Assembly: GCF_022637555.1 (NCBI RefSeq)
Contig: NZ_CP093342.1
Coordinates: 1,302,001 to 1,366,000 of the forward strand
DNA from: Microbacterium sp. H1-D42
GTDB lineage: Bacteria; Actinomycetota; Actinomycetes; Actinomycetales; Microbacteriaceae
Length of the DNA: 64,000 nt
Direction of reading: 5' to 3'
Shown here: piece after piece, positions 1 to 64,000 of the stretch
Numbering within the stretch: position 1 is the stretch's first letter
Layout: every line of letters starts with the position of its first letter
The notes under the pieces: generated by a model
The model's input: the letters and a program-made list of their open reading frames with translations, nothing else
Told to the model about the DNA's origin: nothing
Database searches by the model: none
Program-made: the position numbers and the translations under genes

Positions 1-4370
<4,370 letters not shown>

Positions 4371-4475
4371 ACTCTCTTTCTGCGAGATGAACGCGTCCAC
4401 TTTGTGGTTCTCGACGTACGGTCGGAACCAAACAACACATCACTAACGTGTGTGTTGCCGATACATGTCAATAGT

Positions 4476-4594
4476 GTTACGGCGGCCATAGCGTGAGGGA
4501 AACGCCCGGTCACATTCCGAACCCGGAAGCTAAGCCTCACAGCGCCGATGGTACTGCAGGGGGGACCCTGTGGGAGAGTAGGACACCGCCGGAC
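4476..4594 (+). rRNA. rrf: 5S ribosomal RNA
   Basis: About 119 nt. The 5' strand gttacggcggccatagcg pairs with the 3' end near gacaccgccggac. The internal segments 'cattccgaacccggaagcta' and 'gggagagtaggacaccgcc' are typical of bacterial 5S rRNA. It lies about 105 nt after 23S, as expected for the third gene of the operon. Confidence 0.95.
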
Positions 4595-4605
4595 TTCTTC
4601 TAAGT

Positions 4606-4637
4606 AAAATGGCCACCCAAAGCTGGGTGGCCATTTT
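4606..4637 (+). terminator. rRNA operon terminator hairpin
   Basis: A perfect 14-bp inverted repeat, aaaatggccaccca and tgggtggccatttt, with loop aagc at 4620-4623. It starts 12 nt after the predicted end of 5S rRNA. The A-rich 5' arm gives a TTTT run at the 3' end, so it fits an intrinsic terminator for the rRNA operon. Confidence 0.85.
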
Positions 4638-4666
4638 GCGTTTTACAGCATCAACAGGGAGTCAGA

Positions 4667-7048
4667 ATGTCAGATGAGCAGCGAGACCGCCGGAACGACG
4701 GCGACGGCGCGCACAAGGGACGTTCGGGCTCCGACCGCAAGCCGCGCTACAGTGACTCTTCGTCGCGTGGCCAGCGACGCGACGACAACCAGCGCCCCTC
4801 GGGTGACCGCTCTGGTGAACGGCGTCCATACGGGGACCGGAACCAGGGTGGCGAGCGCCGTTCGTACGGTGACCGCAGCCAGTCCGGTGACCGCCGGCCA
4901 TACGGCGATCGGAACCAGGGCGGCGAGCGTCGCTCCTATGGCGACCGCCCGCAGGGTGATCGTAACCAGTCTGGCGAGCGTCGCCCCTATGGTGACCGTA
5001 GCCAGGGTGGCGAGCGTCGCTCCTATGGTGACCGTCCCCAGGGCGATCGTCCGTACCGTGGTGACCGCCCGCAGGACGACCGCAACCAGTCCAGTGAGCG
5101 TCGCCCGTATGGTGACCGCAACCAGTCCGGTGACCGCCGGCCATACGGCGATCGGAACCAGGGTGGTGACCGTCGCTCCTATGGTGACCGTAGCCAGGGT
5201 GGCGAGCGTCGCTCCTATGGTGACCGTCCGCAGGGCGATCGTCCGCACCGTGGTGACCGCCCGCAGGGCGACCGCAACCAGTCCGGTGAGCGTCGCCCGT
5301 ATGGCGACCGCAATCAGGGTGGCGAGCGTCGCTCCTATGGTGACCGTCCGCAGGGCGATCGTCCGCACCGTGGTGACCGCCCGCAGGGCGACCGCAACCA
5401 GTCCGGTGAGCGTCGCCCGTATGGCGACCGCAATCAGGGTGGCGAGCGTCGCTCCTATGGTGACCGCCCGCAGGGTGATCGCCAGCAGTCTGGTGACCGT
5501 CGCCCTTATGGTGATCGGAACCAGGGTGGCGAGCGTCGTCCCTATGGTGACCGCCCGCAGGGTGATCGCCAGCAGTCTGGTGACCGTCGCCCTTATGGTG
5601 ATCGGAACCAGGGTGGCGAGCGTCGCCCCTATGGTGACCGCCCGCAAGGCGACCGCAACCAGTCCGGTGACCGTCGTCCCTATGGCGATCGTCCGCAGGG
5701 CGAACGTCGCCCGTACAACGACCGGAACCAGGGTGGAGAACGTCGTCCCTATGGCGATCGTCCGCAGGGCGATCGTGCCCAGGGCGAGCGTCGCCCCTAC
5801 AACGACCGGAACCAGGGTGGCGAGCGCCGCTCGTACGGTGACCGTCCCCAGGGGGACCGCCCGTACCGCGGAGACCGCCCGGCCGGTGACCGGAATCACT
5901 CTGGTGAGCGTCGTCCGTACAACGACCGCAACCAGGGCGGAGAGCGCCGCTCCTACGGCGACCGTCCGCAGGGTGAGCGTCGCTCCTATGGTGACCGCGA
6001 TCAGGGTGGCGAGCGTCGCTCCTACGGCGACCGCAACCGGGACGAGCGCGGTGGCGGCGAGCGGCCGTCCTACCGGGATCGCCCGCGTGGCGGCGTCGAG
6101 CGCACGTTCAACGAGTTCGCACCGGTGCGTGAGCGCGTCCCTGAGCCGCCGCTGCCCGAGGAGATCACCGCACGTGACCTTCACCCAGCCGCACGCAACG
6201 AGCTGAAGACCCTCAGCAAGGAGAACGCCGAGCAGGTGGCTCGTCACCTCGCCATGGTCGCGCAGCTCATCGACGACGAGCCCGAACGAGCTCACGAGCA
6301 CGCCTTGGCTGCGTCTCGTCGTGCCGGCCGTGTCGCTGTCGTGCGTGAGACGCTCGCGATCACTGCCTACGCCGTCGAGGACTTCTCGCTGGCGCTGCGG
6401 GAGCTGCGCACATACCGCCGCATCTCCGGCAAGGACGACCAGATCGCACTGATCGTGGACAGCGAGCGCGGCGTCGGCCGCCCGGATCGCGCCCTCGAGG
6501 AGGGCCGTACTGTCGATCGCGCAGCGCTCGAGCCCGCCGTTCGTGTGGCACTGGCGATCGCCATGTCCGGTGCACGCCTCGACCGAGGCGAGACCGAGCT
6601 GGCTCTCGGCGAGCTCGAGATCCCGGAGCTCGACCCCGATCGCGCCTTCGAGTGGAGCCCCGCGCTGTTCGCGGCTCGCTCCGCGGTGCTCGACGACCTC
6701 GGCCGCGCCGAGGAAGCCGCATTCTGGGCTCAGCGTGCTGATGTCGCGGCATCTGCTCTCGGCCTCGACGGTCAGTTCGATGAGATCTACGTCGAAGACG
6801 GGCTCGTCGAGGACTACGAGACGTACGATGACGAGTCTGATGACGCGGACGCTGACGCGGACGCTGACGCTGACGCTGACGACGAGTCTGACCCTGACGA
6901 CGCTGACGATGACGACGCCGACGACGCTGACGCCGACAACGCCGACGCTGACGACGCCGACAACTCCGACGCCACTGACAACGCCGACGACTCCGAGCAG
7001 GACCAGAACCCTCAGAACTCTCAGGACACCGAGGACACCGAGCGCTGA
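4667..7048 (+). CDS. repeat-rich disordered protein with TPR-like core and acidic tail
   Basis: A 793-aa protein with three parts. Residues about 43-470 are a low-complexity repeat built from units such as GDRNQGGERRSYGDRPQ, rich in Gly, Arg, Asp, Gln and Tyr with nearly balanced charge. Residues about 479-712 are helical and TPR-like and form the only part that looks like a conserved globular domain. Residues about 717-793 are almost all Asp and Ala with Glu and Ser. The ATG at 4667 has an aggga ribosome site 6 nt upstream. The stop overlaps the start of the HAD gene (TGATG), so it heads the tlyA-recN operon. By position it matches the Rv1691 family of actinobacteria. The molecular role is unknown; the Arg/Tyr/Gly repeat suggests RNA binding or condensate formation, which is inference only. 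Confidence 0.8.
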   Translation: MSDEQRDRRNDGDGAHKGRSGSDRKPRYSDSSSRGQRRDDNQRPSGDRSGERRPYGDRNQGGERRSYGDRSQSGDRRPYGDRNQGGERRSYGDRPQGDRNQSGERRPYGDRSQGGERRSYGDRPQGDRPYRGDRPQDDRNQSSERRPYGDRNQSGDRRPYGDRNQGGDRRSYGDRSQGGERRSYGDRPQGDRPHRGDRPQGDRNQSGERRPYGDRNQGGERRSYGDRPQGDRPHRGDRPQGDRNQSGERRPYGDRNQGGERRSYGDRPQGDRQQSGDRRPYGDRNQGGERRPYGDRPQGDRQQSGDRRPYGDRNQGGERRPYGDRPQGDRNQSGDRRPYGDRPQGERRPYNDRNQGGERRPYGDRPQGDRAQGERRPYNDRNQGGERRSYGDRPQGDRPYRGDRPAGDRNHSGERRPYNDRNQGGERRSYGDRPQGERRSYGDRDQGGERRSYGDRNRDERGGGERPSYRDRPRGGVERTFNEFAPVRERVPEPPLPEEITARDLHPAARNELKTLSKENAEQVARHLAMVAQLIDDEPERAHEHALAASRRAGRVAVVRETLAITAYAVEDFSLALRELRTYRRISGKDDQIALIVDSERGVGRPDRALEEGRTVDRAALEPAVRVALAIAMSGARLDRGETELALGELEIPELDPDRAFEWSPALFAARSAVLDDLGRAEEAAFWAQRADVAASALGLDGQFDEIYVEDGLVEDYETYDDESDDADADADADADADDESDPDDADDDDADDADADNADADDADNSDATDNADDSEQDQNPQNSQDTEDTER
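5195..5466 (+). repeat. 120-bp perfect tandem duplication
   Basis: Bases 5221-5340 and 5341-5460 are identical across 120 nt (40 codons). Identity continues on both sides, so the periodic stretch runs from about 5195 to 5466, roughly 2.3 copies with no mismatch. Identity at silent sites indicates a very recent duplication. Confidence 0.93.
5461..5646 (+). repeat. 87-bp near-perfect tandem duplication
   Basis: Units start at 5461 and 5548, and a partial third starts at 5635. The period is 87 nt (29 codons, GDRPQGDRQQ followed by SGDRRPYGDR and NQGGERRPY). By eye the first two units differ at a single silent base. This is a different unit from the adjacent 120-bp repeat. Confidence 0.88.
6838..6985 (+). 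repeat. Asp-Ala codon microsatellite (acidic tail)
   Basis: Runs of GAC/GAT alternating with GCG/GCT/GCC encode an Asp-Ala tail. Hexanucleotide periodicity (gacgct, gacgcg) is clear at 6844-6885 and recurs to about 6985. It is likely to change length by replication slippage without breaking the frame. Confidence 0.8.
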
Positions 7049-8085
7049 TGGCACTGTTCCGCCGCGCGAAGCAGGCATCCACCCCGCTGACTGACCGCGA
7101 CGCTCTGCTCGCCGACCTCGACGGCGTCGTGTATGCGGGCCCCAGTGCACTGCCGTACGCGATCGAGAACCTCAACCGCGCCGGCGAGTCGATGCGGTTG
7201 GGCTACATCACCAACAACGCTTCGCGCACTGATGCCGATGTCGCCGCACACCTCACGGACCTCGGTCTGAGCGTTGCGCCCGATGACGTCGTCACCAGCC
7301 CGCAGGCGGCGATGCGACTGCTCACCACCATGGTGCCGGCTCCAGCGACGATCCTGATCGTCGGGGGAGAGGGGCTCGTCGTCGAGGCGGAGAAGGCCGG
7401 CTACACGGTCACCCGCAGCGCAGAGGATTCCCCCGCAGCTGTCGTGCAGGGCTTCGCACCCGAAGTCGCGTGGACGGACCTCGCCGAGGCCGCCTTCGCG
7501 CTGAAGCTGCCGGAGGAAGAGGGCGGGATTCCCTGGATCTCGACCAACACCGACTGGACGATCCCTCGCGAGCGCGGCGTCGCCCCCGGAAACGGCACGC
7601 TCGTCTCCGCGGTGCACACCGCGATCGGGCGGCTCTCCACCGTGGCCGGCAAGCCCGAGAAGCCGATCTTCGAAGAGGCCGTGGCCCGCTTCGAAGCGCA
7701 GCGCCCGCTGTTCCTCGGCGATCGGCTCGACACCGATATCGCCGGCTCGGTCAGCGCCGGCATCGATTCGGCGCTGGTGCTGACCGGCATCGACCGCCCG
7801 AAGCACGTGCTGGCCGCCCCACAGGGCTCGCGTCCCGACTACATCCTCGCCGACCTGCGCGACCTGCATGAGTCGTATCCGGTCACGTCCGAGCAGGACG
7901 GCGTGTTCACGGTGAACGGCGCGTCGGTGCAGGTGGTGGATGCTGACGTGCAGATCCTCGCGGAGGGCGACGCCCAGATCGATCTGCTCCGCGCCGGTGC
8001 CGCCGCGATCTGGGCGACCGGCCGGGCGATCTACGCCTTTCGGGTTCCCGAGCTGCTGTACGCAGACCCGTTCCACCGGCCCTGA
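7048..8085 (+). CDS. HAD-superfamily (subfamily IIA) phosphatase
   Basis: A 345-aa cytoplasmic phosphatase. The N-terminal motif LLADLDGVVY carries the HAD nucleophile and general acid aspartates near residue 24. GYITNNAS near residue 51 is motif II, and FLGDRLDTDIAGS near residues 222-234 is the motif IV metal site. A large C2-type cap lies between motifs II and IV, as in NagD-like enzymes. The Mycobacterium gene in this position (Rv1692) is reported as a glycerol-3-phosphate phosphatase, so that activity is a reasonable guess here. The start ATG overlaps the upstream stop by one base. The last 80 residues, after the HAD core, are not recognised. Confidence 0.88.
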   Translation: MALFRRAKQASTPLTDRDALLADLDGVVYAGPSALPYAIENLNRAGESMRLGYITNNASRTDADVAAHLTDLGLSVAPDDVVTSPQAAMRLLTTMVPAPATILIVGGEGLVVEAEKAGYTVTRSAEDSPAAVVQGFAPEVAWTDLAEAAFALKLPEEEGGIPWISTNTDWTIPRERGVAPGNGTLVSAVHTAIGRLSTVAGKPEKPIFEEAVARFEAQRPLFLGDRLDTDIAGSVSAGIDSALVLTGIDRPKHVLAAPQGSRPDYILADLRDLHESYPVTSEQDGVFTVNGASVQVVDADVQILAEGDAQIDLLRAGAAAIWATGRAIYAFRVPELLYADPFHRP

Positions 8086-8151
8086 CCGCTTTCGAACGCG
8101 CGCCTTTCCACAGACCCCGGGCGTCGCCGCTCGGTGCGCACGACCCCGGGA

Positions 8152-8157
8152 TACAGT
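8152..8157 (+). promoter_or_regulatory. -10 element of a probable leaderless promoter
   Basis: TACAGT, then six bases, then ATG at 8164. Transcription would start at about the A of the start codon. It gives tlyA-nadK-recN an internal promoter after the HAD gene, with a 78-nt gap between 8085 and 8164. No clear -35 was seen. Confidence 0.55.
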
Positions 8158-8163
8158 GGTCGG

Positions 8164-8340
8164 ATGGAGCATCCGCGAGACGAGCCGACTGACGCGCTCT
8201 GGAGTCGCCTGCGTCTGATCGAGGGCCAGCCGCTCGCCGATCGGGCCGAAGCGTACGGCTCACTGCACGATGAACTGATGAAGCGTCTCGAGAGCGCCCC
8301 GCGCGGCGATGCCCGCGACGCGGCCCCTGGTCCGCGATGA
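8164..8340 (+). CDS. small conserved protein upstream of tlyA (Rv1693-like)
   Basis: A 58-aa soluble protein starting MEHPRDEPTD with a central amphipathic helix (LWSRLRLIEG through LHDELMKRLE). Its stop overlaps the tlyA start (ATGA). A protein of the same size occupies this place in Mycobacterium (Rv1693), which supports a real gene. The 8164 ATG is preferred because it sits exactly seven bases after the TACAGT -10 hexamer; an in-frame ATG at 8134 lies upstream of that promoter. Function unknown. Confidence 0.7.
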   Translation: MEHPRDEPTDALWSRLRLIEGQPLADRAEAYGSLHDELMKRLESAPRGDARDAAPGPR

Positions 8341-9134
8341 CCCGGCTCGATGCGGCCCTCGCGGCGCGTGGCCTCGCTCGGTCGCGCACCCACGCCGCGA
8401 TCCTGATCGCCGACGGACTCGTGAGCGTCGACGGCCGTGCGGTCATCAAGCCCTCCACCCCGGTCACAGACGCCACCGTGATCGCGGTCGACGGCGGAGA
8501 CCACTACGTCAGCCGCGGCGCCCACAAGCTGATCGCCGCACTCGACGGGTTCGGCGTGCCGGTCGAAGGGCGCCTCGCGCTCGACATGGGCGCGTCCACC
8601 GGCGGCTTCACCCAGGTGCTGCTGGAGCGCGGCGCGCGCCGCGTGCTCGCAGTCGACGTCGGTCACGATCAGCTGGCCCCGCAACTGGCATCCGACCCCG
8701 CCGTCGTCGCGGTCGAAGGATTCAACGTCCGCCACATGACGGCGCGCACGCTGTCCGAGGCCACCGGCGAGGCCACAAGGCCCGACCTCGTCGTCGGCGA
8801 CCTGTCATTCATCTCGCTCGCGCTCGTCCTGCCTGCCGTCGCCGAGACCGCCGCACCGCACTCCGACATCCTGCTGCTGGTCAAGCCGCAGTTCGAGGTG
8901 GGCCGCACCGCCGTCAAGGGCGGTCTGGTCACCAGCCCCGTCGCACGCATCGATGCCGTCGAACGCATCCTGTGGCGCGCCCACGACTCCGGACTGGGCA
9001 CCCTCGGCATCCTGCCGTCACCGCTGCTCGGCACGCACGGCAACGCCGAGTACCTGGTGCACCTGGCACCCGGCCGTGGCACGGATCCGTCAGAATGGAC
9101 GGACCAGATCGCACACGTGGCAGGAGGACGATGA
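8337..9134 (+). CDS. tlyA: TlyA, 16S/23S rRNA cytidine-2'-O-methyltransferase
   Basis: 265 aa. Residues 1-65 form an S4 RNA-binding domain (RLDAALAARGLARSRTHA, then GLVSVDGRAV). The Rossmann methyltransferase domain follows, with SAM motif I LDMGASTGGFTQ near residues 82-93, DVGHDQL at motif II and LLLVKPQFEVGR near residue 180. TlyA methylates 16S C1409 and 23S C1920, and its loss gives capreomycin/viomycin resistance in mycobacteria. The start overlaps the small protein's stop, and its own stop overlaps the nadK start, so translation is coupled. Confidence 0.95.
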   Translation: MTRLDAALAARGLARSRTHAAILIADGLVSVDGRAVIKPSTPVTDATVIAVDGGDHYVSRGAHKLIAALDGFGVPVEGRLALDMGASTGGFTQVLLERGARRVLAVDVGHDQLAPQLASDPAVVAVEGFNVRHMTARTLSEATGEATRPDLVVGDLSFISLALVLPAVAETAAPHSDILLLVKPQFEVGRTAVKGGLVTSPVARIDAVERILWRAHDSGLGTLGILPSPLLGTHGNAEYLVHLAPGRGTDPSEWTDQIAHVAGGR

Positions 9135-10032
9135 ACGAGCGCCGCATCCTGGTCGTCGCCCACGCCCAGCGGGAGGACACCGTCGCCGCGGCTCTGCGCG
9201 TCATCGACGCGCTGCGCGACGCCGGAGCGACCCCCGTGCTCGCGAGCCCCGACCGTGCAGAACTGGCCGAGGTCGACCCGCGCTTCGCCGACGTCGCGCT
9301 GCTTGGTCACGACGTCGCCGAAGACGACCTCGAGCTGGCCATCGTGCTCGGCGGCGACGGCACGATCCTGCGTGCCGCCGAACTGGTGCGAGAGTCCGGC
9401 GCCCCGGTGCTCGGCATCAACATGGGCCATGTCGGGTTCCTCGCCGAGATCGACCGGGATGACATGGATGCCGCCGTGCGCCGCGTCATCGACCGCGACT
9501 ACGAGGTCGAGGAGCGTCTCGCGCTGTCTGTGCGCGTGAAGGATGCCGATGGCTCGGTCGTCTACGAGACATGGGCGCTCAACGAGGCCACGGTCGAGAA
9601 GGCCAGTCGTGAGCGGATGATCGAGGTGGTCATCGAGATCGATGGCCGTCCGCTGTCGAGCTTCGGCTGCGATGGCATGGTCGTGTCCACTCCCACCGGG
9701 TCCACGGCCTACAACTTCTCTGCCGGCGGTCCGGTGATCTGGCCCACCGTCGAGGCGATCGCCGTGGTGCCGCTGTCGGCGCACGCGCTGTTCGCGAAGC
9801 CTCTGGTGGTGGGACCTGAGGCGTCCGTCGCCATCGAGATGCTCGATCGCACCGACGGCATGGGCATCCTGTGGTGCGACGGGCGCCGCTCGCACGACCT
9901 GCCCCGCGGAGCCCGCGTCGTCGTGCGCCGCTCCGCACAGCCCGTGCGGCTCGCACGACTGCATCCCACCGCCTTCACCAACCGTCTGGTGCGCAAGTTC
10001 CAACTGCCCGTCGCCGGCTGGCGGGGCGCCTC

Positions 10033-10036
<4 letters not shown>
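9131..10036 (+). CDS. nadK: NAD kinase
   Basis: A 301-aa ATP- or polyphosphate-dependent NAD kinase that makes NADP. The diagnostic GGDGT motif is at residues 74-78, NEATVEK follows in the middle, and the glycine-rich CDGMVVSTPTGSTAY motif is near residues 178-192. The reading frame stays open far upstream, but ATG 9131 is chosen because it overlaps the tlyA stop (ATGA) and has caggagg upstream. The recN start overlaps its stop in the same way. Confidence 0.95.
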
Positions 10037-14019
<3,983 letters not shown>

Positions 14020-14022
14020 CAC

Positions 14023-14925
14023 ATGCAGCTCGGTCGGGCGCTGGACGAGTATCTGCGGCACGTGACGATCGAGCGCGGCCTGTCGGAGCACACCATCGCC
14101 GCGTACCGCCGCGACCTGAACGGGTATCTCGCGTGGCTCGATGCGCGCGGGATCCTGACGACGGATGCTGTCACCGCGACCACCGTGACGGAGTTCATCG
14201 CCGAGCGGTCCGGCGCCGAACCGCCTCCAGCTGCGACGAGCCTCGCCCGTCTGCAGTCGGCCGTGCGCGGCTGGCACCGATTCCTCGTGAGGGAGGGCAT
14301 CGAGCAGGACGACCCGTCGGCACGGCTGCGTCCGCCGAAGACCCCGCAGCGACTGCCGAAGGCCCTGACGATCGATCAGGTGGAGCGATTGCTGGCCGCG
14401 CCGTCTGCCGACGAGCCCATCGGCATCCGCGATCGCGCACTGCTCGAGCTGCTCTACGCCACCGGCGCCCGCGTCTCGGAGGTCGTCTCGCTGGATGTGG
14501 ACGACCTCTCCTACGGCGATGTGCTGCGGCTGCGCGGCAAGGGCGACAAGGAGCGCATCGTGCCGGTGGGTTCGTACGCCCGTGCCGCCGTCGACGCGTA
14601 TCTCACCCGCGTGCGGCCAGGGCTGGCGGCCAAGGGGAGGGCCACCGCGACGCTGTTCCTCGGCGCCCGAGGCGCCCCGCTGTCACGGCAGAGCGCCTGG
14701 CTGGTGATCAGAGAGGCCGCAGAGAAGGTCCAGATCACCGTGGATGTCTCACCGCACACGCTGCGGCACTCGTTCGCGACGCACCTGCTGCAGGGCGGTG
14801 CCGACGTGCGCGTCGTGCAGGAGCTGCTGGGGCACGCGTCGGTGGCCACGACGCAGATCTACACGCACGTGTCGGTCGACACCCTGCGCGACATCTACGC
14901 CACCTCGCATCCTCGAGCCCGCTGA
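14023..14925 (+). CDS. xerD: site-specific tyrosine recombinase XerD
   Basis: 300 aa. Residues 1-90 form the SAM-like core-binding domain and residues 110-300 the catalytic domain. The catalytic set is complete: Arg150 (TGARVSEV), His245 and Arg248 ([11 protein letters not shown]), His271 (LLGHASVA) and nucleophile Tyr280 (QIYTHVS). It resolves chromosome dimers at dif with XerC. Its place after the Nudix gene in the conserved core block and the absence of att-like repeats argue against a mobile-element integrase. Confidence 0.92.
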
Positions 14926-15002
14926 GCGCTGTTGAGCGCCCGCTGACGGCCCACTGACCGGCGCCTGCCGCGCGCCGGGCAACCCCGCACGCAGCGTGCC
15001 GC

Positions 15003-15008
15003 TACAAT
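15003..15008 (+). promoter_or_regulatory. -10 element upstream of parA
   Basis: TACAAT is a near-consensus -10 hexamer in the 92-nt gap between xerD and parA. A start site near 15014-15015 would leave too little leader for the ATG at 15018. It would leave about 22 nt including a gaaaggg ribosome site for the GTG at 15036. No good -35 is visible. Confidence 0.5.
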
Positions 15009-15035
15009 CGAGCAAGCATGGAAAGGGCGGATACG

Positions 15036-15926
15036 GTGACGGAGAAGGCGACGAAGTCCAGGTCGAAGACGGCCAAGGGCGACGACACCCCGATGGGGCC
15101 GACCGGTCGTCCCTATCGAGGATTCCCGACACCACCCCCTCTCGAGTCGCATGGTCCGGCGCGCATCATCGCGCTGTGCAACCAGAAGGGCGGGGTCGGC
15201 AAGACGACCACCGCGATCAACCTGGCGGCGGCCCTGGCCGAATACGGACGCAAGGTGCTTGCTGTCGACTTCGACCCGCAGGGTGCCCTGTCGGCCGGCC
15301 TCGGCATCCCGACGCACGACGTCCCCACGGTGTACGACCTGCTGCTGGACACCAAGCGCGACGCCAGAGGCGTGATCGTGCACTCCGCCGTCGAGAACCT
15401 CGACGTGCTTCCGGCCAACATCGATCTCTCGGCCGCTGAGGTGCACCTCGTCAACGAGGTCGCTCGCGAGACGATCCTCTCGCGCGTGCTGCGTCAGGTC
15501 GCGGGCGATTACGACGTGATCCTGATCGACTGCCAGCCCTCACTCGGCCTGCTCACCGTGAACGCGCTGACCGCCGCGCACGGCGTCGTCATCCCGCTGG
15601 AGTGCGAGTTCTTCGCGCTCCGAGGCGTGGCGCTGCTGATCGAGACGATCGACAAGGTGCGCGACCGACTGAACCCGTCCATCACGATGGATGGCCTGCT
15701 CGCGACGATGTACGACCCGCGCACGCTGCACTCCCGCGAGGTGCTCGAGCGCGTCGTCGAGGCGTTCGGCGACGACGTGCTGGAGACCGTGATCGGCCGC
15801 ACCGTGAAGTTCCCCGATGCGTCGGTGTCTGGGGTGCCCATCACCGAGTTCGCGCCAGAGCACGCCGCAGCCCAGGCGTACCTGCGTCTGGCGCGGGAGC
15901 TGGTCGCCCGTGGCGCCGTCGCCTGA
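15036..15926 (+). CDS. parA: ParA/Soj-family chromosome partitioning ATPase
   Basis: A deviant Walker-type ATPase of about 296 aa. A basic N-terminal extension (TEKATKSRSKTAKG) precedes the P-loop KGGVGKTTTAIN near residues 50-62. DFDPQGALS is the A' motif, and LIDCQPSLGLLT is Walker B. The GTG at 15036 is preferred over the ATG at 15018 because gaaaggg lies 8 nt before it and a TACAAT -10 sits just upstream. It precedes scpA and scpB, as Rv1708 does in Mycobacterium, and no parB is adjacent, so it is the ScpAB-linked ParA paralogue and probably acts in chromosome segregation. Confidence 0.88.
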   Translation: MTEKATKSRSKTAKGDDTPMGPTGRPYRGFPTPPPLESHGPARIIALCNQKGGVGKTTTAINLAAALAEYGRKVLAVDFDPQGALSAGLGIPTHDVPTVYDLLLDTKRDARGVIVHSAVENLDVLPANIDLSAAEVHLVNEVARETILSRVLRQVAGDYDVILIDCQPSLGLLTVNALTAAHGVVIPLECEFFALRGVALLIETIDKVRDRLNPSITMDGLLATMYDPRTLHSREVLERVVEAFGDDVLETVIGRTVKFPDASVSGVPITEFAPEHAAAQAYLRLARELVARGAVA

Positions 15927-16743
15927 GGACGTCCCGACCATCGAGCCGGCCACGGAGCCCGAAACCGGGTTCCGCATCTCGCTGTCGAACTTCGACGGCC
16001 CGTTCGACCTGCTGCTGAACCTGATCTCCAAGCACGAGCTCGACATCACAGAGGTGTCGCTGAGCCGCGTCACCAACGAGTTCATCACCTACCTGAAGGA
16101 GCTCGACGGCGACGAAGAGCTCGATCAGGCATCGGAGTTCCTGGTGGTCGCGGCGACCCTGCTGGACATGAAGGTGGCGGGGCTGCTCCCGCAGGGCGAG
16201 CTGGTGGATGCTGAATCCGTCGCCCTGCTCGAGGCACGCGACCTGCTGTTCGCACGTCTGCTGCAGTACCGCGCGTTCAAGGAGGTCTCCGCGTGGTTCG
16301 CGCGCAGCCTGCAGCGCGAGGACCGCCGCCACGTGCGGGCCGTGCCCCTGGACGAGAAGCACCGCAGCAAGACCCCTGAGCTGGTGTGGACACTCAGCGT
16401 GGACGACTTCGCAGCGCTGGCGATGCTCGCGTTCGCGCCGAAGGAGATCCCGACCGTCGGCCTCGACCACCTGCATGCGCCCTTGGTGAGCATCCGGGAG
16501 CAGGCGGCGGTCGTCGTCACCCTGCTGCGCAGCGCGGAGTCGCTCAGCTTCCGCGAGCTCGTCTCCGGCATCCGAGAGCCGGGCATCGTCGTCGCGCGGT
16601 TCATCTCGGTGCTCGAGCTGTACCGGCACGCAGCCCTCTCGTTCGAGCAGCTCGAGCCGCTCGGCGAGCTGACCCTGCGGTGGTCGGCGGAGAGCTGGTC
16701 GGACGAGCAGCTGGCGACCCTGGGAGCCGACTATGACCGCTGA
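15910..16743 (+). CDS. scpA: segregation and condensation protein A (kleisin)
   Basis: A 277-aa kleisin subunit of the SMC-ScpA-ScpB complex. The N-terminal SMC-neck binding helix region is conserved (FRISLSNFDGPFDLLLNLI, then KHELDITEVSL). The C-terminal winged-helix domain (SLSFRELVSGI, then VVARFISVLELYRH) contacts the SMC head. The likely start is GTG 15910, inside the last codons of parA, preceded by gggag at 15895-15899. No in-frame ATG lies between it and the conserved N-terminus. It overlaps scpB by 11 nt. Confidence 0.92.
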   Translation: MAPSPEDVPTIEPATEPETGFRISLSNFDGPFDLLLNLISKHELDITEVSLSRVTNEFITYLKELDGDEELDQASEFLVVAATLLDMKVAGLLPQGELVDAESVALLEARDLLFARLLQYRAFKEVSAWFARSLQREDRRHVRAVPLDEKHRSKTPELVWTLSVDDFAALAMLAFAPKEIPTVGLDHLHAPLVSIREQAAVVVTLLRSAESLSFRELVSGIREPGIVVARFISVLELYRHAALSFEQLEPLGELTLRWSAESWSDEQLATLGADYDR

Positions 16744-17356
16744 AGGAAATCAGATGGAGAACGAGATCGACGTCGACCCGGCGGCCGAGGCAGAGATCGA
16801 CACACCCCTCGCCGAGCGCGTCGAGGCGATGCTGTTGATCGTCGACGAGCCGATCGCGCTCGTCGCGCTGGCCGCGGCCGTGCACGCGCCGGTGCCGGCC
16901 GTGCGTCAGACGCTGGAGACGCTCGTCGAGGACTACGACGGGCGAGGCAGGGGACCGCGGCGCGGTTTCGAGCTGCGTGAGGTCGGCGGCGGCTGGCGAC
17001 TCTATGTGCGCGAGGACCACGACGATCTGATCGCCGACTTCATCGGCGGACAGGCCCCCGCACGCCTCTCTCAGGCCGCTTTGGAGACCCTCGCCGTCAT
17101 CGCCTACAAGCAGCCAGTGACCCGCGGGCAGGTGGCATCCATCCGCGCGGTGAACGTCGACTCCGTCGTGCGCACGCTGCTCGCCAGGGGGCTGATCACC
17201 GAGCTGTTCGCCGACTCCGAGACCGGCGCGATCAATTACGGCACCACCGACGACCTGCTCGGACACCTCGGCATCAACTCGATCGACGAACTGCCGCCGA
17301 TCTCACCCCTGCTCGACGATGGCGCCGACGGATTCGACGAAGGAGCACTGCGATGA
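16733..17356 (+). CDS. scpB: segregation and condensation protein B
   Basis: A 207-aa protein with two winged-helix domains that dimerises and binds the ScpA kleisin. The conserved core starts at LAERVEAMLLIVDEPIAL and includes ETLAVIAYKQPVTRGQV near residues 116-132, the family signature. Two starts are possible: ATG 16733 (gggag upstream, inside scpA) and ATG 16754 (aagga at 16743-16747). Both have 6-nt spacing. The stop overlaps rluB. Confidence 0.93.
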   Translation: MTAEGNQMENEIDVDPAAEAEIDTPLAERVEAMLLIVDEPIALVALAAAVHAPVPAVRQTLETLVEDYDGRGRGPRRGFELREVGGGWRLYVREDHDDLIADFIGGQAPARLSQAALETLAVIAYKQPVTRGQVASIRAVNVDSVVRTLLARGLITELFADSETGAINYGTTDDLLGHLGINSIDELPPISPLLDDGADGFDEGALR

Positions 17357-18153
17357 CTGAGCCGACCCGGAATGAGCCGACCATGAACGGCGAGAACCAA
17401 GAGCGTCTGCCCGATGGCATTCGATTGCAGAAAGCGCTCGGCAATGCCGGCGTCGCTTCGCGTCGCGTGATCGAGAACTACATCGTCGAGGGACGCATCC
17501 GCGTCAACGGAGTCGTCGTCACCGAGCTCGGGCGACGCATCGATCCGGAGCACGACCTGATCGATGTCGACGGCGCGGCGGTGCAGCTCGACGTGTCGAA
17601 GCGATACGTCATGCTCAACAAGCCCACCGGCGTCGTCAGCACCATGAAGGACGAGAACGGGCGCCCCGACCTGCGGCAGTTCACGAAGGACTGGGAGGAG
17701 CGGCTGTACAATGTCGGGCGGCTCGATGCCGAGACCAGCGGCCTGCTGATCCTCACCAACGACGGCGACCTCGCGCACGTGCTCGCGCACCCCTCGTTCG
17801 GCGTAACCAAGGTGTACATCGCGAAGGTCGACGGCCTCGTCACCGCGCAGACGATCTCGACGCTCACCAAGGGGATCGAGCTCGAGGACGGACCGATCAA
17901 GGCCGACAAGGCGCGGCTGCTCGATGCGTCCCGCGGGTCCAGCCTTGTCGAGCTCACTCTGCACTCCGGACGCAACCGCATCGTGCGGCGGATGATGGCC
18001 GCTGTCGGTCATCCGGTCGATGAGCTGGTGCGACGCCAGTTCGGTCCGCTGCACCTGGGAACGCTCCCGGTCGGGAAGACCCGCGAACTGACTAAAATCG
18101 AACTTGGCGCGCTGCTGACTCTGTCGCGCCAGGAACCCGGGGAGAACGAGTGA
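17353..18153 (+). CDS. rluB: 23S rRNA pseudouridine synthase RluB/RsuA family
   Basis: 266 aa. An N-terminal S4 domain (RLQKALGNAGVASRRVIE, then GRIRVNGVVV) is followed by the RsuA/RluB catalytic domain. The catalytic aspartate is in NVGRLDAETSGLL near residue 124. The tail has the family segment GRNRIVRRMMAAVGHPV. It probably modifies 23S rRNA helix 90-92. An aaggag ribosome site lies 8 nt before ATG 17353. Coupled to scpB by ATGA overlap, an arrangement common in Gram-positive bacteria. Confidence 0.92.
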   Translation: MTEPTRNEPTMNGENQERLPDGIRLQKALGNAGVASRRVIENYIVEGRIRVNGVVVTELGRRIDPEHDLIDVDGAAVQLDVSKRYVMLNKPTGVVSTMKDENGRPDLRQFTKDWEERLYNVGRLDAETSGLLILTNDGDLAHVLAHPSFGVTKVYIAKVDGLVTAQTISTLTKGIELEDGPIKADKARLLDASRGSSLVELTLHSGRNRIVRRMMAAVGHPVDELVRRQFGPLHLGTLPVGKTRELTKIELGALLTLSRQEPGENE

Positions 18154-19274
18154 GCGATTCCGCTGGCGTGCGTGCGACGCAAGTCGCTGCGCGACTCTCG
18201 GGGACCGTTCGCGTCGTGGGCGCGGGGCTGCTGGGGGCGAGCATCGGACACGCCCTTCGCGCGAAGGGCGTCGACGTGGTGCTCGCCGACGCCTCGCCGT
18301 CGCAGCTGCGTCTCGCGATCGACTACGGCGCCGGGCGCGCCGCGCGCGAAGACGACAGCCCCGCGCTGATCGTGGTCGCTGTTCCGCCTGATGTCACGGC
18401 CGACGTCATCCAGGCCGAGCTCGCAGCGCATGCGGATGCTGTCGTCACCGACGTTGCCAGCGTGAAGCTGCAGCCCTTCGACGAACTGCGTCGCCGCGGT
18501 GTCGACCTGGCCCGCTACATCGGCTCGCACCCGCTCGCCGGACGTGAGCGGGGAGGTGCGATCTCGGCCCGCGCCGACCTGTTCGTCGGTCGTCCGTGGG
18601 TGGTCTGCCGTGATGGCGAGACCAGGGCATCCGACCTCGCCCTTGTCGAGGCGCTCGCCCTCGATGTCGGCGCGATGCCGCTGGAGATGACGCCGGAAGA
18701 GCACGACCGCTCGGTCGCGCTGACCTCGCACGTGCCGCAGGTGGTGGCGAGTCTGCTCGCCGCCCGCCTCGCGGATGCGGAGGAGGGGGCGCTGCGGCTC
18801 GCCGGTCAGGGCGTGCGTGACACCACGCGCATCGCTGCGTCTGCTCCCGAGCTGTGGGTGCAGATCCTCGGTGCGAATGCCGAGCCGGTCGTCGAGGTGC
18901 TCGACGCGCTGGCCGCAGACCTGAAGAGCGTGTCTGACGCGCTGCGCGCGCCGGATGCGCCCGGTGCCAGGCGCGTGGTGGCGGATGCCATCCGGCAGGG
19001 CAATGATGGGGTCGAGAGACTGCCCGGCAAGCACGGTCAGAACAAGCGCTTCGAGACACTGGTCGTCATGGTCGACGACACCGCCGGTCAGCTGGGGCGC
19101 CTGTTCGGCGAACTCGGCGAGCTGGAGGTCAACGTGGAGGATCTGCGTCTGGAGCACTCTCCTGGCGCCCAGTTCGGTCTGGCCGAGATCAGCGTGGCAC
19201 CGGCCGCGCTGCGCGGTGCGATCGAAGGACTTCAGGAACGCGGCTGGCGGATTGCAGGCAACACCAATGACTAG
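18150..19274 (+). CDS. tyrA: prephenate dehydrogenase with ACT domain
   Basis: A 374-aa NAD(P)-dependent enzyme that oxidises prephenate to 4-hydroxyphenylpyruvate for tyrosine synthesis. The dinucleotide-binding motif [15 protein letters not shown] is near residues 22-36. [12 protein letters not shown] near residue 127 holds the catalytic His. The C-terminal residues about 296-372 ([20 protein letters not shown]) look like an ACT domain, so feedback control by tyrosine is likely. It sits between rluB and cmk, as in several actinobacteria but not in Mycobacterium. Stop TAG overlaps cmk. Confidence 0.92.
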
Positions 19275-19953
19275 TGCGCAGAAATTCATCGCGATCGACG
19301 GGCCGGCGGGCTCTGGCAAGTCCAGCGTCTCGAAGGAGATCGCACGTCGGCGCGGCTACGGCTACCTCGACACGGGAGCGGCGTACCGGGCCCTTGCCTG
19401 GCACGTGCTCGAGCGCGGAGCGGACACGGCCGACGCCGCTGCTGTGCGCTCGGCGGCATCCGACTTCCCCTTCACTCAGTCCCTCGACCCGGACGACCGG
19501 CGCGTGCGCGTCGGCGAGGTCGACGTGACCGACGCGATCCGCAACCCGCGCGTCTCTGCGGCCGTGAGCGGCGTCGCTCGCGTGCCCGAGGTGCGGGTGC
19601 AGGTCAACGAGATGTTCCGGCGGATCGTCGCGGAGGCCGAATACCCGGCCGTCGTCGTCGAGGGCCGCGACATCACCACCGTCGTTGCACCGGATGCCCC
19701 GGTGCGCATTCTGCTGACCGCTGCCCCCGAGGTGCGTGCCGCGCGCCGCGCGGGCGAACTGGCCGGCGAGAACGCCGCTGTCGTCGCCGAAGCGCTGCAC
19801 AAGCGCGACGCGTCGGACAGCAGCGTCGTCGACTTCCTCAACGCCGCCCCCGGCGTGGATGTCGTCGACTCCACACAACTCGACTTCACGCAGACCATGG
19901 ACGCCGTGCTCACGGTGATCGATCGGTCACGCGACGCTGATACAGGAGCATGA
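19267..19953 (+). CDS. cmk: cytidylate kinase
   Basis: A 228-aa kinase that phosphorylates CMP and dCMP. The P-loop GPAGSGKSS is at residues 12-20. The substrate-binding segments [10 protein letters not shown] near residue 36 and [16 protein letters not shown] near residue 135 are the family signatures. ATG 19267 overlaps the tyrA stop by 8 nt. With pyrG upstream, the block carries two steps of cytidine nucleotide supply. Confidence 0.95.
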
Positions 19954-19955
19954 AC

Positions 19956-21476
19956 ATGGCCGACGAAGAATACGAAGGCACCCCAGACCAGCTGGCTGAG
20001 AAGCTGGCAGAGATCGACGAGCACGAAGCCGAGCAGCGCTCCGACGCCATGCGCGCGACGCTCACCGACTACGAACTCGACGACGAAGACGCCGATCTGC
20101 TGGCGGGCCTCGCCCTCGGCGAGGACGCGATCCAGTACTCGCCGGCGCTGCCGGTGGTGGCGATCGTCGGTCGGCCGAACGTCGGCAAGTCGGCGCTGGT
20201 GAACCGCATCCTCGGTCGCCGTGAAGCGGTTGTGGAGGACACCCCTGGCGTCACGCGTGACCGCGTCACGTACAAGGCCGAGTGGATGGACCGGCGGTTC
20301 TCGCTGGTCGACACCGGCGGGTGGGAGCCGGATGCCAAGGGCATCGACCGCTCGGTCGCCGCTCAGGCGGAGGTCGCCATCGACCTGTCTGACCTGGTGC
20401 TGTTCGTGGTGGATGCGAAGGTCGGCGCCACGTCGACCGATGAGCACGTCGTGCGGCTGCTTCGCAAGAGCGGCAAGCCGGTCTTCCTCGTCGCGAACAA
20501 GATCGACGACGCCCGTCAGGAGCCAGAGGCTGCGGCGCTGTGGAACCTCGGACTCGGCGAGCCCTACCCGATCTCGGCCATCCACGGGCGCGGCGTCGCC
20601 GACCTGCTGGACATGATCATGGAGAAGCTGCCCGAGGTCTCGGCTGTCGCCAAGGCCGAGATCGGCGGTCCGCGCCGCGTGGCCATCCTCGGGCGTCCGA
20701 ACGTCGGCAAGTCCTCGCTGCTGAACAAGGCCGCCGGCGAGGAGCGCGTCGTCGTCAACGAGCTGGCCGGCACCACGCGCGACCCTGTTGACGAGATCGT
20801 CGAGATGGGCGGCAAGATGTGGCGGCTGGTCGACACCGCCGGCATCCGACGTCGCGTGCACCTGCAGCAGGGCGCCGACTTCTATGCGTCGCTTCGCACC
20901 TCTGCCGCGCTGGAGAAGGCCGAGGTCGCCGTCGTCGTGCTCGATGTGAGCCAGTCGATCAGCGTGCAGGACCTGAACATCATCGACATGGTGCTCGAAT
21001 CGGGTCGCGCGCTCGTACTCGCGTTCAACAAGTGGGACCGCCTGTTCGACGAGGACATGGAGAACGCCGACCGCCGTCGCTACCTCGAGCGTGAGATCGA
21101 GCAGGACCTCGCGCACGTCGCATGGGCTCCGCGCGTGAACATCTCGGCGAAGACCGGTCGTCACCTCGAGAAGCTCGTGCCGGCACTGGAGCTCGCGCTG
21201 CGCAACTGGGATCGCCGCATCCCGACCGGCAAGTTCAACGCGTTCATCACCGAGCTGGTCGCGGCGCACCCGCACCCGCTGCGTGGTGGCAAGCAGCCGC
21301 GCATCCTGTTCGGCACGCAGGCGACGACGCGCCCGCCGACATTCGTGCTGTTCACGACCGGATTCCTCGACCCTGGCTACCGCCGGTACGTGCAGCGTCG
21401 CCTGCGCGAACTGTACGACTTCCAGGGGACGCCGATCGTCATCAACATGCGCGTGCGGGAGCGGCGCAAGCGTTAG
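19956..21476 (+). CDS. der: ribosome assembly GTPase Der (EngA)
   Basis: A 506-aa GTPase with two tandem G domains and a C-terminal KH-like domain, required for 50S maturation. G1 motifs are [15 protein letters not shown] near residues 70-84 and [15 protein letters not shown] near residues 247-261. DTGGW and DTAGI are the two G3 motifs, and NKID and NKWD the G4 motifs. The N-terminal 60 residues are acidic and poorly conserved. ATG 19956 is chosen because aggag ends 7 nt before it; ATG 19950 would leave one base. Last gene of the core block. Confidence 0.95.
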
Positions 21477-21506
21477 CATCCGACGCGTTTCGCTGGGATG
21501 ATGGGA

Positions 21507-21536
21507 GGCAGAGGCCGCAACCCTGCGGTCTCTGCC
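21507..21536 (+). terminator. hairpin after the core block
   Basis: ggcagaggccgca and tgcggtctctgcc pair over 13 bp with one G-U pair and an accc loop (21520-21523). It starts 30 nt after der and lies 36 nt before the dehydrogenase start. No U-tract follows, so it is an L-shaped or Rho-assisted type if it terminates. Confidence 0.65.
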
Positions 21537-21572
21537 GCACAGCCCACAAGGCCCGCGTGAAACGAGGATGCG

Positions 21573-22667
21573 ATGACGCACACCCTGCCCCTGCCGGAGT
21601 TTACCCACGAGCGCGTGGAGGTGATCACCGGGCGGAGGAGCGGACTGTTCATCGCGGTGGCCCTGCATTCGTCGGTGCTGGGATCTGCCCTCGGCGGCGC
21701 GCGACTGTGGACGTACCCGCACTGGAGCGACGCTCTCGGCGACGCGCTGCGCCTGTCGGCGGCGATGACGCTGAAGAACGCCGCGGCCGGCCTCGACGCG
21801 GGTGGCGGCAAGGCGGTGATCTGCCTGCCTCCCGGCACGGTGTTGGATGCTGAGCAGCGCCGCGCGGCGTTCCTCGACCTCGGCGACGCGGTGGAGATGC
21901 TGGGCGGCCTGTACCGCACGGCGGAGGACGTCGGATCGACGACCGACGACATGCTCACGGTGAGTGAGCGCACGCAGCACGTCGTCGGGCTGCCCTCGAC
22001 TGTCGGCGGCTCCGGCGAGCCGGCTGGGCCGACGAGCCTCGGCGTGCACGCGTCGCTGCAGGCGGTGCTTGAGCGGGTGTTCGGATCGTCGGATGCCCGT
22101 GGCCGCCACATCATCATCTCCGGCCTCGGACAGGTGGGCGGGCGTCTGGCCTCTCGCCTCGCTGACGAGGGAGCGCGTCTGACCGTCACCGACATCAACC
22201 CCGCCCGGCGCGAGTTCGCCGAGTCGATCGGTGCGACCTGGGTCGAGCCGGGGACGGAGCACCTGCTCGCCGGTGACGTGTTCGTGCCGGCCGGCATCGG
22301 CGGGATCCTGAGCGATGAGGTCATCGACGCGCTGGACGTGCGGGCGGTCTGCGGCCCGGCGAACAACCCGCTGGCCTCGCGGGCGGGCGCCGACCGTCTG
22401 GCGGATCGCGGGATTCTGTACGCGCCGGACTTCGTGGTCAACGCCGGTGGCGTGATCTACCTCGACCTTGAGGCGAAGCAGATCGGCACGAGCGACGAGA
22501 TCATGGCGCGCGTGGCGGGGATCGGTGACACGGTGCGGACGATCCTCGATGACGCTTCTGCGCGCGGCGTGACGCCGCTGCAGGCGGCTGAGGAGCTCGC
22601 GGCGTCGCGTCTGCGTGCCGGAGCTGCTGTCGGAGTCGGTGTCGGAGTTGGTATCGGAGTTCGCTGA
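21573..22667 (+). CDS. Glu/Leu/Phe/Val dehydrogenase family protein
   Basis: A 364-aa NAD-dependent amino-acid dehydrogenase. The substrate-binding and catalytic lysine region is present (MTLKNAAAGLDAGGGKAVI near residues 67-85). The Rossmann motif GLGQVGGRLASRL near residue 189 and the VVNAGGVIYL segment near 290 also match leucine/valine dehydrogenases. It would interconvert a branched-chain amino acid and its keto acid with release of ammonia. The last 11 residues are a Val-Gly repeat (VGVGVGVGIGVR) made by a short DNA repeat. Its own transcription unit is likely because a hairpin precedes it. Confidence 0.85.
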   Translation: MTHTLPLPEFTHERVEVITGRRSGLFIAVALHSSVLGSALGGARLWTYPHWSDALGDALRLSAAMTLKNAAAGLDAGGGKAVICLPPGTVLDAEQRRAAFLDLGDAVEMLGGLYRTAEDVGSTTDDMLTVSERTQHVVGLPSTVGGSGEPAGPTSLGVHASLQAVLERVFGSSDARGRHIIISGLGQVGGRLASRLADEGARLTVTDINPARREFAESIGATWVEPGTEHLLAGDVFVPAGIGGILSDEVIDALDVRAVCGPANNPLASRAGADRLADRGILYAPDFVVNAGGVIYLDLEAKQIGTSDEIMARVAGIGDTVRTILDDASARGVTPLQAAEELAASRLRAGAAVGVGVGVGIGVR

Positions 22668-22719
22668 CTCGCACTGATCGTGGACGCCCGAGGGCGGCGC
22701 GGCGTGGAAAGCTGGAGGG

Positions 22720-23643
22720 GTGAGCATCATCCCTCCCCGTCCTGGTGAACCGCGCCGCCCTCAGGGCCCGCGCAACAGCGGAGATGCCTGGGTCGTCTCG
22801 GAGTCCGGCGACAAGTACTGGGGACGCTACGGCGCCGCCGGGCTGCTCGCGGTGGATGCCGTACGCGGCGTGCTGCTGCAGCATCGCGTGGAGTGGAGCC
22901 ACCACGGCGGAACCTGGGGTCTGCCCGGTGGGGCACTGCACGAGGGTGAGTCATCGCAGGACGGTGCGCTGCGCGAGGCGCAGGAGGAGGCTGGGGTGCC
23001 GGACGGCGCCGTGCGGCCGCGGTTCTCAAGGGTGCTGGATCTGAAGATCTGGTCGTACACGACCGTCGTCGCCGATGTGGTGTCACCCTTCGAACCGGTG
23101 ATCAGTGACCCGGAGAGTCTGGCGCTCGAGTGGGTGCCGGTGGACGAGGTCGGTTCGCGCCCGCTGCATCCTGGCTTCGGGGCGGCGTGGCCGATGCTGA
23201 GATCGCTGCTCTCGGTGCGTCCCGCCGTGGTGGTGGACGCCGCGAACGTCGTGGGTTCTGTGCCCGACGGCTGGTGGAAGGATCGCGCCGGAGCTGCGGC
23301 GCGTCTGCATGCGCGGCTGTCGGCGTGGGAAGCGCGGGGAGTGGCTGCTGCCGATCTCGGGCTGAGCGGGTCCTCGGGTGCGGTCCGATGGTTCCCCGAG
23401 GTGACGATGGTCGTCGAGGGCGCAGCGAAGGCGATGTCGGATGCTGGCGAGGTGCAGGTGGTTCGCGCCCCCGCACATGGCGATGATGCGATCGCCGATG
23501 AAGCCCGACGCCTCGTCGAGCATGGTGCAGCGGTGACCGTTGTGACGAGCGACCGCGGACTGCAGGCGCGGATCGAGAAGATCGGCGCCCGTCGCGCGTC
23601 GTCCGGCTGGCTGTTGAAGGAGCTCGAGGCGAGCAACGACTGA
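22720..23643 (+). CDS. Nudix hydrolase fused to a PIN/NYN-like domain
   Basis: 307 aa with two domains. Residues about 30-170 are a Nudix domain with a full box (GGALHEGESSQDGALREAQ, then EEAG). Residues about 172-305 begin VVVDAANVVG and end with VVTSDRGLQARIEKIGA, the pattern of PIN-like NYN/YacP nucleases, including the conserved early Asp-Asn and late Asp. An RNA-decay or nucleotide-clearance role is plausible but unproven. GTG 22720 lacks a well-spaced ribosome site, though ggaaag lies 8 nt upstream. The 3' end is followed by a 20-bp tandem array. Confidence 0.78.
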   Translation: MSIIPPRPGEPRRPQGPRNSGDAWVVSESGDKYWGRYGAAGLLAVDAVRGVLLQHRVEWSHHGGTWGLPGGALHEGESSQDGALREAQEEAGVPDGAVRPRFSRVLDLKIWSYTTVVADVVSPFEPVISDPESLALEWVPVDEVGSRPLHPGFGAAWPMLRSLLSVRPAVVVDAANVVGSVPDGWWKDRAGAAARLHARLSAWEARGVAAADLGLSGSSGAVRWFPEVTMVVEGAAKAMSDAGEVQVVRAPAHGDDAIADEARRLVEHGAAVTVVTSDRGLQARIEKIGARRASSGWLLKELEASND

Positions 23644-23659
23644 CGACGTCGGCGGTTCG

Positions 23660-23843
23660 CGCGGGCCTTCGTGGTGACGGGTGTCATTTTCGCGGTGACG
23701 GGCGGTCCTTCGTGGTCACGGGGGTCATTTTCGCGGTGACGGGCGGTCCTTCGTGGTCACGGGCGTCCCTTCGCGGTGACGATTGGCCTTTCGCGGTGAC
23801 GGTTGGCCTTTCGCGGTGACGGGTGGCCCATCGTGGTGACGGG
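23660..23843. repeat. 20-bp intergenic tandem repeat array, 9 units
   Basis: Nine units with core TCGYGGTSACGG start at 23669, 23690, 23710, 23731, 23751, 23771, 23791, 23811 and 23831, a period of 20-21 nt. Units alternate irregularly between tcgcggtgacgg and tcgtggtsacgg, and several carry an upstream ccttt or catttt. The array lies between the 3' ends of two convergent genes and has no palindromic symmetry. Units are too similar, and gaps too short, for a CRISPR array. Confidence 0.9.
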
Positions 23844-23872
23844 TGCCGCTGTCGTCGGAAGTTCGACCTGGT

Positions 23873-25726
23873 TCAGAAGGGCGCGTCGGATCGCGGTGGT
23901 TGTCCCATGGCCGGGGTGTGCCAGGTGTAGCGGTCTGTCGCTGCCGGGACTCCGGATGGCACGAACATGACGCGTCGGGGTGGAGCATCGCTGTAGGTGC
24001 GTCCGTTGGGGGCCGTCCAGGTGATGTCGGAGTTAGGCAACTGCGTTGCGGTCCAGCGGTGCTCGTCTGAGATGTCGGGGTGTTTGAGGGCGTGGTGGGT
24101 CTTGCAGAGGTGGGCGAGGTTGTCGATGTATGTGGGTCCGCCGAGGGCGTGGTCGTGGGTGTGGTCGATCTCGGTGCGGTGGACGGGCATGCGGCAGCCG
24201 GGGAAGCGGCAGTGCTGGTCGCGGGCGCGGAGGTAGCGTTTCATGCCGGCGGTGGGGGTGTAGGTGTCGGTTTCGGTGACCATGCCGGTGGGGTCGAGGA
24301 AGAGTCGGGTCCAGCCGTTGTTCATGCCGGCGAGTTGCCGTGCGATGTCGGGGTGGAGTTCGCCGTGTCCGTCGAGTTGGGCGGGGTGGTTGTCGGTGCC
24401 GGTGAGGGTGTTTGCGGCGATGGTGACTTGGATGGTGGCGGTGATGTTCTCCAGACCCGTGCCGTGGATCTGTGAAGGGTCGGCGCAGAGCAGTAGGTCG
24501 GTGAGCAAGTCGGTGCGGATCTGATCCAATGTGCGGGCATCGGCGGGGATCTGGATGATGTCAGGTGGGGTGGTGATCATCTTCTCGACCCAGTCCCAAT
24601 ACGCGTCGGGGTCGTCTCGGTATGGATCGTTGTCTGGTGGTACCCAGATGCCGTCGTGGAAGTACCCGTTGCGGTGGTCGTTGTCGTGGTCGTAGTCGTC
24701 GTCGAACGGATCCCGGGTGAACGTGTCATCGTCGCCGAAGATCACCTGCCCGGTGGTCGCCGTGTCGTCGGTGGCGTTCGCGTCGTCGTGGTCGTCGGCT
24801 GCGTGGCTGTTGGCCTCGCCGGTCGCTTCGCTGCGAGCCTCGGAACCGTCGTCTGTTGCGGGACTGTCAGGGTCGTCGGAAGGGCTGCCCGTGGTGGTGT
24901 CGCCTAGGGACTGCTCGTCCGGCTGCTCATCGGGGTGCTTGTCGTCGGGCAGTCCCGCGCCATCGTGGTCGGGGTGGTCGTAGTCCGGGTCGTGGTAGTC
25001 GGGGTTGCCGTGGAGCATCTCTTCAAGTGCGTCTTCGTCGACGGGGAGTGTGGGTTCACGGTCTTCAGGGTGCTGCTTCTGATGCCTGGCCATCTGCGTG
25101 AGGCGGTCCAGGATGGCCAGGGCGAGGTGTTCGGGCAGGAGGATCTGCAGCAGCGCCATTCCGTCACCGACGGACTTCACGGTGACAGTGCGCTCGTGGG
25201 TTGCGCGTTCGTGCTTCTCGTTGATCGTCAGCCCGGCCAATGCCGCCGCGACTTCCCGAACGTGTGCGCGCGTGCGGGCGGGAGCCTCGGCCTCGGCGAA
25301 CACGACCGCGGCAGCTTGGTAGAGGTCGAGGGTGTCGGGGGTGAGGGTGCCGGCGGCGATGGCCTCGTGAACGGGGGAGGCGGCGAGCAAGATCTCCCGC
25401 ACATGTGCGGCCGTGATCCTGCCTGTTTCGAACGAGTCCCGCAACAGAGCGTACTGGTCGGTGGCCAGCCATTGCGCGTCGCCGAAGAGACGCTCCGCTG
25501 TGCCTTGGGCGATACGGCCTGCGGCTGAGTACTCCGCGACCATTGACCGCCAGATCGCCTCCCGATGGTGAGGCTGTTCTTTCGCATCCTCTTCCATCAG
25601 CACAGCCCGCCGTGCCAGTAGCACGGCGGCGCGGGCTTCTGCCCGGTTGATCTCCGCCCGCACCGCGACCCACTCATCCAGCAGTGCGTTCTGCTGATCG
25701 AGGCGGTCGAGGTAGGGGGTGGACAT
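23873..25726 (-). CDS. DUF222 domain HNH endonuclease (13E12/REP-family)
   Basis: 617 aa. A DUF222 region covers about residues 1-225 and resumes after 390. A long Asp/His-rich low-complexity insertion occupies about 235-385. A C-terminal HNH nuclease domain starts near residue 502 (RDQHCRFPGCRMPVHRTEID), with zinc-type cysteines and a downstream LAHLCKTHHALKH. Proteins of this family are multicopy in actinobacteria and include the 13E12 repeats of M. tuberculosis. The biological role is unsettled. The promoter carries a LexA-type SOS box and is probably leaderless, because -10 TACAAT ends seven bases before ATG 25726 and no ribosome site exists. Confidence 0.88.
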   Translation of the reverse strand: MSTPYLDRLDQQNALLDEWVAVRAEINRAEARAAVLLARRAVLMEEDAKEQPHHREAIWRSMVAEYSAAGRIAQGTAERLFGDAQWLATDQYALLRDSFETGRITAAHVREILLAASPVHEAIAAGTLTPDTLDLYQAAAVVFAEAEAPARTRAHVREVAAALAGLTINEKHERATHERTVTVKSVGDGMALLQILLPEHLALAILDRLTQMARHQKQHPEDREPTLPVDEDALEEMLHGNPDYHDPDYDHPDHDGAGLPDDKHPDEQPDEQSLGDTTTGSPSDDPDSPATDDGSEARSEATGEANSHAADDHDDANATDDTATTGQVIFGDDDTFTRDPFDDDYDHDNDHRNGYFHDGIWVPPDNDPYRDDPDAYWDWVEKMITTPPDIIQIPADARTLDQIRTDLLTDLLLCADPSQIHGTGLENITATIQVTIAANTLTGTDNHPAQLDGHGELHPDIARQLAGMNNGWTRLFLDPTGMVTETDTYTPTAGMKRYLRARDQHCRFPGCRMPVHRTEIDHTHDHALGGPTYIDNLAHLCKTHHALKHPDISDEHRWTATQLPNSDITWTAPNGRTYSDAPPRRVMFVPSGVPAATDRYTWHTPAMGQPPRSDAPF

Positions 25727-25732
25727 GCTTCA

Positions 25733-25752
25733 ATTGTAGAACAAATGTTCGA
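25733..25752 (-). promoter_or_regulatory. SOS (LexA) box overlapping a leaderless -10
   Basis: On the minus strand TCGAACATTTGTTCTA (25752-25737) matches the actinobacterial LexA consensus TCGAAC-N4-GTTCGA at 11 of 12 defined positions. It overlaps the -10 hexamer TACAAT (25738-25733) by two bases. A bound repressor would block polymerase directly. The start codon is six bases further on. Confidence 0.78.
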
Positions 25753-25852
25753 GACTCGCAAGGGTTGATTCGAAATTGTTGCGGCTGAGTGTCGGCCTAA
25801 TGTCTGGGAATTGGCGGTTCTGGGACTTCGGCTCGCTGACGCTCGCTCAGCC

Positions 25853-25888
25853 CGTTTCGACTCACCTGCGGCTCGCTCAACGACCGGG
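25853..25888. repeat. REP-like intergenic element
   Basis: The segment starting cgtttcgactcacctgcgg and ending gctcgctcaacgaccggg resembles a short element that I recall being widespread in Microbacteriaceae and other actinobacterial genomes (gtttcgactcgctgcgctcg followed by ctcaacgacc). The flanks at 25829-25850 and 25895-25985 hold related ggctcgct and gcggctcggtcg pieces. The whole 264-nt gap from 25727 to 25990 shows no credible gene. Confidence 0.5.
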
Positions 25889-25990
25889 GGAGAGGGCGGC
25901 TCGCGGCTCGGTCGGCGCCCAGCGGTGAGCGGCTCGGTCGACGACCCGGGCGCGAGCAGTTCGGTCGTGACCCGCGAGCGTCGACCGGCG

Positions 25991-26386
25991 TCAGTCGTCG
26001 TAGGGGTCCCGGCCGCGCAGCTTGTCGATGTCGCGGCGCTCGCGCTTCGTCGGACGGCCGGCGCCGCGGTCACGCACAGCCAGCATCGCCGACGGTTCGC
26101 GCACCGGAGTGCGATCCTCGTACGCCGTCACAGCGACGGGAGCCCCGACCCGCTTCGCGAGCGTCTTGCGCACCACCAGGATCCTGTCGAAGCCCGAAAT
26201 CCGCACGCGCACCTCATCGCCTGGCTTCACGGACTGCGCAGCCTTGGTCCGCTCGCCGTTAACCCGTACATGCCCCGCACGGCATGCAGTCGTCGCCGCC
26301 GAACGCGTCTTGTAGACGCGGATCGCCCAGAGCCAACTGTCCACGCGGACCGGCTTCACAGCATCCGGCATTCCAGCATCCGACAT
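25991..26386 (-). CDS. S4-domain RNA-binding protein (Hsp15-like)
   Basis: 131 aa. An S4 domain spans about residues 13-60 (VRVDSWLWAIRVYKTRSAAT, then GHVRVNGERTKAAQSVKPGD). The basic tail ends RRDIDKLRGRDPYDD. Hsp15 in E. coli binds 50S subunits carrying stalled nascent chains; a similar ribosome-rescue role is possible but not shown. ATG 26386 overlaps the stop of the upstream YhhN gene by one base (TGATG). An extended reading frame further upstream only covers that gene. Confidence 0.82.
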   Translation of the reverse strand: MSDAGMPDAVKPVRVDSWLWAIRVYKTRSAATTACRAGHVRVNGERTKAAQSVKPGDEVRVRISGFDRILVVRKTLAKRVGAPVAVTAYEDRTPVREPSAMLAVRDRGAGRPTKRERRDIDKLRGRDPYDD

Positions 26387-27048
26387 CACTCGCCACCCTT
26401 TCGCAACGCGCGGATCGCGCCGGCGATGATCAGACCCTGGCCGAGTGTGTACGTGAGCATGACCGCCGGGCTGGTCCACGCCGGCGTGCCCTCGAGGAAC
26501 AGGCGGAACGCGAGGATCGAATCACTCAGCAGGAAGAACGCCCCGCCCCACGCGATCACCGGGTTGCCGCGCGCCGACGTCGCGGCGGTGCCGGCGAGCA
26601 CCAGGCCGTACGCGGCGACGGCGAAGAACAGTCCGCCGGTGTGCGGGCCGAGGAACACCAGCATCGCGACCCACCATGCGGCGTAGATGAGCGCCCACCA
26701 CGGCATCCGGCGCACCGGCGTGTACCGCAGGAACAGCACGATGTATGCGATGTGCGCGATGCCGAAGAAGAGCAGCATGAGCGGCAGCTCCGGGCCGCCC
26801 GGGAAGAACGTGCCGGCGCCGTCTCCGAGCCACGAGAAGAGCAGCGCCGCCAGCAGCAGGACGACCGTGACCCGTGGACGCAGTCGCGGAGCCGCGGCGA
26901 GCACCGGCACCGCGAGCAGTGGCATGAGAGTCAGCTTCGTCGGCCCGGCGAGCGGGCTGTTCAGAGCGAGAGTGGCGACGTGGACGATCGCGAGGACGAC
27001 GTACGGAACCCAGACTGCAACGTCGAGGGGGCGGATGCTGCGCAGCAT
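26386..27048 (-). CDS. YhhN/TMEM86 family membrane protein
   Basis: 220 aa with about eight hydrophobic segments and almost no soluble part. The conserved acidic positions of the family are present in SWLGDGAG near residue 73 and LLSDSILAF near residue 173. Members are lysoplasmalogenases in animals and some bacteria; the substrate in this organism is unknown. It is the first gene of a two-gene unit with the S4 protein. Its start follows a -10 TACGAT by six bases, and those six bases are GGAGGG, so the site could serve as a promoter spacer or as a ribosome site on a longer transcript. Confidence 0.8.
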   Translation of the reverse strand: MLRSIRPLDVAVWVPYVVLAIVHVATLALNSPLAGPTKLTLMPLLAVPVLAAAPRLRPRVTVVLLLAALLFSWLGDGAGTFFPGGPELPLMLLFFGIAHIAYIVLFLRYTPVRRMPWWALIYAAWWVAMLVFLGPHTGGLFFAVAAYGLVLAGTAATSARGNPVIAWGGAFFLLSDSILAFRLFLEGTPAWTSPAVMLTYTLGQGLIIAGAIRALRKGGE

Positions 27049-27054
27049 CCCTCC

Positions 27055-27060
27055 ATCGTA
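27055..27060 (-). promoter_or_regulatory. -10 element, leaderless spacing, for the YhhN gene
   Basis: Minus-strand TACGAT, six bases, then ATG 27048. Confidence 0.55.
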
Positions 27061-27086
27061 TTCAAGTGGGCAACATATTCAGCCGA

Positions 27087-27536
27087 TCACGACTCGACGG
27101 TGACCTCGACGACGTTGCTGTCGGGGTCGAGGTGGGCGGCGGGCCAGTATCCGTCGGGGAAGTGCTGTCCGCACGCGTCGGTGAAATGCAGCACCGTTCC
27201 ATCGGCCGTCGCCTCGATGACGTCGAGCAGTAGGTCAGTGGCGCCGTCGTCGAGCTCGGCGCGAGACGGCTCGCCGTCGCTGAAGTGGGTGAAGATGGCA
27301 TCCGATGCACTCCGTCGGATGCTGTCGATCTCGGCGACCACGGCGCGGACGCGGGGGAGCAGTGCCTGCACGGCGTCGGCGTCGGCGCCGTCGATCACCA
27401 GCTCGACTTCGCGGTCGTCGATGTGGATGCTGCTCGCATACCAGTCGTGGATGACCGTATCGCCGTCGAGCGTCGACTCGGCGCGGGCGAGACGGCCGAG
27501 GTCCGGGTCGTCGATGATCGGGTTGGCGGTGCTCAT
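27087..27536 (-). CDS. conserved hypothetical acidic protein
   Basis: A 149-aa soluble, acidic protein without signal peptide or membrane segment. The sequence alternates short strands (VELVIDG, GTVLHFTDACG, VVEVTVES) with a central helix (ALLPRVRAVVAEIDSIRR). I do not recognise the family with confidence; similar small proteins are common in Microbacterium. A -10 TACGGT lies exactly six bases before ATG 27536, which supports the start and a single-gene leaderless unit. Confidence 0.7.
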   Translation of the reverse strand: MSTANPIIDDPDLGRLARAESTLDGDTVIHDWYASSIHIDDREVELVIDGADADAVQALLPRVRAVVAEIDSIRRSASDAIFTHFSDGEPSRAELDDGATDLLLDVIEATADGTVLHFTDACGQHFPDGYWPAAHLDPDSNVVEVTVES

Positions 27537-27542
27537 AGCGTC

Positions 27543-27548
27543 ACCGTA
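27543..27548 (-). promoter_or_regulatory. -10 element, leaderless spacing
   Basis: Minus-strand TACGGT, six bases, then ATG 27536. Confidence 0.55.
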
Positions 27549-27567
27549 GCGCGCGGATGCTGTGTGA

Positions 27568-28152
27568 TCAGGCGCTGAGTGGGCGCGTCACGAGGACGCG
27601 TCCTCCTGAGATCGCCGGGCCCTGCTCGAAGTCGGCGGCGAGGAACGTGGAGAGCGCGCCGTGGAACATGTCGTTGGAGCGGTGGGAACCGTGGGAGTTG
27701 TCGACCGGGTAGGCCTCGATGATCCGCGCGCCGCCGGCGCGGGCGTAGTCGATCGCCTGCTTCAGCAGAGTCGCGTTGAGTCCCTTGCCCCGGTGATCCC
27801 GGCGCACCACGAAGCACGTGACCGACCAGACCGTGTCGTCGTCGAGCGGTTCGGCAGTGGCCTCGGTGATCGACTTCGTGTGCAGGATGCGCAATTGAGT
27901 GGTGCGTGGTCCGATGCGGATCCATCCGGCGGCTTCGCCGTCGACGTACGCGACGAGTCCCGGCGGGGGACCGACGGCGATCTCGTCGTGCAGCATGTCG
28001 CGCCGCTGCTCGACTGTCGTCGTCTGCCAGTCCTTGTTGCGTACGACCGGCCAGATGCATTGGCAGCTGCGCCCGTCGCCGCCTCCCGAGAGGGAGTGCT
28101 GCACGTCGTCCCACCGACTGATGGTGGCTTGTTCGGTCGTGATCGTCGCCAT
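27568..28152 (-). CDS. GNAT family N-acetyltransferase
   Basis: 194 aa. The acetyl-CoA binding motif A is VRRDHRGKGLNATLLKQAID near residues 115-134, preceded by a strand of hydrophobic residues (TVWSVTCFVV). The substrate is unknown. The N-terminal part contains SCQCIWPVV with two cysteines. The frame is open upstream through the tRNA gene, so the ATG at 28152 is the sensible start. A -10-like TAGCGT at 28166-28161 ends nine bases before it, and no ribosome site is seen. Confidence 0.82.
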   Translation of the reverse strand: MATITTEQATISRWDDVQHSLSGGGDGRSCQCIWPVVRNKDWQTTTVEQRRDMLHDEIAVGPPPGLVAYVDGEAAGWIRIGPRTTQLRILHTKSITEATAEPLDDDTVWSVTCFVVRRDHRGKGLNATLLKQAIDYARAGGARIIEAYPVDNSHGSHRSNDMFHGALSTFLAADFEQGPAISGGRVLVTRPLSA

Positions 28153-28297
28153 GGGCGGCAACGCTACGCCGGGGTTCGGACATCGGCAACGTTTTTGGCT
28201 GTGGGCGCTCGACGCCACGCCCGGATTCGACGGTTCGCGAGCCTCGTTCGCGTCGGCTAGGATGGTGGAGTTGCCTGCGCGAAAGCGCGGACTGCCA

Positions 28298-28371
<74 letters not shown>

Positions 28372-28372
28372 C

Positions 28373-28435
28373 GTAGATGTAGAAGAAGGGCCTGCTGGAT
28401 CCGCAAGGATCGAGCAGGCCCTGTTCTACATCTAC
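28373..28435 (+). terminator. long hairpin abutting tRNA-Pro
   Basis: It starts two bases after the discriminator. Three nested stems are present: gtagatgtagaa with ttctacatctac (12 bp), gggcctgct with agcaggccc (9 bp) and gatcc with ggatc (5 bp). They are capped by a gcaa tetraloop at 28403-28406, with only short internal bulges. The likely role is termination or protection and processing of the tRNA 3' end. Confidence 0.85.
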
Positions 28436-28588
28436 TCGCGTTCGAAGGGGGCCCCGCGGCGGCGAGAACCGCGTGCCGTTGTTCTCGCCGACGCAACCCG
28501 CGCTCGCAACGCGCGGCGCTTGGAGGGTGCCGTAGGGTCGCAGCGGTGTCGCCGACCAGGTGCGTAACGATGCCGCTTGCGACCGAAA

Positions 28589-28616
28589 TCGGCGAACAAC
28601 CCACTCGGTTCGCCGA
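28589..28616 (-). terminator. possible terminator of the lipoprotein gene
   Basis: tcggcgaac and gttcgccga pair over 9 bp around a 10-nt loop, 22 nt beyond the stop at 28639. The rest of 28436-28638 holds nothing I can recognise. Confidence 0.4.
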
Positions 28617-28638
28617 GCGCCAACAACAGCTCATCAAC

Positions 28639-29052
28639 TCACGAGCACCGAAGATCAGACCAGACCTCAATCACGCGTTCGGTGTCGGGGTAGCCGCCGG
28701 CGTCAAGTTCGTTGCGTACGTGCTCTCGAACAACCTCGATGTACGCCTGCCCCTCGAGGCGATCTTCGGGAACCTCGGCGCCCTCTGACTGCGAGTCGAC
28801 CAGCAGCGCCTGCCACTCGGCATTGCTCTCGGGCGTTACGTCCGCCTCCGCCAAAGATGCTTCGGCGATATCGGACGCCTGCTCCGGAACGCTGTCGCCC
28901 GGGGAGCCCAACCACCACTGCGCGGTGCACTCGCCGTATGACGTGGTGAAGGTGTCTTCGCGATCGGGCGCGCCTCGGAGGGCGCTGCACCCACTCAGCG
29001 CGATCGCACCGGCAATCAGCGTGGCGGTCAGGGCGAGCGAGTTCGTCTTCAC
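28639..29052 (-). CDS. small secreted lipoprotein
   Basis: 137 aa. The start is GTG 29052: a basic residue, a hydrophobic signal (LALTATLIAGAIA) and the lipobox LSGC near residues 19-22. The mature part is acidic and contains two further cysteines (GECTAQWW and the C-terminal LRCS) that could form a disulphide. A conserved TAQWW-like segment is seen, but I do not recognise the family. A minus-strand -10 TACGCT ends eight bases before the GTG, so the message is probably leaderless. Confidence 0.75.
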   Translation of the reverse strand: MKTNSLALTATLIAGAIALSGCSALRGAPDREDTFTTSYGECTAQWWLGSPGDSVPEQASDIAEASLAEADVTPESNAEWQALLVDSQSEGAEVPEDRLEGQAYIEVVREHVRNELDAGGYPDTERVIEVWSDLRCS

Positions 29053-29059
29053 AGTCGAC

Positions 29060-29065
29060 AGCGTA
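29060..29065 (-). promoter_or_regulatory. -10 element near a leaderless GTG
   Basis: Minus-strand TACGCT, seven bases, then GTG 29052; one base longer than the common spacing in this window. Confidence 0.4.
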
Positions 29066-29083
29066 GTGTCGCTCGCCGCGCTC

Positions 29084-29674
29084 TCATTCGGCCGGCCGGC
29101 CAGAACCCTCACCCCGACCCTTCGGCCGATACGTTCTGCCGAAGCTGCGCCGGTTGGCCTCATCGATCTCGACCAGCTCCCAGTCGACGCGCCGGCCACC
29201 GGGCACGTCGAAGATCCTGATCCCGTCGCCGAGGAACACGGGCGCGACGAAGACCTGCAGCTCGTCGATGAGGTCGTGCTCGAGCGCCTGTCGAGCGATG
29301 TCGGCGCTGATGATCTGGATATCCCGGTCACCGGCGATCTGCTGGGCGCGGTCGATCGCCTCGCTGATGGAGCAGTTCAGGGCGGTCACCGTCGGATCAT
29401 CGGCGAGTTCCTCCGGGCGATGCGTCAGGATGAACTCGGTGCCCGACCACGCACCGCCATACGCTTCAGAAGTCATCTCGTCGCGCTCGTCGCGCTGGGC
29501 GAGAGCCGCGTCGTACCCGTCGCGGCCCGAGATGATGACGGCGACCTTCGACGCCATGAGCTCCGTGGTTCCCTCGGCGTTGGGCTCCGCAGCCGCAAGC
29601 CACGACATGTCATGTCCTGGTCCTGCGATGAACCCATCGATCGACGCGGTGAATCCCCAGGCGACTTTGCCCAT
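29084..29674 (-). CDS. dihydrofolate reductase / RibD C-terminal family protein
   Basis: 196 aa. The N-terminal segment KVAWGFTASIDGFIAGPGHD is the typical first strand and substrate loop of RibD-C/DHFR-like reductases. ISGRDGYDAA and the late IISADIARQALEHDLIDEL and VFLGDGIRIF segments complete the fold. Such proteins are NADPH-dependent reductases of unknown substrate in actinobacteria. ATG 29674 is supported by gaggag upstream. A second member of the family lies at 33043-33630. Confidence 0.85.
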   Translation of the reverse strand: MGKVAWGFTASIDGFIAGPGHDMSWLAAAEPNAEGTTELMASKVAVIISGRDGYDAALAQRDERDEMTSEAYGGAWSGTEFILTHRPEELADDPTVTALNCSISEAIDRAQQIAGDRDIQIISADIARQALEHDLIDELQVFVAPVFLGDGIRIFDVPGGRRVDWELVEIDEANRRSFGRTYRPKGRGEGSGRPAE

Positions 29675-29726
29675 GACGACGCTCCTCACTGGTGCGGCTG
29701 CTCGTGATCTGTCAGCAACCATCGTT

Positions 29727-30052
29727 TCATGCTCGATCGGACCGCGCGCGGTGCCTCTTGGCGAGGCCCCGGTCGACGAGCACGGCGGCCACCGCGCTGA
29801 CCACCGCGACGACGGGGATCAGGTAGGCGAAAACGATGATCAACGCCGCCGCCGAGTACTGGCGGGCTGTCAGCGAAGGCGACGCCCCACAACAGCTGAT
29901 GCCCGAGCGCGAGGAAGACCCCGTACAGATGCCGATCACCAAGGATTGAACCGTCCCAGAGTCTGTGCCGCGACGTCGCCGTCCAGCAGTGGCGCGACGT
30001 TCTTCCATTCCAGGACCGGCCGGCCGTCGCGATCCATACGCTCACGCAACAT
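29727..30052 (-). pseudogene. frameshifted small membrane-protein gene
   Basis: Protein-like sequence continues through three frames on the minus strand. The first part runs from ATG 30052 (MLRERMDRDGRPVLEWKNVA, then TLGRFNPW-stop). The second is LGDRHLYGVFLALGHQLLWG. The third is LIIVFAYLIPVVAVVSAVAA, then DRGLAKRHRARSDRA-stop at 29727. Two single-base shifts, near 29940 and 29885, would restore one protein of about 105 aa with two membrane helices. This looks like a decaying gene, although sequencing error at either site cannot be excluded. Confidence 0.45.
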
Positions 30053-30073
30053 CACCGGTGATGGACTGGCAGG

Positions 30074-30676
30074 ATGAGCAACATCACACAGCCGGGGGAG
30101 AAGATGCCAAGAGAAGGCGCCGTCGTCACGGAGCCGACTGAACGCAGGGCACCTTTCGCGCTGGGCATCCTGTTCGCCGTCTATCTCGCGCTGCTCGCCT
30201 GGACCATCCTGTTCAAACTCGAAGTCCCCTACATCGGCGCGGGCGGACTCCGCCACGTCAAATGGGTGCCTTTCGCCGCCGACGATTGGTACGCAGCCAG
30301 TAAACCGCTTGAAGTCGGGGCGAACGTCCTTCTCTTCCTGCCCTTCGGCATGTATCTCGGGCTGCTGTGGCCGACTCGGACGGTGTGGAAGCACGTCGCG
30401 ACGCTCGCCGGGGCGAGCATGCTGCTGGAGGGCCTGCAGTACCTGCTCATCGTCGGCAGCTCCGATGTCACCGACGTCATCGCCAATACGGTCGGAGGCG
30501 CCACCGGACTTCTCGTGGTCGCGCTGTGGGGGCGCCGATCCGAGGCAGGAGCCCGCGTGCTGAAGCGGGTCTGCATGGTCGGGACTGGGCTTGCCGTGGT
30601 GATCTGCCTGGCGTTCTTCTTCTCGCCGCTGCACTACGCGCAGCGCGACGTGACGCTCGACCAGGTCGTGGACTGA
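30074..30676 (+). CDS. VanZ family membrane protein
   Basis: 200 aa with about five membrane segments. Family marks are the NVLLFLPFGMYLGLLWP segment, the Glu in SMLLEGLQYLL and the DVTDVIANTVGGATG motif near residues 135-150. VanZ confers low-level teicoplanin resistance in Enterococcus, but most actinobacterial homologues have no known role. ATG 30074 lacks a ribosome site; ATG 30104 has gggggag three bases upstream and is an alternative. Confidence 0.85.
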   Translation: MSNITQPGEKMPREGAVVTEPTERRAPFALGILFAVYLALLAWTILFKLEVPYIGAGGLRHVKWVPFAADDWYAASKPLEVGANVLLFLPFGMYLGLLWPTRTVWKHVATLAGASMLLEGLQYLLIVGSSDVTDVIANTVGGATGLLVVALWGRRSEAGARVLKRVCMVGTGLAVVICLAFFFSPLHYAQRDVTLDQVVD

Positions 30677-30768
30677 GGTTCACCCAGAACGCACGACGTG
30701 CCGGCACCAGCAATCCCGCACTCTGGAGACAGACCGCGATTGCGATCAGAGCACAGAAGGGGTGAGCA

Positions 30769-31227
30769 ATGACCGAACAGTCACTTGATGAGCTGGGGCC
30801 GGTGGATTTCGTGATCATCGAGTTCCCGGCCGGTCAGTCGAATTTCTCGGGGGAGATGGCCGAAGAGCTGGTCAGACTGGTTGACGCCGGCACCATCCGG
30901 CTGATCGACGTACTGATACTGCAGAAGTCCGAGGACGGCACGATCGATGCGCTGGAGCTCTCCGACGCCGAGGATCTCGGGCCACTCGCGGACCTCGAGG
31001 CCGAACTGGCCGAGCTGCTGGCCGAGGACGACATCGAGAATCTCGCAGCAGCGATGGAACCGGGTAGCGTCGCGGGCGTCGTCGTCTACGAGAACCTGTG
31101 GGCGGCGCCCTTCGCGTCAGCTGCACGCCGGGCAGGCGGTCGGCTCATCGCAGATGGCCGCATTCCCATGCAGGACATCATCGCCTCGCTCGAGGCGGAT
31201 GCTGAATTCGAGAAGGTAGGAGACTGA
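30769..31227 (+). CDS. DUF6325-like acidic protein
   Basis: A 152-aa soluble, strongly acidic protein. It begins with a strand-rich segment (GPVDFVIIEFPAGQSNFSGE) and carries a long Glu/Leu-rich helix (PLADLEAELAELLAEDDIEN). The C-terminal half has VAGVVVYENLWAAPFASAARR, the most conserved part of this family as I recall it. Function unknown; members often precede a tiny basic protein, as here. An aagggg ribosome site lies upstream of ATG 30769. Confidence 0.75.
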   Translation: MTEQSLDELGPVDFVIIEFPAGQSNFSGEMAEELVRLVDAGTIRLIDVLILQKSEDGTIDALELSDAEDLGPLADLEAELAELLAEDDIENLAAAMEPGSVAGVVVYENLWAAPFASAARRAGGRLIADGRIPMQDIIASLEADAEFEKVGD

Positions 31228-31229
31228 AC

Positions 31230-31388
31230 ATGCTTCGACCAGCACGCATCGGACGAGTCGGCGTCGTGCGCGCCCCCGTGGCGAGGGCCGCCGTCGTCGC
31301 CTCTGCCGTCACACCGGGGCGAGCACCAGTGGCCCGCACCGCTGTCGTCGCCGCGGCCGTCACCCCCGGCCGTCGTCGCCGGATCTGA
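31230..31388 (+). CDS. 52-aa basic Ala/Val-rich protein
   Basis: It begins two nt after the DUF6325-like gene, with taggag at 31217-31222, seven bases before ATG 31230. The product starts MLRPARIGRV and then contains a duplicated unit, AAVVASAVTPGR and TAVVAAAVTPGR, with a tail of GRRRRI. It is basic, opposite to its acidic neighbour, and could form an amphipathic or membrane-associated helix. The good ribosome site and codon use support a real gene; function unknown. Confidence 0.65.
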   Translation: MLRPARIGRVGVVRAPVARAAVVASAVTPGRAPVARTAVVAAAVTPGRRRRI

Positions 31389-31403
31389 CACCGGCGACAA
31401 CCC

Positions 31404-31442
31404 CAGTGGGAGCGGCCTCCGTGAAGGAGCCCGCGCCCACTG
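31404..31442. terminator. bidirectional terminator hairpin
   Basis: cagtggg and cccactg form the base of an imperfect stem that continues as agcgg-cctcc against aggag-cccgcg, with a gtga loop. It separates the 52-aa gene from the convergent DUF1254 gene. Confidence 0.6.
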
Positions 31443-31445
31443 CCG

Positions 31446-32891
31446 TCATGCCTGTTCGCGAACGATCTCGGGCAGCTGCCAGGTCATGTCGAACCACGAT
31501 TCCAGCGGTCCGTACAGCCGCAGCAGCGGCCACCACGACTTGCCAGGGAGCGTAGGGATCCAGTTGGATTCCTTGCCCTCGGGGGCGCTCGGTCCGAACC
31601 AGATCACGAACGAGCCGTCCGCCTCGATCTGCAGCTCCTCGGCGTGGCTCGCCACAGCCGGATACGGTGCGGACTGCAGCAGCGATCGGGTCTGCGTGTC
31701 GTAGATGTCGATCGCCCAGAAATTCTTCGCGGGCGGGTTCGGGGGAATCCGCAGCGAATACGTCTCGCCCCCGTCGAGGAGCGCGCCGTGGGAGTCTTCC
31801 GCCGTGTACAGGTACGCCGAACCGGCTCCGACCTGCGCGTGTGCCATCGCGGGTGTGATGACGGTGGCGGCGTAGTGGAAGAGGGTGCGCGCATTGAGAT
31901 TACGGGCACCGTCGTTCAGGAACTCGTAACTGCCGCCCACGAAGCCGTTCTTCCACGAAGATCCCTCCCAGCGGAAGGACTCGGCGTCTCGTGCCGAGTA
32001 GAGGGTGGCTCGCGCCATCGCGGCGCCGATGCGGGCGGCATCGTCGAGGATGCCACGACGACGCGCATCCGGGGCGAACGGATGCCCGTGGACGATCCCG
32101 AGTGCGGCGAGGGTGCCGGCCCGCTCAGGATCGAGAGCTTCGGCCGGCTCCTCCGCGACGAGCTGCGCGATCTCCTCGAAGAACGAGAAGTCATTCGAAT
32201 GCACGGTGTTGAACGACTGCTCGCCGATGTTCACGAAAGTGTTCTCGGGCACAGCATCCGCATCACTGAGCCGGTAGATGCGCGCCTGCTTGATCGCCGG
32301 GACGCCACCCAGGGCGCGGATCACGACGAAATTCGTGAAGGTCGAGCACTCGTAGGTGTAGTAGCCGTCGGGTCGCTCGCCCTCGTACCCAGGAGGAAGG
32401 TACAGGAACTTGCCCCCCGCACCCTTGTCGGGCCCCGCGATACCCATATCGGCGACGTAGCGGAACCAGAAGTCGTCGACGACGCCGAGCGCCTGCGCGG
32501 GCACTTCGATGACCGTCGGCCCCCACGCCCTCAGATCGAGGAACGTGACCCCGTACGTGGTCTCGGTGTTCGGCGTGAGAAAGATGGGAGTGGAGCTGCA
32601 GCGCGGATCCGTATATGCGATCTTGTCGGGCGAATCGACGCCGACAGAGCGCAGCCCACGCCGCATGGCGACAAGCGATGCCCCCGGGACGGTGTTCAGG
32701 AACGCCGTGATGCCCCGAACCAGATCGAGGCTGTCGAAGATCGGCCCGACCGATTCGGGCATCGGCACCCCGTCGAAGAACCGGAACTCGCCGAACGGTG
32801 TCGGCAATCTGTCAGGAGTGGAGATGTGGGCCACCTCCGCGGCGAGCTCTTCATCCGTCAATCCCAGTGCTGTCGTGCTGTTGGTCGCCAT
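31446..32891 (-). CDS. DUF1254/DUF1214 domain protein
   Basis: 481 aa. The N-terminal DUF1254 part includes TPNTETTYGVTFLDLRAWGP and FWFRYVADMG. The C-terminal DUF1214 part contains NPPAKNFWAIDIYDTQTRSL and SNWIPTLPGKSWWPLLRLYG, the conserved closing motif. No signal peptide is visible, so it is probably cytoplasmic. Function is unknown for the family. A ribosome site gaggggaag precedes ATG 32891. A second member is encoded at 34116-35408. Confidence 0.85.
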   Translation of the reverse strand: MATNSTTALGLTDEELAAEVAHISTPDRLPTPFGEFRFFDGVPMPESVGPIFDSLDLVRGITAFLNTVPGASLVAMRRGLRSVGVDSPDKIAYTDPRCSSTPIFLTPNTETTYGVTFLDLRAWGPTVIEVPAQALGVVDDFWFRYVADMGIAGPDKGAGGKFLYLPPGYEGERPDGYYTYECSTFTNFVVIRALGGVPAIKQARIYRLSDADAVPENTFVNIGEQSFNTVHSNDFSFFEEIAQLVAEEPAEALDPERAGTLAALGIVHGHPFAPDARRRGILDDAARIGAAMARATLYSARDAESFRWEGSSWKNGFVGGSYEFLNDGARNLNARTLFHYAATVITPAMAHAQVGAGSAYLYTAEDSHGALLDGGETYSLRIPPNPPAKNFWAIDIYDTQTRSLLQSAPYPAVASHAEELQIEADGSFVIWFGPSAPEGKESNWIPTLPGKSWWPLLRLYGPLESWFDMTWQLPEIVREQA

Positions 32892-33042
32892 CGTCTTCCC
32901 CTCATCGGTCGATACGCTCGCGAGTGTGTCAGACCGCCGGGGGTGAGGGCATCACGCAGATCGGACGAGAAGCCGCCTCGCTGGGAGCCAGCCCACGTAG
33001 CCTGAACTCGGAAACCGTTGCAAGCCACTGAAAGGTCGTGCC

Positions 33043-33630
33043 ATGGGACGCATCGTCGTCGTCAACTTCACCAGCCTGGATGGAGTCATCCAATCGCCAC
33101 TGTTCGCGGACGAGGATCGCGAAGGCGGCTTCGAGCACGGGGGATGGGTGCCCCCGTACAGCGACGACGTTGTCAACGCCTTCATGCAACAGGCGACCGT
33201 CAGCGCGTCTGGGATGCTGCTCGGGCGCCGCTCGTACGAGATCCTTCGGGACGCCTGGTCTGATGCCGACGACGCTGAGCCTGCGATCGCCGCCATGAAC
33301 AACATGCCGAAGTACGTGGCGGCGTCCGCGCCGGTGGAGCTCACCTGGCCGAACTCGAGCGTCATCAGCAGCGATGTGCGTGGAGCCGTCGGGGCACTGA
33401 GAGAGCGCGGTGACGGCGACATCGTCATCTTCGGATCCGGCGGGCTGGTACGCGCCCTCGCCGAGCACGACCTCGTCGATGAATACCGACTGCTGCTCTT
33501 TCCTCTCGTTCTCGGGCGCGGGAAGCGGATGTTCGACGCCGATGCGCGATTCGCCGATTTCTCGCTCACGGACACCGTCGTCGCGCCGAGCGGCGTCGTG
33601 ATCTTGACGTACGCGCGCTCGCGCGACTGA
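33043..33630 (+). CDS. dihydrofolate reductase / RibD C-terminal family protein
   Basis: 195 aa. It starts GRIVVVNFTSLDGVIQSPLF, then LLGRRSYEILRDAW, DIVIFGSGGLVRALAEHDLV, and LVLGRGKRMFDADARFADFS. This is the common actinobacterial DHFR-like reductase of unknown substrate. A gaaagg ribosome site lies just upstream of ATG 33043. TAGCCT at 32998-33003 could be its -10. Divergent from the DUF1254 gene. Confidence 0.88.
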   Translation: MGRIVVVNFTSLDGVIQSPLFADEDREGGFEHGGWVPPYSDDVVNAFMQQATVSASGMLLGRRSYEILRDAWSDADDAEPAIAAMNNMPKYVAASAPVELTWPNSSVISSDVRGAVGALRERGDGDIVIFGSGGLVRALAEHDLVDEYRLLLFPLVLGRGKRMFDADARFADFSLTDTVVAPSGVVILTYARSRD

Positions 33631-33640
33631 CCTGTGCTAC

Positions 33641-33662
33641 CCGCAGCATTCATTCACTGCGG
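33641..33662. terminator. small hairpin between convergent genes
   Basis: ccgcag and ctgcgg pair around a 10-nt loop in the 38-nt gap between convergent genes. Confidence 0.4.
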
Positions 33663-33668
33663 TCGTTC

Positions 33669-34067
33669 TCACCCCATGGCTTCCATGACAGCCAGCACGT
33701 TGCCAGCCGGATCCATGAACCAGGCGATGCTCGGACCGCCGTCGGGGCCGCTGCGCGCAATGCCCTTCTCATCGGTGTCGAGGTCAGGGTCGGTGTAGAT
33801 CTTGGTGACCACGCCGCGGGCATTGAGATCGTCGACCGCGGCTTCGACATCCGGAACGCTGAAATTCAGGATCGTGAAGCTCGCCGGCGTGTGATCCGGC
33901 TTGGCGTAGACGAAGATCGAGCCGCCCTGAGGAAGGTGGATGTCAAGGAACCCCATCGGGTTGGTCGAGACCACCATTCCGAGCGTCTCACCATAGAAGG
34001 CGCGCGCCGCGTCGATGTCGTCGACGCTGAAACTGCTGAAGGTCTGAGTCGAGTAGAAGGAGGACAT
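33669..34067 (-). CDS. VOC (glyoxalase/bleomycin-resistance) family protein
   Basis: A 132-aa single-module vicinal oxygen chelate protein. FSSFSVDDIDAARAFYGETL at the start, the central FTILNFSVPDVEAAVDDL and the final WFMDPAGNVLAVME give the two beta-alpha-beta-beta-beta units. The usual metal positions include His44 in LDIHLP and a late Glu in VMEAMG. Substrate unknown. No ribosome site is apparent. Confidence 0.88.
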   Translation of the reverse strand: MSSFYSTQTFSSFSVDDIDAARAFYGETLGMVVSTNPMGFLDIHLPQGGSIFVYAKPDHTPASFTILNFSVPDVEAAVDDLNARGVVTKIYTDPDLDTDEKGIARSGPDGGPSIAWFMDPAGNVLAVMEAMG

Positions 34068-34115
34068 GCAGACAATGATCCGCCCCGGAACGTCGGCCGT
34101 CCAGGGGTATTCGCG

Positions 34116-35408
34116 TCAGCTGCGGACGATCGCCGGAACTGTGTACGTCTGGTCAAGCACCGCCTGCGCGGGCTCGTACATGCGCAGGATCGGCCGGAAG
34201 GCGCCGACAGGCGTCGGAAGCCAGTTCGCCCTCGCCCGCTCGTCGCTGGGCTCGTCGTGCGACATCGTGATGATGAGCGAACCGTCGGATTCATATCGGA
34301 TGCCAGGAGTGCGGTCTCCGATGGAGTAGCGATCGGCGGTGTTCGGCACGAGGTAGTAGTCGGGCACGTCGTACATGGTCAGTGACCAGAACGCGCCGAC
34401 CGGCGGGGTGGGGCTCAGGTGCAGCGTGTACGTCTCGGCTCCGGTGAGCTGGTCGCCCTGGTCGTCGATGTACGTCGCGATGTACGCGGCCTCGAAAGCC
34501 TGGTTGCCCCACAGACCGCCGAGCGCGGCACCTGCACGCTGCACGATGCGTCGCTGAGGGTCGGAGATGGTGAACGCCGGATCATCGATCGAGCCGACCT
34601 CGAAGTAGTCGAGGTTGTAGTCGAACGAGTGATAGGTCAGGTTCCAGCCGTTCACGAGCGCGTTGCCGCCGCCCGATGTGACGATCGCCTCCAGGGTGTC
34701 CTTGCCTGCCGTGTAGCCGGCCTCAAGGTCTGCCGTGTCATCGGCCAGGTGGGCGAGCGTCGCGGCATGGACCGCCGCGTCGCGCGGCGCCGGCGGGAAC
34801 TCCTCGCTCCACGCGCGGTACTTCGCCCAGAACGTCGCAGCCTCCGTCCCGGCATCCGCCGGCTCAGCCAGGCCCTGCGGCACAGCATCCGGATCAAGCG
34901 GCGTCAGCGTCGTCGCATCCTGCAGCGCGTGGACCGCCTCGAGGTCGTCGTCGCCGCTCACCGCCCAGCGACCCACGATCGAGGCGACGCGGGTCGGCAC
35001 CCGCACGACCAGCGCATCCTCAGGGGCCTCGCCGTCCCAGTAGTGCGGCACCAGCAGGAACCGTCCGGCGCCGGTGCCGGTCGCACGGTGCCCGATGTAC
35101 GCGAAGTTGTCGGTCCACGCGCTGACGAACTGCAGCACGTAGTACCTGCCCTCGGTCGCCGGCACCGTGAGCAGGAGCGGCCCGACGCTCATGTCGAGCT
35201 GCGCCATCGAGTACACGGTGTCGTTGTTGATCGTGACGAACTTGTCTTCGGGGCCGGCCAGGGTGCGCGCATGGCTGAGCGTGTTCCATGGGGCGGCGGG
35301 GTTCTGACCGACGCCCGTCGTGACGTACCGCGTCACCTGGTCGAGGTTGAAGACGAGCGGGAAACCGTAGAGGTAGGCGGTGACGAGGTCGTCCTGCGTG
35401 GTGGTCAT
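34116..35408 (-). CDS. DUF1254/DUF1214 domain protein (second copy)
   Basis: 430 aa. DUF1254 opens with DDLVTAYLYGFPLVFNLDQV and contains NNDTVYSMAQLDMSVGPLLL and YYVLQFVSAWTDNFAYIG. DUF1214 ends with PVGAFWSLTMYDVPDYYLV and ANWLPTPVGAFRPILRMYEP. It is only distantly similar to the copy at 31446-32891. ATG 35408 is chosen over upstream options because conserved sequence starts directly after it. A gap of 43 nt separates it from the LLM gene. Confidence 0.85.
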   Translation of the reverse strand: MTTTQDDLVTAYLYGFPLVFNLDQVTRYVTTGVGQNPAAPWNTLSHARTLAGPEDKFVTINNDTVYSMAQLDMSVGPLLLTVPATEGRYYVLQFVSAWTDNFAYIGHRATGTGAGRFLLVPHYWDGEAPEDALVVRVPTRVASIVGRWAVSGDDDLEAVHALQDATTLTPLDPDAVPQGLAEPADAGTEAATFWAKYRAWSEEFPPAPRDAAVHAATLAHLADDTADLEAGYTAGKDTLEAIVTSGGGNALVNGWNLTYHSFDYNLDYFEVGSIDDPAFTISDPQRRIVQRAGAALGGLWGNQAFEAAYIATYIDDQGDQLTGAETYTLHLSPTPPVGAFWSLTMYDVPDYYLVPNTADRYSIGDRTPGIRYESDGSLIITMSHDEPSDERARANWLPTPVGAFRPILRMYEPAQAVLDQTYTVPAIVRS

Positions 35409-35451
35409 GTCATGATTCTGGCAGTCCCGGCGGCGACGCAAGGCGCTCGGC

Positions 35452-36480
35452 TCACCTCTTCGCGGTGACGTGCTCGCGCAGCGCAGGGATCACCGTCTCG
35501 CCGTACACGCGCAGCGTCTCCTCCTTCGAGTCGTGCTGCAGGTACCCGGCGAACTGCGTGACCCCCAGATCCTTCAGCTGCTTGAGCTTCGCGATGTGCT
35601 CGTCCGCGGTGCCGAGCACGCAGAAGCGGTCGACGATCTCGTCCGGCACGAAGTCGACGTGGTCGTTCTCAGCCCGCCCGTGCGTGTTGTAGTCGTAGCC
35701 GGTGCGCCCGGCGATGTACGAAGTCAGTGCCTCTGGCACGACCCCCGAATCGGCGTCCCCGTTGCCGTACTTCGCGACGATGTCGGCGACGTGGTTGCCG
35801 ACCATGCCGCCGAACCACCGGCACTGCTCGCGCATGTGCGCCACATCATCGCCGATGTACATCGGCGCCGCCACGCAGAACGACAGGGCCTCAGGATCCC
35901 GGCCGGCCGCTGCGGCAGCATCCTTCACCGCCTTGATCATCCACGCCGCGATGTCGACATCCGCCAGCTGCAGGATGAACCCGTCGCCGACCTCGCCTGC
36001 CAGCTTCAATGCCAGCGGACCGTATGCGGCGACCCACACCTCCAGCGACGACCCCTGGCTCCACGGGAACTGCAGGGTCGTGCCGTTGTACTCGACCGCG
36101 CGCGAATTGCCGAGCTCGCGGATCACGTGGATCGCGTCGCGCAGCTCGCGCAGCGTGGTCGGCTTGCCGCCGGTCACGCGCACGGCCGAGTCGCCGCGGC
36201 CGATCCCGCAGACCGTGCGGTTTCCGTACATCTCGTTGAGCGTCGCGAAGACGGATGCTGTCACCGTCCAGTCCCGCGTCGCGGGGTTCGTCACGAACGG
36301 GCCGACACTCACCCGATTCGTGTTCGCGAGGATCGCCGAGTGGATGACGTACGGCTCCTCCCACAGCAGGTGCGAGTCGAACGTCCACACGTGACCGAAG
36401 CCGTGCGCCTCGGCCAGCTGGGCCAGCTGCACGACGCGTGCTGCCGGCGGATTGGTCTGCAGAACGATGCCGAAGTCCAT
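35452..36480 (-). CDS. LLM-class flavin/F420-dependent oxidoreductase
   Basis: A 342-aa TIM-barrel oxidoreductase. MDFGIVLQTNPPAARVVQLA, the HVWTFDSHLLWEEPYV segment and CGIGRGDSAVRVTGG are typical of the F420-dependent subgroup associated with hydantoinase genes. It is the third gene of an operon with a dihydropyrimidinase and a nitrilase-type amidase. By context it would catalyse the redox step on a pyrimidine or hydantoin ring or an aldehyde product; the precise reaction is inference. The start lies 15 nt after the hydA stop. Confidence 0.85.
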   Translation of the reverse strand: MDFGIVLQTNPPAARVVQLAQLAEAHGFGHVWTFDSHLLWEEPYVIHSAILANTNRVSVGPFVTNPATRDWTVTASVFATLNEMYGNRTVCGIGRGDSAVRVTGGKPTTLRELRDAIHVIRELGNSRAVEYNGTTLQFPWSQGSSLEVWVAAYGPLALKLAGEVGDGFILQLADVDIAAWMIKAVKDAAAAAGRDPEALSFCVAAPMYIGDDVAHMREQCRWFGGMVGNHVADIVAKYGNGDADSGVVPEALTSYIAGRTGYDYNTHGRAENDHVDFVPDEIVDRFCVLGTADEHIAKLKQLKDLGVTQFAGYLQHDSKEETLRVYGETVIPALREHVTAKR

Positions 36481-36495
36481 GTCACACCACCCCGC

Positions 36496-37932
36496 TCACA
36501 CCAGGTACTGCGACAGGCCGCGCTTGACGAACCGCCCATCGCCCGGACGTCCGCGGTACTCGCCGCCGTCGACGATGACCCGGCCGCGCGAGATGACGGT
36601 GTCGACGTGCCCGTCGACCTCGAACCCCTCCCACGCCGAGTAGTCCATGTTCATGTGGTGGGTCTTGTCGAGCCCGATGGACGTGTGCCCGTTCGGGTCG
36701 TAGACGACGATGTCAGCATCCGCCCCAGGCTGGATCACGCCCTTTCGCCCGTACAGGCCGAACATCCGCGCCGGAGTCGTGCTGGTCAGCTCGACCCAGC
36801 GCTCCAGCGTCAAGTGCCCGGCGACCACCCCCTGATACATCAGGTTCATGCGGTGCTCGATCGACCCCATCCCGTTCGGGATGGCACGGAAGTCCGAGCG
36901 GCCGAGCTCTTTCTGATCCTTCATGCAGAACGGGCAGTGATCAGTCGACACCATCTGCAGGTCGTTGGTGCGCAGCGCCCGCCACATGTGATCCTGGTGG
37001 CCCTCGGCGCGCGAGCGCAGGGGAGTGGAGCACACCCACTTCGCGCCCTCGAAGGCTCCCCACTCGTCGCTCGTCGCCCCGAGCTGATCCTCCAGCGACA
37101 GGTACAGGTACTGCGGGCACGTCTCGCCGAAGACGTTCTTGCCGCGGTCGCGGGCGGTCGCGATCTGCTCCACGGCCTGCTTGGCGCTGACGTGCACGAC
37201 GTACAGCGGGGCGCCGGCGACATCGGCCAGCATGATCGCCCTGTGCGTCGCCTCCTCTTCCATCTGCCACGCCCTGGCGATGCCGTGGTAGTACGGATCG
37301 GTCTTTCCCTGCGCGACCAGCTGCGCGGCGAGCACATCGATCGCGGGCCCGTTCTCGGCGTGCATCATCGTCATGAGGCCGGTGTCGGCAGAGACCTGCA
37401 TAGCCTTGAGCACCTGCGCGTCATCGGAGTAGAACACGCCTGGATAGGCCATGAACAGCTTGAAGCTCGACACCCCCTCATCCAGCAGCCCGCGCATCGC
37501 GGCGAGCGAGTCATCGTCGACCCCGCCGATGATCTGATGGAAGCCGTAGTCGACCGCGCAGTTGCCTCCGGCGCGCTCGTGCCACTCGGCGAGGCTGTCC
37601 TGCACGCGCTCGCCCTGCCGCTGCACGACGAAGTCGATGATCGAGGTGGTGCCGCCCCAGGCCGCAGCGCGGGTGCCGGTCTCGAACGTGTCGGATGCCT
37701 CGGTGCCGCCGAACGGCATCTCCATGTGCGTGTGCGCATCGATCCCGCCGGGGATCACGTACTTGCCTGTCGCGTCGATGACGGTGTCGACGGTCGCCTT
37801 CAGGTCGCTGCCGAGCAGCTGCGAGCCAGGTTCCAGCACGGCGACGATCCGCTCGCCGTCGATGAGCACATCCGCCGGTGCACGGCCCGTGGCCCCGACG
37901 ACCGTGCCGCCGGTGATCAGAGTGGTGGTCAT
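36496..37932 (-). CDS. hydA: dihydropyrimidinase / D-hydantoinase
   Basis: A 478-aa zinc amidohydrolase that opens dihydrouracil, dihydrothymine or hydantoin rings. The full metal set is visible: His67 and His69 (DAHTHME), Lys158 for carboxylation (SSFKLFMAYPG), His191 (MHAENG), His247 (YVVHVSA) and Asp331 (STDHCPF). The length is normal for the family. Translation is coupled to the nitrilase by a 4-nt overlap, and the next enzyme in the route, an N-carbamoyl amidase, is the one encoded there. Confidence 0.93.
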   Translation of the reverse strand: MTTTLITGGTVVGATGRAPADVLIDGERIVAVLEPGSQLLGSDLKATVDTVIDATGKYVIPGGIDAHTHMEMPFGGTEASDTFETGTRAAAWGGTTSIIDFVVQRQGERVQDSLAEWHERAGGNCAVDYGFHQIIGGVDDDSLAAMRGLLDEGVSSFKLFMAYPGVFYSDDAQVLKAMQVSADTGLMTMMHAENGPAIDVLAAQLVAQGKTDPYYHGIARAWQMEEEATHRAIMLADVAGAPLYVVHVSAKQAVEQIATARDRGKNVFGETCPQYLYLSLEDQLGATSDEWGAFEGAKWVCSTPLRSRAEGHQDHMWRALRTNDLQMVSTDHCPFCMKDQKELGRSDFRAIPNGMGSIEHRMNLMYQGVVAGHLTLERWVELTSTTPARMFGLYGRKGVIQPGADADIVVYDPNGHTSIGLDKTHHMNMDYSAWEGFEVDGHVDTVISRGRVIVDGGEYRGRPGDGRFVKRGLSQYLV

Positions 37933-38777
37933 GGCTCGACGATCCCTCCGTAGCTGTCCGGTCGGCGATCGCGGAAGAACTGCCAGTCGTCGCGCATCTG
38001 CTGCACCATGTCCATGTCGAGGTCGCGCAGCAGCACCTCCTCATGCGTGTCGCTGCCGCGCTCGCCGACGAAGTTGCCGCGCGGATCGATCACCTGGCTG
38101 GTGCCGTAGAAGCTCACGGCGTCCTCGCCGTACTCGTTGTCCTCGCGGCCGACGCGGTTCGGCTGCAGCACGAAGTAGCCATTGGCGACCGCAGCCGCAG
38201 GGCCCTCGACCTCCCACAGCCGGTTGCTGAGCCCTGGCTTGGTGGCGTTCGGGTTGAACACCATGTGCGCATCGTTCAGCCCCAGTTCGCGCCACCCTTC
38301 TGGGAAGTGCCGGTCATAGCAGATGTACATGCCGACCCGACCGACCGCGGTCTCCCAGACGGGGTAACCGAGGTTGCCGGGACGGAAGTAGAACTTCTCC
38401 CAGAACTTCTCGAGGTGCGGCAGATGGTGCTTGCGGTAGATGCCGAGGATGCTGCCGTCAGCATCCACCAGCACGGAGGTGTTGTAGTAGACGCCGGTCT
38501 GGGCCTCTTCGTAGATGGGCAGCACCATCACCATGCCGAGCTCTTTCGCGACCGACCGGAAGCGCTGCACGATCGGGCCGTCGGCGGCCTCGGCGAAGCG
38601 GTAATACTTCTGATCCTGCGTGATGCCGAAGTAGGGGCCGTAGAAGAGCTCCTGGAAGCTCATCACCTGCGCCCCGCCCGCTGCCGCATCGCGCGCGAAC
38701 TGCTCATGCTTGTCGAGCATCGACTGCTTGTCACCGGTCCAGGTGGTCTGGCTGATGGCCGCTTTCACCGTCGTCAT
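37929..38777 (-). CDS. nitrilase-superfamily N-carbamoyl amidase (beta-ureidopropionase type)
   Basis: 282 aa. The Glu-Lys-Cys triad is complete: Glu43 (SFQELFYGPYF), Lys116 (YRKHHLPHLEKFWEK) and Cys153 (YICYDRHFPEGWR). These contexts match beta-ureidopropionases/N-carbamoyl amino-acid amidases, which release CO2 and ammonia from the product of dihydropyrimidinase. First gene of the operon. ATG 38777 has ggagag upstream; the reading frame stays open past the promoter, but the extension lies upstream of the predicted start site. Confidence 0.88.
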   Translation of the reverse strand: MTTVKAAISQTTWTGDKQSMLDKHEQFARDAAAGGAQVMSFQELFYGPYFGITQDQKYYRFAEAADGPIVQRFRSVAKELGMVMVLPIYEEAQTGVYYNTSVLVDADGSILGIYRKHHLPHLEKFWEKFYFRPGNLGYPVWETAVGRVGMYICYDRHFPEGWRELGLNDAHMVFNPNATKPGLSNRLWEVEGPAAAVANGYFVLQPNRVGREDNEYGEDAVSFYGTSQVIDPRGNFVGERGSDTHEEVLLRDLDMDMVQQMRDDWQFFRDRRPDSYGGIVEP

Positions 38778-38807
38778 GGTCTCTCCGTCACGTCCTCGTG
38801 CCTGTTC

Positions 38808-38862
38808 AGCCCCGATAAGGGGCTTGTGTCCGGACACTAGAGCAGAGTCGTGAAAGGGGCAA
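38808..38862 (-). promoter_or_regulatory. promoter and palindromic operator of the pyrimidine-degradation operon
   Basis: On the minus strand a -35 TTGCCC (38862-38857), 17-bp spacer and -10 TAGTGT (38839-38834) precede the nitrilase gene. A perfect 12-bp palindrome, GTGTCCGGACAC (38826-38837), overlaps the -10. This resembles sites of FCD-type GntR repressors. A small hairpin, agcccc and ggggct (38808-38824), follows in the leader. The regulator is not adjacent. Confidence 0.65.
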
Positions 38863-38924
38863 GGGGTGCGCACCCGGAGCCCCTGCTCACGGCCGGGAGT
38901 AGCCTCGGTGCCAGGGAGGGACAT

Positions 38925-39290
38925 ATGACCGAATCCGAGGTTCAGGTGCGCCGCATCTACGACGCACCTGAGCGATCAGATGGCGCTCGCGTGCTGGTGG
39001 ACCGGCTGTGGCCCCGCGGAATGAGCAAGGACAGCGCCGAGCTGACCGAGTGGTGCAAGGACATCGCCCCCTCGACCGAGCTGCGCAAGTGGTACGCACA
39101 CGACCCCGAGAAGTTCGACGAGTTCGCCGCGCGCTATCGGGACGAGCTGCACGCCTCGCCGGCGGCGGAGGCCCTGGCGCACCTGCGCGCGCTCGTGTCC
39201 GACGGCGCCGTGACGCTGCTGACGGCGGCGAAGCGCGCAGACATCAGCGAGGCGACCGTTCTGCAGGAGCTGCTCACCGCGCCTGAGTGA
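38925..39290 (+). CDS. DUF488 family protein (YeaO-like)
   Basis: 121 aa. It opens with VQVRRIYDAPERSDGARVLV, then DRLWPRGMSKDSAELTEWCK and LRKWYAHDPEKFDEFAARY, the full signature of DUF488. ALVSDGAVTLLTAAKRADIS near the end is the second conserved patch. Function unknown. ATG 38925 has a strong agggaggg ribosome site. The last 17 nt overlap the convergent regulator gene. Confidence 0.88.
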   Translation: MTESEVQVRRIYDAPERSDGARVLVDRLWPRGMSKDSAELTEWCKDIAPSTELRKWYAHDPEKFDEFAARYRDELHASPAAEALAHLRALVSDGAVTLLTAAKRADISEATVLQELLTAPE

Positions 39291-39951
39291 GCACGAGCCG
39301 GCAGGTGTGCTCGGTGACGAACGGCTCGAGCGTCCGCACCCGCAGCGGCCCACCGCTCTGCCGAAGCACATCCTTCACTAGGCGCGCGTGCACACCGCAC
39401 ACGAGCGCCTTGTCGTCGTCGATCATCTCGTGATACCGGCACGGCGCCAGCTCGAACGTCAGTGTGCGCTCGTCGACGGTGGGGTCGAGCCCGGCGTCGT
39501 CGAGGTGCTCATAGAGCACGTCGAGCTGCCGCACCGCCGCCTCGTCCATCGGCACCGGGGCGGCGGCAGCCGCTGGAGCATGCGGCGAGGCGTGCCGTGA
39601 GGCGTGCCGTGAAGCATCGGCTGCGGCATCCGTCGCGGTGATCGTGCGCAGCATCCGACCGCGCATGCTCGCGCCGGCCACCCGCGCCTCGGCGACATCG
39701 CTGGTGTCGGCGTCGTTCACCGGGTGGAACACGATCGGCGGGCGCCCTCGTACGCCGACCTGCACCGTCTCGCTGCGGATGAGTCCCTCGTTCTCGAGCA
39801 CGCGAAGGTGGTCGCGGACGGTGTTCAGCGGAATGCCGCACTCGTCGGCGAGTTCTGCCGCCCGGCGACCAGGCACACGCTGGATCGCCTGCAGCAGCTG
39901 CAGGCGGCGGGGCTGGGTCAACCCGCGGAAGTCGTGGGCACGGCGCGGCAT
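39274..39951 (-). CDS. SufR-like (COG2345-type) winged-helix regulator, divergent from hmp
   Basis: 225 aa. Residues about 8-75 form an ArsR/SufR-type winged helix (RRAAELADECGIPLNTVRDH, then LENEGLIRSE and GVRGRPPIVF). A His/Ala-rich linker lies at 113-135. The C-terminal sensor has APCRYHEMIDDDKALVCGVH, with Cys171 and Cys185, and ends EHTCRLVL with Cys217, the spacing seen in SufR-type iron-sulfur regulators. Because it diverges from flavohemoglobin, it may sense nitric oxide or oxygen through a cluster; this is inference. The start is leaderless: -10 TACACT ends seven bases before ATG 39951. Confidence 0.8.
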   Translation of the reverse strand: MPRRAHDFRGLTQPRRLQLLQAIQRVPGRRAAELADECGIPLNTVRDHLRVLENEGLIRSETVQVGVRGRPPIVFHPVNDADTSDVAEARVAGASMRGRMLRTITATDAAADASRHASRHASPHAPAAAAAPVPMDEAAVRQLDVLYEHLDDAGLDPTVDERTLTFELAPCRYHEMIDDDKALVCGVHARLVKDVLRQSGGPLRVRTLEPFVTEHTCRLVLTQAR

Positions 39952-39957
39952 GCCATG

Positions 39958-40011
39958 AGTGTAAGCAACCCGCAGGGGCCGGGGAACCTCCGGCAACCGG
40001 ATAAAACCGGT
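39958..40011. promoter_or_regulatory. divergent control region, regulator / hmp
   Basis: Minus-strand -10 TACACT (39963-39958) serves the regulator with leaderless spacing. An inverted repeat ACCGG-ATAAAA-CCGGT (39996-40011) lies between the two genes and is the best operator candidate. No convincing -10 for hmp was found. Confidence 0.45.
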
Positions 40012-40084
40012 GGAACGCGAGGCGCGGAATATCGGCTCAGGCCATGCTGGTGCACGCCAGACCGGCGCCAGAAGGGAAGTCCAG

Positions 40085-41305
40085 ATGAAGCTCTCACCGG
40101 AGTCCGAAGCCATCGTCCGTGCCACCGCGGGCGTGGTCGCCGAGAACGCCGAGGCGATCACGAAGGTCTTCTACCCGGCGATGTTCGCCGCCCATCCCGA
40201 ACTGCTGAACGTCTTCAACCGCGCCAATCAGGCCGTCGGCGAGCAGCCCAAGGCGCTCGCCGCATCGGTCGTCGCCTTCGCCGTGCAGCTGATCGACCCT
40301 GATGCCCCTGACTTCACGCCCGTGATGCGCCGCATCGCCCACAAGCACGTCTCGCTCGGCATTCAGGCCAGGCAGTACACGATCGTCGGACGCCACCTGC
40401 TCGACGCCGTCGGCACGGTGCTCGGCGATGCTGTCACCCCCGAAGTGCGCGCCGCATGGGACGAGGTGTACTGGCTGTTCGGCACCTCGCTGATCGCCGA
40501 GGAGGGCAAGCTGTACGCCGAGGGCGGCACCGATCCAGACGAGCCGTGGCGGCAGTACCGCGTCGTCGAGCGGCTCGAGGAGTCCGGCGAGGCGTTCTCG
40601 CTGGTGCTCGCGCCGGTGAGCGGCTCCGCCCCCGCGCATCACACCGGGCAATACGTCGCCATCGCCGTCGACCTGCCGGATGGCACGCGCCAGCCGCGGC
40701 AGTACACGATCTCGTCAGGCCCTCGCGGTGACTCGCTGCGGGTCACCGTCAAGCGCGTGTTCGGCGTCGGCGGCGCCCCCGACGGGCAGGTGTCGACCTG
40801 GCTGCACGAGAACGCCGAACCGGGCACGCTGCTGGATGTCTCGCAGCCGGCAGGCGACGTGGTGCTGGACGGCGGCGAGAACCCACTGGTGCTGGTCTCG
40901 GCCGGCATCGGCATCACCCCTGTCGCGGCGATCCTCGAGGATCTGTCGCGGCGCCAGCCGCAGCGCACTGTGCGACTGTTCCACGCCGACCGCACCCACG
41001 ACACGCACGCGCTGTACGCCTCGCTGCGTCGCCAGGTGCTGGCGATGGATGACGCACGGGCACAGAACTGGTACGAATCGGATGCTGCGCAGGCACCGAC
41101 CCTGCACCCGGCGCTGCCCGGCTACATGAACCTAGACGGCGTGGATCTACCCGAAGACGCCACCGTGTTCATGTGCGGCCCGCTGCCGTTCATGCAGTCC
41201 GCCCGCCGTGCGCTGATCGCCCGTGGCATACCCAGCGAGCGCATCCACTACGAGGTCTTCGGCCCTGACCTGTGGGCGCAGCAGCCCGACGCCGCAGCAG
41301 CCTGA
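40085..41305 (+). CDS. hmp: flavohemoglobin (nitric oxide dioxygenase)
   Basis: A 406-aa three-domain protein that converts NO to nitrate using FAD, haem and NAD(P)H. The globin domain covers residues 1-140 with Tyr30 (B10, VFYPAMF), Gln54 (E7) and proximal His88 (AHKHVSLGI). The FAD domain follows, with RQYTISS near residue 212. The NAD domain has SAGIGITPVAAIL near residue 280 and the closing FMCGPLPFMQSAR. aaggga precedes ATG 40085 at a suitable distance. The divergent SufR-like regulator probably controls it. Confidence 0.95.
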   Translation: MKLSPESEAIVRATAGVVAENAEAITKVFYPAMFAAHPELLNVFNRANQAVGEQPKALAASVVAFAVQLIDPDAPDFTPVMRRIAHKHVSLGIQARQYTIVGRHLLDAVGTVLGDAVTPEVRAAWDEVYWLFGTSLIAEEGKLYAEGGTDPDEPWRQYRVVERLEESGEAFSLVLAPVSGSAPAHHTGQYVAIAVDLPDGTRQPRQYTISSGPRGDSLRVTVKRVFGVGGAPDGQVSTWLHENAEPGTLLDVSQPAGDVVLDGGENPLVLVSAGIGITPVAAILEDLSRRQPQRTVRLFHADRTHDTHALYASLRRQVLAMDDARAQNWYESDAAQAPTLHPALPGYMNLDGVDLPEDATVFMCGPLPFMQSARRALIARGIPSERIHYEVFGPDLWAQQPDAAAA

Positions 41306-41311
41306 TCCCGG

Positions 41312-41348
41312 CGCGATGCCCCGGCCCCACGACGGTGCCGGGGCATCG
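41312..41348. terminator. strong bidirectional terminator hairpin
   Basis: gcgatgccccgg and ccggggcatcgc form a perfect 12-bp stem, with a further cac/gtg pairing inside the 13-nt loop. It sits in the 48-nt gap between hmp and the convergent reductase gene. Confidence 0.8.
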
Positions 41349-41353
41349 CCCTG

Positions 41354-42076
41354 TCAGGAGTCGTTGTCGGCCGTCGTCTCGAACAGGTGCCCGCCGCGTG
41401 CCCGTGCCACGACGATGCCGCGCTGCGAGGTCGGGAACCGGTCGAGCATGGCGCGCAGCTCGTCGGCGTCGACGTCGGCGCCGAACGCCTCCGCTCCCGG
41501 TTCGAGCATGATCCCGGATGCCAGGAGGCCGGCGATCACGGGGTCGAAGCCCAGGGCGTCGACGAGTGCGGCGACCACCGCGAGATCCTCCGCCGCATCG
41601 CCCGCGATCGCGATCGCCTTGCGGTCAGGGGAGCCGGCAGGGTGTGCCTCGTCCTCAAGATCCTGGTACCCCATGTGGCCGAGGCCCTTCACGACCCGCG
41701 AGCGCGCCAGATGCTGTTGCACGAGCTCGCTGGTGGAGGTGCGCGGGTCGTCGAGATCGGGGCGTGCACCGTCGGCACCCCACCAGTAGTTCATGGCGTC
41801 GATGACCAGCCGGCCCGCCAGGGCGTCGGCCGGCAGCTCGCGGTACCGGCCCAGGGGGAGCGCCAGCACGATGGCATCCGATTCTGCGATGACGGATGCC
41901 GGCGCTGCCGCCTCAGCGCCGATCGCGGCCATCGGGCGAGCGATCAGCGTGGCGTCGCGCGACGTCGCGACCAGCACTCGCAACCCGGCGTCGGCAGCCA
42001 GTCGAGCCAGCACAGTCCCGAGGCGCCCTGCGCCGAGGATGCCGAGCGTGCGGATGGCCGGTGCGTGTCGTTCCAC
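41354..42076 (-). CDS. NAD(P)-binding reductase (F420-dependent NADP oxidoreductase-like)
   Basis: 240 aa. It begins with a Rossmann motif, TLGILGAGRLGTVLARLAAD, and continues with IVLALPLGRYRELPADALAG and VIDAMNYWWGADGARPD, a pattern of the NADP-oxidoreductase/F420 family. VVKGLGHMGYQDLEDEAHP follows in the middle. Substrate uncertain. The start chosen is GTG 42076, because -10 TACGAT ends seven bases before it; ATG 42133 would nearly collide with the divergent sigma gene at 42137. Confidence 0.8.
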   Translation of the reverse strand: MERHAPAIRTLGILGAGRLGTVLARLAADAGLRVLVATSRDATLIARPMAAIGAEAAAPASVIAESDAIVLALPLGRYRELPADALAGRLVIDAMNYWWGADGARPDLDDPRTSTSELVQQHLARSRVVKGLGHMGYQDLEDEAHPAGSPDRKAIAIAGDAAEDLAVVAALVDALGFDPVIAGLLASGIMLEPGAEAFGADVDADELRAMLDRFPTSQRGIVVARARGGHLFETTADNDS

Positions 42077-42082
42077 GCCGCC

Positions 42083-42088
42083 ATCGTA
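42083..42088 (-). promoter_or_regulatory. -10 element, leaderless spacing
   Basis: Minus-strand TACGAT, six bases, then GTG 42076. Confidence 0.55.
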
Positions 42089-42136
42089 TGGGTTCCGCGG
42101 CGGAATGATCCGGCGCCGGCGCACGTTCGCCATCCC

Positions 42137-42703
42137 ATGAGCTCATCGCGCGTCCTCGTCGAATCAGACGCCGTCCCGCCAGGGGATGGCGCCGCGCAGC
42201 GCGCGACGTTCCGAGACATGATCGCCTCCGATCCGCAGCGCCTGCGTCGACGCAGCATCTCACTGGGGGTGTCGCCGAGCGATGCCGACGACGTCGCGCA
42301 GAATGCCCTGTTGCGGGCGTGGCGCTCGATCGAGCAGCTGGAGACGCCAGGGGCCGGCGCGATGTGCTCGTGGCTCGACACAATCGCCCGCAACGCCGCG
42401 AACGACCTGGCGCGATCGCACGCCCGTCGACCGGCGGATGCCCTGGATGACGATGTCGCCGATGACACGAGCGTGGCGGAGGAGGTCGAGATGCGGCGGA
42501 TCCTGGACGGCGCGCTGCAGGCGATCCAGGCGCTTCCAGCCGGTCTGCGCGAGCCGCTGCTGTTGAGCGTGGTCGACGGTCTCTCGACCGCTGAGATCGC
42601 CGACCGACTGGATGCGACACCCGCGGCGGTGCGCCAGCGGATCAGCAGGGCACGGAAGTCGCTCGACGTGTGCCGGCGATCAGGGATGTCCGAGCAGGCC
42701 TGA
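42137..42703 (+). CDS. ECF-type RNA polymerase sigma factor
   Basis: 188 aa. Region 2 is PSDADDVAQNALLRAWRSIE, then WLDTIARNAANDLARSHARR. Region 4 is LPAGLREPLLLSVVDGLSTA, with the HTH AEIADRLDATPAAVRQRISR. The linker is short and acidic, as in ECF factors. No anti-sigma gene or clear autoregulatory promoter is adjacent, so control is unknown. ATG 42137 has no obvious ribosome site. Confidence 0.88.
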   Translation: MSSSRVLVESDAVPPGDGAAQRATFRDMIASDPQRLRRRSISLGVSPSDADDVAQNALLRAWRSIEQLETPGAGAMCSWLDTIARNAANDLARSHARRPADALDDDVADDTSVAEEVEMRRILDGALQAIQALPAGLREPLLLSVVDGLSTAEIADRLDATPAAVRQRISRARKSLDVCRRSGMSEQA

Positions 42704-42706
42704 ACC

Positions 42707-42724
42707 GCCGCTGCTGCGAGCGGC
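42707..42724. terminator. small hairpin between convergent genes
   Basis: gccgct and agcggc pair around a 6-nt loop in the 47-nt gap after the sigma gene. Confidence 0.4.
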
Positions 42725-42750
42725 CAGGCCCGATCGGTGTGCCGTGCGGC

Positions 42751-43131
42751 TCAGGCGGTGCCGAACGGGTTGTCGATGACGTAGCGCCAGCCGTGCTCGT
42801 CGTCGCGGATGGCGACATCGGCGGTGGTGCCGGCGAGCGCGATCTGAGACCCGTCGGGGCCGGTGCCGGTGATGGTCCAGTCGGCGATCGCGAGGCCCGT
42901 GTCGCCGGTCTGGAAGACGTGGCGGACGGTCATCGTGATGGGCAGGTTCAGCGACAGGAACTGCGTGAGCGCTCCGCGCACCGCCTCGTCGCCCTGGACG
43001 GGCTGACCCGGTGCCGGCACGAAGACGACATCGGCGACGTTGAGCGCCATCAGACCGTCGAGATCGCGGGCGTTGAATCGATCGGCGAATGCGAGGTTGA
43101 GCTCGTTGAGTTCGGTGACGTTGTTCGACAT
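42751..43131 (-). CDS. SnoaL/NTF2-like protein
   Basis: A 126-aa cone-shaped NTF2 fold. ELNLAFADRFNARDLDGLMA opens the family helix. ADVVFVPAPGQPVQGDEAVR and the strand TGLAIADWTITGTGPDGSQI follow, and it closes with DDEHGWRYVIDNPFG. Substrate unknown; relatives are stress-linked isomerases or binding proteins. A gaaggaag ribosome site precedes ATG 43131. Confidence 0.85.
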   Translation of the reverse strand: MSNNVTELNELNLAFADRFNARDLDGLMALNVADVVFVPAPGQPVQGDEAVRGALTQFLSLNLPITMTVRHVFQTGDTGLAIADWTITGTGPDGSQIALAGTTADVAIRDDEHGWRYVIDNPFGTA

Positions 43132-43214
43132 GTGCTTCCTTCACTGTGGTGGGTGACCGTCGTGCGACCCTTCACAGAGAAAGACGCCCGCTCACGCGAA
43201 GTGTGACAAATCCG

Positions 43215-44690
43215 TCAGCCCAGATTTCCGGTGAGCCTGCCGTGGAATCGCGTCGAATGGTCATCGAGCCCTGAGAACTGCACCTCGATGCCGTGGTCGG
43301 CGTACTTCGCCTGCACCGAATCGAGGGCGGCGACGGTCGAGGCATCCCAGATCTGCGCCGCCGAGAAATCGACGGTGACGGACGCCGGGTCGTCGGCGTA
43401 GGCGAACTGCTCGACCAGATCGTTGCTGCTGCCGAAGAACAGCGGCCCGCGCACGGTGTAGACGACGGCGTCGCCTTCGACGGTGCGTGTGAGCGTGCGC
43501 CCGACCGTGACCACGTGCGCGACTCGTCGCGCGAAGAGCACCATCGCGAGCAGCACTCCCACTGCGACGCCGATCGCGAGGTTGCCGGTTGCCACGACGA
43601 CCACCACGGTGACGACCATGACGGCCGTCTCGGACAGCGGCATCCGCTTGAGCGTCGACGGGCGGATGCTGTGCAGATTGATCGTCGAGACGGCGACCAC
43701 CATCATCACGGCGGCAAGGGCCACCATCGGGATCTGCTCCATGACGTCGCTGAGCACGGTGACGAGCGTGAGCAGGAAGAGTCCGGCGACGAAGGTGGAG
43801 ATGCGCGTGCGCGCCCTGCCCAGCTTCACGTTCACCACGGTCTGCCCGATCATCGCGCAGCCGGCAATGCCGCCCCAGAATCCGGCGAGGATGTTCGCCA
43901 CTCCCAGCGCCCAGGACTCGCGGCCCTTATGCGAGCGCGTGTCGGTCAGGTCGTCGACGAGCTTCGCCGTGAGCAGCGTCTCCATGAGTCCGACGAAGGC
44001 GACGCTCAGCGCCGTCGGGCCGATGATGCCGAGCGTCTCGAGGTTCAGTGGCACGAGCAGGGGCGTGAGGCCGGGCAGCCCACCGGACACGGCGCCCTGA
44101 TCGCCGACGGTAGGCACCGCCAGATGGGCGATCATCGTGATCGCTGTCACCACGACGATGGCCACCAGCGGAGCGGGCACGGCCTTGGTGAGCCGCGGCA
44201 GCCCGATCACGATCAGCAGGGTGAGCGCGAACAGTGGGTAGACCAGCCACGGCACGCCGAGCAGATGCGGAACCTGAGCTGCGAAGATCAGGATGCCCAG
44301 CGCGTTGACGAAGCCGATCATGACGGAACGCGGGATGAACCGCATCACGCGGGCCAGCCCCGTCACGCCGAACAGGATCTGCACGATGCCGGCAAGCACG
44401 ACGGTGGGCAGCAGATACTCGGCTCCGTGCTCGCGCACCATCGGCGCGACCACCAGCGCCACCGCGCCGGCGGCCGCCGTGATCATGGCGGGTCGGCCGC
44501 CGAGGATCGACATCGAGATGGCGAGCACGACCGAGGCGATCAGGCTCACCTTCGGATCGACGCCGGCGATCACCGAGAACGAGATCACCTCGGGAATCAG
44601 CGCCAGAGTCGTGACGATGCCGGCCAGCACCTCAGTGGTCAGCAGCCGTGGCCGGCGGAGGGCCTGCAGAGTCGTGGGGGATGCGGTCAC
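43215..44690 (-). CDS. SulP-family anion permease with STAS domain
   Basis: 491 aa. About 11-12 membrane segments fill residues 20-410, including ALIPEVISFSVIAGVDPKVS at the start of the transport core and FVNALGILIFAAQVPHLLGV. A cytoplasmic STAS domain covers about 415-490 (VYTVRGPLFFGSSNDLVEQF, then VTVDFSAAQIWDASTVAALD). The transported anion (sulfate, bicarbonate or other) cannot be told from sequence; no carbonic anhydrase is fused. The start GTG 44690 follows -10 TAGGGT by six bases. Confidence 0.9.
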   Translation of the reverse strand: MTASPTTLQALRRPRLLTTEVLAGIVTTLALIPEVISFSVIAGVDPKVSLIASVVLAISMSILGGRPAMITAAAGAVALVVAPMVREHGAEYLLPTVVLAGIVQILFGVTGLARVMRFIPRSVMIGFVNALGILIFAAQVPHLLGVPWLVYPLFALTLLIVIGLPRLTKAVPAPLVAIVVVTAITMIAHLAVPTVGDQGAVSGGLPGLTPLLVPLNLETLGIIGPTALSVAFVGLMETLLTAKLVDDLTDTRSHKGRESWALGVANILAGFWGGIAGCAMIGQTVVNVKLGRARTRISTFVAGLFLLTLVTVLSDVMEQIPMVALAAVMMVVAVSTINLHSIRPSTLKRMPLSETAVMVVTVVVVVATGNLAIGVAVGVLLAMVLFARRVAHVVTVGRTLTRTVEGDAVVYTVRGPLFFGSSNDLVEQFAYADDPASVTVDFSAAQIWDASTVAALDSVQAKYADHGIEVQFSGLDDHSTRFHGRLTGNLG

Positions 44691-44696
44691 CGATCC

Positions 44697-44702
44697 ACCC
44701 TA
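44697..44702 (-). promoter_or_regulatory. -10 element, leaderless spacing
   Basis: Minus-strand TAGGGT, six bases, then GTG 44690. Confidence 0.55.
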
Positions 44703-44759
44703 TGGGAGCGCTGCCCAGGGTGGTGTCCCGTGCCGGCCCCTGGGCTCAGGCAGGCACTG

Positions 44760-46253
44760 TCACCCGCCGGCGCCGCGGAAGTCGATCCAGCTCGTCTTGG
44801 TCGTGGTGTACTGCGTGAGCGCCTGCACCCCCTTGTCGCGTCCGCTGCCGGTTCCCTTGACGCCGCCGAACGGCCGGTCGATGCCGAGGGCGTTGAAGTC
44901 ATTGGCCCACACGATGCCGGCGTGCATCTCGCGGGTCATGCGGTGCGCGCGCCCGAGGCTGCCTGTCCACACCGAGGCCGCCAGCCCGTAGACGGTGTCG
45001 TTCGCCAGATGCAGCGCCTCGGCCTCATCACGGAACGTCGAGATCGTCAGCACCGGCCCGAAGACCTCCTGCTGCGCGATGGGCGACGCGTTGTCGACGT
45101 GGTCGACGATCGTCGGCGGCAGGTAGAAGCCACCGCGCACGGGTTCGACCGGCTCTCCGCCGGTGAGCAGGTCGCCAGAGCGGTTGGCGGTGAGCGTCGC
45201 GAGGATCCCGTCCAGCTGCGCCCGTGAGGCGATCGCGCCCATCTTCGTCGCCTCTGACAGCGGGTCGGCCGGCACCCAGGCTGCCGCGGCGGCCAGCACC
45301 TTCTCGACGACCTGATCGTGCACGCCCTCCTGCACGAGCAGGCGCGAGCCCGCCGTGCAGGCCTGGCCGGCGTTGTAGAGGATGCTGGCGGCGACCGTCT
45401 CGGCCAGCCGGTCGAGATCCTCCACATCCTCGAAGACCACCTGCGGCGACTTGCCACCTGCCTCGATCGCGACGGCCTTGCCGTTCGACGATGCGGCGTT
45501 CACCGCCACGCGTCGCCCGACGGCCGTCGAGCCGGTGAAGGTGACCTTGTCGACATCGGGATGCTGCGCCAGCGCCGCCCCGACCGTGGCGCCGCGCCCC
45601 GGTACGACGTTGAAGACGCCGTCCGGGATGCCGGCCTCGGCGGCCAGCCGCGCCAGGATCAGCGCAGGCAGCGTGGACAGCTCCGAGGGCTTGAGCACCA
45701 CCGAGTTGCCGGTGGCCAGTGCCGGCGCGAACTTCCACGCGGCGATGATGATCGAGAAGTTCCACGGCACGATCGCCGCGATCACGCCCATCGGCTCCCT
45801 GGTCACCGTGAGCAGGGCGTGCTCTGGCGAGGGCAGCACCTCGTCGTGAACCTTGTCGATGGCATCCGCATACCAGCGGATGGCCTCGGCCGTCTCGTCC
45901 ACCTCGGCGGTGAGCATCTGGGTGATGGGCTTGCCGACATCCAGGCTTTCGGCCAGGGCGAGCTCGTCCCGACTCTGCAGCACGAGTGCGGCGAACCGGC
46001 GCATGATCTCTGCACGTGCGCGCGGCTCGAGACGCCGCCAGCGGCCGTCGTCGAACGCCTTCCTGGCTGCGGCGACCGCAGCATCCGCAGCGGGTGCGCC
46101 CCCGTCCTCGAGTCTGGCGATCACCGCGCCGTCGCGCGGCGAGATGGTCTCGAACGCAGTCGCGCCGGCGATGGCGGTGAACGCGCCATCGATGAAGGCG
46201 CTGGTCTCGGGCATCCATCGCTCTGCCCTTGCCGGCCACGCAGCTGCGCTCAT
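44760..46253 (-). CDS. NAD(P)-dependent aldehyde dehydrogenase
   Basis: 497 aa. The catalytic pair is Glu264 (AIEAGGKSP) and Cys299 (NAGQACTAGSRL). VPWNFSIIIAAWKFAPALA near residue 163 and VTFTGSTAVGRRVA near 237 form the cofactor site. It is closest by pattern to gamma-glutamyl-gamma-aminobutyraldehyde or betaine-aldehyde dehydrogenases. Last gene of the minus-strand glycoside operon; ATG 46253 overlaps the GH1 stop and has gagaggagc upstream. Its substrate may be an aldehyde formed in the pathway, which is inference. Confidence 0.88.
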   Translation of the reverse strand: MSAAAWPARAERWMPETSAFIDGAFTAIAGATAFETISPRDGAVIARLEDGGAPAADAAVAAARKAFDDGRWRRLEPRARAEIMRRFAALVLQSRDELALAESLDVGKPITQMLTAEVDETAEAIRWYADAIDKVHDEVLPSPEHALLTVTREPMGVIAAIVPWNFSIIIAAWKFAPALATGNSVVLKPSELSTLPALILARLAAEAGIPDGVFNVVPGRGATVGAALAQHPDVDKVTFTGSTAVGRRVAVNAASSNGKAVAIEAGGKSPQVVFEDVEDLDRLAETVAASILYNAGQACTAGSRLLVQEGVHDQVVEKVLAAAAAWVPADPLSEATKMGAIASRAQLDGILATLTANRSGDLLTGGEPVEPVRGGFYLPPTIVDHVDNASPIAQQEVFGPVLTISTFRDEAEALHLANDTVYGLAASVWTGSLGRAHRMTREMHAGIVWANDFNALGIDRPFGGVKGTGSGRDKGVQALTQYTTTKTSWIDFRGAGG

Positions 46254-47611
46254 GCGTCTGCTCCTCTCACGAGATCCCGGTACCACTGGAACGACGCCTT
46301 CCTCGTTCGGGTCTGCGTCGCAAAATCGACGTGGACGATGCCGAAGCGCTGCGTGTACCCGGCCGCCCACTCGAAGTTGTCCATCAGCGACCACAGGTAA
46401 TAACCGCGCACATCCACACCCGCATCGATCGCCTGCGCTGTCGCTGCCAAATGTTGCTGGATGTACGACAGGCGCTCTGGGTCGTCGCACACGCCGTCCC
46501 GCACGACATCGACGAACGCCGCGCCGTTCTCGGTGATCTCGATCGGCGGCACGGCGTCGCCGTAGCGGGCCTTCAGGCCGGTCAGCAGATCACGCAGCGC
46601 ATCCGGGACGATCGGCCAGTCGAAGCCGGTGCGCTCGGCACTCACGCCACCGGCCCCGTCTTCGAACTGGCCGAGCGCGAACGGGAACGCGCCGTGCGGT
46701 GTCGGGATCGGGGGAGAGGGGCGGTAGAAGTTCACGCCGAGCACATCGATCGGCTGCGCGATGATCTGCAGGTCTCCATCGCGCACGAAGCGGTCGATCG
46801 GCGCGAAGTCGGCGATCTCGGCCGGGTACTCGCCGCGCAGCAGTGGGTCGGTGAACAGGTGGTTCACCCAGGCATCCCACTGCGGTCCGAGCGCCGAGTG
46901 CTCGAGGGCAGGGCGAGCCGGGGAGTAGTAGTTCGCGATGCCGATGGCAGCGTCCGTCTCGGCGCGCAGCGCCTGCACGCTCAGGCCGTGACCGAGCAGC
47001 AGATGGTGGGCGACCTGCGCGGCACCTGTCCCGAGCCGCAGGCCGGGCGCGTGCACGGCATGGATGTGCCCGTGCGACATGTGGTTGTACGGCTCATTGA
47101 GCGTGATCCAGGTGTCGACGCCGTCGATCTCGCGGGCGGCCACCGCCGCGAACTCGGCGAGTCGGTGCGCGGCGTCGCGGGTGGTCCAGCCGCCGCGGTC
47201 CTGCAGGCGCTGCGGCAGATCCCAGTGGAACACCGTCGCCATCGGGGCGATGTTCCGCTCGCGCAGTCCGTCGACGAGCCGGCGGTAGAAGTCGACTCCG
47301 GCGCGGTTCACGGTGGCGTCGTCGCCGGAGAGGATGCGGGTCCACGAGAGCGAGAACCGGTAGGCCTGCGCGCCGAGATCAGCCAGCAGATCGAGGTCCT
47401 CGTCCAGGCGGTGATAGTGATCGCAGGCGAGGTCGGCGGTGTGCCCGTCGCGGATCGCGCCAGGCAGCGTGCTGAACGTGTCCCAGATGCTCGGGGTGCG
47501 GCCGTCCGCCGTGAGCGCCCCCTCGATCTGGAATGCGGCTGTGGCGGTGCCGAATCGGAAATCGGCAGGGAAGTCGGATCGTCGCGGGACGGGTGTGTGC
47601 GGTTTGGTCAC
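46250..47611 (-). CDS. GH1 beta-glycosidase
   Basis: A 453-aa TIM-barrel retaining glycosidase. FPADFRFGTATAAFQIEGAL is the GH1 N-terminal signature. The acid/base is Glu173 (TLNEPYN) and the nucleophile Glu361 (EITENGAAF). GYYLWSLMDNFEWAAGYTQR completes the sugar site. It is intracellular, with no signal peptide, and fits hydrolysis of disaccharides imported by the ABC system opposite. GTG 47611 overlaps the upstream stop, and gagaagga lies just before it inside the upstream gene. Confidence 0.92.
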   Translation of the reverse strand: MTKPHTPVPRRSDFPADFRFGTATAAFQIEGALTADGRTPSIWDTFSTLPGAIRDGHTADLACDHYHRLDEDLDLLADLGAQAYRFSLSWTRILSGDDATVNRAGVDFYRRLVDGLRERNIAPMATVFHWDLPQRLQDRGGWTTRDAAHRLAEFAAVAAREIDGVDTWITLNEPYNHMSHGHIHAVHAPGLRLGTGAAQVAHHLLLGHGLSVQALRAETDAAIGIANYYSPARPALEHSALGPQWDAWVNHLFTDPLLRGEYPAEIADFAPIDRFVRDGDLQIIAQPIDVLGVNFYRPSPPIPTPHGAFPFALGQFEDGAGGVSAERTGFDWPIVPDALRDLLTGLKARYGDAVPPIEITENGAAFVDVVRDGVCDDPERLSYIQQHLAATAQAIDAGVDVRGYYLWSLMDNFEWAAGYTQRFGIVHVDFATQTRTRKASFQWYRDLVRGADA

Positions 47612-48774
47612 AGTGCGTCCTTCTCGGTCGGCGAGGTGGTGGCGATCGGAGAAGTGGTGGCGATCGGGGCGAGCCGCGTGTCGAACACGACAGTGCCGTC
47701 GAGGTGCCGGGTGGTGAGGACGAGCTCGCCGTCGCCGGTGCTGATCTCGGTCCAGGTCGCGGCCTCGGCGTTCTTCGGCGATGGGTGGGGCCCGCCTGCC
47801 ACGAGCTGCGCGTACGGGAACTCGGCTGTGGCTTCGAGGAACGCCGGCTCATGAGTGTGGCCCGAGATGACCAGCTGGGCGCCCCACTCGGCGAGCGCGT
47901 CGTGCCAGGCGTCGCGGCTCATCCGGCTGAACCAGTCGTAGCCGCCGCGGTCGTAGTCGGCCGGCGTCTCGTCGATCCACCGCAGCGGGATGTGGCAGAA
48001 CACGATCCGGTACGGCGCATCACGGATCTCGGGGCGGGCGGTCGCGTCGCGCAGCCACTCCGCCTGCTCGGCACGCAGCGGCTCGAACGCGACCCTGCCC
48101 TTGAAGGTGGGGTGGTCGTCGGGCTTGTCCTCGCCGGTGTGCAACTGCACGAAGGCGACGGGGCCGATGCGCGCGGCCGAGTACGGTCGCTGCTCCGGCA
48201 TCGCGACGTACTCTGCGAGCTGGTACGCCCACGTGCCCCGCACGTCATGGTTGCCGAGCACGATCGACAGCGGACGGCCATCGCTGATGTCGAGTCCCTC
48301 CGGAGCCAGCACCGTGCGGGTGAAGGCGTCCTCCTTCTTCCAGTCGTTGCAGAGGTCGCCATTCCACAGCAGCATGTCGACGGGCGGGGTCACCTCGTCG
48401 AGCTTCCGCAGCGTCGCACCTCGTTCGTGCGTGTCGTTCCACACCGCGATGTGCGCGCCGTCGGCATCCGGGTCCAGCGTGCGCACCTGCTTCCACTCGC
48501 TCTCGTGACGCGCGGAGGGGCCGGCGATCGCCTCGGTGACGGCGCGGAATCGGATGCTGTCGCCGGCGGCGAAGCCGCCGAGCCTGACCCGAAGCACGCG
48601 ATCGCTCTGGGGGGTCAGGCCGAAGGCATCCGCTCGCGCCACGCCGCTCGCATCGCCACTGTGCCATTCGATCCACCCGCGACTGAGACGCTCCACGCCC
48701 CAGACGATCTCGAAGCCGTCAGCGCGGGGCGCCATCACGACGGGTGGGCTGGTCACAGGCTTCTTGCGGGTCAT
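47608..48774 (-). CDS. calcineurin-like metallophosphoesterase in a sugar operon
   Basis: 388 aa. A beta-rich N-terminal domain (about 1-105, similar in style to purple acid phosphatase N-domains) precedes the metallophosphoesterase core. Core motifs are VWNDTHERG, LLWNGDLCND, IVLGNHDVRG, FCHIPLRW and VISGHTHE, so all five metal-binding blocks are present. There is no signal peptide. The C-terminus has a short repeat (APIATTSPIATTSPTEKDAL) generated by a 15-bp DNA duplication. The substrate is unknown; a sugar phosphate or phosphodiester is possible from context. Confidence 0.82.
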   Translation of the reverse strand: MTRKKPVTSPPVVMAPRADGFEIVWGVERLSRGWIEWHSGDASGVARADAFGLTPQSDRVLRVRLGGFAAGDSIRFRAVTEAIAGPSARHESEWKQVRTLDPDADGAHIAVWNDTHERGATLRKLDEVTPPVDMLLWNGDLCNDWKKEDAFTRTVLAPEGLDISDGRPLSIVLGNHDVRGTWAYQLAEYVAMPEQRPYSAARIGPVAFVQLHTGEDKPDDHPTFKGRVAFEPLRAEQAEWLRDATARPEIRDAPYRIVFCHIPLRWIDETPADYDRGGYDWFSRMSRDAWHDALAEWGAQLVISGHTHEPAFLEATAEFPYAQLVAGGPHPSPKNAEAATWTEISTGDGELVLTTRHLDGTVVFDTRLAPIATTSPIATTSPTEKDAL

Positions 48775-50888
48775 CGGCGATCCTTTTCAGTGGGGGAGAC
48801 GGGGGAGAGGTCGAGCGTGAAGCGGTACCGCAGGTCGTCATCGAACCACATGCGGAAGTTCGTGCCCCACATGTTGTTGTGCAGGTTCACGAACAGCCCG
48901 TCGTCCGGTTCGGCGATGAGGTTCTCGAAGCGGAACAGGCGCGGCGCGCCCACGGCGACGAGCGGGGCATCCCGGGTGTGCAGGGCGAAGCCCGTGCTGT
49001 GCGTCAGGGCTGAGACGGCGTGCAGGCTGCGGTTGCCGTTGCGGACGACCCGCTGCGGGTCGACAGGGGTGCCGAGCTTGTGCATCCGCCAGTCGCCCTC
49101 ACCGGTGCGCGGCCGGAATCCGAACCAGCTGGCTTCGGGCAGGCGCGAGGCATCGCGGCCGGTCACGTCGAGGACGACCTCGATGCGACCTGTGCCTGTG
49201 GAATCGGTGGCTGTGAAGCAGTACTCGATGCGGAGGTTCCTGGGAGCGCCCCACAACGAGCTGGCAGCATCGGGCATCGTCAGCCGCACCTCGACGATCG
49301 CCTCGCCGTCGACGTCGCGGCGGGAGATCGATGCGAGCTGCGGTTCGAACACCTGCGCTGGTTGGGTCTCGGCGATCGCTAGCCCAGGCTTGGTCTGGTC
49401 TGGCACTGCCCAGAACGCCGTCTCGTCGAACCGGCGCACGTACTGCTGCACCCAGAGCTGCTCATCGTGCTCGTCGAAGGTCTGGTACCGGAAGGCGCCC
49501 AACCGATGGTCATCATCCGCCCAGTCGGCGCCGCTGTCGTCGATCAGCGAGACGATCGCGCCATCGGAGCCGAAGCGCACGCGCCAGGGGCCGAGCTCGT
49601 GCACGGCGGCCGGGTCGAGAGGAGTCGCGTAGAGCGGCGTCGCGCCGTCATCGGCGGTGGATGCCGGGAGCAGCTCCGCCAAGGCAGCCGCGGCAGCCTT
49701 CGCGCGAGACGGCTCGAGGGCAGCGACGGCCCGGTCGATGTAGGACCGCTGCTCCGCCCAGGAGGACTCGAACTGCGAATAGCTCAGCTCGTGGGACGGG
49801 TGCTCGCTGTACGCCCATGCATAGATGTCGAACTCGGCGGGGTTCAGCGCCGGGTCGATGACATCGCGCCGGCGGGCGGCGGTGAAATCGTGCTTGGCGT
49901 AGTTCACGTAGTCGGGCAGCCAGGTCTTCAGATCCTGCCCCCAGGTGTGCTCGGCGACGAGCAGGAGTGCATCGCCGAAGCCGATCGCCTCGTCACTGCG
50001 CGGGTCGAGCTCGCGGGCGGCGATCCAGTCGGCGCGCAGCGCCAGCAGCCGCTTGAGCTGTGCGGTCAGCAGCGGGTCGCTGCCCACCCCGTGGATCCAC
50101 GAGTCCGCGATCTCGTCGGTGAGCACGGGGAGGGTGTCGCGGTAGCGCAGCACGGCGCCGGCGAAGTCGTCGAGAGTGGATGCCACGATCCGGGCATCCG
50201 GATGCGCCTCGGCCAGCTGCGCGAACAGGTCTTCGACGTCTTCGGCGCTGGGAGGGCCCATGTTGTCGCCGGTGTGCGCGAGGTGCAGGGCGTCGGTGCC
50301 GCCTGGCGCGATCGCCAGCTCGAGACCCTCTGCGCCGTAGCCGTGCGAGTAGTTCACGACGACCTCGCTGCCGTCAGGCGCGACCCAGCGGAAGAACTCC
50401 GGCACCTCGGGCACGGCAGAGGCGCCGTTGACGCCGAGATGCAGGTACTCGACGCCGGCGGATGCCAGTGCCGGCACGATCCCGATGGTGTGGCCAGGCA
50501 CGTCCGTCATCTTGGCTGCCACGGTGCGCACGCCGAACCGCTCGTCAAGACGGTGCGAGATCGCGAGGCCGTGGTCGAACAGCGAGCGGTCCATCACCTC
50601 ACAGTGCAGGGTCATCGGCAGGGCGTGCCAGCGCACGTGCCCGGCGCGGATCGCCGCCTCGACCTGTGCTCTGGCATCCTCGTCGCTCGATTGCAGCGCC
50701 TCGTGGATGAGCCATGAGCCGGTGGTCCACACGAAGCGCGCCAGGCCACCGCGACGCTGCAGCTCTTCAGCCAGGGCGATCGCCCCAGGCAGATACGAGG
50801 TGAGGTACCGCTCGGTGACCCTGGTCGCGAGGTCGGTGAAGCCGATGTCGAGGTGAGTCTTGAAGACGACGTGGATCGTCGAGATCAT
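48771..50888 (-). CDS. DUF5054 / GH38-like glycoside hydrolase
   Basis: 705 aa. It starts STIHVVFKTHLDIGFTDLAT, matching the THLDIGF metal-site motif of alpha-mannosidase-type GH38 enzymes and the DUF5054 family. AAKMTDVPGHTIGIVPALAS and EYLHLGVNGASAVPEVPEFF follow in the N-terminal half. The C-terminal half is beta-rich (RIEYCFTATDSTGTGRIEVV). It is likely an intracellular retaining glycosidase on alpha-linked sugars, but specificity is unknown. First gene of the minus operon; aaaggag precedes ATG 50888. The frame is open further upstream, but the extra sequence lies in the shared promoter region. Confidence 0.82.
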   Translation of the reverse strand: MISTIHVVFKTHLDIGFTDLATRVTERYLTSYLPGAIALAEELQRRGGLARFVWTTGSWLIHEALQSSDEDARAQVEAAIRAGHVRWHALPMTLHCEVMDRSLFDHGLAISHRLDERFGVRTVAAKMTDVPGHTIGIVPALASAGVEYLHLGVNGASAVPEVPEFFRWVAPDGSEVVVNYSHGYGAEGLELAIAPGGTDALHLAHTGDNMGPPSAEDVEDLFAQLAEAHPDARIVASTLDDFAGAVLRYRDTLPVLTDEIADSWIHGVGSDPLLTAQLKRLLALRADWIAARELDPRSDEAIGFGDALLLVAEHTWGQDLKTWLPDYVNYAKHDFTAARRRDVIDPALNPAEFDIYAWAYSEHPSHELSYSQFESSWAEQRSYIDRAVAALEPSRAKAAAAALAELLPASTADDGATPLYATPLDPAAVHELGPWRVRFGSDGAIVSLIDDSGADWADDDHRLGAFRYQTFDEHDEQLWVQQYVRRFDETAFWAVPDQTKPGLAIAETQPAQVFEPQLASISRRDVDGEAIVEVRLTMPDAASSLWGAPRNLRIEYCFTATDSTGTGRIEVVLDVTGRDASRLPEASWFGFRPRTGEGDWRMHKLGTPVDPQRVVRNGNRSLHAVSALTHSTGFALHTRDAPLVAVGAPRLFRFENLIAEPDDGLFVNLHNNMWGTNFRMWFDDDLRYRFTLDLSPVSPTEKDRR

Positions 50889-50948
50889 GCGGTGGCTCCT
50901 TTGCCAGGGCGGCGCAGATGGGCTGTCAGGATTAATGCCAAACGGCGC

Positions 50949-50977
50949 TTGCTTTTGGTTTACGTAAACATTACGCT
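50949..50977 (+). promoter_or_regulatory. ABC operon promoter with LacI-type operator in the spacer
   Basis: -35 TTGCTT (50949-50954), 17-bp spacer, -10 TACGCT (50972-50977). The spacer contains the perfect 12-bp palindrome GTTTACGTAAAC (50958-50969), a typical LacI/GalR-family operator with a central CG. Binding there would block this promoter and probably the divergent minus-strand operon as well. Confidence 0.72.
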
Positions 50978-50991
50978 GATCTCGATCGAGT

Positions 50992-51005
50992 TGGCAACGT
51001 AAACA
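50992..51005 (+). promoter_or_regulatory. second LacI-type operator
   Basis: TGGCAACGTAAACA is identical over 14 nt to the site at the lacI/GH36 intergenic region (57217-57230). It shares the acGTAAAC half-site with the palindrome at 50958-50969. The centre-to-centre distance of about 35 nt could allow cooperative binding. Confidence 0.68.
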
Positions 51006-51027
51006 TTCACGAGGAAGTGACGTCGTT

Positions 51028-51969
51028 ATGACGCAGATGGCAATAGCTGCCCCCAGACCAAGACGGCGGATCCGCCGTGACTGGGCGGGATGGATCTTCG
51101 TCGGGCCGTTCATGGCGGTGTTCGCCCTCGTGCTCATCGCGCCGCTGATCTACGCGATCTACCTCAGCCTGTGGCGCGAGACGCTGATCGGCGGAGTCTC
51201 GTTCGTCGGGCTGGAGAATTATGTCAAGGCGCTGGAGGACCCGAAGTTCTGGGAGGCGCTGGCCAGGGTCACGGTCTTCCTGCTGATCCAGGTGCCGATC
51301 ATGCTGGCGATCGCGCTGTTCGCCGCCCTCGCCCTGGACAGTGCGCGGCTGCGCTGGGTGCCGCTGTTCCGGCTCTCGATCTTCCTGCCCTACGCGGTGC
51401 CCGGCGTCGTCGCCGTGATGATCTGGGGATACATGTACGGGGCGCAGTTCGGCCTCGTCGCCGACATCAACAACTGGCTCGGCATCAAGATCCCCGAGCC
51501 CCTGTCGAGCAGCTGGATCATGGTCGCGATCGGCAACATCGTCACCTGGGAGTTCGTCGGCTACAACATGCTCGTCTTCTACGCGGGGCTGAAGGCCATC
51601 CCGCAGGAGCTGTACGAAGCAGCCGAGATCGATGGGGCAGGGGCCATCCGCACCATCTTCAGCATCAAGCTTCCCGGTATCCGCGGAGCGATGATCATCG
51701 CGACGCTCTTCTCGATCATCGGCAGCTTCCAGCTGTTCAACGAGCCGCAGATGCTGGCCTCGCTGGTGCCGAACCAGATCTCCAGCTACTTCACCCCGAA
51801 CATCTACGCCTTCAACCTGTCGTTCTCGGGCTCGATGTTCAACTACGCCGCGGCCATCGCGATCCTCTCCGGCATCATCACCATGGTCGTCGCCTTCATC
51901 GCGCAGAACCCCGAGGGGCTGTTCACCCGCAAGCGCAAGGCGAACTCGCTCGAGGAGGAGCAGGCATGA
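51028..51969 (+). CDS. ABC sugar transporter permease 1 (CUT1 type)
   Basis: 313 aa with six membrane segments. The N-terminal GWIFVGPFMAVFALVLIAPL helix and the EAAEIDGAGAIRTIFSIKLP coupling loop near residue 203 identify a CUT1 binding-protein-dependent permease. It pairs with the next gene. ATG 51028 has gaggaag upstream. No ATPase gene is in the locus, so a shared MsiK-type ATPase elsewhere is probably used. Confidence 0.93.
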   Translation: MTQMAIAAPRPRRRIRRDWAGWIFVGPFMAVFALVLIAPLIYAIYLSLWRETLIGGVSFVGLENYVKALEDPKFWEALARVTVFLLIQVPIMLAIALFAALALDSARLRWVPLFRLSIFLPYAVPGVVAVMIWGYMYGAQFGLVADINNWLGIKIPEPLSSSWIMVAIGNIVTWEFVGYNMLVFYAGLKAIPQELYEAAEIDGAGAIRTIFSIKLPGIRGAMIIATLFSIIGSFQLFNEPQMLASLVPNQISSYFTPNIYAFNLSFSGSMFNYAAAIAILSGIITMVVAFIAQNPEGLFTRKRKANSLEEEQA

Positions 51970-52916
51970 CCGCCACCGAACTACTGGTCACCCCCGGCCG
52001 CCGCCGCCCCAGCAAGCTCGCCAGCGGCTGGTTCTCAGCGGAGCACCCCCCGCGCCGCAAGCGCGGCGGGTCGCGCTACAGGCCGGCATCCATCCCGGTC
52101 ACGATCGCCATGGTCGCGATGCTGCTCTACGCACTGCTGCCGCTGTTCTGGCTGCTGGTGAACGCGAGCAAGTCCCGCGATCACCTGTACAACTCGTTCG
52201 CACTCTGGTTCGCAGGCGACTTCGCCCTGTTCGAGAACATCTACCGCGTGTTCACGTTCAACGACGGGATCTTCCTGCGCTGGTTCGGGAACACCGTTCT
52301 CTACGTCGTGGTCGGCGGTGGCGGTGCCGCGCTGTTGGCAACCCTCGCCGGATACGGCCTCGCGAAGTACCGATTCCCCGGCCGACGGGCGGTGCTCGCC
52401 GTCATCCTCGGCGCGATCGCCATTCCCGGCTCAGCGCTCGCCGTGCCGCAGTTCCTGATGTTCAGCGGACTCGGACTCACCAACACCCCGGCAGCGGTGA
52501 TCATCCCGTCGCTGATCAGCGCCTTCGGTCTCTACCTGATCTGGGTCTACGCGGCCGAGGCCGTGCCCGACGAGATGATCGAGGCCGCACGGCTCGACGG
52601 TGCCAGCGAGCTGCGCATCTTCATGTCGATCTCGTTCCGCCAGCTGATGCCGGCCGTGATCACCGTGCTGATGTTCTCGCTCGTCGCCACCTGGAACAAC
52701 TACTTCCTGCCGCTGATCATGCTCAGCGACCCGGCCTGGTATCCGCTCCCCGTCGGTTTGAACCAGTGGGCATCCGCGGCGAGCTCCATCGGCGGCAACG
52801 CGATCCCCGAGCTGGTGATCACCGGATCGCTGCTCACGGTCATCCCGATCGCAGGCGCCTTCCTCTACCTGCAGCGCTACTGGCAGTCCGGCCTGACCGC
52901 CGGAAGCGTCAAGTAG
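51966..52916 (+). CDS. ABC sugar transporter permease 2 (CUT1 type)
   Basis: 316 aa. After a basic N-terminal stretch of about 40 residues come six membrane segments. The EAA loop is EAARLDGASELRIFMSISFR near residue 207, and TWNNYFLPLIMLSDPAWYPL near 239 is typical of MalG/MsmG proteins. The ATG overlaps the permease 1 stop (ATGA). Together the two permeases form the import channel. Confidence 0.93.
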   Translation: MTATELLVTPGRRRPSKLASGWFSAEHPPRRKRGGSRYRPASIPVTIAMVAMLLYALLPLFWLLVNASKSRDHLYNSFALWFAGDFALFENIYRVFTFNDGIFLRWFGNTVLYVVVGGGGAALLATLAGYGLAKYRFPGRRAVLAVILGAIAIPGSALAVPQFLMFSGLGLTNTPAAVIIPSLISAFGLYLIWVYAAEAVPDEMIEAARLDGASELRIFMSISFRQLMPAVITVLMFSLVATWNNYFLPLIMLSDPAWYPLPVGLNQWASAASSIGGNAIPELVITGSLLTVIPIAGAFLYLQRYWQSGLTAGSVK

Positions 52917-52990
52917 GCCACCCGCACCCTGTCCATCCCGTACCCGAACACCCATCACGCACCATCACACACAATGCGAAAGGCAGAACA

Positions 52991-54331
52991 ATGACGTACT
53001 CACGCAGCAACACGAAGAGGGCACTGGCCGCCATCGGCGCCGGCGCACTTCTGATCGGCGCACTCTCCGCCTGCACGCCAGGCGGATCCGGCGACGGCGA
53101 CAAGCCGTCCTCCGGCGGCACCCAGGCAGACATCGACGCCGCGCTCGAGAAGGGCGGCACTCTCACCTGGTGGACGTGGGGCGACGAGGCGCAGCTGCAG
53201 GCGGACGCCTTCACCAAGGAGCACCCGAACGTCAAGTTCGACATCGTCATGATGGACAACCCCGGCGCCGTGGTCACCAAGGTCCAGAACGCCGTCAAGG
53301 CGGGCAAGGGCGCACCGGACCTCATCCCCGTCGAATACCAGACGGTCCCGCAGCTCGCCATGGGCGGCGCCCTCGCCGACATGAGCGACTGGGGCCTCGG
53401 CGACTACGCCGACGAGTTCATCGCCTCGTCGTGGGAGGGCATGCAGTTCCAGGGCAAGCAGACCGGCATCCCGCTGGACTCGGGTCCCATGGTGCTCATC
53501 TACAACAAGGACCTGTTCGACGCGGCCGGGATCAGCGCTCCGCCGAAGACCTGGGACGAGTACTCGGCCGCAGCTGCCGCCATCCACGCCCACGACCCCG
53601 AGGCCTACCTCGCCAACAGCGGTGACGCCGGCTTCATGACGAGCATGTTCTGGGCCGCAGGCGGCCAGCCGTTCAAGACCGAGGGCGAGAACGTCACGAT
53701 CGACGTCGAGGAGCCGAAGACCAAGCAGTTCATCGACTTCTGGTCTGACGAGCTCGCATCCGGCAACTACTCGTCGCTGTCGACCTGGTCGGACGAGTGG
53801 AGCAAGGCGCTCACGCAGGGCAAGCTCGGCTCGCTGCTGATGGGCGGCTGGATGATCAGCGGCATGGACGACTACAGCACCGGCAACTGGCGCGTCGCCC
53901 AGATCCCGTCCTTCGACGGCAGCGCCATGTCGGCGATGAACGGCGGCAGTGGCCTCGCGGTGAGCGAGCAGAGCGAGAACAAGGCTCTTGCCGCCGCGGT
54001 CCTGCAGTTCATGGCAACAGGTGAGGGCCGCACGATCCAGAACACCAACGGCTTCCCCGGCACCACCGCGATCATGGACGACCCGGCCTGGCTCGACGTC
54101 GAGTTCCCCGCCTACGACGGCCAGAAGGCCAACCAGGAGGGCAAGCTCTCGTCCGAGAACGTCGTCGCGGGCTGGCAGTACCTGCCCTTCCAGGGCTACG
54201 CCAATGACATCTTCGCCGACACCGCGGGCAAGGCGATCGCCGATGGCACCAGCCTGAGCGACGGTCTGCTGGCCTGGCAGGACGACCTGGTCGCCTACGG
54301 CAACGAGCAGGGCTTCAGCGTCAACAAGTGA
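52991..54331 (+). CDS. sugar-binding lipoprotein of the ABC importer
   Basis: A 446-aa extracellular solute-binding protein of the CUT1 (MalE/MsmE-like) group. The signal is basic then hydrophobic (RALAAIGAGALLIGALSAC), with the lipobox Cys near residue 25. The mature protein has LTWWTWGDEAQLQADAFTKE and later GKLGSLLMGGWMISGMDDYS, typical of oligosaccharide binders. ATG 52991 has aaagg upstream. A hairpin after the stop may raise its expression relative to downstream genes. Confidence 0.92.
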   Translation: MTYSRSNTKRALAAIGAGALLIGALSACTPGGSGDGDKPSSGGTQADIDAALEKGGTLTWWTWGDEAQLQADAFTKEHPNVKFDIVMMDNPGAVVTKVQNAVKAGKGAPDLIPVEYQTVPQLAMGGALADMSDWGLGDYADEFIASSWEGMQFQGKQTGIPLDSGPMVLIYNKDLFDAAGISAPPKTWDEYSAAAAAIHAHDPEAYLANSGDAGFMTSMFWAAGGQPFKTEGENVTIDVEEPKTKQFIDFWSDELASGNYSSLSTWSDEWSKALTQGKLGSLLMGGWMISGMDDYSTGNWRVAQIPSFDGSAMSAMNGGSGLAVSEQSENKALAAAVLQFMATGEGRTIQNTNGFPGTTAIMDDPAWLDVEFPAYDGQKANQEGKLSSENVVAGWQYLPFQGYANDIFADTAGKAIADGTSLSDGLLAWQDDLVAYGNEQGFSVNK

Positions 54332-54347
54332 TCACACGGCAGTAAGA

Positions 54348-54379
54348 CGCGGGGGTCTGCAATCCTGCAGGCCCTCGCG
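54348..54379 (+). terminator. attenuator-type hairpin after the binding protein gene
   Basis: cgcgggggtctgca and tgcaggccctcgcg pair over 14 bp with two G-U pairs and an atcc loop. It lies 16 nt after the binding-protein stop and 38 nt before the GH35 start. There is no U-tract, so partial termination or 3' mRNA protection is likely. Confidence 0.65.
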
Positions 54380-54417
54380 GTCGTACCACCGGCTTCTTCT
54401 CTCAGATCAGGATGTTC

Positions 54418-56163
54418 ATGACCACGTTCGCCATCGGTGACGATGACTTTCTCCTCGACGGTGCGCCGCACCGGATCCTCTCCGGCGCACTGCACTACTT
54501 CCGAGTGCACCCTGACCTGTGGGCGGACCGGATCCACAAGGCCCGACTGATGGGGCTGAACACCATCGAGACCTACGTCGCGTGGAACGAGCACGCACCG
54601 AAGCGGGGCGAGTTTCGCACCGACAACGCACTCGACCTGGCCCGCTTCCTCGACCTCGTACAGGCCGAGGGCATGCACGCGATCGTGCGCCCGGGCCCCT
54701 ACATCTGCGCCGAGTGGACCGAGGGCGGCCTGCCGGCCTGGCTGCTCGCAGAGCATTCGCACGTGCTGCGCCGCAGCGACCCCGGGTACCTCGCCGCCGT
54801 CGAGGAGTACCTCGAAGCGGTCTACGAGATCGTCGCCCCGCGACAGATCCACCGCGGCGGCTCGGTCATCCTCGTGCAGATCGAGAACGAGTACGGCGCG
54901 TACGGCGCTGACAAGGACTACCTGCGCTCGCTCGTCGACATCACCCGTCGCGCCGGCATCGACGTGCCGCTGACGACGGTCGACCAGCCACTGGGCACCA
55001 TGCTGCAGGACGGCAGCCTCGACGAGCTGCACCGCACCGGCTCGTTCGGCTCTCGGGTTCCAGAGCGCCTGGCCACTCTGCGCGAGCACCAGCCCACAGG
55101 ACCGCTGATGTGCTCGGAGTTCTGGTGCGGATGGTTCGACAGCTGGGGCGAGCCGCACAACACGACCTCAGCCGCTGCAGCGGCAGCCGAGCTGGACGCG
55201 CTGCTGGCCGCTGGGGCCTCGGTGAACATCTACATGTTCCACGGCGGCACGAACTTCGGCTTCACCTCCGGCGCCAACGACAAGGGCATCTACCGTCCGA
55301 TCACGACGTCGTACGACTACGACGCACCGCTGGCCGAGGACGGCACGCCGACCGCGAAGTACCGCGCATTCCGCGAGGTGATCTCGAAGTACGCCCCGGT
55401 GCCTGACGAGTATCCCGCCGAGCGAGCGGATGCCCCTGCCTTGACCGTCGCGCTGGATCACACCGTGCCGCTGAGCGACCTCGACCTCGTGCAGGCGTCC
55501 ACCTTCGGCAGCCTGCCGGATGCCGCGCAGTTCGGCTTCCCCCGCGGGTTCTCGCACTACGGCATCCCCGTCTCGCACGGCGGTCTGCTCGCCTTCGCCG
55601 AGGTGCGCGACCGGGCGCACGTCTTCCTCGACGGCGTGCGCGTGGGCGTCATCGACCGCGAGCAGGGCGAGCGGGTCATCGCGATCCCCGCCACCGGGGG
55701 AGAGCTCTGCGTTCTCGTGGAGCACCTCGGCGGCGTCAACTACGGACCGCGCCTCGGCGAGGTCAAGGGGCTCATCGGCCCTGCCACGCTCGACGGAGTG
55801 GTGCTCGAGGGCTGGCTGGCAGGGCCCCTCGACCTCGACCTCGACACCGTGCGGGCAGCCCTGCAGTTCGCCCCTGCGGTGGGCGCACCTGTAGCCGGTC
55901 CCGTGTTCGCCAGCGGTGCGTTCGGCCTGGATGAGCCGGCGGACCTGCACCTGCGGATCGGCGACTGGGGCTCCGGCGTCGTGTGGGTGAACGGCTTCAA
56001 CCTCGGACGGCACTGGAGCCGTGGACCGCAGCGCACCCTGTACGTACCAGGACCCATCCTGCGGGCGGGGCAGAACGAGATCATCGTGCTCGAGCTCGCC
56101 GGCATGCCATCGGCTGTCGCGGAGTTCGTCGCGCGGCCCGACCTCGGCCCGGATGAGCGCTGA
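54418..56163 (+). CDS. GH35 beta-galactosidase
   Basis: An intracellular enzyme of about 581 aa. The N-terminal (beta/alpha)8 barrel contains RILSGALHYFRVHPDLWADR, the acid/base Glu158 in IENEYGAYG and the nucleophile Glu234 in MCSEFWCGWFDSWG. NIYMFHGGTNFGFTSGAN follows. C-terminal beta domains end with GVVWVNGFNLGRHWSRGPQR, the usual GH35 closing motif. The start at 54418 has tcagga 5 nt upstream; ATG 54412 is in frame but has no proper site. No signal peptide, so it acts on imported galactosides. Confidence 0.93.
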   Translation: MTTFAIGDDDFLLDGAPHRILSGALHYFRVHPDLWADRIHKARLMGLNTIETYVAWNEHAPKRGEFRTDNALDLARFLDLVQAEGMHAIVRPGPYICAEWTEGGLPAWLLAEHSHVLRRSDPGYLAAVEEYLEAVYEIVAPRQIHRGGSVILVQIENEYGAYGADKDYLRSLVDITRRAGIDVPLTTVDQPLGTMLQDGSLDELHRTGSFGSRVPERLATLREHQPTGPLMCSEFWCGWFDSWGEPHNTTSAAAAAAELDALLAAGASVNIYMFHGGTNFGFTSGANDKGIYRPITTSYDYDAPLAEDGTPTAKYRAFREVISKYAPVPDEYPAERADAPALTVALDHTVPLSDLDLVQASTFGSLPDAAQFGFPRGFSHYGIPVSHGGLLAFAEVRDRAHVFLDGVRVGVIDREQGERVIAIPATGGELCVLVEHLGGVNYGPRLGEVKGLIGPATLDGVVLEGWLAGPLDLDLDTVRAALQFAPAVGAPVAGPVFASGAFGLDEPADLHLRIGDWGSGVVWVNGFNLGRHWSRGPQRTLYVPGPILRAGQNEIIVLELAGMPSAVAEFVARPDLGPDER

Positions 56164-56191
56164 CGACGTGCGCGATCCAGGTCACAGGCAC

Positions 56192-57217
56192 TCAGCGGTG
56201 CGGCACAGGCCCCGTGCTGTCGCGCACGACGAGCCGGGTGGGCACCAGATGCTTCTTGCCGGTGTCGGGTTCGCCGTCGATGAGGGCGAGCAGCTCGGCG
56301 GTCGCCAGCCTGCCGACCTCGTCCAGATGCTGGTGCACGGTCGTCAGCGCCGGCCAGAACGTGGCGGCGCCCTCGGTGTCATCGAAGCCGATCACGCTGA
56401 TGTCCTCTGGAATCCGCAGACCCCGGTCGTGGATCGCCTTCATCACACCGAGGGCCATCTGATCGTTCGCCGCGAAGACAGCAGTGGGCAATGGGTCGGA
56501 CTGCAGGATGCGGTGGCCGATCTCGACGGCCGATGCCGCCGACCAGTCGCCGAACAGCACGGGGCGCGCGGTCACCTGCCCCTCGGCCTGCAGGCGCCGG
56601 TAGACGTCGGCGCGATTGTGGGCGGGATACGACAGGTCAGGACCTGCGACATGTACGATGTCGCGATGCCCGAGGTCGAGCAGGTGCTGCAGTGCGATGC
56701 GGGCGCCCTGCTCCTGGTCGGTTCCCGCAAGCGTGTAGGGCAGGCGCGTGTCCGAGTCGATGACGACCAGGGGCAGCCCCGCAGCCATGGTCAGGTCGTC
56801 GAGCGGTCCGACCTCGGAGGACATCACCAGGATGATGCCGTCGACGGCCTGCTCCTCGAGGCGCCCGAACGCGCCGGCGACGCCGCTCGGGGTGGCGTCG
56901 GCGATCGGCAGCAGCGTGGTGGTGCAGCCGGCCGCCTCGGCCGCCTGTGCGACACCGTCGAGCGCCCTGTCGTTGCCGAAGTTGGTGAGGTTGAACGTGA
57001 CGAATCCGATGCTGCGGAATCGGCCCGACTTCAGGTTGCGGGCGGCGCTGTTGGGCCGGTAGCCGAGCTCCTTCATCGACGCCAGCACCCGCTGCCTGGT
57101 GAGGGCATGAACATTCGGGTTGTCATTCGCCACGCGCGACACGGTCTGCGCCGACACTCCAGCGTGGGCTGCCACGTCGATGATCGACGGGCGCGTCTTC
57201 TTCCTCGGCATATTCAT
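56192..57217 (-). CDS. LacI-family transcriptional regulator
   Basis: 341 aa. The HTH (SIIDVAAHAGVSAQTVSRVA) is followed by the hinge PNSAARNLKSGRFRSIGFVT. The periplasmic-binding-like effector domain includes AVFAANDQMALGVMKAIHDR and ISVIGFDDTEGAATFWPALT. The start is ATG 57217 or the second in-frame ATG at 57211. Convergent with GH35 and divergent from GH36. The operator motif TGGCAACGTAAACA touches its start codon and overlaps a -10-like TACTGT, so autoregulation is likely. The effector is probably a galactoside. Confidence 0.93.
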   Translation of the reverse strand: MNMPRKKTRPSIIDVAAHAGVSAQTVSRVANDNPNVHALTRQRVLASMKELGYRPNSAARNLKSGRFRSIGFVTFNLTNFGNDRALDGVAQAAEAAGCTTTLLPIADATPSGVAGAFGRLEEQAVDGIILVMSSEVGPLDDLTMAAGLPLVVIDSDTRLPYTLAGTDQEQGARIALQHLLDLGHRDIVHVAGPDLSYPAHNRADVYRRLQAEGQVTARPVLFGDWSAASAVEIGHRILQSDPLPTAVFAANDQMALGVMKAIHDRGLRIPEDISVIGFDDTEGAATFWPALTTVHQHLDEVGRLATAELLALIDGEPDTGKKHLVPTRLVVRDSTGPVPHR

Positions 57218-57230
57218 GGCAACGTAAACA
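57217..57230. promoter_or_regulatory. LacI-type operator, lacI/GH36 divergent region
   Basis: TGGCAACGTAAACA, identical to the site at 50992-51005, in the 47-nt gap between lacI and the alpha-galactosidase gene. It can control both directions. Confidence 0.7.
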
Positions 57231-57264
57231 GTATCCGAACGACCTCTGGAGAGGAATCCCCCCG

Positions 57265-59439
57265 ATGAGTACTGCCACCGATTTCGGCCTCGCCCTGCAC
57301 AGCGGCGGCGTGTCGTTGGTGCTCGACTTCCGAGGCGGGCACCTGCCCACCGTGCTGCACTGGGGTGCGGCCGTCGGAGAGATCACCTCTGACGATCTCG
57401 CAGCCCTGGTGAGCAGCCGGGTGCCCCCGCTCGGCGCGAGCGAGCCCGACGAGCCTGTGGCGGCGTCTGTGCTGCCCGAGCACACCCTCGGCTGGCAGGG
57501 GCGCCCCGGCATCAGCGGCTCCAGAGCCGGTCGCGCGTGGTCGCCGGAGTTCCTGGTGGACGAAGTGAGCATCGACGGCGCACGTCTCGATGGGCCGAGC
57601 GGCATCCGCAACCATGGCCACGGGGTCGTCGTCGTGCGCGCGGCCGATGCGGTTACCGCGCTGGGGCTCGAGATCACGATCGAGCTCACGGAGGCGGGCG
57701 TGGTGCGGATGCGCGCCGACCTGCACAACCGCGCAGACGACGAGTACCAGCTCGACGAGCTGCTGCTGTGCTTGCCGGTGCCGCTGCAGGCCGAGGAGCT
57801 GCTCGACTTCGGCGGTCGCTGGGGTCGTGAGCGCGCGCCGCAGCGGCACCGCGTCACGCAGGGTACTCACCGCCGCGAGGGCCGACGCGGGCGTACCGGC
57901 CTCGACGCCGCGACGATCCTGTCGGCGGGCGTGCCGGGCTTCGGCTTCGCCGCCGGCGAGGTCTGGGGCGTGCACACGGCGTGGTCCGGCAACCACGTGC
58001 ATCAGCTGGAGCGCATGCTGTCCGGCATCCAGCTCCTCGGCGGCGGCGAGCTGCTGCTGCCTGGCGAGATGCGGCTGGCGCCGGATGCCCACTACCGCAG
58101 CCCCTGGGTGTACGGGTTCTACGGTGACGGTCTCGACGCCGCTGCGCGGCGCGCGCATCGGATGCTGCGGGCGCGCCCCCAGCATCCGACCAGGCCCCGC
58201 CCGATCACCCTCAACACCTGGGAGGCGGTCTACTTCGACCACGACGAGAAGGCACTCACCGATCTGGCCGATCTTGCCGCCGATATCGGCGTCGAGCGCT
58301 TCGTGCTCGACGACGGCTGGTTCGGCGCGCGCCGCGGCGACACGGCGGGTCTCGGCGACTGGACCGTCTCGAAGGACGCCTGGCCGCACGGGCTCGGCCC
58401 GCTCATCCAGCACGTCCGCGGCCTCGGCATGGAGTTCGGGCTGTGGGTCGAGCCCGAGATGGTCAATGTCGACTCCGACCTCGCGCGAGCGCATCCGGAC
58501 TGGATCATGACCGCCCGCGACCGGCTGCCGATCGAAGCCCGCAATCAGCAGGTGCTCGACATGGCCAACCCGGATTGCTACGCGCACATCCGCGACGCGA
58601 TGCTCACGCTGCTGGATGAGAACGACATCGCGTACCTGAAGTGGGACCACAACCGCGACCTCGTGGATGCCGGAACAGGGGCATCCCACACCCCGGGCGT
58701 GCACGGGCAGACCGAGGCGTATTACCGCCTCGTCGCCGAGCTGAAGGCGCACCAGCCTGGGCTGGAGATCGAGGCGTGCTCGTCGGGCGGCGGGCGCGTC
58801 GACCTCGGCGCGCTGGAGCACTCCGACCGGATCTGGGTCTCGGACAACAACGACCCAGTGGACCGCACCGAGATCAACCTGTGGACCAGCCAGCTGGTCG
58901 CGCCAGAGCTGATGGGCACGCACATCAGCTCGCAGGTCTCGCACACCACCGGCCGTGTCCACTCGCTGTCGTTCCGCTCCGCCACGGCGCTGTTCGGGCA
59001 CCTCGGCATCGAGATCGATCTGCGGACGGCGGCGCCGGAGGAACTCGACGAGCTGCGCGCCTGGGTGGGTCTGCACCGCGAACTGCGCGACCTGCTGCAC
59101 GGCGGCGACCTGGTGCGCCTCGACCATCCCGATCCGTCGATCGTGCTGCACGGCGTCGTCGCGCCCGACCAGTCGAGCGCCCTGTACTCGTTCACGTCGC
59201 TCGCCCGCTCGCCGCTCGCCAACAGCGGACGGGTGCGGCTGCCGGGGCTCGCGGCTGGTCGCCGCTATGCCGTGCGGCCGGAGTACTTCGGCGGGCCGGT
59301 GCCCGACAGCATCCTGCCGTCGTGGTGGGACGAAGGGGTCGAGCTCGACGGCGGGCTGCTTGGCACCGTCGGGCTGATGCCGCCGGCGCTGCCGCCGGAG
59401 CAGGCGGTGGTGCTGCGGGTGACCGCCATCGAGGCCTGA
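57265..59439 (+). CDS. GH36 alpha-galactosidase
   Basis: 724 aa. An N-terminal beta-supersandwich covers about 1-320. The barrel holds ITLNTWEAVYFDHDEKALTD, VLDDGWFGARRGDT and LWVEPEMVNVDSDL. The nucleophile is Asp461 in LKWDHNRD, and the acid/base is Asp527 in WVSDNNDPVDR, after the SSGGGRVDLGAL substrate loop. It removes terminal alpha-galactose from melibiose/raffinose-type sugars or galactomannan fragments. A gagagga ribosome site precedes ATG 57265. Confidence 0.94.
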   Translation: MSTATDFGLALHSGGVSLVLDFRGGHLPTVLHWGAAVGEITSDDLAALVSSRVPPLGASEPDEPVAASVLPEHTLGWQGRPGISGSRAGRAWSPEFLVDEVSIDGARLDGPSGIRNHGHGVVVVRAADAVTALGLEITIELTEAGVVRMRADLHNRADDEYQLDELLLCLPVPLQAEELLDFGGRWGRERAPQRHRVTQGTHRREGRRGRTGLDAATILSAGVPGFGFAAGEVWGVHTAWSGNHVHQLERMLSGIQLLGGGELLLPGEMRLAPDAHYRSPWVYGFYGDGLDAAARRAHRMLRARPQHPTRPRPITLNTWEAVYFDHDEKALTDLADLAADIGVERFVLDDGWFGARRGDTAGLGDWTVSKDAWPHGLGPLIQHVRGLGMEFGLWVEPEMVNVDSDLARAHPDWIMTARDRLPIEARNQQVLDMANPDCYAHIRDAMLTLLDENDIAYLKWDHNRDLVDAGTGASHTPGVHGQTEAYYRLVAELKAHQPGLEIEACSSGGGRVDLGALEHSDRIWVSDNNDPVDRTEINLWTSQLVAPELMGTHISSQVSHTTGRVHSLSFRSATALFGHLGIEIDLRTAAPEELDELRAWVGLHRELRDLLHGGDLVRLDHPDPSIVLHGVVAPDQSSALYSFTSLARSPLANSGRVRLPGLAAGRRYAVRPEYFGGPVPDSILPSWWDEGVELDGGLLGTVGLMPPALPPEQAVVLRVTAIEA

Positions 59440-59458
59440 CGGATCGAGGCCAGACGGG

Positions 59459-59890
59459 TCAGGGCGTCGACCAGTCGGCCTCTGTGACGTGCGGTGGGTG
59501 CGCGGCCGCGTCGTACACGCGCACCCAGTGCACGTCGACGGCGAGGAGCGCGAATCCGGCATCCAACGCCCTCGAACCGGGGAAGCGCTGGCTGTACGCC
59601 TCACCGAGCCGCCAGCGCTCCTCGTCCCGCGTCACGCGGGCGGTGCCCTCGAGCTGCACGGTGGTGTCCGCACCGGTCACGGCGACGGCGATCCGCGGAT
59701 TCCGGGTGATGTTGCCGACCTTGCGCGAGTCGTCCTTGGCGTCGAACATCAGCACGCCGTCGTCGCCGGCGTGGATGCCGACGTATGCGGCCTGCGGCCC
59801 GCCGTCCTCTCCGACCGTGGCGACGACGCCCGATCCGCACACGCGGATGAAGTGCGCCACAGCGGCGCGGTCGACGGCATCGATGCTCAT
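59459..59890 (-). CDS. pyridoxamine 5'-phosphate oxidase family protein
   Basis: A 143-aa split-barrel flavin- or F420-binding protein. GSGVVATVGEDGGPQAAYVG opens the barrel, and MFDAKDDSRKVGNITRNPRI is the cofactor-binding stretch. VQLEGTARVTRDEERWRLGE follows. Most relatives are reductases or haem/flavin-binding proteins of unknown substrate. ATG 59890 follows -10 TACCTT by six bases, so the message is probably leaderless. Confidence 0.87.
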   Translation of the reverse strand: MSIDAVDRAAVAHFIRVCGSGVVATVGEDGGPQAAYVGIHAGDDGVLMFDAKDDSRKVGNITRNPRIAVAVTGADTTVQLEGTARVTRDEERWRLGEAYSQRFPGSRALDAGFALLAVDVHWVRVYDAAAHPPHVTEADWSTP

Positions 59891-59896
59891 GTTCTG

Positions 59897-59902
59897 AAGG
59901 TA
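59897..59902 (-). promoter_or_regulatory. -10 element, leaderless spacing
   Basis: Minus-strand TACCTT, six bases, then ATG 59890. Confidence 0.5.
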
Positions 59903-59933
59903 CGCGCGCGCGGGGTCGGCCGCGACCCGGACT

Positions 59934-60389
59934 TCACGACGACGGAGCGGCAGGAAGTGGAGCTGCGCGTTCCCATGCGGCGGCGCCGCCGGGGACGACC
60001 CGGAACAGCGGATGCGCTGTCGGCGACGTCAGCGCCCACTCGGTGGCACGCTCCGGACTTCGAGCCTCGAGTTTGACTCCCAGATGCGCCCACTCCAGGG
60101 CGAGCTGTCCGTCGGTGACGGCGATCGTCCCGATCGCAGGGGCTGGGGCGATGATGCGAGTCCGGTCGAAACGGTATCCGCGGGCATCCGCCTCATCGGC
60201 GACTCCGGCCAGGTAGGCGCCGACGGCCGCAAGCGGATCGGCGGGGTCGCGGAACCTCTCCAGCTGCGGATGATGGGTGTACCCGCGCGTGCGTCCGGCC
60301 AGCACTGCCTGGGCGAGCAGCGCCTCCCGCCAGCACGCCACGAGTCCGGCACGATCCAGATGACGCGGATGCAGCGACCACAGCCTCAC
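59934..60389 (-). CDS. pyrimidine dimer DNA glycosylase family protein (T4 endonuclease V type)
   Basis: 151 aa. It begins RLWSLHPRHLDRAGLVACWR, continues LLAQAVLAGRTRGYTHHPQL and contains GAYLAGVADEADARGYRFDR. This matches the Pyr_excise family, which cuts the glycosyl bond at UV-induced pyrimidine dimers and nicks the abasic site. The reading frame stays open far upstream inside the MMPL gene, but GTG 60389 overlaps that gene's stop (GTGA) and starts the conserved part. Whether the enzyme retains dimer activity is unknown; many actinobacterial copies are uncharacterised. Confidence 0.82.
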   Translation of the reverse strand: MRLWSLHPRHLDRAGLVACWREALLAQAVLAGRTRGYTHHPQLERFRDPADPLAAVGAYLAGVADEADARGYRFDRTRIIAPAPAIGTIAVTDGQLALEWAHLGVKLEARSPERATEWALTSPTAHPLFRVVPGGAAAWERAAPLPAAPSS

Positions 60390-62602
60390 GGTGTCTGCGC
60401 CGTGTCGTCGTGTGCGTCGAGCGCGCGATCCTGCTGAGGTGTGCGTGACAGCTTCGACGGCCACCAGATCCGTCGGCCGATGTCGTAGGTGAGCGCGGGC
60501 ACCAGCAGCGAGCGCACCACGAAGGTGTCCAGCAGCACGCCGAACGAGACGATGAACGCGATCTGCACGAGGAACAGGATCGGGATCACCGACAGTGCGG
60601 CGAACGTGGCCGCCAGCACGAGACCCGCCGAGGTGATCACACCCCCGGTGAGCGCGAGCCCGCGCAGGATGCCCTCTCTGGTGCCGTGCCGCTGCGATTC
60701 CTCTCGCACGCGAGTCATCAGGAAGATGTTGTAGTCGATGCCGAGCGCTACCAGGAAGACGAAGCCGTACAGCGGCACGGCGGGGTCGGCGCCGGGGAAG
60801 TCGAACACGCCGTTGAACACCAGGGCGGCGACACCGACCGCTGACCCGAACGACAGCACGGTGGTGAGGATCAGCAGCACCGGGGCGAGGATCGCTCGCA
60901 GCAGCAGCATGAGGATGAGCAGGATCACCACGAGGATGACCGGGATGATGAGGTTGCGGTCGTGGATCGACGCGATGTTCGTGTCGAGCGAGGTCGCGGT
61001 CACCCCTCCCACCAGCGCCTTCATCGGGTCGAGTTCGGCGCGCAGATCGATGACGGTCTGCTCCGCCGCGGCGGAATCGGCGGCAACCGTGAGGGTGCCC
61101 TGCAGCAGCACACGGCCGTCTGCGACGGTCGGCTCCGGTGCCGGTGTGCCAGGAGGGCCGAACGCCTGCACACCGTCGGAGGTGATCGGGGCGGTGCCGG
61201 AGGGGGAGTCGGATGCTGTCACCGACACCCCGTCGATGCCCTCGTCTGCGAGCAGCACGTCGGCGGCATCCTGCATCTGTTCCTCGTCGACGAGGACGTA
61301 CACCGGGCTGCCGGAGCCGCCGGGGAAGTGCTCGCCGAGAACCTGCTGGCCGTCGCGCGCCTCGGAGGCCCCGAGTACCAGGTCGGACTGCGGCACGCCG
61401 CTGGCATCGAGCTGGGTCACGCCGAGAGCGGCGATCGCCAGCACGACGGTCGTGGTGATCCAGATCAGCCGGGGGCGGCGGCGGATGAGGCGCGCCAGGC
61501 GAGCCCACAGGCCCGACCCGTCGAGCGGGTTCTCATCATCCGCGTGGTGCGGGTCGAACCGCGGACGCCGCGGCCAGAACGCCGCGCGGCCGAACAGGCC
61601 CAGCAGCGCAGGCAGCAGCGTGAGGGCCGCGAGCATGGCGAACACGATCCCGATGGCGGCAACAGGGCCCAGCGTGCTGTTCGATTTCAGATCGCTCAGC
61701 AGCAGGCACAGCAGACCGGCGATCACGGTGCCGCCCGAGGCGAGGATCGGCTCGAAGGAACCCCGCCACGCCAGACGCAGCGCCGCCCACTTGTCATCTG
61801 TCGCGCGCAGTTCATCCCTGAACCTGGCGACGAGCAGAAGGGAGTAGTCGGTGGCGGCACCGATCACCAGGATGAACAGGATGCCCTGGGTCTGCCCGCT
61901 CAGCAGCAGGATGCCGAACTTCGCCGCCCACCACACCACGAGCAGCGCGACGCACAGCGCGAACAGGCTGGTGCTCAGCACGACGATCGGCAGCAGCAGC
62001 GACCGGTACACGATGATCAGGATCACGAAGACCGCCAGCAGGGCGACCAGCAGCAGGATGCCGTCGATGCCGGAGAAGCCGGCGATGAGGTCTGCGGTGA
62101 AGCCGGCTGGGCCGGTGATGTACACCGTGACCCCGTCGGGCACAGCCTTGTTCAGATCGGCGGAGAGACCGGCTGCGATGTCACCGACTTCGGCATCAGC
62201 CTCGATCGGCACGAATGCCTGTGCGGCGAGGCCGTCGTCGGAGACGAGCACCGGCGAGACGTCCTTCTGCACACCCTCAGCGCCGGTCGCGTCGTCGAGC
62301 GCGTCGGTGAGCTGCTGCTGCAGATCGTCGTCGATCGCCGTGTCCGATTCGAAGACGACCACGGCAGGGAGGGTGTCGGACCCGAGGAAGTCGCCAAGGG
62401 CGTTCTGCACCTCGGTGGCGGGCGCGGAATCGGGCAGGTACGCCGTGCGCTCGTTCGAGGAGACCTCATCGACCTTGCCGAACAGCGGCCCGCCGAGCGC
62501 GGCGCCGGCCAGCCAGAGCAGAATCACGACTCCCGAGAGGATGCCACGCAGCAGCCTGCGAGGTCTGGGGTGCGCCTGCCTGAGCTCAGCCCTCGTCGTC
62601 AT
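60386..62602 (-). CDS. MMPL/RND-family membrane transporter
   Basis: 738 aa with 11-12 membrane helices and two extracytoplasmic loops (about residues 40-170 and 400-520). GAATDYSLLLVARFRDEL near residue 246 and GIDYNIFLMTRVREES near 632 are the two conserved helix motifs of MMPL proteins, with the Asp-Tyr pairs used in proton coupling. Substrate unknown; lipid export is common for this family. ATG 62602 has ggggaag close upstream and is preferred to GTG 62641. Confidence 0.92.
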   Translation of the reverse strand: MTTRAELRQAHPRPRRLLRGILSGVVILLWLAGAALGGPLFGKVDEVSSNERTAYLPDSAPATEVQNALGDFLGSDTLPAVVVFESDTAIDDDLQQQLTDALDDATGAEGVQKDVSPVLVSDDGLAAQAFVPIEADAEVGDIAAGLSADLNKAVPDGVTVYITGPAGFTADLIAGFSGIDGILLLVALLAVFVILIIVYRSLLLPIVVLSTSLFALCVALLVVWWAAKFGILLLSGQTQGILFILVIGAATDYSLLLVARFRDELRATDDKWAALRLAWRGSFEPILASGGTVIAGLLCLLLSDLKSNSTLGPVAAIGIVFAMLAALTLLPALLGLFGRAAFWPRRPRFDPHHADDENPLDGSGLWARLARLIRRRPRLIWITTTVVLAIAALGVTQLDASGVPQSDLVLGASEARDGQQVLGEHFPGGSGSPVYVLVDEEQMQDAADVLLADEGIDGVSVTASDSPSGTAPITSDGVQAFGPPGTPAPEPTVADGRVLLQGTLTVAADSAAAEQTVIDLRAELDPMKALVGGVTATSLDTNIASIHDRNLIIPVILVVILLILMLLLRAILAPVLLILTTVLSFGSAVGVAALVFNGVFDFPGADPAVPLYGFVFLVALGIDYNIFLMTRVREESQRHGTREGILRGLALTGGVITSAGLVLAATFAALSVIPILFLVQIAFIVSFGVLLDTFVVRSLLVPALTYDIGRRIWWPSKLSRTPQQDRALDAHDDTAQTP

Positions 62603-62697
62603 GCGCTTCCCCTCGTCGTCTGGCGCTTCCCCGCTGGCCACGCTACACGGCGGGCGCGACGAGTCTTGCGCTGACGGGGCGATCTCGGCGCCGCCCC

Positions 62698-62703
62698 TAC
62701 AGT
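62698..62703 (+). promoter_or_regulatory. -10 element, leaderless spacing
   Basis: TACAGT, six bases, then ATG 62710. The six bases are gaggtg, so a ribosome-site role on a longer transcript is not excluded. Confidence 0.5.
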
Positions 62704-62709
62704 GAGGTG

Positions 62710-63588
62710 ATGGACATGATCTGGCGGATGACAGAGTCGGAGCCCGAACGCGGCGAGCGGATCGCGCGCGCCAGGGACCGGGTCTGGGCGAAGCGGCACC
62801 AGGCTGAGAAGACCGAGACGGCTCCGGTCACGATCGAAGACGGAGAGCTCTGGATCGGTGAGGATGCTGACGGGCGCGAGGTCATCGCACTCTGGGTGCG
62901 GCACGAGGGGCCGCACTCGTTCCTCGCCGACGTCCACGCCCCGCAGCTGGGCGCCGATGAACTCTGGTCGGCGGTCAGCGCACTCGCCGCAGCCGAGAAG
63001 TGGCCACGGGTGACGTTCAGCGCGTTTCTGGGCGATGACTCCGCGGCGGCGCTCGCCGTGGCATCCGACGCGAGCCGCATCGCCACGAAGATGCAGCGCG
63101 AGACGTCAGACGCACCGATGCCGCAGGGTGTCGCGACCATGCCGATGACGGAGGGCGAGTACGCCGGCTACGCGGCGCGCAGCGACCGCAGCTATGCGGA
63201 GGAGCTGCTCGCCAGTGGATCCGTCGCCGACATGGATGCGGCGCTCGCCGAGGCCGCGGCTGCGATGGGGAGACTGCTGCCGGACGGCCTGCAGACCCCC
63301 GATCAGCGACTGTGGACCGTGCGCGATCCAGAGGATGAGACGGTCGGGATCCTCTGGGTGCACCTGCAGGCCGAACGCGCGTTCATCTACGACATCGAGA
63401 TGCGCGAGGAGGCCCGCGGCCGTGGGTACGGCACCCAGGCGCTGCGCGCTGCTGCCGCTCACGCCAGGGAGGCGGGGCGGGAGCTGATCGCCCTGAACGT
63501 CTTCGGGCAGAACGAGGGTGCCCGCCGGCTGTACACGCGCGAGGGATACGTCGCGACCGAGATCATCTGGACGGTGACGTGCGACTGA
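62710..63588 (+). CDS. GNAT family N-acetyltransferase with N-terminal extension
   Basis: 292 aa. The C-terminal GNAT domain (about 200-290) contains YDIEMREEARGRGYGTQALR, the acetyl-CoA motif A, and NVFGQNEGARRLYTREGYVA, the closing motif. Residues 1-130 form a second, degenerate GNAT-like fold (VIALWVRHEGPHSFLADVHA), so this is probably a tandem acetyltransferase with one active half. Substrate unknown. ATG 62710 is supported by the TACAGT promoter; GTG 62707 is directly before it. Confidence 0.85.
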   Translation: MDMIWRMTESEPERGERIARARDRVWAKRHQAEKTETAPVTIEDGELWIGEDADGREVIALWVRHEGPHSFLADVHAPQLGADELWSAVSALAAAEKWPRVTFSAFLGDDSAAALAVASDASRIATKMQRETSDAPMPQGVATMPMTEGEYAGYAARSDRSYAEELLASGSVADMDAALAEAAAAMGRLLPDGLQTPDQRLWTVRDPEDETVGILWVHLQAERAFIYDIEMREEARGRGYGTQALRAAAAHAREAGRELIALNVFGQNEGARRLYTREGYVATEIIWTVTCD

Positions 63589-63635
63589 GCTGAGCGGATT
63601 GTCCTGCCGAGCGGCCGCGCTGCCGCGCTGCCTGG

Positions 63636-64000
63636 TCAGCGGAAGTCCCGCGAGCGGTGGGTTACGCCGGTGCGCAGATCCTCGAAGGCATCGGCCAGCA
63701 CATTCACGACGCCCTCGGTGGAGCGCTCCAGGATGCCCCGCACGATCAGCGCGGGCGAGTCGCGCGCCACCCGGCGATAGCGGTTCCACACGCCAACCGA
63801 GCACACCACGTTCACCAGCCCCTGCTCGTCCTCGAGGTTGAGGAACGTGATGCCACTCGCCGTCGCCGGGCGCTGTCGGTGCGTGACCAGCCCGGCGACC
63901 TCGATGCGGCGCCCCTCTTCATGCGCGCGCAGCTGATCAGAGGACAGCACACCTCGGTCGTGCAGCGCCGCGCGGAAGTGCGCCATCGGATGGTCATCGG
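63636..64000 (-). CDS. dnaE2: error-prone DNA polymerase DnaE2 (ImuC), C-terminal part
   Basis: Only the last 121 or so codons are in the window; the gene continues past 64000 and no stop interrupts the frame there. DDHPMAHFRAALHDRGVLSS is the family segment before the OB fold. Then come IEVAGLVTHRQRPATASGIT, FLNLEDEQGLVNVVC and STEGVVNVLADAFEDL. Together these match the C-terminus of DnaE2 rather than replicative DnaE1. In actinobacteria DnaE2 works with ImuA' and ImuB in SOS mutagenesis; those genes would lie upstream, outside the window. Confidence 0.88.
   Translation of the reverse strand, partial: DDHPMAHFRAALHDRGVLSSDQLRAHEEGRRIEVAGLVTHRQRPATASGITFLNLEDEQGLVNVVCSVGVWNRYRRVARDSPALIVRGILERSTEGVVNVLADAFEDLRTGVTHRSRDFR

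Follow-up and report, generated by a model that had tools for sequence, protein, structure and literature searches.

We report that a mostly single-copy gene of actinobacteria, encoding a protein with a predicted TPR core, holds a place directly downstream of an rRNA operon at most of the loci that we examined and in several classes. This linkage is the key new fact of the analysis, and we know of few protein genes whose position downstream of an rRNA operon is kept in several classes of the same phylum. With about even confidence, we posit that the product is a TPR adaptor tied to the rRNA operon and working in the production of rRNA or ribosomes. No assigned function was found for the protein, and the titles, abstract openings and passages of the literature covered, which take in few subscription journals, held no description of a conserved gene behind an rRNA operon. 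The starting point was a sequence-only reading of 64,000 nucleotides from Microbacterium sp. H1-D42 (here called the window), which singled out one gene for a long repetitive arm. That observation is real, and the finding is larger than first stated.

A three-part protein behind an rRNA operon

The open reading frame runs from 4667 to 7048 on the plus strand (ATG at 4667, stop codon at 7046-7048) and encodes 793 aa. The frame, its composition and the Rfam matches to 23S and 5S rRNA (Table 1) bear out the proposal of a disordered repeat protein, built of arm, core and tail, beside an rRNA operon. The helical core and highly acidic tail that had been proposed are likewise present: the core is predicted to be a TPR solenoid, and the tail is 79 aa long and 43% Asp. 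An opposite-strand ORF at 4670-7150 is presumably a mirror of the codon pattern. Between the 5S gene and the start codon lies a hairpin with a perfect 16-bp stem (4604-4639) and a T-run (4634-4644), leaving about 22 nt from the T-run to the ATG. Downstream, the ATG of the HAD hydrolase gene shares one base with the stop codon of the TPR gene, and the TlyA-family gene did not attain the threshold of the equivalog model NF049952.

Table 1. Features around the TPR gene, in positions of the window
Feature	Position	Strand	Evidence or remark
23S rRNA gene, directly upstream operon	1264..4370	+	Rfam RF02541, 2821.6 bits
5S rRNA gene	4478..4594	+	Rfam RF00001, 107.3 bits; ends 72 bp before the TPR-gene start codon
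Terminator-like hairpin 3' of the rRNA operon	4604..4644	+	RNA fold -29.4 kcal/mol, z -4.71
Likely ribosome-binding site AGGGAG	4656..4661	+	Read from the sequence
Predicted disordered arm, residues 1-476	4667..6094	+	(G)(D/E)RR(P/S)YGDR-type repeats, net +34
TPR solenoid core (predicted), residues 477-714	6095..6808	+	
Acidic tail, residues 715-793	6809..7045	+	Net -40
HAD-IIA hydrolase	7048..8085	+	PF13344, PF13242; TIGR01460 above cut-off
TlyA-family rRNA (cytidine-2'-O)-methyltransferase	8337..9134	+	TIGR00478, 189.2 bits (cut-off 185.8)
NAD kinase	9131..10036	+	NF002892
RecN	10033..11721	+	TIGR00634

The arm is of low complexity (sequence entropy 3.06 bits) and consists of R 25%, G 19%, D 13%, Q 9%, P 8%, S 7% and Y 7%; 38 overlapping tandem-repeat rows span arm and tail. 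Its net charge amounts to +0.07 per residue, so the description of the arm as near-neutral has to be corrected. Relative to the charge-hydropathy line, arm (-0.64) and tail (-0.91) fall on the disordered side and the core (+0.08) on the other. Among the repeat units of the window's arm, pN/pS was 0.29 for 27 units and 0.45 for 44 shorter units, values biased somewhat downward because the RR.Y anchor, which fixes 3 of the 12 residues of a unit, lowers pN. A search of the same genome for the repeat gave three plus-strand matches and one minus-strand match, all at the gene's own locus, with no further copies at E <= 0.01.

The core is predicted to be a helical solenoid of paired helices belonging to the TPR superfamily. 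Across 59 family members, TPR_2 matched 42 and TPR_12 matched 38 at E <= 0.1; the window's core alone matched no TPR model at that threshold. For the whole protein there was no Pfam or NCBIfam family at E <= 1 and hence no named function from either source, and the core-plus-tail piece gave a single below-cut-off match (RelE/StbE, E 0.15). Sequence searches for solved relatives returned weak matches only, the best at E 0.039. MamA and other TPR proteins show 9% identity, and since numerous TPR chains score equally well, these likenesses give no pointer to function.

The same proteins appear in databases as the "primosomal protein" of Microbacterium, and many listed orthologues bear that name. 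We reject a primosomal identity, given that the whole protein has no primosome family domain among Pfam and NCBIfam models at E <= 1. Some database entries also lack the arm. Among the 120 core relatives listed, the stretch ahead of the ARNELKT motif is shorter than 60 aa in 69, of which 56 begin with Met, in a search that was biased to short entries because only proteins of about 130-415 aa were taken. In the one species checked at the DNA level, M. esteraromaticum, database entries of 291-303 aa (P0124 has 303 aa) start inside the linker and are without an arm, and the DNA of strain GN8-5 (L187) encodes a 321-aa arm in frame. Annotation that trims the arm or calls the protein primosomal may explain why the family has been overlooked.

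Linkage to rRNA operons across relatives

With the window's core as query and its own genome included, matches came from all 59 genomes of the genus, from 117 of 120 in Microbacteriaceae (77 of 78 genera) and from 278 of 296 in the class (98 of 105 genera); with the A1 profile as query, 67 of 159 phylum genomes had the family. There is usually one match per genome, and two in a few. Linkage was measured in 224 fetched loci, the window excluded, of which 196 have an ORF uncut by a contig end. A locus was taken as near an rRNA operon if a 5S gene ended at most 600 bp upstream on the same strand or, where the 5S was unmatched, if a 23S gene ended at most 800 bp upstream; it was undecidable if the contig began less than 300 bp upstream of the gene. 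Loci with identical cores were merged before counting. Among 131 merged Microbacteriaceae loci, 116 are near, 10 are not and 5 are undecidable (116 of 126 decidable); the 38 of other Actinomycetes divide into 32, 4 and 2 (32 of 36 decidable), and of the 19 from other classes 12 are near and 7 are not. These loci share descent and so are not independent, and the named ones among them are the best 80 matches. Within the genus, all 22 decidable Microbacterium loci are linked (34 loci, of which 11 are cut and 1 is undecidable; 7 of the 34 belong to the 224-locus set). The median distance from the 5S gene to the start codon is 109 bp in Microbacteriaceae, 103 bp in other Actinomycetes and 105 bp in other classes. 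Starts were chosen by rule, as the first ATG or GTG with a ribosome-binding-like site, so individual distances and arm lengths may be off.

As a control, we located all 5S genes (50) in 20 genomes assembled into no more than two contigs. The control was not blind, since the genomes were hand-picked: the window's own, 17 with a locus already known (three known exceptions included) and two new ones (G207 and G269). The TPR gene lies right behind one rRNA operon in 17 of the 20. The exceptions are G189, which has no adjacent rRNA operon, G327 (4.9 kb) and G224 (2.6 kb; here a 5S was matched and a 23S was not); retention of the gene in G189 indicates that adjacency is not required. We took the 3-kb stretches that follow 29 further 5S genes; one proved to hold G269's own copy of the gene, and in the remaining 28, which represent all but four of the other 32 5S genes in the 20 genomes, the family was not found. 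Behind these control 5S genes, no gene recurred between families except for ORFs starting inside the 5S and the L144/L149 pair; recurrence behind other rRNA operons was seen in four pairs of loci within one genus or genome (two pairs within a genus). On the other side, 17 of the 20 genomes have tyrS upstream on the same strand (the exceptions being G325, which appears rearranged at the rRNA operon, G131 and G269), and mycobacterial rrnB is likewise reported downstream of tyrS (PMC10218544, PMC6089878).

Two genomes of one genus show that the gene can be duplicated together with the operon. G207 has a copy behind both of its rRNA operons, and G372 has two linked copies. The repeated unit of operon plus gene measures 6.8 kb in G207 and at least 6.5 kb in G372, its copies being 99.1% and 99.7% identical, respectively, and in both genomes it ends 9 bp past the stop codon of the TPR gene, before the HAD gene.

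The intervening terminator is a frequent companion of the gene. A hairpin with a T-run separates it from the 5S gene at 116 of 122 Microbacteriaceae loci, 29 of 32 loci of other Actinomycetes and 8 of 10 of other classes, and hairpin scores of at least 9 were observed at 115, 27 and 8 loci of the three groups, against 30, 8 and 3 in a control of one shuffle each that preserved base composition only. How, then, is the gene transcribed? At the 82 loci with gaps of at least 45 nt after the terminator, 44 have a -10-like TANNNT element, often TAGGCT or TACGCT, against 28.7 +- 3.6 after shuffling (total count 50, with 44.5 +- 6.2 expected). This enrichment in long gaps makes it probable that the gene has its own promoter in many lineages, and we have rejected read-through as a general and sole mode of expression. 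The gap after the T-run is 25 nt or less in 19 of 142 Actinomycetes loci with a hairpin. In such lineages without promoter room, among them that of the window, read-through or a promoter overlapping the terminator appears likely.

The arm and tail and their relatives

Although the repeat units differ between relatives (GERRSYGDRPQ, APRREGGYNRD, RKPYEKRDGD and others), the arms are alike in composition: across 135 Microbacteriaceae arms of at least 40 aa, R averages 23%, G 18%, D 13% and P 10%, with hydrophobic residues at 3.6%. Arms of at least 40 aa occur in 135 of 139 uncut Microbacteriaceae loci, including 23 of 23 in Microbacterium, so the absence from close relatives that the sequence-only reading had set as a sign of neutral expansion is not seen for the arm; the counts are 34 of 38 in other Actinomycetes and 8 of 19 in other classes. 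At a minimum of 100 aa, the corresponding counts are 120 of 139, 26 of 38 and 4 of 19. The 135 Microbacteriaceae and 34 other Actinomycetes arms all have a positive net charge, and all plot on the disordered side in the charge-hydropathy comparison. A tail of net -5 or lower is found in 136 of 139 Microbacteriaceae, 22 of 38 other Actinomycetes and 1 of 19 members of other classes, and median lengths of arm and tail are 269 and 75 aa, 121 and 20 aa, and 29 and 3 aa, respectively. Since most members from other classes are without a long arm or acidic tail, both would be unneeded for any ancestral role. The linker motif LWT..G.PAR, missing from the window, was seen at 64 Microbacteriaceae loci, cut ORFs included, and at no locus of the other two groups, and a candidate tail motif, (D/E)ET(I/M/V)xV, was dropped when the pattern matched only 2 loci.

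Arm and tail covary. Their lengths correlate with rho 0.59 in Microbacteriaceae and 0.71 in other Actinomycetes (0.24, not significant, in other classes), and their charges with -0.56, -0.62 and 0.00. In contrasts on a tree of 177 Actinomycetes cores, r over all branches was 0.00 for length and -0.17 for charge, with like signs in 106 of 163 and 50 of 155 contrasts; without branches below 0.02, r was 0.49 and -0.41, with like signs in 103 of 154 and 43 of 143.

The repeat type is also carried by other proteins. Of 7998 proteins scored against residues 51-470, 694 reached E <= 1e-8; the candidates had been preselected by word sharing and by a length of roughly 436-1388 aa. The best 120 of the 694 comprise 9 members of this family (by HMM), 110 proteins with RNA- or ribosome-type domains and one without assignment (P0293), as tallied from precomputed Pfam accessions. 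We read these accessions as IF-2 (39), SpoU/RlmB-type (29), S4/PF00849 pseudouridine synthase (25), DEAD-box helicase (11), S1/CvfB-like (2), RsmB-like (1) and RsmI-like (1); a further 2 are PF10672 methyltransferases, one named as a 23S rRNA enzyme and one hypothetical. Outside the family, therefore, the listed bearers of the repeat appear to be almost only IF-2, rRNA-modifying enzymes, DEAD-box helicases or the like (110 of 111). IF-2, RlmB-type, pseudouridine synthase and DEAD-box proteins have similar GDRPYG-type repeats, whereas their folded domains are unrelated to the TPR protein; the likeness of the repeats is most likely convergent rather than homologous.

In eukaryotes, nucleolin, GAR1 and other RG/RGG proteins have an Arg/Gly-rich disordered arm, and nucleolin has acidic tracts as well. 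The comparison with such proteins made in the sequence-only reading is loose. The window's arm is a GDR polyampholyte (47 GDR, 54 DR) without clustered RGG/RG, having 2 RGG and only 8 RG/GR dipeptides, and in place of the RRM domains of nucleolin, which are absent at E <= 1 in Pfam, it is joined to a TPR core.

Closer putative relatives are Rv1691 and MSMEG_3754 of mycobacteria, annotated as a TPR protein. We place the window's protein in this group by its position before HAD, tlyA, NAD kinase and recN. According to PMC3072309, lprJ, Rv1691, Rv1692, Rv1693, tlyA, ppnK and recN form one operon. The window has the order core, HAD, TlyA, NAD kinase and RecN. When 11 stretches were queried in frame, the order core-HAD-TlyA-NAD kinase-RecN was complete in L152, L156, L159 and L160 and partial in L154, L158 and L162; in the remaining 4 the core alone was matched. 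Loci taken as Mycobacterium by gene order have arms of 43-80 aa and tails of 9-16 aa, against 476 and 79 in the window; these shorter arms are R-rich, and the claim that only the core is conserved in Mycobacterium is not supported as it stands. An RNA polymerase AP-MS study in M. smegmatis (PMC7092591) describes MSMEG_3754 as a TPR protein orthologous to Rv1691, and places it in a high-confidence list of 214 proteins recovered with formaldehyde-crosslinked RNA polymerase. There, FLAG-tagged MSMEG_3754 yielded no DNA; the authors caution that the amount of bound DNA may have been too small to be seen, and allow that the protein may be RNA-associated. A second paper lists MSMEG_3754 in a ClpC1 interactome table (PMC10433963).

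A possible role in rRNA or ribosome production

In our model, rRNA or pre-ribosomal particles would be bound weakly and at many points by the arginine-rich disordered arm. A partner protein (RNA polymerase, or an enzyme of assembly or modification) would dock on the TPR core, and competition between the acidic tail and RNA for the arm would keep arm binding reversible. The position behind the rRNA operon and its terminator would tie gene dose to rRNA synthesis, and in lineages without promoter room transcription may occur by read-through and be coupled to rRNA synthesis. The link to RNA or ribosomes that was first guessed thus stands in outline, through the linkage to rRNA operons and the presence of the repeat type on proteins of translation and rRNA modification. 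What the analysis shows is the linkage, the architecture with its predicted TPR fold, the conserved composition and the covariation of tail and arm; RNA binding, function, the partner, regulation by the tail and read-through are what we infer. A fuller version, which we consider very doubtful, makes the protein a ribosome-biogenesis factor coupled to its own substrate, expressed in part by read-through from the rRNA operon's 3' flank, with the arm folding or gathering nascent rRNA in a nucleolus-like body that the tail dissolves.

The strongest points against the model are that the linkage could be inherited synteny, given that the flanks of rRNA operons persist by descent, that the gene persists in some genomes without an adjacent rRNA operon, and that members from other classes mostly lack the long arm and acidic tail. 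It is conceivable, if on balance unlikely, that the protein works elsewhere, as a TPR adaptor in proteostasis or with the HAD or NAD-kinase functions, and that its site reflects growth-coupled expression or synteny. G189, the -10-like elements of many lineages and the ClpC1 table (PMC10433963) fit this account, as does tyrS, an equally stable same-strand neighbour. We know of no special rRNA role for tyrS. Such an account leaves aside that the repeat type is common to rRNA and translation proteins and that, the L144/L149 pair apart, no other gene recurs behind rRNA operons across families, and it sits poorly with the recovery of the mycobacterial protein with RNA polymerase (PMC7092591). That recovery, together with the position of the gene at the 3' end of the operon, would suit a factor that travels with RNA polymerase on rRNA operons, in antitermination or co-transcriptional folding, and not with finished subunits. 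We consider this distinctly improbable, as the recovery comes from a single formaldehyde AP-MS study in which the tagged protein gave no DNA.

Two further readings concern the arm itself. With 119 Arg and 31 Tyr in the window's arm and a median of 6% Tyr in 23 Microbacterium arms, the arm of this genus might form an RNA-containing condensate, a proposal that is compatible with the other readings and that we judge improbable: the tyrosines are lineage-specific, with just 55 of 135 arms in Microbacteriaceae and 4 of 34 in other Actinomycetes containing at least 3%, and the arm has almost no RGG. As a family-wide function, Tyr-based condensation is rejected, such tyrosine contents being found in a minority of arms. 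Could the arm instead be replication-slippage debris on a conserved TPR protein? Tandem arrays with turnover of units, and arm lengths from below 40 to above 400 aa across Microbacteriaceae, are what slippage would leave. We nonetheless regard neutral expansion as highly improbable, because the arm is retained in nearly all uncut Microbacteriaceae loci, is always positive, keeps its composition despite differing units and covaries with the tail, and because the lower pN/pS value, even with its anchor bias, points the same way.

If the TPR protein does act on rRNA, standard models would be missing a biogenesis factor of actinobacteria, and the family would provide a system for probing arginine-rich disordered arms in bacteria.

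Ribosomal RNA operons and the TPR gene

Two genomes of the same genus, G207 (loci L152 and L153) and G372 (L154 and L155), each carry two copies of the TPR gene, both of them linked to an rRNA operon. The duplicated units in these genomes show 99% identity and have a boundary 9 bp beyond the TPR gene stop codon, and the HAD hydrolase gene lies outside the duplicated unit in both. In G224 (L158), the interval between tyrS and the TPR gene holds a 5S gene, with a 23S match absent, as if the lone 5S gene were the remnant of a deleted rRNA operon. The 5S pair of G145 (see the table) apparently reflects tandem rRNA operons. Separately, the ORFs downstream of other rRNA operons in G269 and G200 (L144 and L149) match each other.

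An ORF also runs antisense to the TPR gene; we posit that it is probably a side effect of GC-rich codon use.

Coordinates of the antisense ORF and the 5S gene pair
Feature	Location	Strand	Remark
Antisense ORF, 826 aa	window 4670-7150	minus	spans the whole TPR gene
5S gene pair	G145:C1:1084224-1092457		spacing of ~8 kb, between tyrS and the TPR gene

The arm, its linker and related repeats

A conserved linear motif, LWTRDGxPARGDRDA, joins the arm to the core at 64 Microbacteriaceae loci, a count that includes cut ORFs (e.g., L004, L012, and L026); the motif was found at 0 loci of other groups, and the window is also without it. Several database entries for Microbacterium among P0123-P0145 are about 280 to 303 aa long and start within this linker (MRER...). 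Unlike these entries, the DNA of the Microbacterium esteraromaticum locus (L187) encodes a 321-aa arm in frame. The arm of the TPR protein can be lost through database annotation.

Is the type of repeat seen in the arm confined to the TPR protein? Among the matches listed from the arm-repeat search (P0241-P0357, from the best 120 of 694 proteins), IF-2, RlmB-type, pseudouridine synthase, and DEAD-box proteins bear GDRPYG-type repeats, and their source names span several bacterial groups. The GDRPYG-type repeat is probably an arm that has arisen convergently on RNA proteins.
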